Virus record (IMG/VR): IMGVR_UViG_3300007708_000018
Span: 1-29,795 of that record
Source of the DNA: a virus
Length of the DNA: 29,795 bases
Reading direction: 5' to 3' (one strand)
Shown here: positions 1-29,795 of the stretch, piece by piece
Layout of the letters: every line of letters starts with the position of its first letter
Numbering within the stretch: the first letter of the stretch is position 1
Translations under genes and position numbers: made by a program
Notes under the pieces: model-generated
Told to the model about the DNA's origin: nothing
Databases searched by the model: none
The model's input: only the letters and a program-made list of their open reading frames with translations

Positions 1-1
1 A

Positions 2-511
2 TTAAAGAAAGCTGAAAGAGTTAAGAATGCATTGTATGCAAAGCAAGAAGCAAAACGTGCTCCAAAAGTACAGATTGACCAAGGTATAGTTCTTTGGACC
101 TGGATTGTTGGTGTCGTAATTGCTTTTGGAACTTCGGCGGTAGTGTCCTTTAATGGAATCACTGCAGTAGCGGAGTATGTAGGACTAGCAGCACCCTGGA
201 TGGCAACATTATTCTTCTTCTTTGTTGAGTTGATGTATGTGCTATTCCTTATGGCTTATCTTATCCTTCGATCTCGAATTGATGAAAATGGAAATCCTGA
301 ACGAACAAACGGTGCATTCTGGGGTATGTTTATGTTTGGTGCTATTGCAGTTGCTGCTAATGGCTTCCACACCCTTGATTTCTGGCAGTATGAATGGATC
401 AATCCACAAATGTGGGCAGGTATTATTCTAAGTATCGCTGCTCCTATCGCTATTATTAGTGCCTCTAAGATGGCTTCTAGAGTGGTATTTGCTAAGTCTA
501 TACAGCTCTAG
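2..511 (+). CDS. DUF2637-like multi-spanning membrane protein (5' end outside window)
   Basis: The frame is open to the left edge of the window, so the gene probably starts upstream. The first usable internal start is a TTG at 32, which would give 159 aa. The visible protein has about four hydrophobic segments: after WTWIVGVVIAF, around WMATLFFFFVELMYVLFLMA, after GAFWGMFMFGAIAVAANG, and near the C-terminus. This helix pattern, with a charged loop after the second segment (LRSRIDENGNPER), recalls DUF2637/SpdB-type membrane proteins of actinobacterial plasmids and phages. Those often sit with DNA-transfer or HTH proteins, but their function is not established. The family call comes from overall resemblance, not a diagnostic residue. 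Stop codon at 509-511; the tRNA pair follows 7 nt later. Confidence 0.6.
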   Translation, partial: LKKAERVKNALYAKQEAKRAPKVQIDQGIVLWTWIVGVVIAFGTSAVVSFNGITAVAEYVGLAAPWMATLFFFFVELMYVLFLMAYLILRSRIDENGNPERTNGAFWGMFMFGAIAVAANGFHTLDFWQYEWINPQMWAGIILSIAAPIAIISASKMASRVVFAKSIQL

Positions 512-518
512 GTTAACT

Positions 519-592
519 GGGGCAGTAGCATAACAGGTAAATGCAATACTCTTATAAGGTATCGATAATGGGTTCAAGCCCCATCTGCCCTA
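519..592 (+). tRNA. tRNA-Ile(UAU)
   Basis: A full cloverleaf can be drawn. Acceptor stem 519-525 pairs with 585-591 (one G-U). D stem 528-531/541-544. Anticodon stem 546-550/558-562 has loop CTTATAA and anticodon TAT (553-555). T stem 568-572/580-584 has loop TTCAAGC. Discriminator A592; no CCA is encoded. The anticodon reads AUA, a codon that is rare in many GC-rich actinobacteria. The next tRNA begins 1 nt downstream. Confidence 0.9.
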
Positions 593-593
593 C

Positions 594-665
594 GCCCTTG
601 TAGCTCAGAGGAAGAGCAGCAGGTTTCTACCCTGCGTGTCGCTGGTTCGATTCCAGTCAGGGGTT
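594..665 (+). tRNA. tRNA-Arg(UCU)
   Basis: Acceptor stem 594-600 pairs with 658-664 (two G-U pairs). D stem 603-606/614-617. Anticodon stem 619-623/631-635 has loop TTTCTAC and anticodon TCT, reading AGA. T stem 641-645/653-657 has loop TTCGATT. The discriminator would be T665, which is unusual for arginine. The 3' end overlaps the stop codon of the opposite-strand Stealth-like gene by 9 nt. Confidence 0.85.
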
Positions 666-1349
666 CTCGTATTGCGAAGGATCTGGAAACATATCCTTTA
701 AGATAAAATCAAGTATAAAATCAAAGTTTGAGTCGTGACTAGATATGTAGCTTAGGTCTTCTTTAATAAGATCGTGAAACTTACCTTTTAATTCTGTATT
801 ACTATACACTTTTACATCGTAAGTCTTTGTGCCACCTACACCATAAACATTTCCATATGTTGATCTATGTAGTGTTTTATGATTTAATACTTCAAGAAGT
901 TTTGCCTTGTTCATGGGCATAGGAACGTGTAGTTCGTAATCTAAAGTATTTCCAATACCCATTCTATTTAAATAGTTTTGTGTCTTATTAAATAGTCTTT
1001 GATACCCATAGTTGGTTTGTCCTGCGTCTGAATAAGATGCAAGAACTTCTTGAATTGTTCCAGAATAAAAGTATTCAACTTTATCTAATTTCTTTACCGT
1101 AAAGAAGTCATCATTCATTAAAATAAAGTCATCACTTATATCTTCTGTTCTACAGATAACCTCTAACTGTTTCCAGACGTTAGGATGTCCTATACCAGTT
1201 TGTTGTACATAAATATAATCTCCTATGTACCAGTCTGGCTTGCCACCTACTACCCAGATACGACCTTCTGGTAAATTTTTCACGGTAGACCTAATTGAGT
1301 ATCTTAACTCTTCATTGTCTCCAGGACGACAAACATAAACGTAATCCAT
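657..1349 (-). CDS. Stealth-type sugar phosphotransferase / glycosyltransferase-like protein
   Basis: This 230-aa protein carries two hallmarks of the Stealth family (CR1 and CR2). The N-terminal stretch has EELRYSIRS (residues 13-21) followed by GRIWVVGGKPDW (29-40). A central FILMNDDFF (75-83) has the Asn-Asp-Asp of the CR2 active-site region. Stealth proteins transfer hexose-1-phosphate in capsule or cell-wall glycopolymer synthesis, and phage relatives are usually annotated as glycosyltransferases. The phage enzyme might modify host surface glycans or a phage component (inference). It is shorter than cellular members. It is transcribed leftward, against its neighbours, from a -10 box TATAAT at 1371-1376, with no evident Shine-Dalgarno (SD) sequence. 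Its 3' end runs into tRNA-Arg. Confidence 0.75.
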   Translation of the reverse strand: MDYVYVCRPGDNEELRYSIRSTVKNLPEGRIWVVGGKPDWYIGDYIYVQQTGIGHPNVWKQLEVICRTEDISDDFILMNDDFFTVKKLDKVEYFYSGTIQEVLASYSDAGQTNYGYQRLFNKTQNYLNRMGIGNTLDYELHVPMPMNKAKLLEVLNHKTLHRSTYGNVYGVGGTKTYDVKVYSNTELKGKFHDLIKEDLSYISSHDSNFDFILDFILKDMFPDPSQYENP

Positions 1350-1370
1350 TGTTAATCCAATCTTTATTCT

Positions 1371-1393
1371 ATTATATCATTAACTGGTATAAT
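1371..1393. promoter_or_regulatory. Divergent -10 elements between Stealth-like and HNH genes
   Basis: On the minus strand TATAAT (1371-1376) lies 21 nt before the start at 1349. On the plus strand TGGTATAAT (extended -10, 1385-1393) lies 7 nt before the ATG at 1401. Neither has a recognisable -35 box. Confidence 0.6.
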
Positions 1394-1400
1394 GATTATA

Positions 1401-1649
1401 ATGAGCGTGTCAGAACATCTGGCGGTCCTTAGAGCCTACAAAGAGGACAAGGGTTGCACTGACTGCGGTCATAGATATCCACACTTTATTCTTGAATTTG
1501 ACCACAAGCCAGGGTATCGAAAGCTTGATAACGTCTATAGAGTACTAAGGAAGTACGGAATAGAAATGGCTTGGAAGGAAATAAGAAAGTGTGACGTTGT
1601 TTGTTCTAACTGTCACAAAATAAGAACAAACGATAGAGAAGAATCTTAA
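1401..1649 (+). CDS. HNH endonuclease-like protein
   Basis: This 82-aa protein has the spacing of small HNH nucleases: a zinc knuckle C19-x2-C22, the catalytic-type FDH (33-35), and a second knuckle C68-x2-C71 followed by His72. The context is LEFDHKPG and CDVVCSNCHKIRT. Such proteins nick or cut DNA, and in phages they act as homing nucleases or packaging aids. An ATG at 1392 is in frame but falls inside the -10 box TATAAT (1388-1393), so 1401 is preferred; it would give a leaderless mRNA. No homing intron or intein is visible nearby. Confidence 0.75.
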   Translation: MSVSEHLAVLRAYKEDKGCTDCGHRYPHFILEFDHKPGYRKLDNVYRVLRKYGIEMAWKEIRKCDVVCSNCHKIRTNDREES

Positions 1650-1673
1650 GCCTGTATGGTGTATAGTTAATGT

Positions 1674-1796
1674 ATGACTTTTGAATATCCGATATACCCA
1701 GACCGCACCTATCGCATTGATGTAAATGGTGAACAGCATTACATTACAGGCGACAACCTTATTGCCCTAGTACTTGACAAACTTAACGAGTCGTGA
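1674..1796 (+). CDS. Small protein of unknown function (40 aa)
   Basis: I do not recognise this protein. It begins MTFEYPIYPDRTYRID and contains HYITGDNLIALVLDKL, compatible with a short beta-hairpin followed by a helix. A -10 box TATAGT (1662-1667) ends exactly 6 nt before the ATG, so the mRNA is probably leaderless. The next gene starts 12 nt downstream with its own -10. Confidence 0.55.
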   Translation: MTFEYPIYPDRTYRIDVNGEQHYITGDNLIALVLDKLNES

Positions 1797-1808
1797 GATA
1801 ATAGGGGT

Positions 1809-2051
1809 ATGATAAAAATATTCATACCCACACCTCGTAACCTTAAGCGTAGAGACGAGCTAATGATGAAGCGTGGTGCTCAAAGAATGAAGAGTCGTCT
1901 GGTAGATCTTGTAGAAGGTCGAATGGAAAACGGTATCTTCGAGGCTCAGGCTGCTTACGACCAAGGGCATCCAGACACTGGAGCATATCTTAGTGGTGCT
2001 GTTGCTGCTTGTACTGCAATTATTGGCTCTATCAGAAAGAATGATTTTTAA
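1809..2051 (+). CDS. Basic small protein of unknown function (80 aa)
   Basis: The N-terminal half is strongly basic (RNLKRRDELMMKRGAQRMKSR), which could suit nucleic-acid binding. The C-terminal half is small and alanine-rich (YLSGAVAACTAIIGSI), reading as one amphipathic or hydrophobic helix. The -10-like GATAAT (1797-1802) ends 6 nt before the ATG, so this is another likely leaderless gene. The family is not recognised. Confidence 0.6.
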   Translation: MIKIFIPTPRNLKRRDELMMKRGAQRMKSRLVDLVEGRMENGIFEAQAAYDQGHPDTGAYLSGAVAACTAIIGSIRKNDF

Positions 2052-2068
2052 TGTATAAGGAGATTCCA

Positions 2069-2251
2069 ATGGACAGTTTTGAAAACAGAGATCGTGAAAT
2101 TGTTAATGCTGTAATTCACGAAGGAGAAATGCGACAGGGAGAAAAGATTGTAGCACTCCTTGAGCGTAAGATTACAGAAGCATATGCTAATAACAACAAG
2201 GAGTTAGTTGACTTTCTTGAAAATCTTATCGTAGAAATTGAGGGTATGTAA
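2069..2251 (+). CDS. Acidic helical small protein (60 aa)
   Basis: The in-frame ATG at 2051 overlaps the previous stop. The ATG at 2069 is preferred because AAGGAG (2056-2061) sits 7 nt before it. The product is predicted all-helical (REIVNAVIHEGEMRQGEKIVALLERKI, then KELVDFLENLIVEIEG) and may form a coiled-coil dimer. Function unknown. Its stop overlaps the next start as TAATG. Confidence 0.6.
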   Translation: MDSFENRDREIVNAVIHEGEMRQGEKIVALLERKITEAYANNNKELVDFLENLIVEIEGM

Positions 2252-2352
2252 TGGCTAAGACAATTGTACATTTTGGTTCCCCAGACGGAACTACTTATGG
2301 AGAGAATAAAAAAATTATTATTGTAAAAGAATCAGGTAGCTTAAATGATTAA
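2251..2352 (+). CDS. Tiny protein of unknown function (33 aa)
   Basis: It starts at the ATG of a TAATG overlap with the previous gene, which implies translational coupling. The sequence begins MAKTIVHFGSPDGTTYGE and has a beta-rich centre (KKIIIVKE). Function not recognised. Its end overlaps the next gene by 8 nt. Confidence 0.45.
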   Translation: MAKTIVHFGSPDGTTYGENKKIIIVKESGSLND

Positions 2353-2470
2353 ACTTATGCACTATGAAACAAAAGAAGTTGTAGAGGTAGAGCCAGTTGG
2401 TATTGCTAATGGCTGGATGCTTTGTCTGGGTGGTTATACATATAACATGAGATACTGGAGCCAAGTATAG
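2345..2470 (+). CDS. Tiny protein of unknown function (41 aa)
   Basis: The start at 2345 overlaps the previous gene by 8 nt (ATGATTAA). The protein (MIKLMHYETKEVVEV...GWMLCLGGYTYNMRYWSQV) looks like a small beta-sheet unit. Not recognised. The stop TAG shares its G with the GTG start of the next gene. Confidence 0.45.
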   Translation: MIKLMHYETKEVVEVEPVGIANGWMLCLGGYTYNMRYWSQV

Positions 2471-2649
2471 TGGATCGTAAAGAACGCAGAGATAATAAAA
2501 AAATGTTCAACACCCTTATTCGTAAAGCAAAACAAGATATGGCAGAATGGATTCTAAAGATTGATCGTATGCCAAGTCAGGCGGAGGTTCTTGCATTTCA
2601 GGAAGGGTATATTTATGGAATGAACCGTGGTGCTAACGATGAGAATTAA
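2470..2649 (+). CDS. Small basic protein of unknown function (59 aa, GTG start)
   Basis: The GTG start overlaps the preceding TAG by one base (TAGTG). The N-terminus is rich in Lys and Arg (MDRKERRDNKKMFNTLIRKA), and the rest includes a helix, then VLAFQEGYIYGMNRG. The position in a chain of overlapping frames and its sustained length support it. Function not recognised. Confidence 0.5.
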   Translation: MDRKERRDNKKMFNTLIRKAKQDMAEWILKIDRMPSQAEVLAFQEGYIYGMNRGANDEN

Positions 2650-2762
2650 TGTTACAGGCAAGTAATCATTTAAGTTGCATTTGTGGAACAGCATGTACAA
2701 ACATGATGCACCCAGAACAAATACAAGACTTTTGGGATGCACACGAGGAGTGTTATGGATAA
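2649..2762 (+). CDS. Cysteine-containing tiny protein (37 aa)
   Basis: It starts at the TAATG overlap with the previous gene. It has C10, C12, C16 and C35 plus three histidines (LSCICGTACT... AHEEC), so one zinc site is possible but unproven. It overlaps the next gene by 8 nt. Function not recognised. Confidence 0.45.
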   Translation: MLQASNHLSCICGTACTNMMHPEQIQDFWDAHEECYG

Positions 2763-2934
2763 CGATAAGCTTGAAGAAATGTATAACAGCATTGTCCAGT
2801 GTTCAATTGAAGAAGGACGACTAATGGAACAAATTAAAATGCTTAAGATGGTGACTTCATTACACCAACAGGGAAGAATAAGTGACGAAGTTATGCAGGT
2901 ATTCTTTTTAGAATTGTCACTTGACTTAGACTAG
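2755..2934 (+). CDS. Small helical protein of unknown function (59 aa)
   Basis: The start at 2755 is chosen over an in-frame ATG at 2737 because GAGGAG (2745-2750) lies just before it and the overlap with the upstream gene is then short. The protein is predicted helical (KLEEMYNSIVQCSIEEGRLMEQIKML) with coiled-coil character. Its last codons contain the -35 box of the next promoter. Confidence 0.55.
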   Translation: MDNDKLEEMYNSIVQCSIEEGRLMEQIKMLKMVTSLHQQGRISDEVMQVFFLELSLDLD

Positions 2935-2949
2935 CCTTGCCTGTATAAT
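2921..2949 (+). promoter_or_regulatory. Sigma-70-type promoter for 2983-3469
   Basis: TTGACT (2921-2926), 17-bp spacer, TATAAT (2944-2949), with TG one base before the -10. It is followed by a leader and AGGAG (2969-2973), and drives the three-gene paralogue set. Confidence 0.8.
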
Positions 2950-2982
2950 AGTAATACAACACATATTTAGGAGACAAACACA

Positions 2983-3129
2983 ATGACAGAATTTATTGAT
3001 GGTTTTAAAAACGGTGTGTTAGCAGAGCGTGAACGAGTTGTTAATCTACTCACAAAACTGCGTGACTCAGAGTATGCTGAGGTAATGACACACGACGATG
3101 TAATTAGCATTATCATGGAAGACAAATAA
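2983..3129 (+). CDS. Member 1 of a tandem small-protein family (48 aa)
   Basis: The start follows AGGAG by 9 nt. The core LAERERVVNLLTKLRDS matches the cores of the next two genes (arginine-rich helix, then a leucine/isoleucine helix), and the C-terminus DDVISIIMED resembles their YLIERI and VVALIRE. The three appear to be local duplicates. The heptad-like helix suggests oligomerisation. Function unknown. Confidence 0.6.
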   Translation: MTEFIDGFKNGVLAERERVVNLLTKLRDSEYAEVMTHDDVISIIMEDK

Positions 3130-3323
3130 TGATTAAGTTTGAACACAACATGCTTGTGCTTAATAATTTCTTTTCTGAAGAAGACGTTGACCAGATTGAT
3201 GCCTACGCAGATTATGTTCGTGAGCAAGAACGTAAACGTATCATTGCACTAATTAGCTCAAGTGATGTTGGCAAGTATCCAGATGCAGAGTATTTAATTG
3301 AACGTATAAAGAAAGAGAGCTAA
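3129..3323 (+). CDS. Member 2 of a tandem small-protein family (64 aa)
   Basis: TAATG overlap with member 1. The shared core is REQERKRIIALISSSD (residues 31-46), followed by a short linker and YLIERIKKES. It has an extra N-terminal region, MIKFEHNMLVLNNFFSEEDV. Function unknown. Confidence 0.6.
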   Translation: MIKFEHNMLVLNNFFSEEDVDQIDAYADYVREQERKRIIALISSSDVGKYPDAEYLIERIKKES

Positions 3324-3469
3324 TGAAAAGCAATAGACAGTGGGCTTGGTTCGATGCTGGAGCAAGACATGAGCGTGAACGCATTATTGCACTAATTAAA
3401 TCTAAAGATGAATGGCATTATGAGTTCTCTGATGTCTCTGATGTTGTTGCACTTATACGTGAAGAATAA
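3323..3469 (+). CDS. Member 3 of a tandem small-protein family (48 aa)
   Basis: TAATG overlap with member 2. The core HERERIIALIKSKDE is nearly identical to that of member 2, and the end SDVVALIREE matches in position. Tandem duplication with divergence is the simplest explanation. Function unknown. Confidence 0.6.
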   Translation: MKSNRQWAWFDAGARHERERIIALIKSKDEWHYEFSDVSDVVALIREE

Positions 3470-3507
3470 ATTCGGCGGAAAAGTTCGGCGGTATAGAGGA
3501 CCCACGC

Positions 3508-3536
3508 TTGACAAGCAAGCGAACATTTGATATAAT
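3508..3536 (+). promoter_or_regulatory. Consensus sigma-70 promoter for 3563-3787
   Basis: TTGACA (3508-3513), exactly 17 bp, TATAAT (3531-3536). The -35 lies within an inverted repeat CGCTTG-acaag-CAAGCG (3506-3522), so the promoter may also be an operator. AAAGGAG (3551-3557) follows. Confidence 0.85.
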
Positions 3537-3562
3537 AGATGTAACACAACAAAGGAGACACA

Positions 3563-3787
3563 TTGACGGTTAAGAAAACATACGATGCATTCGATGCACG
3601 TGGATGGAAGACAAGCGGAACAAAGGATCGAATGATTACGCTCTATGTGCAAGGACAGCACGGAAGCGTACAGCACGATCTGTCATTGTCTGAAGTTATC
3701 GAACTACAGGAACTCTTGGCACGAGCTGTTGCTCAGTCTGCTGAAGAGCCAAAGAATCCTGGCTCCTGGGATGGGATGCCATTTTAA
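3563..3787 (+). CDS. Small protein of unknown function (74 aa, TTG start)
   Basis: The TTG start lies 5 nt after AAAGGAG and downstream of a consensus promoter, so expression may be strong. The protein has a basic N-terminal half (MTVKKTYDAFDARGWKTSGTK) and a central beta strand with QHDLSLSEVIELQELLARAV, a Ser-Glu helix start. It ends in a Pro/Gly-rich tail (NPGSWDGMPF). The family is not recognised. Confidence 0.65.
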   Translation: MTVKKTYDAFDARGWKTSGTKDRMITLYVQGQHGSVQHDLSLSEVIELQELLARAVAQSAEEPKNPGSWDGMPF

Positions 3788-3791
3788 GTTT

Positions 3792-3842
3792 CGGAGGTAG
3801 ACGTAAAGGTGGGGGTAGGGAAATCTATCCCCATCACCTCCG
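3792..3842 (+). terminator. Long hairpin, possible terminator
   Basis: The outer arms CGGAGGT (3792-3798) and ACCTCCG (3836-3842) enclose an inner stem, GGGGGTAG against CTATCCCC. A weak T run (TTT) follows on the plus strand. It separates the 74-aa gene from the secreted-protein gene. Confidence 0.5.
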
Positions 3843-3851
3843 TTTAAAGAG

Positions 3852-3871
3852 TTGCTATAGCTATAGTAACT
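3852..3871. promoter_or_regulatory. Near-perfect 20-bp palindrome upstream of secreted protein
   Basis: GTTGCTATAG followed directly by CTATAGTAAC forms a dyad with a single mismatch, ending about 20 nt before the ATG at 3892. It could be an operator or part of the promoter (TATAGT as -10). Confidence 0.45.
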
Positions 3872-3891
3872 AAACAAGAGAAAGAAGCACA

Positions 3892-4647
3892 ATGAATAAA
3901 TACACAATTGCTAGCTTAGTGGGAATTGCATCTGTTGCACTTACCGCTACTACAGCACTTGCATGGAGCCACGATCTTACGATTCGTGCTCCTTATACAC
4001 ACATCGCTGGTAAAGCAACTGCAACTATTGTTGGTGCAAAGCCTAACTGTGATGTGCAGTCTAAGTTGTTTGACGAAACAGCAACTGCTGATAACGAAGC
4101 AGTAGCTGCTCCTGATGACATTGCTGTTAAGACTCGTGTTGCTAAGGCAATTACGAAGTTCCCTGGAGTTGAGACTGCAAAGGTTTCATTTACTCCTTCA
4201 CTCGCTGGTTTCTACCAGATTGAGAGTGCCATCGTAGAAGTTGGTGCTGAATGCAAGAAGCTTGGTGGTGGAACAACTGCAACAAAGGATATCCTTGTTG
4301 GAGACAATGTTTACATTGACACCTTTGCGTGGGATGAATCAGCAGAAGTACATGCTGGTCAAAATGACTATGATGTTCAGTTTGTTGGTGACGTTCGTAC
4401 CAACGCTACATCAGACCGTCTTCGTGGAGGTGTAAAGGTTCAGCTCTGGGTTTCTAACCTTGCTGGAACTAAGATGGTACTTGTAGACAGTGACACTACC
4501 AATGCTGATGGAGAGTTCGAAATCGAATACCGTTGGGATGCAGATCTTCACGGTACTGAAGACTTCCAACTTCGTGTAGCTCGTACTGCTAAGTTCTTCC
4601 AGGACTACAGCAGTGACGTTGCCGATGGTGAAGTAGACGTTCTCTAA
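3892..4647 (+). CDS. Secreted beta-sandwich protein of unknown function
   Basis: This 251-aa protein has a clear N-terminal signal peptide: short basic start, hydrophobic core ASLVGIASVALTATTALA, likely cleavage after ALA at residues 22-24. The mature part looks like two beta-sandwich domains. Residues about 26-125 include KVSFTPSLAGFYQIES, typical of Ig-like extracellular domains. Residues about 130-251 include VKVQLWVSNLAG and TTNADGEFEIEYRW, resembling carboxypeptidase-regulatory or Ig folds. Two cysteines (about residues 48 and 123) could form a disulphide. It would be exported from the infected cell or displayed on it, which is unusual for a phage. It has a weak SD (AAAGAAG) and a palindromic operator-like sequence upstream. 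Confidence 0.6.
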   Translation: MNKYTIASLVGIASVALTATTALAWSHDLTIRAPYTHIAGKATATIVGAKPNCDVQSKLFDETATADNEAVAAPDDIAVKTRVAKAITKFPGVETAKVSFTPSLAGFYQIESAIVEVGAECKKLGGGTTATKDILVGDNVYIDTFAWDESAEVHAGQNDYDVQFVGDVRTNATSDRLRGGVKVQLWVSNLAGTKMVLVDSDTTNADGEFEIEYRWDADLHGTEDFQLRVARTAKFFQDYSSDVADGEVDVL

Positions 4648-4664
4648 TTAAGTAAGTCAAAAAG

Positions 4665-4692
4665 TGGGGGGTATCAGAAATGGTATCCCCCA
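4665..4692. terminator. Hairpin between secreted protein and nuclease-like gene
   Basis: Ten-base-pair stem TGGGGGGTAT / GTATCCCCCA with an 8-nt loop. There is no T run on the plus strand, so it may be a processing or stability element rather than a true terminator. AAGGAG of the next gene follows. Confidence 0.5.
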
Positions 4693-4710
4693 TTAACATA
4701 AGGAGAAATA

Positions 4711-5223
4711 ATGATTGAAGTAGTAGTATCACAAGAACGTGTGAAAGAAACATTGGCATTCGTAAAGTCTATGCGAGAAGCAAAGCAGAAGTACAATGTG
4801 GAAGACAAGATGTTTGATCGTAACAACACATCTGAAGGCATCAACATCATTGGGCATCTTGGTGAACAAGCAATTGGACAGGCATTGGGTTTTCCTGTTG
4901 ATACCACCGTACTGGTTGGTGGAGACAATGGGTCTGACATGGAAGTAAATGAAACTACAATCCAAGTAAAGACCAGCCAGATTAAAAGCCTTATCTTCAA
5001 TCACCTATGGCAGTTTAAGTCTGACATTGCAATTCTTGTGCAGTATGTTGGAGCAGACAAAACTAAGTCAGAAGAAGATCCTCACTTCATTATTGTGGGG
5101 TATATTGATAAAGAAACATTTAAAACAAACCACTATAGAAAAGACTATGGCTATGGCGAACGATACGTCATGGATGCAAAAGATTTGTTACCTATTGAAG
5201 AGCTTACTTTAATCCACCAATAA
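4711..5223 (+). CDS. PD-(D/E)XK-like nuclease
   Basis: This 170-aa protein shows the PD-(D/E)XK order. A helix contains GHLGEQAIGQALG (Glu52). Then comes a strand with GGDNGSDMEV (Asp76), then TIQVKTSQ with the Q-x-K motif (Gln85, Lys87). This spacing is typical of small phage and restriction-type endonucleases in which Gln replaces the second acidic residue. The substrate is unknown; it may degrade host DNA or process phage DNA. The C-terminal part (residues 100-170) continues with mixed alpha/beta sequence. AAGGAG at 4699-4704 sets the start. Confidence 0.65.
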   Translation: MIEVVVSQERVKETLAFVKSMREAKQKYNVEDKMFDRNNTSEGINIIGHLGEQAIGQALGFPVDTTVLVGGDNGSDMEVNETTIQVKTSQIKSLIFNHLWQFKSDIAILVQYVGADKTKSEEDPHFIIVGYIDKETFKTNHYRKDYGYGERYVMDAKDLLPIEELTLIHQ

Positions 5224-5248
5224 TAATGTTTTGCTATATACTAATACT

Positions 5249-5875
5249 ATGGAAACTCCCCTAGTTAAACTAGTCCCATTAAAGAAGAAACACACTGTGG
5301 ATCTATACTTCAACATTGGGCGAAATGATAATGTGTTTCGCAATCTTTTATGGGACACACCACAGTCAGTTCTTGACTATGAAATGATCGTAAAGCAGAT
5401 CAAAAAGAATAATCACAAAAGCTTTGCAGTCATAGATAAAAGCACCGACGCTATCATTGGCACAACATCTTTTGTTGATTACTCCAAGCACGATAGGTCA
5501 GCAGAGATTGGCGGTACATTCTATTCAGAATCAGTATGGAGAACTCACGTTAACACCCATACTAAATACCTTATGCTGCAATATGCATTTGAAGAACTTG
5601 GATGTGAGAGAGTAGCCTTCAAGACAGATGCATTAAATGAACAGTCTCAGAAAGCAATACTTCGTTTGGGTGCTACCTATGAAGGAACCAAGCGTCATAA
5701 CAAACTACGACCTAATGGAACCTGGAGAGACACTTCATACTTCTCTATTCTCGGAGATGAATGGGATGATATTAAGTATACAATTTTCGGCGGTATACAA
5801 AGTGATATGCCTCATTACCTATATAACAATACACCTATAGTACCTACACAAACACATAAGTCTATGTGGTTTTAA
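5249..5875 (+). CDS. GNAT-family N-acetyltransferase (RimJ/RimL-like)
   Basis: This 208-aa protein matches the Acetyltransf_3 pattern. AIIGTTSFVDY is the strand of the central sheet. SVWRTHVNTHTKYLMLQYAF sits where the acetyl-CoA-binding loop and helix lie. LGCERVAFKTDALNEQSQ and AILRLGATYEGTKRHN form the C-terminal half, ending RDTSYFSILGDEW. A roughly 40-residue tail follows. Such enzymes acetylate protein N-termini, aminoacyl groups or small molecules; the phage target is unknown. The ATG at 5249 is preferred over an in-frame TTG at 5231 because TATACT (5237-5242) ends exactly 6 nt before it, giving a leaderless mRNA. Confidence 0.8.
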   Translation: METPLVKLVPLKKKHTVDLYFNIGRNDNVFRNLLWDTPQSVLDYEMIVKQIKKNNHKSFAVIDKSTDAIIGTTSFVDYSKHDRSAEIGGTFYSESVWRTHVNTHTKYLMLQYAFEELGCERVAFKTDALNEQSQKAILRLGATYEGTKRHNKLRPNGTWRDTSYFSILGDEWDDIKYTIFGGIQSDMPHYLYNNTPIVPTQTHKSMWF

Positions 5876-6562
5876 GGCTATAGACCTGTTTCCCAGCGTA
5901 CCTGATAGCCCCACACAGCCCATTTTAAGGCTTCTCAGCACATAGTTATGCACAGTTTTATCCACAATCATCTTACTGATATGGATATTATCTGACTGAA
6001 AGAGAGATGTTGAGAAGGTGTTTGATGTACTGAACTATATATAGTATGGATCGTAATGTCCAAACACTACATCTTGTGTCCCCAAATCCCCAAATCCAGC
6101 CTTCCAGCACATCTACCCCCATTTGTCAACCCCTATATGTAGTATATTTATGCCCAAAAATCCCTATATATAGTATATAAATATGTCAAAACATCCTATT
6201 TTATATCAGAAATATCCACAAATCTGGGAAAAATAATCAAGGGTTCGTAATGTATTTGTTTGTTATTATATAGGGGAAAATGGCTATCCTTAGCTGCCCC
6301 AAAATATATACCAAACCATCCTATTAGACATATCCACATTTCGGGGGTATCAAATAGAAGATCGTAATACCTTTATAGTACATATTACCTATAGGAGAAA
6401 CACTCTATCATCTGATACCCTCCAAATTTCTGGGATTTTTTGGAAAGGGTTCTTAATGTCTGTAGAATTTGGGAAAAATATTTGGGAGTTCGTAATACAT
6501 GTTCGTAAAGGATGTTTGTTAGTATGTTATGACATGGCTCGGGCTAGAGTTATACACAGAAA
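5876..6562. other. Gene-free, repeat-rich region; candidate replication origin or control region
   Basis: I see no credible gene here. It holds DnaA-box matches TTATGCACA (5946-5954), TTATCCACA (5958-5966) and TTATACACA (6550-6558). It also has three copies of CTATATRTAGTA (6035, 6133, 6164), and several copies of TTCGTAA or TCGTAAT in one orientation (6051, 6244, 6362, 6489, 6502). Runs of CCCCAAAT and AT-rich stretches are also present. A TATGTTATGACATGGCTCGGG-type element starts at 6523. The mix of initiator boxes, short repeats and AT-rich DNA at the meeting point of two convergent gene blocks fits an origin, but this is inference. Confidence 0.5.
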
Positions 6563-6592
6563 AATCCCCCACCTGTGGATAGGTGAGGGATT
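6563..6592 (-). terminator. Rho-independent terminator of the leftward block
   Basis: Arms AATCCCCCACCT and AGGTGAGGGATT (one C/A mismatch) enclose a 6-nt loop. On the minus strand the hairpin is followed by TTTTT. It lies 10 nt beyond the stop of the last leftward gene. Confidence 0.8.
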
Positions 6593-6602
6593 AGACTATT
6601 AG

Positions 6603-6878
6603 TTATGCGTTATCGTCTGCTGATTGACCGAAGAGGTCTTCGATACTCTCGAAGCCTGTGTCATCTTGGATACCCATACCAGCAAGCAACAGGTCAAATG
6701 TCTCGTTGATGAAATTGGTAGCCAATTCAGTTGTGTCCACAATACCCTCGTTGATTGCGTAGGCAAGGGGTAAGCCCAAATCGTTGTATTCGATAAAGTC
6801 TACAAACTCTGTGTCGTAGCGATAGTTGAGCCAAAGGTCAGCAAGAATGGTTGTCTTGTTTTCAAAGGTCGTAGTCAT
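6603..6878 (-). CDS. Conserved actinophage-type small acidic protein (91 aa)
   Basis: The sequence LWLNYRYDTEFVDFIEYNDL, then GLPLAYAINEGIV, and TNFINETFDLLLAGMGI resembles a family of acidic helical proteins I associate with actinophages. No function is known. The start MTTTFENK at 6878 is preferred over an in-frame ATG 21 nt earlier because the overlap with the previous gene is shorter; the SD is weak. It is the last gene before the terminator. Confidence 0.65.
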   Translation of the reverse strand: MTTTFENKTTILADLWLNYRYDTEFVDFIEYNDLGLPLAYAINEGIVDTTELATNFINETFDLLLAGMGIQDDTGFESIEDLFGQSADDNA

Positions 6879-7059
6879 TGTGTTTGTTCTCTTTCTCATC
6901 TCGTAGCAAATCTGCCATTAGCAGAATGCGATTTATAGTTACATTGGGACTGATTTGGTGAATATACATTGCTACCAATTCCAAATCCAGTCGTAGGTCT
7001 GAAACAAGATTGCCCATTGTTTTGGCAACTCGTTCGCTATCTGTTATTACTTTACGCAT
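6862..7059 (-). CDS. Small helical protein of unknown function (65 aa)
   Basis: The start at 7059 (MRKVITDSERV) has GAGGAGAG just before it; earlier in-frame starts lie inside the promoter. The protein is predicted almost entirely helical (NLVSDLRLDLELVAMYIHQI, RILLMADLLRDE). It is not recognised. It overlaps the last gene by 17 nt. Confidence 0.6.
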   Translation of the reverse strand: MRKVITDSERVAKTMGNLVSDLRLDLELVAMYIHQISPNVTINRILLMADLLRDEKENKHNDYDL

Positions 7060-7074
7060 TTCTCTCCTCAACCC

Positions 7075-7103
7075 ATTATACCAAAAATGAGGCAGGAACG
7101 CAA
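7075..7103 (-). promoter_or_regulatory. Promoter for 7059-6603
   Basis: On the minus strand TTGCGT, 17 bp, TATAAT (plus 7075-7080) with an extended TGG before it. GAGGAG of the first gene follows 10 nt later. Confidence 0.7.
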
Positions 7104-7181
7104 GTGCTGAAAGGAATAAAGTCACTTACGTCCCCACCAATTTGTAGACGGAACCCCCATTCAACGTCTACCCATCTAGTA

Positions 7182-7529
7182 CTACATTGTACTAGAGTCT
7201 GTTATAACTATAGAGGGGTCCTTACGAATGTGATCGATCTCGATACCCCTCAGAATTTTGGTAATGCGTCGTGTAGGACTCTGGAGCTGTTCTGCAAACA
7301 CCCAGAAGTCACTGCCGTATTCATCCATAGGGAACTGGTCTGCAATCCAGGCAGTCTCATAGAAGTCACACTCAATGAGCACTCCAGTGTCATACTTGCG
7401 TGTACCGTTACCATCGGACTCATAGATGTATGGTTCAATAGTTAGTTTGTCTGACCACGTAGTGCCAGCCTCTTCACTCCAATCCTCACGGTAGAAGATG
7501 TTGAGGTCAATAGTCCTATATCCTTGCAT
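7182..7529 (-). CDS. Protein of unknown function (115 aa)
   Basis: It starts at the ATG of a TAATG overlap with the upstream gene. The sequence has several aromatic strands (IFYREDWSEEAGTTW, EPYIYESD, VLIECDFYETAWIADQF) and then DFWVFAEQLQSPTRRITKIL. It is acidic and rich in Trp and Tyr, compatible with a compact beta domain plus a C-terminal helix. The family is not recognised. It is the last gene of the unit read from the promoter at 8516-8544. Confidence 0.6.
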   Translation of the reverse strand: MQGYRTIDLNIFYREDWSEEAGTTWSDKLTIEPYIYESDGNGTRKYDTGVLIECDFYETAWIADQFPMDEYGSDFWVFAEQLQSPTRRITKILRGIEIDHIRKDPSIVITDSSTM

Positions 7530-7852
7530 TAGTACCACTCCGTCCTATATCCAGTTCCAGCACAGTTACCACATTTTTCATCTTCCTCGCCATTGGCAGA
7601 GGTACAGTGTTCACACTCTACATCTCGTGAGACAGGAACTTCATAGTCTTCGCCATCTGGGACAGGGATTGTACCAACATAGTAGCCCAAACGATTGACA
7701 GCGTGGTAACCACTACAGATACTACTATAGTCGTCTCCAGCCAAGTAAGTCCAAACAAGTCCGTCTGCATTGTGTCGTACATCTTCCCAATCCTGAATCA
7801 TCTCATAGCCAAGACCAAACTTCTCTTCGGCTTCTTCCATTGTTATAATCAT
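7529..7852 (-). CDS. Zinc-knuckle protein with GY-x2-NRLGYYV motif (107 aa)
   Basis: It has two recognisable parts. Residues 48-59 (GYHAVNRLGYYV) match a motif also present in the protein encoded at 8826-9062. The C-terminus has C80-x2-C83 and C94-x2-C97 with a following GTG, like half of a DnaJ-type zinc finger. The start at 7852 overlaps the upstream stop (ATGA). Function unknown; RNA or protein binding is possible. Confidence 0.6.
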   Translation of the reverse strand: MIITMEEAEEKFGLGYEMIQDWEDVRHNADGLVWTYLAGDDYSSICSGYHAVNRLGYYVGTIPVPDGEDYEVPVSRDVECEHCTSANGEEDEKCGNCAGTGYRTEWY

Positions 7853-7959
7853 TCGTCGTCCTCATTACAATCGTGTCTAAGCATTTCGGCTACTTCTTCA
7901 GCCTTGCCCATGTTGAACATGCGACCACAGCCACCACAGTCTTCATACGGTTTACTCAT
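7849..7959 (-). CDS. Tiny zinc-knuckle protein (36 aa)
   Basis: It contains C8-x2-C11 and a later H29-D-C31 (MSKPYEDCGGCGRMFNMG... LRHDC), enough ligands for one zinc ion. AAGGAG precedes the start by 4 nt; an ATG three bases upstream is also possible. The end overlaps the next gene by ATGA. Function unknown. Confidence 0.5.
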   Translation of the reverse strand: MSKPYEDCGGCGRMFNMGKAEEVAEMLRHDCNEDDE

Positions 7960-7967
7960 CATTCTCC

Positions 7968-8486
7968 TTAGTAGTGGAAGTCAACAGGAACGAGGAACCA
8001 CAGAGTACCAACCTCAAGGCGTTCCTTATTCATATGGACAGGGTTGGTTGACCAGTTGGCTAGGTCATAGAAGTAAGAGTTGAAGTCCCAGTCACCTTGA
8101 GCCATGTCAATAATCTTGCCAAGAGAGTAGAGTTTCATAGAGTAGTCCATAGCACCGTCAAACTCTTCAAAGTAAGAATCAAGATTGATGTTGCTACGCT
8201 TCCACTCTTCGACATACCGACGGAATTCAGACATTCGTGCTTCGATACAATCTTTCAGTATCAATTCGAATGCTTCACTATCTTTAGAAGAAACAACCAT
8301 GTTGATTGCTCCGTCACGGTATGGGTCGCTCTCTTGATTGAATCGTCCACCACCAGTTACGAACCAGTCATACCAAGTAGCACCAGAGCCAGCCTCTCCC
8401 ATTTGGGATTCCAGTTCCATACGAACGTTCTCAATAGCCTCTTCAGGGCTTTCTGCTTTTGTAGCAATGTATTGTAAGACGTGCAT
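7968..8486 (-). CDS. Conserved phage protein with WYDWF-GGGR motif (172 aa)
   Basis: The N-terminal ferredoxin-like stretch (MHVLQYIATKAESPEEAIEN) leads to TWYDWFVTGGGRFN (residues 37-50), a signature I know from actinobacterial phage proteins of unknown function. The central part is a long charged helix (SEFRRYVEEWKRSN), and the C-terminus is rich in aromatics. The first gene of its transcription unit; an AAAGGA SD lies 3 nt before the ATG. Confidence 0.65.
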   Translation of the reverse strand: MHVLQYIATKAESPEEAIENVRMELESQMGEAGSGATWYDWFVTGGGRFNQESDPYRDGAINMVVSSKDSEAFELILKDCIEARMSEFRRYVEEWKRSNINLDSYFEEFDGAMDYSMKLYSLGKIIDMAQGDWDFNSYFYDLANWSTNPVHMNKERLEVGTLWFLVPVDFHY

Positions 8487-8515
8487 TCATTTTCCTTTGT
8501 TTGGGGTTACTATCT

Positions 8516-8544
8516 ATTTTACAGCAAGAAGGGGTATTTGTCAA
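8516..8544 (-). promoter_or_regulatory. Sigma-70 promoter for 8486-7182
   Basis: On the minus strand TTGACA (plus 8539-8544), 17 bp, TAAAAT (plus 8516-8521). The -35 box overlaps the TGA stop of the upstream gene. Confidence 0.75.
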
Positions 8545-8702
8545 GCACCAAACTTCTCGATTATGTGTTGATATGCCATTACGATACCATCCAAATATTC
8601 AGATTCAAAGTCATCATTGATAAGTGCGTGGTTACGACTTTCAATAATTTCTGGCAGTTGTTCGTTTATATACTCAATGATGTTAGGGTTATATTCTTTC
8701 AT
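8541..8702 (-). CDS. Small acidic protein of unknown function (53 aa)
   Basis: MKEYNPNIIEYINEQLPEII is followed by a helical C-terminus. The start at 8702 is chosen because TATAAT (plus 8709-8714) ends exactly 6 nt before it, so the mRNA is probably leaderless. An in-frame ATG at 8747 would lie upstream of the promoter. Function not recognised. Confidence 0.6.
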   Translation of the reverse strand: MKEYNPNIIEYINEQLPEIIESRNHALINDDFESEYLDGIVMAYQHIIEKFGA

Positions 8703-8704
8703 AG

Positions 8705-8833
8705 TTACATTATACCCTTGACCACCGACACAAAATGATCTTCGCATAGATAGCCATAGTCTTCTACATCTTTTTTGGTAGCAGGTTCTTTACACCAAAT
8801 CATTTCACATACATAGACATAGGGCTTAGGCAT
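8705..8833 (-). CDS. Tiny Cys/His protein (42 aa) containing the next promoter
   Basis: MPKPYVYVCEMIWCKEP and YLCEDHF give C9, C14, C30 and H33, a possible zinc site. The last codons (FVSVVKGIM) are formed by the 29-bp promoter module of the next gene, which lies entirely inside this frame. It overlaps the upstream gene by 8 nt. Function unknown. Confidence 0.5.
   Translation of the reverse strand: MPKPYVYVCEMIWCKEPATKKDVEDYGYLCEDHFVSVVKGIM
8709..8737 (-). promoter_or_regulatory. 29-bp promoter module, copy 1
   Basis: Diverged first block (CATTTTGTGTC), spacer GGTGGTCAAGGG, -10 TATAAT. Feeds the leaderless gene at 8702 and lies inside the coding region 8705-8833. Confidence 0.75.
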
Positions 8834-9062
8834 TAGTCACCAACACATCTTCTGACCAGGATACCTCAGTAACATAGTATCCCAAGTTATTTATACGGCG
8901 GTAGCCATTCTGAATATCAGTATAAGTACTGTTAGGGTTATTATCTACTAGTGACCATACATTGAATGGTGAAGTACCGTCAGGAATGTCTAAGAGAGTG
9001 ACATACGCATTATCGGTGGTAGGTTTGTAGGTGGCTTCCCACTCGTCCCAAGTCATAGTCAT
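8826..9062 (-). CDS. Protein with GY-x3-NNLGYYVTE motif (78 aa)
   Basis: The N-terminal MTMTWDEWEATYKP and the motif GYRRINNLGYYVTE (residues 53-66) stand out. The same motif recurs in the zinc-knuckle protein at 7529-7852, so the two share a small domain. An actinophage-type hypothetical family is likely; function unknown. The start overlaps the upstream stop (ATGA), with AGGAGAG just before it. Confidence 0.6.
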   Translation of the reverse strand: MTMTWDEWEATYKPTTDNAYVTLLDIPDGTSPFNVWSLVDNNPNSTYTDIQNGYRRINNLGYYVTEVSWSEDVLVTNA

Positions 9063-9232
9063 TTCTCTCCTAGTGTGTTGAAGTTGTCGCTGTCATAGGG
9101 GTCAACGAATGCTTCCCAATCTCCGTTAGGCATATCCTCGTGACAAAGGATAGCAAACTCAATGGCTTGCTCTTCGCTCTCTGCTGTCACCCAGTATGTT
9201 GCCTGGTACTCTACTTGATATGTCTTCTTCAT
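9059..9232 (-). CDS. Small alpha/beta protein of unknown function (57 aa)
   Basis: MKKTYQVEYQATYWVTAESE, then EQAIEFAILC, reads as a strand-strand-helix unit, similar in style to the proteins at 9397-9558 and 13664-13837 (strand, then a modified or repeated residue block, then a helix). GAGGAG in the end of the upstream gene precedes the ATG. Function not recognised. Confidence 0.6.
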   Translation of the reverse strand: MKKTYQVEYQATYWVTAESEEQAIEFAILCHEDMPNGDWEAFVDPYDSDNFNTLGEK

Positions 9233-9233
9233 A

Positions 9234-9404
9234 TTACTCCTCGTCCATATACTTGATGAATGTCTTGATTAGTTGTAATGCTATTCTACCATTGAGGTCT
9301 GACATATAACTATTGTCTTGGAGTTCTGTAATCTTAGCAAGGATTTCTTGCTTGGCTACCTCACGTTCATTGATGACGTATTCCGTCACGGTATCGTTAC
9401 TCAT
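9234..9404 (-). CDS. Small helical protein of unknown function (56 aa)
   Basis: MSNDTVTEYVINEREVAKQE and RIALQLIKTFIKYMDEE indicate two helices. The start at 9404 is preferred over an ATG at 9419 because GAGGAGGA lies 6 nt before it. It overlaps the upstream gene by 8 nt. Function not recognised. Confidence 0.6.
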   Translation of the reverse strand: MSNDTVTEYVINEREVAKQEILAKITELQDNSYMSDLNGRIALQLIKTFIKYMDEE

Positions 9405-9558
9405 CTTCGTCCTCCTCAATCTCTTCTACATCAACCTCAACTACACTATCGTACTCAAGGTTATCGTAGTAATAACCAATCTCTTCTGCCTGTGCCTGAC
9501 TGTCAGCCTCAACAGTACCGACAAACCTGACAAGATTTTCTACATAATACTGAGCCAT
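9397..9558 (-). CDS. Small acidic alpha/beta protein (53 aa)
   Basis: MAQYYVENLVRFVGTVEADS, then a helix (QAQAEEIGYYYD) and an acidic tail EVDVEEIEEDEDE. The strand-helix pattern with an acidic end could mimic DNA or bind a basic partner, but this is speculative. First gene of the five-gene unit 9558-8705, read from module copy 2. AAAGGTA lies before the ATG. Confidence 0.6.
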   Translation of the reverse strand: MAQYYVENLVRFVGTVEADSQAQAEEIGYYYDNLEYDSVVEVDVEEIEEDEDE

Positions 9559-9587
9559 TGGGCTACCTTTCTTTTTGGGTTACCTCT

Positions 9588-9616
9588 ATTATATCGCTGA
9601 CCACCGACATAAAACT
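9588..9616 (-). promoter_or_regulatory. 29-bp promoter module, copy 2
   Basis: AGTTTTATGTC, spacer GGTGGTCAGCGA, -10 TATAAT (plus 9588-9593). Feeds 9558-8705. Two TTCGTAA motifs (9635, 9646) lie upstream. Confidence 0.8.
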
Positions 9617-9700
9617 AGGGGAAATTCGGGACAGTTCGTAATCAGTTCGTAATGATTAGATAATCAATGTTTGTTTATTATGTCAGCAGCCCGAGGACCC

Positions 9701-9709
9701 TGTGGATAA
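9701..9709 (-). promoter_or_regulatory. DnaA-box match TTATCCACA
   Basis: Perfect TTATCCACA on the minus strand, within CCTGTGGATAACTTTT and 11 nt beyond a CCCGAG element (9690). Confidence 0.55.
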
Positions 9710-9716
9710 CTTTTGA

Positions 9717-9755
9717 TCCCCCGAAGGGGAGGCAGTTTAGACTGTTGCCTAGCAG
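9717..9755 (-). terminator. UUCG-type hairpin plus conserved 3' element after the DUF932 gene
   Basis: On the minus strand TCCCC-TTCG-GGGGA (plus 9717-9730) forms a stable tetraloop hairpin. Just upstream in transcription is AGGCA...TGCCT (9730-9750) plus AGCAG, one of three similar elements placed directly after leftward genes. There is no strong T run. Confidence 0.5.
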
Positions 9756-9762
9756 TTAGGGA

Positions 9763-10785
9763 TTATGCCCCTACGAGAACGGTTGCCACGATACGAGCCA
9801 AGCGGTTCTTTTCTGCGTTGAGAGCAGGGTCAAGTCCACTAGCACCAGCAAGAATGCTTTCGTTGTTTCCGCCACGAGCGGTGCGATACCAGTCAAGGCG
9901 TTCCGTCAATGCGTTGAGAGTTCCCCAAGCAGTTCCAGAAATGGTGTCGTTGTATTGTCCGACATAGATATCGTTGATAAGGTCAACCTTGTCGTTGTGC
10001 TTCTTGAACGAACCCTTGCTGTCCTTTTCGGGGGCAGGGTAAGCGAGAGCAACAATCTTGTCAAACTCTGCCTTAGTAACATCAGTCTCAATCATAGCGT
10101 TAGCCATAACAGAAAACTCATCAAGGTAAGTCTGTGCCAAGCCAAGTGCTTCACGAGCAACCTGAACACGACCCTCTGCCGTCTGTGTGTGACGAATCTT
10201 GAACGACTGCTTCACCTTACGGTTAGAGCCAATGCCACCACCAAGAGCAAGGTTGAGAGTGTTAGCACACACAACACGAACAGGCGTGATACTTGCCATA
10301 ATGGAGATAGAGCCATCGTGACTTGTGTTGATGAGCAGGTAGTTCTCAATCTTGTCAGCACGACCATTAGGGTCAAGCGTGATGTCATTGTCAAGAGCGA
10401 GTGAGCCAAAGACTACACGACCACCCTTGATTGAACCAGCAGTCTCCCAACGACCACCACCGTCAAGCAGGTTGTCGCCAAAGGTGAACAGGTCTTCGTT
10501 TTGCATAGTGTGGTAGCGTTCTCCAACTACGCCAAGCACATCATTCTGTGTCTTGTCGAATGGGTTGGTACGACAAACAAAGTAGTTAGTCTTGTCAGAG
10601 ACATAGCCTTCAGGGAAAGTCAGTTCCTCAAGACGAACATTCCAGTTGTCAAGGTGAGCGAGTTTGAGCATATCTTTAGTAGACACTTCGTCTTCAAAGA
10701 CAGTCCCAAGTTTGTGCCAAGCAGGTTCTCGCAATGAAGCAAAAGCCACTTCGCCGTTAGCACCGATTTCTAATTCGTGAGCCAT
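9763..10785 (-). CDS. DUF932 phage/plasmid-like protein
   Basis: This 340-aa protein has the landmarks of the DUF932 (TIGR03299) family: PAWHKLG near residues 21-27, VGERYHTMQNEDLF (87-100), an AGSIKGGRVVF segment (116-126), SHDGS (155-159), and TPVRVVCANTLNLAL (167-181). The family is widespread in phages and plasmids; its biochemical role is not established. It is the longest gene of the leftward block and full length for the family. The start follows GAAAGGTAAC. It is read from module copy 3. Confidence 0.85.
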   Translation of the reverse strand: MAHELEIGANGEVAFASLREPAWHKLGTVFEDEVSTKDMLKLAHLDNWNVRLEELTFPEGYVSDKTNYFVCRTNPFDKTQNDVLGVVGERYHTMQNEDLFTFGDNLLDGGGRWETAGSIKGGRVVFGSLALDNDITLDPNGRADKIENYLLINTSHDGSISIMASITPVRVVCANTLNLALGGGIGSNRKVKQSFKIRHTQTAEGRVQVAREALGLAQTYLDEFSVMANAMIETDVTKAEFDKIVALAYPAPEKDSKGSFKKHNDKVDLINDIYVGQYNDTISGTAWGTLNALTERLDWYRTARGGNNESILAGASGLDPALNAEKNRLARIVATVLVGA

Positions 10786-10817
10786 TAGTTACCTTTCGTT
10801 TTGTTGTTGATAGTATA

Positions 10818-10846
10818 AGTATACACCTGACCACCGACATGAAACT
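10818..10846 (-). promoter_or_regulatory. 29-bp promoter module, copy 3
   Basis: AGTTTCATGTC, spacer GGTGGTCAGGTG, -10 TATACT (plus 10818-10823). Feeds the DUF932 gene through a leader with GAAAGG. Confidence 0.85.
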
Positions 10847-10933
10847 AATCTGGGGAACATTCTGGGAGGTTCGTAACCTAACCGTAATAACTATGTTAGG
10901 ACATGGCGGCTCGGGGATCCCAGCTGGGCAAAA

Positions 10934-10983
10934 CAAAAATCCCCCTACTACCAGCAGTCTATCCAGACCACTTCGCAGGGGGA
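10934..10983 (-). terminator. Terminator downstream of tRNA-Asp
   Basis: On the minus strand TCCCCCT (plus 10977-10983) pairs with AGGGGGA (plus 10940-10946), with an inner GTCT/AGAC stem, and is followed by TTTTTG. It would end the transcript carrying the 11224-11679 gene and tRNA-Asp. Confidence 0.7.
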
Positions 10984-11092
10984 CTTTGTGTGAGAGTTAT
11001 AATTCGGATTGGAGAGGTTCATCTCACCTTGGTATCTCTATCCTATCTAGTATCATCTACAACTAGCAACTCATTCCACTATGCAGAGGAAG

Positions 11093-11164
11093 CGACCTCA
11101 TAGGGACTCGAACCCTAACCTCTACCTCGACAGGGTAGCGTGATAACCTTTTCACTATGAAGCC
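11093..11164 (-). tRNA. tRNA-Asp(GUC)
   Basis: Minus-strand cloverleaf. Acceptor GGCTTCA pairs with TGAGGTC (with G-U pairs). D stem GTGA/TCAC. Anticodon stem CTACC/GGTAG has loop CTGTCGA and anticodon GTC (plus 11129-11131). T stem TAGGG/CCCTA has loop TTCGAGT. Discriminator G, as expected for aspartate. CCA is not encoded. It is probably cotranscribed with the upstream 151-aa gene. Confidence 0.9.
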
Positions 11165-11189
11165 TATGTTTCTCTATGTAGTTATGAAT

Positions 11190-11215
11190 GGGTAGTTTAG
11201 ACTGATACCCAGCAG
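11190..11215 (-). repeat. Conserved 3' hairpin element, copy 2
   Basis: GGGTA (11190-11194) and TACCC (11206-11210) pair around GTTTAGACTGA, followed by AGCAG. Matches copies at 9730-9755 and 11750-11775. Sits immediately after the 11224-11679 gene in its direction of transcription. Confidence 0.55.
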
Positions 11216-11223
11216 ATTTCTCG

Positions 11224-11679
11224 TTAGAGAAGTTCCATTACAGTATTGTAAGTGGAGGCATTGACTTCCTCTTGGTTCGTCATTTTGAGAACTTTGAGGT
11301 TCTTTTTGAGCAAGTCCAACTTAGTAGTGTATTCACGACCATAGTGCTGACGGTCATTTGGGTTGGTGGGCTGTTCTGGTTCGCTAGGCAGGTTGAGCAA
11401 ATCGGTGTTTACCTCAATGCTAACGCCATTACGACCATAGCGGTTGCTGGTGACACGAACAATAGCGTTGTTGTCATAAGCATCACCAATGTTGTCAGGG
11501 TTCTTGATTGCCTCAATAACAGTATTGAGAACCAAGTCTTGATATTCCTTGCTTGCCTTGCGGTATGCTTCCATATCGGCAGGGTATGTAGCAAGGTCTG
11601 CCTCAATCTTAGCAATAGTAGCCTCTACATCTGCGATAAGAGTAGCGGTTGGGATTTTCACGGAGAGTGAACGAGCCAT
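11224..11679 (-). CDS. Helical protein of unknown function (151 aa)
   Basis: The N-terminal half is a long helix pair (LIADVEATIAKIEADLATY, then AYRKASKEYQDLVLNTVIEA). The middle has a beta portion (AIVRVTSNRYGRNGVSIEV). A proline-rich linker (NLPSEPEQPTNPNDR) leads to a C-terminal helix (TKLDLLKKNLKVLKM). I associate this layout with phage hypothetical proteins but cannot name the family. Good SD (GAAAGGACA) and module copy 4 upstream. Confidence 0.65.
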   Translation of the reverse strand: MARSLSVKIPTATLIADVEATIAKIEADLATYPADMEAYRKASKEYQDLVLNTVIEAIKNPDNIGDAYDNNAIVRVTSNRYGRNGVSIEVNTDLLNLPSEPEQPTNPNDRQHYGREYTTKLDLLKKNLKVLKMTNQEEVNASTYNTVMELL

Positions 11680-11712
11680 TTGTTTGTGTCCTTTCGTTTG
11701 GCTTATATCTAT

Positions 11713-11741
11713 ATTATATCAGAGGGGTCTGACATATTACT
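11713..11741 (-). promoter_or_regulatory. 29-bp promoter module, copy 4 (spacer class II)
   Basis: AGTAATATGTC, spacer AGACCCCTCTGA, -10 TATAAT (plus 11713-11718). The spacer resembles the plus-strand copy 22 (AGACCCCTACGC) more than the common GGTGGTC type. Feeds the 151-aa gene. Confidence 0.75.
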
Positions 11742-11749
11742 TTGTGAGT

Positions 11750-11775
11750 GGGCAGTTTTACCTGATACCCAGCAG
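11750..11775 (-). repeat. Conserved 3' hairpin element, copy 3
   Basis: GGGCAGTTTTACCTGATACCC followed by AGCAG; same layout as the copies at 9730 and 11190. Lies directly after the 11794-11946 gene. Confidence 0.55.
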
Positions 11776-11793
11776 ACAGACTAGGGTCTGACC

Positions 11794-11946
11794 TTAGTTG
11801 CTAGTGACCGTAGTCCAGCGAGGCTGTCCAGCAACATCAAGACGAACACGGAACGAACCGTTTGCGTTCTTGATAACTTCCTGAACCGTTCCTGAAACGC
11901 CAGACTTCTGCGTGGTGAACGACTGACCGATTTCGATTTGCGACAT
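11794..11946 (-). CDS. Small conserved SH3-like/beta protein (50 aa)
   Basis: MSQIEIGQSFTTQKSGVSGT, then VQEVIKNANGSFRVRLDVAG and QPRWTTV. This pattern (SGVSGTVQE followed by RVRLDVxGxxRWTTV) matches a small actinophage family I have seen as hypothetical; it reads as a compact beta barrel. The ATG at 11946 is chosen because the strong promoter at 12001-12029 lies upstream and AAGGAAG precedes it; the frame stays open further upstream. Confidence 0.65.
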   Translation of the reverse strand: MSQIEIGQSFTTQKSGVSGTVQEVIKNANGSFRVRLDVAGQPRWTTVTSN

Positions 11947-12000
11947 TGTGTATCTGCTTCCTTGTAGTGAGCCAACTGTGTTGTTTGCTTCGTTATTACC

Positions 12001-12029
12001 ATTATACAGGAAAGGAAAGAGTTTGTCAA
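12001..12029 (-). promoter_or_regulatory. Consensus sigma-70 promoter for 11946-11794
   Basis: On the minus strand TTGACA (plus 12024-12029), exactly 17 bp, TATAAT (plus 12001-12006) with TG before it. It lies about 67 nt downstream of module copy 5, so this gene has two promoters in series. Confidence 0.85.
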
Positions 12030-12095
12030 GTCTATTCTCAACTTTTATTTTTTTATTTGGGGACTTCCGACTTCGTTTCCCTTGCCTGTAATACA

Positions 12096-12124
12096 AGTAT
12101 ACCAACGACCACCGACATATAACT
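12096..12124 (-). promoter_or_regulatory. 29-bp promoter module, copy 5
   Basis: AGTTATATGTC, spacer GGTGGTCGTTGG, -10 TATACT (plus 12096-12101). Reads toward 11946 through a long leader that contains the sigma-70 promoter. TTCGTAA at 12152 lies upstream. Confidence 0.8.
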
Positions 12125-12288
12125 CTACGATTCAGGGGATTTTTGTAACAGTTCGTAACGAATTGGTAACAAGAAATCGCTCGGGCTGGATCGGATTTTA
12201 AGTATAGAGAAAGGACAGTTTATAAAGGACATGTCCAGGTCCTCGTCCAGTGCAGGGGAAAGGACAAACAATACCCTGCAGTGGGAGC

Positions 12289-12678
12289 TTAGGCTTCCTC
12301 TACGTCACTAATTTCAAATGACTGAACAGAGAAATCTTCGACCTCAGAATTCCATGCTTCCATTCGAACATCCGTCACATCGAAGTCAGAGATGTCGAAG
12401 TCGGCAGGAACCAACATCGTGGCTTCAACAGCAACATTGAAGTTGACAGAAATCTCACGAAGGAGCGAGATACCAAGTACATCAGCAACAGAATTTGCCA
12501 ACGTTTGGATGTCTACGTCCTCAGCAATTGCTTCCAAGAGAATCAATCGGATGTTTTCGTTTTCGTCATTGCGACGGATACTAAGACTAAGATTCTCTTG
12601 ATTCAGACCTGTAGCCTGTGCTTCCAAATCCTTGATGTACTCATTCATTTTTGTAAGTACTGGGTGATTGTTTTCCAT
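12289..12678 (-). CDS. Coiled-coil plus acidic beta protein (129 aa)
   Basis: Residues 1-60 are a long helix with coiled-coil features (KMNEYIKDLEAQATGLNQEN, then IRLILLEAIAED). Residues 75-129 are acidic and beta-rich (VNFNVAVEATMLVPADFDIS, then SVQSFEISDVEEA). Starts at a TAATG overlap with the upstream gene, implying coupled translation and possibly a complex. A GC-rich hairpin (GCAGGG/CCCTGC) lies just after the stop. Not recognised. Confidence 0.65.
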   Translation of the reverse strand: MENNHPVLTKMNEYIKDLEAQATGLNQENLSLSIRRNDENENIRLILLEAIAEDVDIQTLANSVADVLGISLLREISVNFNVAVEATMLVPADFDISDFDVTDVRMEAWNSEVEDFSVQSFEISDVEEA

Positions 12679-12938
12679 TAGTTGTCCTCTGCTTCTTGTG
12701 CGATATCGTTGAGTTCGTCAATTGTCTGAGTGAGTGACTGAAAGTCCTCTGCCGACAAAAGTAGTTGTGACATTGCGTGTGCCATAAGACCTGTGAGTGT
12801 CTGCCCGAAAATGTTCAGAGCAATCTGACGGTCTTCGTCAGTTTCTGCGAACAGTACCATTCCAGCCGCAGTCTGTGTCATTACATCTTGCGAAACATCT
12901 TCGGCAACCTGCTTCAATCCAAATGCTACATCAATCAT
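12678..12938 (-). CDS. Helical protein of unknown function (86 aa)
   Basis: Almost wholly helical (MIDVAFGLKQVAEDVSQDVM, IALNIFGQTLTGLMAHAMSQ, FQSLTQTIDELNDIAQEAED), moderately hydrophobic in the centre but not a clear membrane protein. The good SD GAAAGGGACA precedes the ATG. First of a two-gene unit from module copy 6. Not recognised. Confidence 0.65.
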   Translation of the reverse strand: MIDVAFGLKQVAEDVSQDVMTQTAAGMVLFAETDEDRQIALNIFGQTLTGLMAHAMSQLLLSAEDFQSLTQTIDELNDIAQEAEDN

Positions 12939-12964
12939 TCTTTGTCCCTTTCGTTGTTATTACA

Positions 12965-12993
12965 ATTATACCGTGTACCACGGACATCAAACC
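12965..12993 (-). promoter_or_regulatory. 29-bp promoter module, copy 6
   Basis: GGTTTGATGTC, spacer CGTGGTACACGG, -10 TATAAT (plus 12965-12970). The TGA stop of the upstream gene (12987) is part of the motif (TTTGATG). Feeds 12938-12289. Confidence 0.8.
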
Positions 12994-13415
12994 ACGTCGT
13001 GTAGTTTGCCATTGACTAGCACCTGTGGTCGTTCAGGGTAGTGACGTTTCCAACCATAGTCCTCATAGGTGAAACGAATGCCATACACCTCATAGATAAA
13101 TGAACGTGCCTGTCCAGAGATATCCGTGAAGTCTGCGAGGGCAGACATATCAAAATTAGGAATGTCACCCTGTTCAGAGTAATCACCAATAACCACTACC
13201 CTATCGCCTACCCAGCGACCAATGAAGTCTGCCATTACCTCTGCCACGAAGTCCCCTCCGCCACGCATAGGCGAACAGGTTGTCAGGACATACATCATGT
13301 CCGACAGAGAGGCTTCGTGTCCTGTGTGTTCACGCTGCTTTGCCCCAAGACCAATGTCGTGAGGGTGAACAGCCTCTTGCTTGTCAAGGTTGTAAATGCT
13401 GTGGTATTGTCCCAT
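12987..13415 (-). CDS. Conserved actinophage/actinobacterial MGQY-NLDK family protein (142 aa)
   Basis: The start MGQYHSIYNLDK (residues 1-12), the central RGGGDF (51-56) and GRWVGDRVVVIGDYSE (66-81) match a conserved family I know from actinophages and actinobacterial genomes. Its members share MGQY...NLDK and GRWaGDrivivGDY. The fold is likely alpha/beta; the function is unknown. It is full length for the family. SD AAAGGACA precedes the ATG; module copy 7 drives it. Its stop codon lies inside module copy 6. Confidence 0.75.
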   Translation of the reverse strand: MGQYHSIYNLDKQEAVHPHDIGLGAKQREHTGHEASLSDMMYVLTTCSPMRGGGDFVAEVMADFIGRWVGDRVVVIGDYSEQGDIPNFDMSALADFTDISGQARSFIYEVYGIRFTYEDYGWKRHYPERPQVLVNGKLHDVV

Positions 13416-13444
13416 TGTGTGTCCTTTGCTTTGTCTGTCTTATC

Positions 13445-13473
13445 AGTATACACTTGACCACCGACATGAAACT
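13445..13473 (-). promoter_or_regulatory. 29-bp promoter module, copy 7
   Basis: AGTTTCATGTC, spacer GGTGGTCAAGTG, -10 TATACT (plus 13445-13450). Feeds the MGQY-family gene. Confidence 0.85.
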
Positions 13474-13544
13474 CTGGGAATCTGGACAAGTAGTCGTAAT
13501 TCTTAATAACGTTTAGATAGCGAAACGGCTCGGGGATCCCCTGC

Positions 13545-13664
13545 CTACCTGTTGTAAAAAATCTTTTGCACTGCACCCAGAATCAGGGCAATGCCACCAG
13601 CCGCTAATGATAATGGAATGATTGCCACAAGACAAAGTATTCCAATTAGAATGAATATCTCCAT
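13545..13664 (-). CDS. Small membrane protein (39 aa)
   Basis: Two hydrophobic stretches run together (MEIFILIGILCLVAIIPLSL, then AAGGIALILGAV), followed by a short basic end QKIFYNR. Probably one or two membrane helices. Last of six genes linked by TAATG overlaps. A GGGGATCCCC palindrome (13533-13542) lies just beyond the stop and may help end transcription. Confidence 0.6.
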   Translation of the reverse strand: MEIFILIGILCLVAIIPLSLAAGGIALILGAVQKIFYNR

Positions 13665-13837
13665 TAGTTTCTCCCTATATATGTTTCAGCATCAGCGTCA
13701 TAGATATATGCGTTAGGGAATGTCTGCTTGATACTCAAAAGGAATCGCATAGCCGCTTCTTCATTACGGAATGTTGCCAGTTTGCTTTCCTTACCCTCGC
13801 CAGCCCAAACTTGATACTTGAGTGTATAATCAGGCAT
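13664..13837 (-). CDS. Small alpha/beta protein of unknown function (57 aa)
   Basis: MPDYTLKYQVWAGEGKESKL, then TFRNEEAAMRFLLSI and PNAYIYDAD: a strand-loop-helix-strand unit similar in style to 9059-9232. TAATG overlaps on both sides. Not recognised. Confidence 0.6.
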   Translation of the reverse strand: MPDYTLKYQVWAGEGKESKLATFRNEEAAMRFLLSIKQTFPNAYIYDADAETYIGRN

Positions 13838-13959
13838 TAGATAAACTCGAATGGGTCACGGTCTTGGAAAATCTCTTCCATATCAAAGAGTGAATACCCC
13901 TCTGGATTAGCGAGATACTCTGCCCACGCCTCACGGATTTCGTCTGCTTGTTCGTCCAT
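13837..13959 (-). CDS. Tiny acidic protein (40 aa)
   Basis: MDEQADEIREAWAEYLANPE then YSLFDMEEIFQDRDPFEFI. Very acidic and helical. TAATG overlaps on both sides support translation. Not recognised. Confidence 0.55.
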   Translation of the reverse strand: MDEQADEIREAWAEYLANPEGYSLFDMEEIFQDRDPFEFI

Positions 13960-14057
13960 TATTTTTCTCCTTTGTCGAATATATTCAGTATGACAGAAAC
14001 TTGCTCGTCTGTCAAGTTGTTTACTGCTTCCCAGTTGATTACTTTATCCCAGTCCAT
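13959..14057 (-). CDS. Tiny protein of unknown function (32 aa)
   Basis: MDWDKVINWEAVNNLTDEQV then SVILNIFDKGEK, helical. It ends in AAAGGAGAAAAATAATG, supplying the SD of the next gene. TAATG overlaps at both ends. Not recognised. Confidence 0.5.
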   Translation of the reverse strand: MDWDKVINWEAVNNLTDEQVSVILNIFDKGEK

Positions 14058-14176
14058 TATCGAATCCTTACATTACATTTGGGGCAGTAGTGTCCAAGTT
14101 GTTTACCTAAGTCTACCCACGAAAAATAGTGTTGGCAGTCTGGCTTACCAATATAATTACCAGTATAGTTATTCAT
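14057..14176 (-). CDS. Tiny zinc-site protein (39 aa)
   Basis: C14-x-H16 and C31-x2-C34 (PDCQHYF... HYCPKCNVRIR) make a plausible single zinc-binding site. TAATG overlaps on both sides. Function unknown. Confidence 0.55.
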   Translation of the reverse strand: MNNYTGNYIGKPDCQHYFSWVDLGKQLGHYCPKCNVRIR

Positions 14177-14460
14177 TAGCAATCACCCTCTACGTCTTCA
14201 AAGATAAATGCGTCAAGACGGTGTTGGTCAACAAATGTACCTGCGTCAACATACGGACTGTCCTTGTAGGTTACTCCGTGTGGCAATTCGATTACTTCAT
14301 CATAGTCCCCTGCCGATACTGCCACAACTGCGGCTATGGCACATTGAACCATAAACTGCGGAATGGGGGGGTAGCAATTTGATGAAAAGTGAATACTGAT
14401 AGCGTCCTCTAAAGACATATGAGGGTCAGTAGCGAGAGATAAAGCAGTTGAGTAGCCCAT
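14176..14460 (-). CDS. Protein of unknown function (94 aa)
   Basis: MGYSTALSLATDPHMSLEDA, a hydrophobic centre (FMVQCAIAAVVAVSAGDYDE) and an acidic end. Likely alpha/beta and soluble. First gene of the six-gene chain 14460-13545, preceded by AAAGGA and module copy 8. Not recognised. Confidence 0.6.
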   Translation of the reverse strand: MGYSTALSLATDPHMSLEDAISIHFSSNCYPPIPQFMVQCAIAAVVAVSAGDYDEVIELPHGVTYKDSPYVDAGTFVDQHRLDAFIFEDVEGDC

Positions 14461-14484
14461 TATTTTCCTTTGTTCGATAGTCTA

Positions 14485-14513
14485 ATTATACAGGGTAGCA
14501 CCGACATCAAACT
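14485..14513 (-). promoter_or_regulatory. 29-bp promoter module, copy 8
   Basis: AGTTTGATGTC, spacer GGTGCTACCCTG, -10 TATAAT (plus 14485-14490). The TGA stop of the upstream gene (14507) is inside the motif. Feeds 14460-13545. Confidence 0.8.
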
Positions 14514-14812
14514 TCGTCTTTGAATACATCAGCAAAGTATTCGTTGAGCCAAACTTCGGTTTCATTGGCACAGTCCCAGATAGCCAACTGTCCCTGTTGC
14601 TTGCCAAGAGTCATAGCGATATCCAAGTCTGATACCCAAACGCTACGGTCAAGGTACATCACACCACTTTCGGGATTAGTCCACACGCCTACGTAATCCC
14701 CTGAAATAGTGTCGTCAAGGCTATCGTATTTGTGGACTGCCACCCAATAGCCTGTTTTTGCGTGGGAGAGAATAAACTGCCCATCAAGGTTGAGATAAGT
14801 ACCGTCATTCAT
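14507..14812 (-). CDS. Beta-rich protein of unknown function (101 aa)
   Basis: MNDGTYLNLDGQFILSHAKT, then GYWVAVHKYDSLDDTISGDY and VGVWTNPESGVMYLDRSVWV. Many aromatic strands suggest a beta barrel or SH3-like domain, followed by a C-terminal helix. The ATG at 14812 is preferred because GAAAGGACA precedes it by 5 nt. Not recognised. Confidence 0.6.
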   Translation of the reverse strand: MNDGTYLNLDGQFILSHAKTGYWVAVHKYDSLDDTISGDYVGVWTNPESGVMYLDRSVWVSDLDIAMTLGKQQGQLAIWDCANETEVWLNEYFADVFKDEV

Positions 14813-14839
14813 AGTGTGTCCTTTCGTTGTCATACTATC

Positions 14840-14868
14840 ATTATACCAAGTACCACGGACATGAAACT
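14840..14868 (-). promoter_or_regulatory. 29-bp promoter module, copy 9
   Basis: AGTTTCATGTC, spacer CGTGGTACTTGG, -10 TATAAT (plus 14840-14845). Feeds 14812-14507. The TATGTTAGGACAAAGCGGCT element (14908) is upstream. Confidence 0.85.
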
Positions 14869-14942
14869 CTGGGATTTTGGGAAATAAATCGTAAAGATTG
14901 TAATCGGTATGTTAGGACAAAGCGGCTCGGGCGATTTCTCGC

Positions 14943-15494
14943 CTAGATTGCCGAACCTCTCACGACAATCCAGATAAGTGCTTGAGCAGTTCGAGGAGTC
15001 AGACCAAACTCCTTAGCAACATTACGGCAAGCAAGTGAGAGAGCGAAATACTGTCCCTGCGTAGGGCTGTCAGTTTCCATATTGGCTGCTCTCATCATCC
15101 ACACATCTATCACAACAGCGTCACTATCTCCAGCGATAGCACGAGCGAACGCATTTGTCTTGAGACCTTTGAGAGCATAGAAACCAGCAGTCAGACTAGC
15201 CTGTGCCATTTTGAGATTGTTGCCAAGACCTTTAGGCGTGTGTCCAAGCGAGAAGGCAATAGCCTTTTCGATATTGCTTGCCCAACGCTCACGAGGAGAA
15301 AATGCCGAAACAACACTAGCACCAACTTCGAGCGTGGTGTCCAGATTACGAGCAACTTCGTGAGCAACTTCCTGTGCTTCGTGATACCAGACACTAGCCT
15401 GTTCGACCTGTCCAAGAGTGGCACGAACAATCAAGTCACGGTAAAGGTCGGTAGCGGTAGCGGTGTAAGTTTCGTTAGCGGTGAGAGTAGTCAT
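14943..15494 (-). CDS. Conserved SPR-RW-N family protein (DUF7178-like)
   Basis: This 183-aa protein has three blocks: VVSAFSPRERWASN (residues 61-74), LKGLKTNAFARAIAGD (108-123) and AVVIDVWMMRAAN (126-138). This order (SPRxxWxxN, K-x-aFxxNixGD-like, tVDvW) matches a mostly helical family in actinophages and mobile elements. A resemblance to helix-hairpin-helix glycosylase-like folds is possible but unproven. Function unknown. The ATG at 15494 has AAAGGACA before it; an upstream in-frame start lies within the promoter. Confidence 0.65.
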   Translation of the reverse strand: MTTLTANETYTATATDLYRDLIVRATLGQVEQASVWYHEAQEVAHEVARNLDTTLEVGASVVSAFSPRERWASNIEKAIAFSLGHTPKGLGNNLKMAQASLTAGFYALKGLKTNAFARAIAGDSDAVVIDVWMMRAANMETDSPTQGQYFALSLACRNVAKEFGLTPRTAQALIWIVVRGSAI

Positions 15495-15524
15495 TAGTTT
15501 GTCCTTTGTTTGGTTGATAGTTCT

Positions 15525-15553
15525 AGTATACATCTGACCACCGACATATAACT
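15525..15553 (-). promoter_or_regulatory. 29-bp promoter module, copy 10
   Basis: AGTTATATGTC, spacer GGTGGTCAGATG, -10 TATACT (plus 15525-15530). Feeds the 183-aa gene. TTCGTAA (15584) and a DnaA box (15624-15632) are upstream. Confidence 0.85.
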
Positions 15554-15623
15554 AGGAAAAAATCCAGGGGAATCTTAAAGTGTTTCGTAACTAAAATGCC
15601 CGATCCAAATCGGCTCGGGACCC

Positions 15624-15632
15624 TGTGGATAA
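15624..15632 (-). promoter_or_regulatory. DnaA-box match TTATCCACA
   Basis: Perfect match on the minus strand in CCTGTGGATAACTTTT, preceded by GGCTCGGG (15611). Confidence 0.55.
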
Positions 15633-15635
15633 CTT

Positions 15636-15704
15636 TTAGCCATTGAGCCACGCCAGGAATATGGTTAGTATTCCCAGCGTGACAACAATAAGAATTTCAG
15701 TCAT
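15636..15704 (-). CDS. Candidate membrane micropeptide (22 aa)
   Basis: MTEILIVVTLGILTIFLAWL then NG: a single membrane helix. It overlaps the preceding gene by 8 nt, as other gene pairs here do, and is the last of the unit 16258-15636. Very short, so only moderately supported. Confidence 0.4.
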   Translation of the reverse strand: MTEILIVVTLGILTIFLAWLNG

Positions 15705-15879
15705 TCTCTATACCATTCCAACAGGCAGAGATAAAACGGTCAGCGATAAAACGCTCGTTATCCTTTGCCATCAGTCCAGCAAAATCGTGAATGAGAGTAT
15801 CAAAAGTGTTCTCGTCAATCTTGAGAGCATAGATGTTCAGCAATTCTGAAACGGCTACATAGTCTTTGCGAGTCATCAT
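15697..15879 (-). CDS. Conserved MTRKDY family small protein (60 aa)
   Basis: MMTRKDYVAVSELLNIYAL and DFAGLMAKDNERFIADRFIS then ACW. The pattern (M-T-x-KDY ... DN-x-RF-x-x-xRF-x-x-AC) is common in small helical proteins of actinophages and mobile elements with no known function. Starts at a TAATG overlap; a start 18 nt earlier is less likely. Confidence 0.7.
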   Translation of the reverse strand: MMTRKDYVAVSELLNIYALKIDENTFDTLIHDFAGLMAKDNERFIADRFISACWNGIEND

Positions 15880-16076
15880 TAGGATACACTCACCCAACGC
15901 ATAGCGGTACGCAACAAATTGTCATAGTCACCAGACATACTCTGGCTAGTGTATTCGTTTACTTCATCAGATGAAACGCCAGCCTTACGGAGAGCCTTTG
16001 ATACCTCGCCCATTATGGCAAAGGCGTTTCCGTCTTTTCCAACAAGGCTAACTTCGATTTCGGGATACTTTGTCAT
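15879..16076 (-). CDS. Conserved small protein, YPEIEVSLVGKDGNAF family (65 aa)
   Basis: MTKYPEIEVSLVGKDGNAFA, then EVSKALRKAGVSSDEV and SGDYDNLLRTAMRWVSV. It closely follows a well-populated family of small proteins in actinobacteria, phages and plasmids (VxLVGxDGNAFxI ... ALRxAGV ... SGDYDxLLxTxMRWV). Function unknown. TAATG overlaps on both sides link it to the MTRKDY protein, a neighbour pair that I believe recurs elsewhere. Confidence 0.75.
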   Translation of the reverse strand: MTKYPEIEVSLVGKDGNAFAIMGEVSKALRKAGVSSDEVNEYTSQSMSGDYDNLLRTAMRWVSVS

Positions 16077-16258
16077 TAGTTCTTTTCCTTTTCTGTTGCT
16101 TTGGTTTCTGCCATTTCGAGCAATTTGATTCGGTCATTTTCCGAGAGCATAGCCCAAGCGTATCCAAACGCATAGGCGTAAGCGATATCACTTTTTCCGC
16201 TGTGTGCCTTTTTGAGATTGGCAACTACTTCACTTGAGCGATTGATTGTTGATTTCAT
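16076..16258 (-). CDS. Small helical protein of unknown function (60 aa)
   Basis: MKSTINRSSEVVANLKKAHS then IAYAYAFGYAWAMLSENDRI. A basic N-terminus and an Ala/Tyr-rich helix, ending in charged residues. AAAAGGACA precedes the ATG. First of the four-gene unit 16258-15636 from module copy 11. Not recognised. Confidence 0.6.
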   Translation of the reverse strand: MKSTINRSSEVVANLKKAHSGKSDIAYAYAFGYAWAMLSENDRIKLLEMAETKATEKEKN

Positions 16259-16286
16259 TTTTCTGTCCTTTTCTGTTCGTATTACT

Positions 16287-16315
16287 ATTATAACCTAGAC
16301 CACGGACACGAAACT
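16287..16315 (-). promoter_or_regulatory. 29-bp promoter module, copy 11
   Basis: AGTTTCGTGTC, spacer CGTGGTCTAGGT, -10 TATAAT (plus 16287-16292). The TAG stop of the upstream gene (16314-16316) uses the AG of the motif. Feeds 16258-15636. Confidence 0.85.
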
Positions 16316-16478
16316 ATTCGTTTTCACGAATGGCTTGTGTCTTGATAGCCTTGCGAGTACGCAAACGGTTTGGGCGATTGTCGTGGGTAGTGGCTGCGTT
16401 TGACCTACGGATTTCACGCATAGCCTCAATATAGGGCTTGTTCTCAATACCTTTGTGAGATGTGTTCTTTTTCTTCAT
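16314..16478 (-). CDS. Highly basic small protein (54 aa)
   Basis: MKKKNTSHKGIENKPYIEAM then REIRRSNAATTHDNRPNRLR and TRKAIKTQ. Rich in Arg, Lys and Asn, so it may bind nucleic acid. TATAAT (plus 16485-16490) ends 6 nt before the ATG, so the mRNA is probably leaderless. Not recognised. Confidence 0.6.
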   Translation of the reverse strand: MKKKNTSHKGIENKPYIEAMREIRRSNAATTHDNRPNRLRTRKAIKTQAIRENE

Positions 16479-16484
16479 AGTCTT

Positions 16485-16513
16485 ATTATACATCAGAGGT
16501 ATGACATATAACT
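16485..16513 (-). promoter_or_regulatory. 29-bp promoter module, copy 12 (spacer class II)
   Basis: AGTTATATGTC, spacer ATACCTCTGATG, -10 TATAAT. Feeds the leaderless gene at 16478. Confidence 0.75.
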
Positions 16514-16593
16514 ACCGATTTCTGGGGAAACGCAATAATGTTTCGTAATTAGCAATAAAGTTGCGTCGCTCGGGCTTCGCAAAAATCTTGCGT

Positions 16594-16638
16594 GGGGAGA
16601 GAGATTATTTGCTAGTTTTCTAGGCTCACTCTCTCCCC
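16594..16638 (-). terminator. Hairpin with conserved loop, copy A
   Basis: A 10-bp stem GGGGAGAGAG / CTCTCTCCCC (16594-16603, 16629-16638) encloses a loop containing ATTATTTGCTA...CTAGGCTCA. It lies just after the 16646-16873 gene. The loop is shared with 17585-17626 while the stem sequence differs. Confidence 0.7.
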
Positions 16639-16645
16639 TTGCCGA

Positions 16646-16873
16646 TTACATCACATAACGCTTGTGAATTGCCAATTCGTCAGAGGCGATAAGCGTTGTC
16701 CAACCAGACGATTTTTCATCAACAGAAACTGCGTAGGCGACATACGGTTCACCTTTGGCAATTCCGTTCTTGGCTCGTGCTTCAGCACCGACAGAGATTG
16801 GCACAATCTCATTGACCTTGCCAATAACCTGGCTGTCGTGAGTTTTGATTGTGTATCCGATTAGTTCGTTCAT
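16646..16873 (-). CDS. Small beta-barrel-like protein of unknown function (75 aa)
   Basis: MNELIGYTIKTHDSQVIGKV, then NEIVPISVGAEARAKNG, EPYVAYAVSVDE and a basic end HKRYVM. Short strands and turns suggest a PRC-barrel or SH3-like domain. AAAGGAAA precedes the ATG. Single-gene unit between module copy 13 and hairpin copy A. Not recognised. Confidence 0.6.
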   Translation of the reverse strand: MNELIGYTIKTHDSQVIGKVNEIVPISVGAEARAKNGIAKGEPYVAYAVSVDEKSSGWTTLIASDELAIHKRYVM

Positions 16874-16900
16874 TTTTTTCCTTTTCTTTGTTATATTCCA

Positions 16901-16929
16901 ATTATATCAGCGACCACCGACATATAACT
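16901..16929 (-). promoter_or_regulatory. 29-bp promoter module, copy 13
   Basis: AGTTATATGTC, spacer GGTGGTCGCTGA, -10 TATAAT (plus 16901-16906). The upstream gene's TAG stop (16928-16930) overlaps the start of the motif. Feeds the 75-aa gene. Confidence 0.85.
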
Positions 16930-17092
16930 AGTTGGCGTATACGTCCAACAGGCTCTGCCAGACAGCAATTCGACCAGTAGCAAAGTATGCCATTTGGATA
17001 TTGCCTCGTGCCTGATAGTCTGCCAAGTCAATTTCCTCGTCAGCGATAAAGCGAGCAATCATTTCGGTTGAGATTATGATTTCTGATTTCAT
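16928..17092 (-). CDS. Small helical protein of unknown function (54 aa)
   Basis: MKSEIIISTEMIARFIADEE then IDLADYQARGNIQMAYFATG and RIAVWQSLLD. Two or three helices. The ATG at 17092 has GAAAGGC before it. Its stop is formed by the next promoter module. Not recognised. Confidence 0.6.
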   Translation of the reverse strand: MKSEIIISTEMIARFIADEEIDLADYQARGNIQMAYFATGRIAVWQSLLDVYAN

Positions 17093-17116
17093 TAGTTTGC
17101 CTTTCGTTATATCTTT

Positions 17117-17145
17117 ATTATACAGGCGAGCACCGACACGAAACC
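17117..17145 (-). promoter_or_regulatory. 29-bp promoter module, copy 14
   Basis: GGTTTCGTGTC, spacer GGTGCTCGCCTG, -10 TATAAT (plus 17117-17122). Feeds the 54-aa gene. Confidence 0.8.
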
Positions 17146-17233
17146 CCTGAAATTCAGGGAAACGCAATAATGTTTCATAAAGACGCAAAGATCTTGTGCC
17201 GCCCGAGCCAGGTATGTTAGGACAAACCTCTCC

Positions 17234-17467
17234 CTAGAACCAATCAGCCTCAGTTGTGCTAACGCCAACAAAACGAGCATTGTTGTGACAAAAAAGGCAA
17301 CGCTCAGTTCTGTCACCAGCAAACTGAAAAAGGACAGTCGCCTCAAAGCCACAATTCTGGCAAGGGCGAACGGCAGAAAAAGGACCAGAGTCCTCTTGGT
17401 CACAGCCACAGAAGGCAAATTGCTCTGAGCAGAAGGGGCAGAAATAGGATTCATCGAATGTGTTCAT
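17234..17467 (-). CDS. Multi-zinc-ribbon protein (77 aa)
   Basis: Four cysteine pairs: C10-x2-C13, C20-x-C22, C36-x2-C39 and C57-x2-C60, enough for two zinc ribbons. Such proteins commonly bind nucleic acid or act as protein adaptors; no specific function can be assigned. TATAAT (plus 17474-17479) ends 6 nt before the ATG at 17467, so it is probably leaderless; an ATG two codons upstream would cut into the expected start of transcription. Confidence 0.65.
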   Translation of the reverse strand: MNTFDESYFCPFCSEQFAFCGCDQEDSGPFSAVRPCQNCGFEATVLFQFAGDRTERCLFCHNNARFVGVSTTEADWF

Positions 17468-17473
17468 ATACAC

Positions 17474-17502
17474 ATTATAACAACGAGCACGGACATATAA
17501 CT
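17474..17502 (-). promoter_or_regulatory. 29-bp promoter module, copy 15
   Basis: AGTTATATGTC, spacer CGTGCTCGTTGT, -10 TATAAT. Feeds the leaderless zinc-ribbon gene at 17467. Confidence 0.8.
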
Positions 17503-17571
17503 CCAGGAATTCGGGAAAAAAGATCTTAATTACGTAAAGAATTTCCTAGATCTAAAATGCCCGAGCCAGCC

Positions 17572-17580
17572 TGTGGATAA
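17572..17580 (-). promoter_or_regulatory. DnaA-box match TTATCCACA
   Basis: Perfect match on the minus strand beside GCCCGAGCC (17559) and directly before hairpin copy B. Confidence 0.55.
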
Positions 17581-17584
17581 CTTT

Positions 17585-17626
17585 GGGGATAGGTTTATTT
17601 GCTATTTCTAGGCTCACCCTATCCCC
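17585..17626 (-). terminator. Hairpin with conserved loop, copy B
   Basis: A 9-bp stem GGGGATAGG / CCTATCCCC (17585-17593, 17618-17626) encloses TTTATTTGCTA...CTAGGCTCA. Lies just after the 17634-17777 gene. Loop matches copy A; stem differs. Confidence 0.7.
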
Positions 17627-17633
17627 TGCCAAA

Positions 17634-17777
17634 TTATGAGGGGTAGATATCCTCGCTAGGCAAGACAGCAATCGTGTCAGTACCGTCAATCATTATGTGT
17701 GTGAATTTATCACTTTCGAATACGATTTCTCCTGTGAGAAAGTCATTTCCGTCATATGGAATATACATTGCGTTCAT
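17634..17777 (-). CDS. Small beta-rich protein of unknown function (47 aa)
   Basis: MNAMYIPYDGNDFLTGEIVF then ESDKFTHIMIDGTDTIAVLP and SEDIYPS. Short strands suggest a small barrel. AAAGGACA precedes the ATG. Single gene between module copy 16 and hairpin copy B. Not recognised. Confidence 0.6.
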   Translation of the reverse strand: MNAMYIPYDGNDFLTGEIVFESDKFTHIMIDGTDTIAVLPSEDIYPS

Positions 17778-17806
17778 TTGTTTGTCCTTTGCTTGTTGAT
17801 GTTATC

Positions 17807-17835
17807 AGTATACCGTGTACCACCGACACGAAACT
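17807..17835 (-). promoter_or_regulatory. 29-bp promoter module, copy 16
   Basis: AGTTTCGTGTC, spacer GGTGGTACACGG, -10 TATACT (plus 17807-17812). The upstream gene's TAG stop (17834-17836) overlaps the motif. Feeds the 47-aa gene. Confidence 0.85.
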
Positions 17836-17962
17836 ATCCTGTGATTGAGATAATTTCGAATTCAGCACGGAATTTGGCAAGGTCACGCCAATGAACGGCA
17901 GAGTAAACCTCACGTCCATTCTCGATATATTGAACCAAGTAGTAGTTGTCTTTTTCAGCCAT
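17834..17962 (-). CDS. Tiny protein of unknown function (42 aa)
   Basis: MAEKDNYYLVQYIENGREVY then SAVHWRDLAKFRAEFEI. Strand-turn-strand-helix. AAAAGGACA before the ATG at 17962; earlier in-frame starts lie within the promoter or intergenic repeats. Not recognised. Confidence 0.6.
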   Translation of the reverse strand: MAEKDNYYLVQYIENGREVYSAVHWRDLAKFRAEFEIISITG

Positions 17963-17992
17963 GTTATTGTCCTTTTCTTTGTTGATATAATC

Positions 17993-18021
17993 AGTATACA
18001 GCCGACCACGGACATGAAACC
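17993..18021 (-). promoter_or_regulatory. 29-bp promoter module, copy 17
   Basis: GGTTTCATGTC, spacer CGTGGTCGGCTG, -10 TATACT (plus 17993-17998). Feeds the 42-aa gene. TTCGTAA at 18060 upstream. Confidence 0.85.
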
Positions 18022-18083
18022 CCAAAAATCTAGGAAAATCCAGGGAAATATCGTAACACTTCGTAACAAAGTTACTAACAGCC

Positions 18084-18136
18084 TGTGGATAAGTGCTCGG
18101 GCTTCCTGTGGATAACTTTTTTGGGGGTGTGGATAA
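18084..18136 (-). promoter_or_regulatory. Cluster of three DnaA-box matches
   Basis: Three perfect TTATCCACA on the minus strand at 18084-18092, 18107-18115 and 18128-18136, with GCTCGGGC between the first two. This is the densest group in the window. Confidence 0.6.
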
Positions 18137-18147
18137 CTTGATCCGCC

Positions 18148-18243
18148 TTACTGTTCCAAATAACACGATAGACAAATCTCATAGGCAATAAATCCTAGAG
18201 TGTCCTCGTCAATTTTTCTTCCACAGTCATTACACTTAGTCAC
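18148..18243 (-). CDS. Tiny zinc-ribbon protein (31 aa, GTG start)
   Basis: C4-x2-C7 and C24-x2-C27 (MTKCNDCGRKID... YEICLSCYLEQ) form a minimal zinc ribbon. The GTG start lies 3 nt after the stop of the upstream gene, implying coupling. Followed by the DnaA-box cluster. Function unknown. Confidence 0.5.
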   Translation of the reverse strand: MTKCNDCGRKIDEDTLGFIAYEICLSCYLEQ

Positions 18244-18246
18244 AGT

Positions 18247-18426
18247 CTATCGCTTCATCAGTTGGCGAGTGAGCGTGAGTGCTTCCTCGAAATCGTGATT
18301 TGTGAATACGCTACCCTGTGCCAATTTGACGAGAGCGTTTAGGCGTAGTGCCTTTTGCTTAGGCGTGAGAGCGTTGATGTTGATGTCCTCAACTTCGTTG
18401 ATGTCAATGTCAATTTCGATTTCCAT
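18247..18426 (-). CDS. Small helical protein of unknown function (59 aa)
   Basis: MEIEIDIDINEVEDININAL, an Ile/Asp alternating strand, then helices (KQKALRLNALVKLAQGSVFT, FEEALTLTRQLMKR). AAAGGAAAC precedes the ATG. Read from module copy 18 with the following zinc ribbon. Not recognised. Confidence 0.6.
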   Translation of the reverse strand: MEIEIDIDINEVEDININALTPKQKALRLNALVKLAQGSVFTNHDFEEALTLTRQLMKR

Positions 18427-18452
18427 TTTGTTTCCTTTGCTTGATTACTTAC

Positions 18453-18481
18453 AGTATGTCACAGACCACGGACACGGAACT
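18453..18481 (-). promoter_or_regulatory. 29-bp promoter module, copy 18
   Basis: AGTTCCGTGTC, spacer CGTGGTCTGTGA, -10 CATACT (plus 18453-18458). The upstream gene's TAG stop (18480-18482) overlaps the motif. Feeds 18426-18148. Confidence 0.8.
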
Positions 18482-18656
18482 ACATTCCGAGAGTCTGGCG
18501 AGCAACCAGAGTGATTTCCTCATCTGTGTATTCTGACTGAGTAGCCAAGAGAGCATTGTAGTTTTGAGTATCACGATAGACTGCGTTTCCGTAGTCAGAG
18601 AATACTGCTGTGATTGCTGAAATCTTAGCCTGTACTAATTCTTGTTTGATGTTCAT
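18480..18656 (-). CDS. Small helical protein of unknown function (58 aa)
   Basis: MNIKQELVQAKISAITAVFS then DYGNAVYRDTQNYNALLATQ and a C-terminal helix. AAGGAAATGA lies before the ATG. The transcript from module copy 19 would have a leader of about 125 nt carrying three TTATTTGCT-type repeats, which is unusually long for this block. Not recognised. Confidence 0.6.
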   Translation of the reverse strand: MNIKQELVQAKISAITAVFSDYGNAVYRDTQNYNALLATQSEYTDEEITLVARQTLGM

Positions 18657-18684
18657 TTCATTTCCTTATCCGAAACATTTAGAC

Positions 18685-18741
18685 TTATTTGCTCTGACAC
18701 TTATTTGCTAGGCTCACCTTGCGGATTATTTGCTAGGCTCA
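18685..18741 (-). repeat. Three copies of the TTATTTGCTAGGCTCA motif
   Basis: TTATTTGCT (18685-18693, partial), TTATTTGCTAGGCTCA (18701-18716 and 18726-18741, identical). The same sequence forms the loop of the hairpins at 16594 and 17585. Here it lies in the leader of the 18480-18656 gene, and I see no clear enclosing stem. Confidence 0.65.
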
Positions 18742-18789
18742 TTATCTGAGGCTCACTCTTTATGTTTCTCTGTTTATCTTTATATCTTC

Positions 18790-18818
18790 ATTATAATCGA
18801 GACCACGGACATATAACT
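18790..18818 (-). promoter_or_regulatory. 29-bp promoter module, copy 19
   Basis: AGTTATATGTC, spacer CGTGGTCTCGAT, -10 TATAAT (plus 18790-18795). Feeds 18656-18480 through a repeat-bearing leader. Two CTATATRTAGTA elements (18885 and, inverted, 18914) and a DnaA box (18934) lie upstream. Confidence 0.8.
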
Positions 18819-18933
18819 ACTCAGATAGGGCAATATATGGCTAATGTTACGTTTTGTTACCATTCCGTTATAATTCTGGGGAATCTATATATAGTACGTA
18901 AATGTTATTATGATACTACATATAGCCCGAGCC

Positions 18934-18942
18934 TGTGGATAA
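18934..18942 (-). promoter_or_regulatory. DnaA-box match TTATCCACA
   Basis: Perfect match on the minus strand, beside GCCCGAGCC (18925). Confidence 0.55.
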
Positions 18943-18963
18943 CTTATCCCCAATCAGCCTATC

Positions 18964-19113
18964 TTAGTAGATTGACCAATCACGGATAACGCCTAATGCT
19001 TCTGCTTCAGCGAGCATTTTACGCATTTCGTTATATTCATCAGCAGACAATTTGTTTACTGGAGCGAATGGCATATAGATTGCCTTTGTTTCTGTTATGA
19101 CTTGAATTTCCAT
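18964..19113 (-). CDS. Small helical protein of unknown function (49 aa)
   Basis: MEIQVITETKAIYMPFAPVN then KLSADEYNEMRKMLAEAEAL and GVIRDWSIY. The start could instead be 19125 (four more residues); 19113 resembles the context of the 18426 start. First leftward gene of the block, driven by module copy 20. Not recognised. Confidence 0.55.
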   Translation of the reverse strand: MEIQVITETKAIYMPFAPVNKLSADEYNEMRKMLAEAEALGVIRDWSIY

Positions 19114-19146
19114 TTTATTTCTCATTTCTTTTTTCTTTATATATTT

Positions 19147-19175
19147 ATAGTAACATCGACCTACGACATATAACT
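19147..19175 (-). promoter_or_regulatory. 29-bp promoter module, copy 20
   Basis: AGTTATATGTC, spacer GTAGGTCGATGT, -10 TACTAT (plus 19147-19152). A more diverged copy. Feeds 19113-18964; forms a divergent pair with copy 21. Confidence 0.7.
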
Positions 19176-19304
19176 AGGGAATTTTGGGGAAAAGCAATAA
19201 TGTTGCGTAAAAGGATAAACAACGCAATAAAAAAGCCCGAGCCCTGTGCATAACTCTGTGGATAGTTGTTCATCTATTGTTTACCCAAATAGTCACGGTA
19301 TTGG
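19176..19304. other. Divergent control region between the leftward and rightward blocks
   Basis: No gene. Contains a GCGTAA variant of the TTCGTAA motif (19205), GCCCGAGCC (19235), a DnaA-box match TTATGCACA on the minus strand (19245-19253) and a near match (19257). Lies between module copies 20 (leftward) and 21 (rightward). Confidence 0.6.
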
Positions 19305-19333
19305 AGTTATATGTCTGACCTATACACTAGAGT
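19305..19333 (+). promoter_or_regulatory. 29-bp promoter module, copy 21 (plus strand, class II)
   Basis: AGTTATATGTC, spacer TGACCTATACAC, -10 position TAGAGT (weak; TATAAC follows at 19332). Feeds 19371-19484. Confidence 0.7.
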
Positions 19334-19370
19334 ATAACTATACAAAGAAACACAAACAAAGGAAAACAAA

Positions 19371-19484
19371 ATGTTCGGAATCACAAAGCAAGACGGAACC
19401 TATTCAGTAGAGATTGGTAACAGCACTACCATTACCACTAAGTCTCTCTGGCTGGCTATTGAGACCAAGATTCTTGGCTGGTAG
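19371..19484 (+). CDS. Tiny protein of unknown function (37 aa)
   Basis: MFGITKQDGTYSVEIGNSTT then ITTKSLWLAIETKILGW. A small beta hairpin followed by a helix. AAAGGAAAAC precedes the ATG. Stop 7 nt before module copy 22. Not recognised. Confidence 0.55.
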   Translation: MFGITKQDGTYSVEIGNSTTITTKSLWLAIETKILGW

Positions 19485-19490
19485 TCACTA

Positions 19491-19519
19491 GGTTACATGT
19501 CAGACCCCTACGCTATACT
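19491..19519 (+). promoter_or_regulatory. 29-bp promoter module, copy 22 (plus strand, class II)
   Basis: GGTTACATGTC, spacer AGACCCCTACGC, -10 TATACT (19514-19519). Feeds the membrane-peptide genes 19550-19874. Confidence 0.8.
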
Positions 19520-19549
19520 ATAAACATACAAAGAAAAGGACAAAACAAA

Positions 19550-19660
19550 ATGGCTCCAACATATTTATTCGACATAGGAATCACTATCGTTGCTATCGGA
19601 TTCGTTATCGGTAACCTCACGCTTCTCGTTCAGTACATCATCACAAAGGTAGTCAAGTGA
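19550..19660 (+). CDS. Small single-span membrane protein (36 aa)
   Basis: MAPTYLFDIGITIVAIGFVI then GNLTLLVQYIITKVVK: one membrane helix with a basic C-terminus. AAAAGGACA precedes the ATG. Its TGA overlaps the GTG of the next gene (GTGA). Three membrane peptides in a row could act in lysis control, superinfection exclusion or membrane signalling; the sequence does not tell which. Confidence 0.6.
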   Translation: MAPTYLFDIGITIVAIGFVIGNLTLLVQYIITKVVK

Positions 19661-19773
19661 ACAGACTAATCGAGGATATCATCACTGCCATACTCGCTAT
19701 CGGATTCGTCACGGTAGTAGTCTGGTACATAGTATGGGGATACAGCATACTGATATCGTCTACATCATTCTAA
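19657..19773 (+). CDS. Small single-span membrane protein (38 aa, GTG start)
   Basis: MNRLIEDIITAILAIGFVTV then VVWYIVWGYSILISSTSF: a long hydrophobic helix. GTGA overlap with the previous gene implies coupling. It shares the AILAIGFV / TIVAIGFV stretch with that gene, so the two may be duplicates. Confidence 0.6.
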   Translation: MNRLIEDIITAILAIGFVTVVVWYIVWGYSILISSTSF

Positions 19774-19790
19774 ACAAACAAAGGACAACA

Positions 19791-19874
19791 ATGAAAAACG
19801 CAATTGCTCAATCTATGCTCATCGTCATCACTATGGCAGGAGTATTTGGACTAGTCGCTATCTTTATTTATTAG
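19791..19874 (+). CDS. Membrane micropeptide (27 aa)
   Basis: MKNAIAQSMLIVITMAGVFG then LVAIFIY: one membrane helix with a short basic start. AAAGGACA sits 4 nt before the ATG, as for other genes in the system. The stop codon lies inside the first 18-bp repeat. Confidence 0.5.
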   Translation: MKNAIAQSMLIVITMAGVFGLVAIFIY

Positions 19875-19968
19875 GTGGCACTAGTCCTAGTTATTAGGTG
19901 GCACTAGTCACCACTTATTAGGTGGCACTAGTCGATAGCATTATTCCTATTTATTAGGTGGCACTAGT
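19868..19968. repeat. Four perfect 18-bp direct repeats
   Basis: TTATTAGGTGGCACTAGT at 19868, 19891, 19915 and 19951 (gaps of 5, 6 and 18 nt). Each ends in the palindrome ACTAGT. The first copy supplies the stop of the 27-aa peptide. No palindromic pairing of the whole unit is evident, so binding sites for a protein are more likely than a hairpin. Confidence 0.85.
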
Positions 19969-20126
19969 GTGCTCACTAATTTTTAGTGTTATTTTTTTCT
20001 AGATCATGTATCGTACACATAAACAAATTATTCAGATTTTGTACAAATTGAAAATATAAAAATTTTCAGATTTCTGTACGAAGGTAACACTCTATGCAAT
20101 CGCATTCAAGAATTTTTTCAGGGGTA
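19969..20126. other. AT-rich noncoding stretch with a second repeat pair
   Basis: No gene. Contains TTCAGATTTTGTAC (20031-20044) and TTCAGATTTCTGTAC (20065-20079), a spaced direct repeat ending in GTAC, and an AT-rich core between them. Could be an operator or an attachment-like site; unproven. Confidence 0.45.
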
Positions 20127-20261
20127 TTAGAGTTCTTCATCTAATTCATCCCTAAAGGTACTCTGATCAACTTTAAATAAAATGCCAATAGTCAATAGAC
20201 CTATTGTAATAGCTACAATTGGAGTACAGAGAATAATTAACAGTATGTGTGAATCTGTCAC
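20127..20261 (-). CDS. Small single-span membrane protein (44 aa, GTG start)
   Basis: MTDSHILLIILCTPIVAITI then GLLTIGILFKVDQSTFRDEL: an outward N-terminus, one or two membrane helices and a charged tail. The GTG overlaps the TGA stop of the HTH gene (GTGA), so the two are translationally coupled. Confidence 0.6.
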   Translation of the reverse strand: MTDSHILLIILCTPIVAITIGLLTIGILFKVDQSTFRDELDEEL

Positions 20262-20431
20262 GGTAGATCATTTTCCTCTAAATCTGACCTATCAATAAGA
20301 TCAAACTTCAATAGAAACACATTAATCATCTTTCTTGACACCTTAAGCTCTCTTGATAACTGACGAGATGTTTTGTTGTTGGCTACATATTGTTCGGTGA
20401 GCCACTCCTTGTCCATGTAATTTGTATTCAT
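20258..20431 (-). CDS. Small helix-turn-helix protein (57 aa)
   Basis: WLTEQYVANNKTSRQLSREL then KVSRKMINVFLLKFDLI (residues 10-46) has the helix, turn and recognition-helix pattern of a minimal HTH, similar to resolvase or Xis-type small DNA-binding proteins. It is a candidate regulator for this region, coupled to a membrane peptide. TATAAT (plus 20438-20443) ends 6 nt before the ATG at 20431, so it is probably leaderless. Confidence 0.6.
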   Translation of the reverse strand: MNTNYMDKEWLTEQYVANNKTSRQLSRELKVSRKMINVFLLKFDLIDRSDLEENDLP

Positions 20432-20527
20432 ACATAAATTATATCACAAGCTCTCAGAGGCTCTCTAAGGAGATAGAATCTATTTTGGTACTTGGATTCG
20501 AGATAGTGTATTTTTCGACGGTATACA

Positions 20528-20542
20528 GCAAGCAACGCTTGC
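20528..20542 (-). terminator. Short perfect hairpin after the zinc-ribbon gene
   Basis: GCAAGC-aac-GCTTGC, 6-bp stem, 11 nt beyond the stop at 20554. No T run, so a weak terminator at best. Confidence 0.4.
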
Positions 20543-20553
20543 CTGATGTGTAT

Positions 20554-20778
20554 TCACCATTTATGTATAGGACAATAAGCATGAGCTAACTTAGTCTTCA
20601 TCTTCATAAAACATTTACATATTGTACACGTATGTGCAAATGAATTATATAAAGGACATTCTCGGCATATAGCTAATCGTTCTGATTGGAGTTGTTTGGT
20701 GGTACGAGGCTGGTTTGGGTTGAGTAGGTCCCAGGGTCTAACAGGTTTTTGTTCGTCGGGAATATCCTCATTTGTCAT
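20554..20778 (-). CDS. Phage zinc-ribbon protein, CPxxKW type (74 aa)
   Basis: The cysteines C38-x2-C41, C51-x2-C54-x-C56 and C69-P-I-H72, with the end CPIHKW, match a small zinc-binding family common in T4-like and other phages (RxxxCxxCP ... CxxCxCFMxxKxxL ... CPxxKW). Function unknown. The N-terminal 30 residues are Pro/Asn-rich and probably flexible. TATACT (plus 20785-20790) ends 6 nt before the ATG: leaderless. Confidence 0.7.
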   Translation of the reverse strand: MTNEDIPDEQKPVRPWDLLNPNQPRTTKQLQSERLAICRECPLYNSFAHTCTICKCFMKMKTKLAHAYCPIHKW

Positions 20779-20784
20779 ATATCC

Positions 20785-20833
20785 AGTATATCAACACATT
20801 CGGTGTGTCAACACATTTGGTGTGTCAACACAT
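20785..20833 (-). promoter_or_regulatory. Promoter of 20778 with 17-bp operator-like tandem repeats
   Basis: -10 TATACT (plus 20785-20790). Directly upstream are TCAACACATTYGGTGTG at 20791 and 20808 and a partial third copy at 20825. Each unit contains the dyad ACAC-ATTYG-GTGT. TTGACA on the minus strand (plus 20806-20811) falls inside the repeats, 15 bp from the -10, so a bound protein would cover the promoter. Confidence 0.65.
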
Positions 20834-20983
20834 ATTGCCCCAGTATTGGATGTTTGTTTATCCTTATGTGGGGATTGTGTGTTTGGGGTACTCTATCCGC
20901 CGCCGAATTTTCCGCTTCGCTTAAATGACACTATATCTAGTTATTGTCGGAGAACTTTATATCAAGATGTAGTAAATTGTGTA

Positions 20984-20989
20984 TATAAT
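20984..20989 (+). promoter_or_regulatory. -10 box TATAAT of the 20999 gene
   Basis: TATAAT ends 9 nt before the ATG at 20999. The 165 bases to its left (20834-20983) hold no gene; they include CCGCCGCCGAATTTTCCGC (20899), a reverse match to the TTCGGCGG motif at 3471. Confidence 0.6.
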
Positions 20990-20998
20990 ATTATTATT

Positions 20999-21289
20999 AT
21001 GGATTTAAATCTACTTCAAATGATTTTGGGAATATGTATCAGCGTAGCTACAGTTATTACTATTTCAGCAACAGGAGTCAGATGGCTAGTTAGGCATTAC
21101 TTTGATGATATCAAAAAAGAATTTAAACCCAATAGTGGTTCTTCTTTAAAAGATCAAGTAACAAGACTTGAGAATGATATCTTAGATTTAAAGAATCAGA
21201 ATGTTGAAGGTGAAAAGTTTCACGAGAAGCTAGATACTAAAATCGACAAACTTACAGAGTTATTCATTCAATATGTATCTAAAAAATAA
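20999..21289 (+). CDS. Membrane-anchored coiled-coil protein (96 aa), possible holin or spanin-like partner
   Basis: MDLNLLQMILGICISVATVI then TISATGVRWLVRHYF is one N-terminal membrane helix. A charged region follows, then a coiled coil (SLKDQVTRLENDILDLKNQN, then a second helix to residue 96). An upstream extension of the frame (from 20696) has no start signal. Its place just before the NlpC/P60 gene suggests a role in lysis, possibly as a holin, but the topology (anchor plus coiled coil) also fits an assembly or regulatory membrane protein. Confidence 0.55.
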   Translation: MDLNLLQMILGICISVATVITISATGVRWLVRHYFDDIKKEFKPNSGSSLKDQVTRLENDILDLKNQNVEGEKFHEKLDTKIDKLTELFIQYVSKK

Positions 21290-21578
21290 GTAACACGAAT
21301 GTCCTTCGGACTTGATTTGACTTGTTTTCGAAGAACTTTTCTTAGGGGATTCTTTCTTCTATTTGGTTTTTCTTATACTTCTATTCCCCCCCATTATAGT
21401 AAGATACCACAGTATAGAGAGCCTTGTCAACCCTGATGCCGTAATTCGTTATATTTACTGGTGTAACATTTCGTAACAATTAAAAGTTGCAGTATTTTAT
21501 AAACTATGTTATACTTTTCAATACTACACTTTGACTTAGAGTGTTTTTCTCTTTATGAGAAGGAGGAGGTATCTTAAA
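21290..21578. other. Intergenic region before the lysis enzyme
   Basis: No gene seen. Contains GTCC-TTC-GGAC (about 21301-21311), a run of C at 21386-21392, one TTCGTAA motif (21470-21476) and the promoter at 21487-21515. Confidence 0.6.
21487..21515 (+). promoter_or_regulatory. Promoter for the NlpC/P60 gene
   Basis: TTGCAG (21487-21492), 17-bp spacer, TATACT (21510-21515) with TG two bases before the -10. A 63-nt leader and AGGAGG follow. Confidence 0.75.
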
Positions 21579-22295
21579 ATGAAAACAAATCCTAGAATAA
21601 AGAGCTTTTTATTAAGTTCTATTGTTTTATTTATATTAGTTGGAATGAACGTATGTTCTTCTTCAACTGCCAGTGCATCTATAGAGGATAGCATTGGAAT
21701 ATCTAGGTCAGGTCTTGATAGATCTGAAATCCGAGAGACTATTGCTGCTATAAAAGCAGAACAAAAAGACGTAAAAGCAGAACAAAAAAATGAATATCAG
21801 CAGACTTATGATCAGGTTATGAAGATAGAGGAACAGCGAATTGCAGATCCAAAATCTCAACAATCTAAGTTTATAAAGTTTGCATTAAAGTTTGAAGGAA
21901 CTCCATACTGGTATGGTGGTGACAGTCCTAACGCATTTGATTGTAGTGGTTTTGTAGGATACGTGATTAAGAAAGTTCTTGATAAGGATGTTCATCACTC
22001 AGCAACATCACAAATGCAATTAGGTCCACGAGTAAATGATCCGCTACCAGGAGATCTTGTAGGATTTGGTTATGGAAATGATTTTGGACATATTGGTATT
22101 TATGTCGGTAACGGAAAAGTTATTGACGCATTAAACCCAAATAGTGATACCGAAGTACGAGACTTGTCCTGGTTAGAAGAACATGTTGCTCCAGCAGTAT
22201 TTGTAAGAATTATCGAAAAAGATCGAAGGTTTAATCCAGACAAAATTACAAAAGAATTAATTGCCAACAAGCATTTACTATCTTTTAATCCCTAG
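21579..22295 (+). CDS. Secreted NlpC/P60 peptidase (endolysin candidate)
   Basis: This 238-aa protein has an N-terminal signal peptide (basic start, hydrophobic core about residues 9-26, likely cleavage after TASA near 33). A helical linker with the duplicated EQKDVKAEQK unit (about 55-90) follows, then an NlpC/P60 domain (95-215). The catalytic Cys122 is in DCSGFVGYV, and His171 is in GHIGIYVGNG; a third polar residue (Asn187) follows. These enzymes cut the peptide stems of peptidoglycan. A signal peptide on a phage enzyme points to secretion by the host pathway, though virion-tail use cannot be excluded. AGGAGG precedes the ATG at 21579; an ATG at 21555 would leave that SD inside the gene. 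Confidence 0.85.
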   Translation: MKTNPRIKSFLLSSIVLFILVGMNVCSSSTASASIEDSIGISRSGLDRSEIRETIAAIKAEQKDVKAEQKNEYQQTYDQVMKIEEQRIADPKSQQSKFIKFALKFEGTPYWYGGDSPNAFDCSGFVGYVIKKVLDKDVHHSATSQMQLGPRVNDPLPGDLVGFGYGNDFGHIGIYVGNGKVIDALNPNSDTEVRDLSWLEEHVAPAVFVRIIEKDRRFNPDKITKELIANKHLLSFNP

Positions 22296-22312
22296 TCTGA
22301 TACAATTAAATA

Positions 22313-22354
22313 ATGGCTGGCACTCAGGCTCGTCTCTCATACCCACCATCCTGA
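22313..22354 (+). CDS. Candidate leaderless 13-codon peptide
   Basis: MAGTQARLSYPPS. The extended -10 TGATACAAT (22298-22306) ends exactly 6 nt before the ATG, as in other leaderless genes here. The frame lies inside a long inverted repeat. It could be a leader peptide controlling the tail genes or an accidental short frame. Confidence 0.3.
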   Translation: MAGTQARLSYPPS

Positions 22355-22360
22355 GTGTCA
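22318..22360 (+). terminator. Inverted repeat between lysis enzyme and tail genes
   Basis: TGGCACTCAGG (22318-22328) and CCTGAGTGTCA (22350-22360) pair over 11 bp (one G-U) around a 21-nt loop, followed by GTCTTTAATT. Candidate terminator or attenuator. Confidence 0.5.
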
Positions 22361-22386
22361 GTCTTTAATTATGTTATAATAAATGT

Positions 22387-22758
22387 ATGGCACTTCAAGA
22401 ATTCTTTGGCTCTGACCCTGCTCGTGTTACCTGGAAAATTGTCCGTGGTGATACTTCTGCTATTAAGGTTTCATTTTTACAAGATGATGAAACCACAGCA
22501 TACTCAACCTCTGGTTGGGATTTTGTTGCAGTTGCGTTTAATCCAAAAACAGATACTGAGTATGAACTTGAAACATCTATGGCATCTAATATTTTAACAA
22601 TTACCGCTCCCTCAGATGTAACAGTTGAGTGGGGTAGCACATATGGGTCAGTTGTAGCAGAGTTGCTATTTGATCTTCAAGTTGATACTGGTACTCAGAT
22701 CTGGACTCCAATTGTCGGAACTATTAGCGTAGTTGGAGATGTTGGGGGTAGCCTCTAA
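22387..22758 (+). CDS. BppU N-terminal-like baseplate/tail protein (123 aa), copy 1
   Basis: VTWKIVRGDTSAIKVSFLQD near residue 15 and the following beta strands match the pattern of phage baseplate upper-protein N-terminal domains (kGDT then strands of a beta sandwich). The same start, TWxxVRGDT, recurs in the protein at 24410-24814. A structural tail protein is likely. TATAAT (22375-22380) with an extended TG ends 6 nt before the ATG: leaderless. It overlaps the next gene as TAATG. Confidence 0.6.
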   Translation: MALQEFFGSDPARVTWKIVRGDTSAIKVSFLQDDETTAYSTSGWDFVAVAFNPKTDTEYELETSMASNILTITAPSDVTVEWGSTYGSVVAELLFDLQVDTGTQIWTPIVGTISVVGDVGGSL

Positions 22759-22871
22759 TGCCAGTAATTAAAGTTATAGATTCTAAATCTACTCTACCGC
22801 CAGTAATTAAAGTAACCGAAGGTGGAGTTGTCACGGTATACAAAGTTCCAACACTTGTCAAAATTTTCTGA
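22758..22871 (+). CDS. Tiny beta protein of the tail module (37 aa)
   Basis: MPVIKVIDSKSTLPPVIKVT then EGGVVTVYKVPTLVKIF: three short strands with PVIKV repeated. TAATG coupling to copy 1 of the BppU-like gene. A pair in the same order exists at 24410/24814, suggesting that this is a reduced version of the partner there. Confidence 0.5.
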   Translation: MPVIKVIDSKSTLPPVIKVTEGGVVTVYKVPTLVKIF

Positions 22872-22883
22872 TAGAATAGTCTT

Positions 22884-23303
22884 ATGCCTACAGATATTAC
22901 ACAAAGTACAATTGTAGCAACAATTCCAGCTGCAAACGATGCCGCAGACATTGTAACAGCATTTACTGCATACCACACAGACATTGGTGCAGCAATCAAT
23001 CTTAAATCAAACATTGCTAGTCCAACTTTTACTGGCAACGTGACTACAGCAAATCTACTTGCAACAACAGGAGTTACTGCACCAATAATTACATCAAACA
23101 CTGCTCATGCTAATGTTCACACAATTACTCTAGTGGGTCAAGCATCTTCTGCTGTTAAGGGTGCTAGATATTATCCTGCTGCTGCTGCTAGTTATGACTC
23201 CAACTCTGCAACAGTAAATCAAACAAGGATTATTGTTTCACAAAACACTCCCAATACAGCAACCCTACAAGCAGGAGACGTTTGGATTTCCTGGACGGTG
23301 TAG
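22884..23303 (+). CDS. Tail-fibre protein (139 aa)
   Basis: Residues about 40-75 (LKSNIASPTFTGNVTTANLL) carry the SPTFTGNV pattern typical of trimeric phage tail-fibre repeats, followed by VTAPIITSN. The C-terminal half is a beta-rich domain (YPAAAASYDSNSATVN... GDVWISWTV). Likely a short accessory fibre or its chaperone-like tip. TAGAAT (22872-22877) ends 6 nt before the ATG: leaderless. Confidence 0.7.
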   Translation: MPTDITQSTIVATIPAANDAADIVTAFTAYHTDIGAAINLKSNIASPTFTGNVTTANLLATTGVTAPIITSNTAHANVHTITLVGQASSAVKGARYYPAAAASYDSNSATVNQTRIIVSQNTPNTATLQAGDVWISWTV

Positions 23304-23306
23304 TTA

Positions 23307-24386
23307 ATGGGGGCTTATACAACTATTATTGGTAGTGGATTATCTGGTGGAGCCGATAATGATGAGTATTTAATGAACTCAATAACTTATTTAACTTCAA
23401 ATATTATTTTGTCCACATCAAGCACATATGTTTCTGGAGGGTTTGACTCTATTGGAAACAGTTATACAACTAGACCTATAGCCGTTACCGACGTGTCTGT
23501 TCGTGTAGGTAGATATCAATCACAAAGTGCTACAATTAAACCTATATTTAGAACAAATATTAGTGCCCCTCCACTTGTAAATAGCACTGTGTTACTTGAC
23601 ACTGGGACTCTTGCAGTAGGTCAAGACACTACTCTTTCAACCGAGTCTACATACATATATCCAGTATTTGCTAATAGTTCTACAGTTTATTATGGGTTCC
23701 AGGGAATATCTGGTAGTGGAATCGTTGAGTATGGTAGAGGAGGAGACACTGGAGATATTTACTATCACAGGTTTATTAATAACACATTCAATCTCATTGA
23801 CGAGGCTGGTGGAGCAGATAAACTAGACGGCTCTATTACTCAGGTTAGCATTCCAAGTGCTCCAGGAAACGTAAATGCACCGAACGTAACTGATACTACT
23901 GCAAATATTACTTGGACAGCCCCAGCAGACGATGGTATGCAAAGTCCAGCTGCATATAATGCATCAAATATTAAAGGATATAGGATTAACTATAGAAACT
24001 CTAGCTTAGAAAATTGGAAGGTGTTAGTTGCAAATACTGGGTCAAATTCTTTATCTGCTACTATAAATGAACTCACTCCATCTAAATATTATGAAGTTCA
24101 GGTTGCAGCATTAAATGCTGTGACAGATGAACATAATAAAAAAATTTTTTATACTGGAAACGAATCGCCATTTGATTCATCTATAACTGCTCACGTAGGT
24201 GTAAGAAGTGCTACATATTCATTTACAACAGCTGTGTCAACTCACGATATTAGAGTTTGGACTGGGACTACATTTAAAAAAGGTATTGTTAAAATTTGGG
24301 ATGGGTCTGCTTTTTTACAATATCCAAATATAACAGCAAAAGTTTGGAGCGGTACTGCGTTTAAAGATGTACCTCTTAGCTCGTAA
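23307..24386 (+). CDS. Tail/receptor-binding protein with fibronectin type III domain
   Basis: This 359-aa protein has an N-terminal beta-rich region (residues 1-180), an FN3 domain at about 183-300 (PSAPGNVNAPNVTDTTANIT, then WTAPADDG, GYRINYRN and PSKYYEVQVAALN), and a C-terminal tail with WTGTTF (318-323), WDGSAF (331-336) and WSGTAF (347-352) repeats. FN3 domains on phage tails are thought to help weak contact with cell-surface carbohydrate. Starts 3 nt after the previous stop without a clear SD. Confidence 0.75.
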   Translation: MGAYTTIIGSGLSGGADNDEYLMNSITYLTSNIILSTSSTYVSGGFDSIGNSYTTRPIAVTDVSVRVGRYQSQSATIKPIFRTNISAPPLVNSTVLLDTGTLAVGQDTTLSTESTYIYPVFANSSTVYYGFQGISGSGIVEYGRGGDTGDIYYHRFINNTFNLIDEAGGADKLDGSITQVSIPSAPGNVNAPNVTDTTANITWTAPADDGMQSPAAYNASNIKGYRINYRNSSLENWKVLVANTGSNSLSATINELTPSKYYEVQVAALNAVTDEHNKKIFYTGNESPFDSSITAHVGVRSATYSFTTAVSTHDIRVWTGTTFKKGIVKIWDGSAFLQYPNITAKVWSGTAFKDVPLSS

Positions 24387-24409
24387 CACTATGATATAAT
24401 TTAATTACT

Positions 24410-24814
24410 ATGGCAACACGTAAAACTTATCTTGTTGGAAATACTCCACCACTTGTTACTTGGACAGTTGTTCGTGGAGATACCGCCTCATTTCGTGTCT
24501 ATGTAACTGATGACACAAAAGCCGCACTTAACGTTACTTCTTGGACAAAATCGATGGAGATTAAGCGTCCAACTACTCCACAGACTACTCCCACAATGAC
24601 AGATGCCGCAACACTAATTACTACGGTAACTCCTGCTATTGTTGCAGGGGATGATGTTGGAGAGTTTACTGTAAAGGTTACTGCAACACAGACCAACCTT
24701 CTTGAAACAGGAGATCTGTTTGATATTGAAATTAGAGATGCAACCAGAATCTGGACAGTTTGTCAAGGTAGCATTATTGTAATTGAAGATATCACAAACT
24801 CAGATGAAAGCTAA
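24410..24814 (+). CDS. BppU N-terminal-like baseplate/tail protein (134 aa), copy 2
   Basis: VTWTVVRGDTASFRVYVTDD (about residues 16-35), then SWTKSMEIKRPTTPQTTP, and a final IWTVCQGSIIVIEDI strand match copy 1 (TWKIVRGDT ... QIWTPIVGTISVVGD). Probably a paralogous beta-sandwich structural protein. TATAAT (24395-24400) with an extended TG ends 9 nt before the ATG. TAATG overlap with the next gene. Confidence 0.6.
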   Translation: MATRKTYLVGNTPPLVTWTVVRGDTASFRVYVTDDTKAALNVTSWTKSMEIKRPTTPQTTPTMTDAATLITTVTPAIVAGDDVGEFTVKVTATQTNLLETGDLFDIEIRDATRIWTVCQGSIIVIEDITNSDES

Positions 24815-25122
24815 TGGCTAGTGCAGTAATTACCGATGTAAAAACTGGGTATCTGGGTTCAGTAGAATCTGCGTCATATCCAAATACCTCTGTAACTGGA
24901 GAAGCACATTCAGCAAAGATAACAGATATTATTCACGATGCAAAAATAACATCAACTTCGTACCCTCTTACAAAAGTCATTGATATTGTATATTCAGCAA
25001 AAGTAATTGATGTAATTCCTTTCTATGTAAGATTTACAAACATTGGAATTGCAGGGTATAGTGCAAGCAATCCAGCACCAATCGGTATAGCTGTTATTGG
25101 TTTTAGTAATTACATTTTATAA
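24814..25122 (+). CDS. Beta-repeat tail protein (102 aa)
   Basis: Repeats of VITDVKTGYLGSVESASYPN, then AKITDIIHDAKITSTSYPLT and KVIDIVYSAKVIDV make a regular strand pattern of about 10-17 residues. The C-terminus (VRFTNIGIAGYSASNPAPIG) is different. TAATG-coupled to BppU-like copy 2. Structural tail role inferred from context. Confidence 0.55.
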   Translation: MASAVITDVKTGYLGSVESASYPNTSVTGEAHSAKITDIIHDAKITSTSYPLTKVIDIVYSAKVIDVIPFYVRFTNIGIAGYSASNPAPIGIAVIGFSNYIL

Positions 25123-25149
25123 AAAGATTGATGATATAATTAATGTATT

Positions 25150-25596
25150 ATGGTTAGACCTACCCTCGCAGAAATAAAAGCTAAGTTTGAAACTGGAGAT
25201 GTCCCTACAGGGGCTGACTACGCACAACTTATTGATACACTTGCTGCACAAGCAACAGAGCTTGGGACAGTTGGCAATAACGAAGAAACAATTTCTGGAA
25301 TTGAGAATGCAACGACAATTGATAGTTTTCCAGCAGCTAGTTGGAGAATGATCAAATATTTAGTTTCTATTTCTAAAATTACAGGTGGTGCAAATAAATT
25401 TTTTGCAACAGAATTAACAATCCTTGTTGATGGAACAAATGTTAGTGTTAGTCAATATGGAGCAATAGACAATGATGGGGATATTGGAACCGTTAGCGTC
25501 TCTCAGGTAGGAGCAAATGTAACTCTTGTAGTTACCCCAAATCCTGCCGTAACGCCAATCACTGTGCGATACGCTCGTATGGGATTAAAGGCATAA
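25150..25596 (+). CDS. Tail-fibre accessory/adhesin protein (148 aa)
   Basis: An N-terminal alpha part (TLAEIKAKFETGDVPTGADY, then AQLIDTLAAQ) is typical of tail-fibre attachment segments. The C-terminal beta domain (SFPAASWRMIKYLVSIS ... TELTILVDGTNVSVSQYGAI ... VRYARMGLKA) is similar in layout to the end of the next protein (YKSAKYVVQMTN ... YIEA), so a shared tip domain is likely; related domains occur in T4-like fibres. TATAAT (25135-25140) ends 9 nt before the ATG. Confidence 0.65.
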   Translation: MVRPTLAEIKAKFETGDVPTGADYAQLIDTLAAQATELGTVGNNEETISGIENATTIDSFPAASWRMIKYLVSISKITGGANKFFATELTILVDGTNVSVSQYGAIDNDGDIGTVSVSQVGANVTLVVTPNPAVTPITVRYARMGLKA

Positions 25597-25611
25597 TAAG
25601 GAGATAACAAA

Positions 25612-26901
25612 ATGGCAACAGTCAATAAAAACTTTAGAGTCAAGAATGGCTTAACTGTTGAGGGTAACGTAACCATTACAGGTACTAACGGAACTATCAA
25701 TAGCTCAAACATTCTTACCGAAGCTACCGTAGCATATCCAACCATTCCTAATGTGTTTGGGACAGTTAGTGCTAACGGAACATCAGTAGTTGCAGATAGC
25801 AGCACTGACACACTTACACTCACACCAGGCACTGGAATCACCATTACAGGTGACGCTGGTAGTGACACAATTACAATTGCAAACTCAGACACAGGTTCAG
25901 CACAGAACATCTTCAAGACAGTTAGTGCAAACGGAACTTCAATTGTAGCCGATTCAAACTCAGACACCTTGACAATTACACCAAGTACTGGTATTACAAT
26001 TACTGGAGATGCAGGAACAGACACAGTAACAATTACTAACGCTGGTGTTACAGGACTTTCTGGAACTGCAAACGAAATTGAAGTTTCTGCAGGTACTGGC
26101 TCAGTAACAATTGGTCTTCCCGATAACGTAACAATCGGTAACAGCCTTACCGTTACTGGAAACCTTACTGTTAATGGTACAACTACAACACTTAACACAG
26201 ATACCCTTGCTGTTGAAGATAACATCATTATGCTCAACACAAATGTTACTGGCACACCATCAGTTGATGCTGGTATTGAGGTTGAGCGTGGAGATTACAC
26301 CAATGCAAAGATTTATTGGAGTGAGACAAACAATGCCTGGTATCTTTCTACTCCTGGAGACTCCGCAGGTGCTGCGACAGACGCTGCAATTGCAACTGGT
26401 GGAAGCACTAACCTATTTAATACTATTTCAGATGGTTCAAATACAGCTACCCCAGATTCAGGAAATGATACTCTAACATTTGCTGCTGGAACTGGTCTAA
26501 CAGTGACAGTGAATGGCACAACAGACACAGTTACATATGGGCTTAATGCAAGTGCAACTGCTTCAGTTTTGTCTGTAACACTTCCAAACTCTAAAATTCA
26601 AGACGGTACAGTTACAGCATCTGGAACAAGCGTAAACATTGATACTTTTACATTAGCCACTTACAAGTCAGCTAAGTATGTTGTTCAAATGACAAACGCT
26701 GGTGGCGACGCTCACCTTGTTGAAGTTCTTGTCACAGCAGTTACAACAAATGCATACATTGTTGAGTACGCAGAGCTTATTACAAACTCTTCGCTTGGTG
26801 ATGTTACTGCAGACAGCGACGGAACAACTGTTACAGTTTCTGTAGGTAGCACAGCATCTGGAGTTGTTGTAAAACACTCAGTAACATACATCGAAGCCTA
26901 A
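25612..26901 (+). CDS. Tail-fibre protein with tandem 44-residue repeats
   Basis: This 429-aa protein begins MATVNKNFRVKNGLTVEGNV, shared with the next fibre. Two repeats (residues 48-91 and 99-143) each run TVSANGTS-V-ADS-DTLT-TP-TGITITGDAG. A trimeric fibre segment (NSLTVTGNLTVNGTTTTLNT, then DNIIMLNTNVTGTP) follows, and a C-terminal domain (about 345-429) resembles that of the previous gene. It probably forms a long trimeric fibre. AAGGAG (25598-25603) precedes the ATG. Confidence 0.75.
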   Translation: MATVNKNFRVKNGLTVEGNVTITGTNGTINSSNILTEATVAYPTIPNVFGTVSANGTSVVADSSTDTLTLTPGTGITITGDAGSDTITIANSDTGSAQNIFKTVSANGTSIVADSNSDTLTITPSTGITITGDAGTDTVTITNAGVTGLSGTANEIEVSAGTGSVTIGLPDNVTIGNSLTVTGNLTVNGTTTTLNTDTLAVEDNIIMLNTNVTGTPSVDAGIEVERGDYTNAKIYWSETNNAWYLSTPGDSAGAATDAAIATGGSTNLFNTISDGSNTATPDSGNDTLTFAAGTGLTVTVNGTTDTVTYGLNASATASVLSVTLPNSKIQDGTVTASGTSVNIDTFTLATYKSAKYVVQMTNAGGDAHLVEVLVTAVTTNAYIVEYAELITNSSLGDVTADSDGTTVTVSVGSTASGVVVKHSVTYIEA

Positions 26902-26927
26902 TTAGTTAGTTGTTGGGTATCATTATC

Positions 26928-26936
26928 TGGTATAAT
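26928..26936 (+). promoter_or_regulatory. Extended -10 promoter for the second long fibre
   Basis: TGGTATAAT (26928-26936) lies 18 nt before the TTG start at 26955; AAGG (26942-26945) is a candidate SD. Confidence 0.55.
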
Positions 26937-26954
26937 TTACTAAGGTGATGATAC

Positions 26955-28706
26955 TTGACTACTATTAATAAAGACTTTAGGATCAAAAATGGTCTGATAG
27001 TTGATGGTGCTAACGCTACGGTAAATGGTAATAGCATTCTTACTACCGCATCTTCTATAGATGCTCTTAACGATGTAACAATTACAACACCAAGCTCTGG
27101 ACAAGTTCTTAAATGGAACGGTACTGCCTGGATTAATGATACTGATGCTACTGGTGCTGGTGGAGGAGGAAATGTATTTGAGACCATTTCTGCAAACGGT
27201 ACTTCAGTAGTTGCTGATTCTTCTACAGATACCCTCACAATTACTCCTGGAGACAATGTACAAATTGTTGGTAACGCAACTTCAGACACAATTACATTTA
27301 CAGTAAATAATGCATTATCTAATATCACTTCAATTGTCACTCCAAACTATATTACATTTGATACAACCCCAACAGGTGTTTCTACAGACGCTGGAACAAT
27401 GTATTGGGATAGCGGAGACGGAATTCCAAAAGTAATTTTAAATGCAAATGTTTCTATTGGAATGGGGCAAGAATCAATTCTTTTAGTAAAAAATGCAACT
27501 GGCTCGACATTACCTAAAGGCTCTGTTGTTTATATCAATGGTGCTCAAGGTCAAAATCCAACCATAGCATTAGCAGATGCAGATACAGAAGCAACATCAA
27601 GCAAAACATTTGGTTTTGTTGCAGAACAAATTTTAGATACCGCAGAAGGCTATGTAATAACAGAGGGTATTCTTCGTGGAGTAAATACAGCCAGTTTTAC
27701 TGAAGGTGGAGCAATTTGGCTTTCATCTACTGCAGGACAATATACCCAAACAATACCTGCTGAACCAGCACACTCAGTTTTCTTGGGGTATGCGGTTAAA
27801 GCTCACGCCAGTGCTGGTGAAGTAATTGTCAAAATTCAAAATGGCTACGAGCTTACAGAGCTTCACGGAGTAGTCATAGAAGAAAGTCTTGCAGACAACG
27901 AAATCCTTGCGTATGACTTTACATCTGGTCTTTGGAAAAATCAAACAGCCGAAGAAGCAGGGGTAGCTAATCTTTCAGGTGCTACATTTACTGGCAATGT
28001 TGCTGGCACTAATGCTAATCTTTCGGGTAACGTAAATGCGGTTACTGTTAATGTAACTGGTCAGCTAATTTCAACGGTAGCTAATGGCACAGCCCCCTTA
28101 GTAGTAACATCTACAACTAAAGTTACAAACCTTAATGCAGACCTACTTGACGGATATAGTACTGCAACAGCAGGTACTGCAAACACCATTGTGCTTAGAG
28201 ATGCAAGTGGGAACGTAACTGCAGCAAACTTTACAAATGGTGGTGCTGCTCAGCTAAATGTTATTAGTACTGCATATCCAATGCTTATTCAGGCGGTAGA
28301 CGGAATTACACTTTCTGGACCAGTAACTGCTAACGTTGTTGCTAATGGTACAACAACTTCCGCAGCATCTGGTGTTGGTTATATGGGTATTCCACAAAAT
28401 TTAAAGAGTGCAAGCTATACTCTCGCTGCTGAAGATGCTGGAAAGCATATTTATGTAAGTCCTAGTGGTGTCACTATAACTATTCCATCTAATGCTAACG
28501 TTGCTTTTCCAGTTGGTACAGCAATTACAATAATTGCCACTGCTAACACGGTTTCTGTAGCATATCAGGCTGAAGTTACTATTTATCAGGCTGGTGTTGG
28601 CTTAATAGCAAGTAGTCCAATGACTGTTGGATTATATGGTATGGGAACTTTGCTAAAAGTTGACACAAACACTTGGTATATCAGTGGGGTAGGAGTAGCT
28701 GACTAA
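26955..28706 (+). CDS. Long tail-fibre protein (583 aa, TTG start)
   Basis: MTTINKDFRIKNGLIVDGAN matches the start of the previous fibre. Residues 40-65 (PSSGQVLKWNGTAWINDTDA) form a typical fibre repeat. Residues 73-117 carry a third copy of the SANGTSVVADSSTDTLTITP unit. Then come collagen-like spacers, SGATFTGNVAGTNANLSGNV (about 350) and a terminal domain (MGIPQNLKSASYTLAAEDAG ... GVTITIPSNANVAFPVGTAI) common at the ends of phage fibres. The TTG is chosen because the ATG at 26948 is out of frame. The stop overlaps the next start (TAATG), suggesting that the next protein is its tip or chaperone. Confidence 0.75.
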   Translation: MTTINKDFRIKNGLIVDGANATVNGNSILTTASSIDALNDVTITTPSSGQVLKWNGTAWINDTDATGAGGGGNVFETISANGTSVVADSSTDTLTITPGDNVQIVGNATSDTITFTVNNALSNITSIVTPNYITFDTTPTGVSTDAGTMYWDSGDGIPKVILNANVSIGMGQESILLVKNATGSTLPKGSVVYINGAQGQNPTIALADADTEATSSKTFGFVAEQILDTAEGYVITEGILRGVNTASFTEGGAIWLSSTAGQYTQTIPAEPAHSVFLGYAVKAHASAGEVIVKIQNGYELTELHGVVIEESLADNEILAYDFTSGLWKNQTAEEAGVANLSGATFTGNVAGTNANLSGNVNAVTVNVTGQLISTVANGTAPLVVTSTTKVTNLNADLLDGYSTATAGTANTIVLRDASGNVTAANFTNGGAAQLNVISTAYPMLIQAVDGITLSGPVTANVVANGTTTSAASGVGYMGIPQNLKSASYTLAAEDAGKHIYVSPSGVTITIPSNANVAFPVGTAITIIATANTVSVAYQAEVTIYQAGVGLIASSPMTVGLYGMGTLLKVDTNTWYISGVGVAD

Positions 28707-29620
28707 TGGGTGGAATTCTTCATCACATGCTGACTAATCACCCAAGCCCAATCCCTATTCAGATTTTGTTAATTGCTGGTGGAGGTTCAGGCAGCCACCA
28801 CTCGGCTGGTAACCAACAAGGTGGTGGTGGTGGTGCTGGAGGTATGTTTGAGGTTACTTCTGGAAATTACTACTTTACGCCAGGGCAGTCTTACAGTTTA
28901 GTTATTGGTGGTGGTGGAGCAGGGGTAGTTGGTGATGGTACTTCTGGAAATTTCGGCACAAACAGCACGTTACAGTTTCACACAACTGCTGGAGATACTG
29001 GCACGAAAACTACTAAAACTGTTTACGGTGGTGGTCGTGGTGGTGGTGCTACTACTGTTGGTATTGCTGGCGGTAACGGTGGTTCTGGTGGTGGTGCTGG
29101 TGTTAGGTCAACCGACAATGCTTCTGGTGGTTCGGTAACAACTGCTGGTGAAGGTAACGCTGGTGGTTCATCAAGGGGTGCTTCTAGTGCTTCTCGTGCT
29201 GGTGGTGGCGGCGGCGGTGCTGGTGCTGCTGGTGTTTCTCCCTCAACTAATAATGGCGGTAACGGTGGTAACGGTAAAGCATCCGTAATCACTGGAACAA
29301 CATACGCTGGTGGTGGTGGAGGTACTGGTGATGGCAGTAATGGTTCTGGTGGTACTGGCGGCGGTACTGCGGCAACACAAAACAATGCGAATGCCGCAAA
29401 TGTTGCAGTAAATACTGGCTCTGGTTCTGGTGCAAAGAAAGCTTCATCAAGCACTCTTTATTTCAGCGGTAACGGTGGTTCAGGTGTTGCGGCAATTAAA
29501 TATCCAGAAAATTATCCTCCGCTTACAATTACACCTAGCGGTTCTGCTTCGGGTGGAACACCTGTTAGCGGCTTCCGCACCTACACATTTACAGCTTCGG
29601 CAACGATTGGAGTATCGTAA
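28706..29620 (+). CDS. Glycine-rich tail-fibre tip/adhesin protein
   Basis: This 304-aa protein has a conserved start (PIPIQILLIAGGGSGSHHSA) and long glycine-rich stretches with TTAGGxGGxGGG-type patterns, interrupted by strands such as NYYFTPGQSYSLVIGGGGAG. Polyglycine II helices of this type form the receptor-binding tip in gp38-like adhesins of T4-like phages. The C-terminus (GVAAIKYPENYPPLTITPSG, then SGFRTYTFTAS) is a beta cap. TAATG coupling to the long fibre supports a fibre-tip role. Confidence 0.75.
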   Translation: MGGILHHMLTNHPSPIPIQILLIAGGGSGSHHSAGNQQGGGGGAGGMFEVTSGNYYFTPGQSYSLVIGGGGAGVVGDGTSGNFGTNSTLQFHTTAGDTGTKTTKTVYGGGRGGGATTVGIAGGNGGSGGGAGVRSTDNASGGSVTTAGEGNAGGSSRGASSASRAGGGGGGAGAAGVSPSTNNGGNGGNGKASVITGTTYAGGGGGTGDGSNGSGGTGGGTAATQNNANAANVAVNTGSGSGAKKASSSTLYFSGNGGSGVAAIKYPENYPPLTITPSGSASGGTPVSGFRTYTFTASATIGVS

Positions 29621-29622
29621 AG

Positions 29623-29795
29623 ATGGCACATTTTGCTCGTATTGAAAATGACAACACTGTTTCACAAGTTGTTGTTGTTGATAATGAAATAGAATATCGT
29701 GGACAAGAATTTCTTGCTATTGATTTAGGTCTTGGTGGTCGTTGGGTTCAAACCTCATATAACTCTAACTTTAGAAACAAATACGCAGGAATTGG
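29623..29795 (+). CDS. Tail-module protein, MAHFARIE family (3' end outside window)
   Basis: The 57 visible codons begin MAHFARIENDNTVSQVVVVD, then GGRWVQTSYNSNFRNKYAGI. This matches a family common beside fibre genes in marine phages (MAHFAKIxxNxVxxVxVVDNE ... WxQTSYNxNFRxxYAGIG), of unknown structural role. It lies 2 nt beyond the adhesin stop. Confidence 0.7.
   Translation, partial: MAHFARIENDNTVSQVVVVDNEIEYRGQEFLAIDLGLGGRWVQTSYNSNFRNKYAGI

Follow-up and report, generated by a model that had tools for sequence, protein, structure and literature searches.

What is the function of a short sequence that recurs in a phage genome, twice within hairpins whose stems differ and three times in the leader of a small gene? 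The question is raised by a 29,795-nucleotide stretch of viral DNA (IMG/VR record IMGVR_UViG_3300007708_000018), which is called the window here. An earlier note had proposed that the two hairpins (H1 and H2), whose loop sequence recurs in the leader, are a functional RNA in which the loop stays constant and the stems vary; both hairpins and all three leader copies were found where it had placed them (Table 1). The sense strand of the motif is the minus strand, which is that of the local genes, and on this strand the motif reads UGAGCCUAG..CUAGCAAAUAA; relatives carry the motif in the same orientation as the gene that follows it. Matches to the motif pattern in the window outnumber those in every one of 100 shuffles.

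The leader copies had been thought to lack a clear stem, but this is wrong. Strands 1 and 2 pair through a central CUAG/CUAG helix, giving two modules back to back, and both P1 and the pairing of a third module are present; this third module encloses the other two, and an outer stem lies beyond it. The conserved sequence is fixed, as had been claimed, but it is not a hairpin loop: it is an asymmetric internal loop between two helices. The unit, 5'-UGAG-C-(helix)...(helix)-C-AAAUAA-3', sits within an outer helix of any sequence, and its inner helix is adjoined by a G-C pair and a bulged C. Units occur singly with a tetraloop cap (H1 and H2), in same-direction stacks, or in facing pairs; the commonest arrangement, exemplified by the double element of the window, sets one unit opposite another with a short central helix between them, and is two-fold symmetric. 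Triple-module leaders equivalent to that of the window are found in five relatives (L030, L034, L042, L057, and L065), and the outer third module in relatives is likewise CUC(U)/(A)GAG. The unit shares with the kink-turn an A-rich bulge of three nucleotides (AAA) and, by helices closed with G-C pairs, a possible A15.G2 pair. The key tandem of sheared G.A/A.G pairs that follows the bulge of a kink-turn requires a G at position 1b, however, and the module has U14 there, so that its first pair would be U.A; therefore, it does not conform to the kink-turn consensus.

Table 1. Coordinates of the RNA modules and neighbouring features in the window
Feature	Position	Strand	Remarks
H1, single module, AAAA loop cap	16594..16638	minus	7 nt 3' of the stop codon of gene 16646-16873
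H2, single module, GAAA tetraloop cap	17585..17626	minus	directly 3' of the stop codon of a small minus-strand gene
Predicted structured 5' leader RNA, three internal-loop modules within outer stems AACAU/AUGUU and AGA/UCU	18674..18766	minus	sequence; traced, pair-checked structure
Double element	18690..18752	minus	covariance model R1, 62.5 bits, E 1.1e-15 (this copy is among the 80 sequences of R1); covariation in relatives
P1 (GAUA/UGUC) of double element	18743-18746 with 18696-18699	minus	
Strand 1 of double element, UGAGCCUAGCAAAUAA	18726-18741	minus	pairs with strand 2
Strand 2 of double element, UGAGCCUAGCAAAUAA	18701-18716	minus	pairs with strand 1
P2 hairpin (CC-GCAA-GG)	18717-18725	minus	between the CUAG strands
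Third (outer) module, 5' strand, UGAGCCUCA	18747..18755	minus	pairs with 18685-18693
Third (outer) module, 3' strand, AGCAAAUAA	18685..18693	minus	pairs with 18747-18755
Promoter-like sequence of leader: TATAAT 18790-18795, TGTCCGTGG 18803-18811	18790..18811	minus	repeat families D1-D3
Small gene behind leader, 58 aa	18480..18656	minus	without known family
DnaA-box-like sites, TTATCCACA	cluster 17572..18942	minus	starts 17572, 18084, 18107, 18128, 18934

The evidence for a folded RNA comes from compensatory change. The earlier note had named a lack of further covarying examples in relatives as what would refute its claim, but such examples were found: among 80 distinct relatives, 191 pair cells were changed on both sides, compared with 61 ± 6 in shuffles. 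The covariation score was 0.418, whereas shuffling gave 0.096 and sliding the structure gave no more than 0.129, so that the compensatory changes exceed the level due to column composition or to a slid structure. The outer stems covary strongly, and the pair G9-C6' is replaced by C-G or U-A, with none broken among the 80 aligned sequences. When the whole of IMG/VR was scanned, the central pair was compensated in 90 stretches and changed on one side alone in none (0 + 0). The compensated central pairs that were read out were all complementary, and longer central helices were fully so (5 bp in G002; 9 bp in L389 and L390). (Four seemingly broken pairs, CTAG/CTAC as in L029, appear from their coordinates to span adjacent tandem elements and are not taken as true pairs.) A scan with the half-module gave 179 matches, compared with 0 in reversed sequence; when an outer stem of 7 bp or more was required and nothing was demanded of the inner helix, all 29 matches still showed that helix together with the bulged C and the G-C pair. 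Taken together, these comparisons make it nearly certain that the module is a real folded RNA, and they bear out the claim of a fixed loop with changing stems. Nearest-neighbour folding yields exactly the modular fold in four of four relatives tried, but for the leader of the window another fold comes out ahead (-19.0 kcal/mol free versus -14.8 kcal/mol with the core enforced); since such folding alone fails there, the fold rests on comparison.

H1 and H2, with stems of 10 and 9 bp and minus-strand folding z-scores of -4.0 and -2.3, scored 26.3 and 29.1 bits, respectively, with the covariance model built from relatives and the double element of the window, and neither was used in building it. 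H2 is kept at the same place in one relative (L391), and H1 is kept in another (L069/G001) with its stem and loop altered. Neither has the G+C stem with an immediate U-run of an intrinsic terminator: on the minus strand, neither stem has a U-run within 0-2 nt of it, and a terminator scan allowing loops of up to 8 nt called neither.

The same double element is present in at least 120 IMG/VR stretches. When the window, five relative loci, and two short stretches were compared with Rfam 15 at E limits of 2 to 10, no family matched; the scans returned just tRNAs and chance-level matches far under the gathering scores. This structured RNA is previously uncatalogued. The manA, wcaG, and PhotoRC-II motifs are structured RNAs from marine phages; they come from cyanophages and marine sequences, where metabolic genes accompany them (PMC2864571); the element resembles them as a structured RNA of environmental phages, but it has no Rfam match to any of them. 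Neither the consensus element (by blastn) nor the DNA of the window matched INPHARED, and the covariance model found no match in four Streptomyces phages and HMO-2011; therefore, the tested protein relatives lack the element. Two scans of GTDB genomes each gave zero hits, so that none of about 85,000 such genomes has the element, and a host origin was rejected on this ground. WhiB and protein matches point to actinobacteria as the hosts, and the carriers are more than 100 uncultured viruses, probably of lake actinobacteria.

The location of the element is that of a cis-acting leader, in the sense orientation between a ribosome site and an upstream promoter-like sequence. The latter recurs before many genes of the window, and relatives share the arrangement; it did not match a plain σ70 consensus. 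Of 151 copies, 132 have a Shine-Dalgarno sequence and start codon no more than 150 nt away. The Shine-Dalgarno sequence is a median of 29 nt downstream, the distance varies, and most copies are too far from it for simple ribosome blocking. Single modules are also found within operons, where a stop codon, the module, and the next ribosome site follow one another. The downstream genes belong to more than 30 unrelated families, mostly of small proteins, and thus the element is not tied to one gene; autoregulation by the downstream protein was rejected on the same ground, and one of these families is membrane-like. The elements lie near points where transcription diverges or gene direction flips. 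(A short upstream reading frame, in which a junction A or G before UGAG would supply AUG or GUG, was considered and discarded: P2 does not come in lengths divisible by three, the junction letter is C or U in some copies, and the covariation ties distant strands.)

We put it at about an even chance that the module is a modular cis-acting leader RNA, bound by a protein, that controls the translation or mRNA fate of small phage genes. The invariant letters of the module sit in the loop and not in the stems, as would be expected of a binding site. We infer both the partner and the effect: a protein encoded by phage or host would recognise UGAG-C/C-AAAUAA on the mRNA, and it would probably be a dimer, because the units have a two-fold arrangement. 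The bound protein would switch or tune the genes adjoining the divergence point, through either translation start or mRNA lifetime, and H1 and H2, as single units on the 3' side, would serve as extra sites for the same protein. The idea of a regulatory protein linking the two sites, raised earlier, is plausible. In the shared gene content of 12 contigs, no RNA-binding protein common to all was found; the one family present in all 12 (123 aa) is probably structural. A shared phage-encoded binder was set aside, given that no widely shared family is RNA-binding-like; most families are unannotated. The T4 gp32 and RegA mRNA sites are translational operators that mostly autoregulate one gene. The element is like them in being a specific mRNA site by a ribosome site, with a protein as the expected reader, but it differs in its more than 30 downstream families and in usually occurring as one double element per contig.

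Several observations count against this explanation, among them the lack of an RNA-binding protein common to the 12 contigs and the distance of most copies from the Shine-Dalgarno sequence. Most genomes carry just one double element, which is unusual for a regulon. Of 20 contigs with a capsid protein in common, only 3 have the element, although these contigs are incomplete; a looser loop search (TGAGC..CAAATAA) of the capsid-related contigs gave chance-level matches only.

The main rival, which we regard as unlikely, is mRNA processing or protection: a host or phage ribonuclease would cut the module, or the rod would shield the transcript from decay, leaving a stable downstream mRNA, with H1 and H2 guarding 3' ends. 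The sites, in 5' leaders, in gaps within operons, and directly after stop codons, are consistent with this, as are the variable distance to the Shine-Dalgarno sequence and the A-rich single-stranded flanks (TAAATAA is present less than about one helix turn count aside, within 50 nt upstream, for 94 of 173 leaders versus 2.9% of other gene leaders). However, sixteen conserved loop letters exceed the needs of known stabilising 5' stems, and the roughly 15-30 unpaired nt that precede P1 make the RNA less than ideal for protecting a 5' end.

Antitermination, in which the nascent leader, as RNA alone or aided by a protein, would bind RNA polymerase so that terminators of early operons are read through, is improbable. 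The HK022 put RNA is such a leader, a cis-acting, noncoding RNA of about 70 nt near the early promoters of a lambdoid phage (PMC9378689), and the element is similarly a cis-acting phage leader near early promoters without coding function. It lies near the 5' end of transcripts leaving the divergence point, at about one per genome, and on both strands in G002 and G008. The put RNA, however, has two adjacent stem-loops in a V, bound by the zinc-binding domain of the RNA polymerase β' subunit (PMC9378689), and the element is a single rod of stacked internal-loop modules. Moreover, single modules also lie within operons and directly after stop codons, and the next genes in the window have promoter-like repeats of their own. 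A riboswitch, whose loop would bind a small molecule so that the leader controls the gene, is no less improbable. Conserved asymmetric loops in 5' leaders would fit, as would tandem modules, which occur in cooperative riboswitches; but no expression platform is visible, the downstream genes encode unrelated small proteins without a common pathway, and modules are found at 3' sides too.

It is very improbable that the element marks the replication origin and that the leader joins initiation as a primer or R-loop transcript. DnaA boxes are abundant within 2 kb of the element in relatives (189, versus 6.9 on average for 60 permuted words), gene direction flips at the element, and near it the GC skew of G005, with its 123-bp end repeat, changes sign. 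Divergence points, though, commonly hold origins and early promoters alike, the skew minimum of G003 is elsewhere, extra modules (H1 and the operon copies) lie away from the main element, and a ribosome site and gene nearly always follow. Finally, ordinary terminator hairpins or chance repeats, suggested by the G+C-rich stems of H1 and H2 after stop codons, are scarcely credible given the covariation, the hundreds of leader copies, the lack of an adjacent U-run, and loops in H1 and H2 as conserved as those of the leaders.

A broader form of the protein-bound leader, which we offer tentatively, is that the UGAG-C/C-AAAUAA loop would be a reusable RNA 'plug-in', placed in varying number and orientation on changing early genes of low-GC actinophages and read by a conserved, two-fold-symmetric RNA-binding protein of host or phage. 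RNA-protein control of this sort would form a new class, and it may also have a tie to the replication-origin region. A new RNA motif that is well supported, with compensated changes across a whole collection, is uncommon, and the cataloguing of phage RNA motifs is poor. The module is small and modular with a clear mutational test, and therefore its partner can be fished directly; this partner could supply a new orthogonal RNA-protein pair. Many uncultured phages carry the module, and abundant lake actinobacteria are probably their hosts; if the proposal is true, the partner would show how such phages control genes by the divergence or origin region.

The window (29,795 bp of an IMG/VR virus record, 41% G+C) carries two hairpins, H1 and H2, and a leader with three copies of their motif, all of which a sequence check places where they had been claimed to lie. 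Because the local genes around these sites run on the minus strand, the RNA is read as the minus strand. Folding indicates that a short inner helix (CUAG/CUAG or CUA/UAG) forms inside each of the loops of H1 and H2, so that what is conserved is an internal loop flanked by a helix on either side; the earlier note is right that the loop sequence is shared and the stems differ, but this loop is not a hairpin loop. The module thus defined consists of an outer stem, U-G-A, G4 paired with C10, a bulged C5, the inner helix (usually beginning CU/AG), and AAAUAA. The junction after the outer stem is often A.G, G.A, or one unpaired nucleotide.

A loose pattern search of a viral contig collection yielded many leaders in which two copies of the 16-mer UGAGCCUAGCAAAUAA flank a variable hairpin, the paired copies being enclosed by a variable outer stem. 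The exact double pattern, with 32 fixed bases, occurs in at least 120 stretches. Within the window leader (upstream of the small gene at 18480-18656), the copies were said to have no clear stem; when traced and pair-checked, those at 18726 and 18701 pair with one another, and the third pairs with UGAGCCUCA at 18747-18755, giving an outer module. The window leader is the same kind of element as the double elements of its relatives. For each of the four relatives tried, minimum-energy folding returns exactly the proposed structure; for the window leader, where the stems P1 and P2 are short, it does not. Modules are found singly and capped (H1, H2, L086), as two in the same direction (L024, L051, L110, L387, L393), commonly as two back to back, as three (the window, L030, L042, L057, L065), and as tandem double elements (L029, L040).

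The suggestion that compensatory stem change marks a functional RNA is borne out in relatives. Among 80 distinct aligned sequences, all five of five P1 pairs and both counted P2 pairs vary with compensation; pair cells altered on both sides number 191 (61 +/- 6 in shuffles), the further covarying examples that had been called for, and the covariation score is 0.418 (at most 0.129 with the structure slid). The central helix offers the decisive test of the proposed fold. Across the whole collection, both partners of its pair 9-6' are altered in 90 stretches, and strand 1 only or strand 2 only in 0 and 0; the double changes retrieved are CUAC/GUAG or CUAU/AUAG, all complementary. Complementarity is also perfect in the 5-bp central helix of G002 and the 9-bp helices of L389 and L390 (CUAUCAUAG/CUAUGAUAG). 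Half-modules whose inner helix differs (CUCU/AGAG, CUAA/UUAG, CUUU/AAAG, CGA/UCG, and others) number 179, versus 0 in reversed sequence. Since that scan required an inner helix, a second left it free; among cases whose outer stem reached 7 bp or more, 29 of 29 show the inner helix together with the bulged C and G-C pair.

Features of the window
Feature	Position	Strand	Sequence
H1	16594-16638	-	GGGGAGAGAG-UGAGCCUAG-AAAA-CUAGCAAAUAA-U-CUCUCUCCCC
Small hairpin with U-run directly after H1	16578-16593	-	ACGCAAGATTTTTGCG
H2	17585-17626	-	GGGGAUAGG-GUGAGCCUA-GAAA-UAGCAAAUAAA-CCUAUCCCC
Promoter-like unit (nine copies, one per small gene)	16286-19176	-	GTTATATGTC or GTTTCGTGTC, then CGTGGTC...TATAAT
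Two related units	near 19302 and 19496	+	with TGTCTGACC or TGTCAGACC
Perfect DnaA boxes, mostly intergenic	15624, 17572, 18084, 18107, 18128, 18934	-	TTATCCACA
8-mer (nine positions, both orientations), examples	16568, 17201, 17559, 18095, 18925, 19235		GCTCGGGC/GCCCGAGC
Four direct copies, the last ending TG	19868-19970	+	TTATTAGGTGGCACTAGTC, each with palindromic ACTAGT

In 132 of 151 cases an SD sequence and start codon lie within 150 nt of the double element. The genes behind it belong to more than 30 unrelated families (~34-75 aa), and no known function was found among the downstream proteins scanned. A promoter-like sequence lies upstream, with an A-rich 5' tail; TAAATAA is present in 94 of 173 tails of element leaders, compared with 2.9% of other leaders. 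Single modules also occur within operons, ahead of a ribosome site, without a promoter. H1 and H2 are exceptions in placement, lying directly 3' of stop codons, a position kept in relatives (L069/G001, L391). (The hairpin directly after H1, identical in L069/G001, may be an unusual terminator or a separate site.)

The promoter-like unit of the window departs from the sigma-70 consensus. Promoters upstream of the element in relatives (e.g. L011, L008, L099) carry TAGTCT-TAC-AGACATA, an inverted repeat where the -10 region is presumed to lie, or versions of it in which letters change in a compensating way; 65 of 159 have arms of 5 or more, versus ~19 with right halves exchanged. This repeat may serve as a site for a regulator or form a hairpin at the 5' end. 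In one subgroup (L072, L088, L092, L127, and similar), inverted repeats resembling GTGACCTAAATCAC and palindromes of the GACACGCCGTGT type directly follow the element; these are perhaps operators.

Among the contigs searched (49-112 kb), most contain one double element, located at a divergence of transcription (opposite-strand coding 66% at 6 kb upstream, same-strand 87% at 5.5 kb downstream). Within 2 kb of it are 189 copies of the DnaA box, versus a mean of 6.9 and maximum of 21 for 60 permuted words. GC skew turns positive at the element in G005; in G003 it does not fit the element's position. This region may be a replication origin or simply an early control region; the data fit either. 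The DnaA-box cluster of the window marks a candidate origin region. Several of the 8-mer sites adjoin DnaA boxes and hairpins. The direct copies lie just across the divergence point; L069/G001 has two copies of their core GGTGGCACTAGT, which is absent from the other relatives compared.

The phrog_1221 protein of the window (54%) and the ribonucleotide reductase of a relative (65%) match Streptomyces BE-type phages, and relatives encode WhiB; for these reasons an actinobacterial host is most likely. To name freshwater Nanopelagicales would be a guess by analogy, from low G+C and the whiB of isolated Planktophila phages (PMC10202952). A covariance model built from the relatives and the window leader detected no copy of the element in HMO-2011 or the four Streptomyces phages tested, and the patterns applied to GTDB genomes turned up none. 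The element is present in only 3 of 20 capsid-related contigs, which are fragments, so that this share may not reflect the true prevalence; in the three positives a contig end lies within ~8 kb of the element.

A match to the element was not found in Rfam, nor an earlier description in the literature searched, which covered few subscription journals. A cis-acting structured phage leader RNA is a known kind of thing; the element as a class, and its modular two-fold build, appear new. Comparative analysis establishes its fold, conservation, sense orientation, and place. A pure antitermination element is argued against by modules inside operons and at 3' sides; the unrelated genes downstream speak against both a classical riboswitch and autoregulation by the downstream gene. 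A protein would read the module loop, probably as a dimer, given the two-fold arrangement; the length of the central helix varies (4, 5 or 9 bp), and therefore fixed phasing is not required. The outcome would be control of translation or of mRNA fate.
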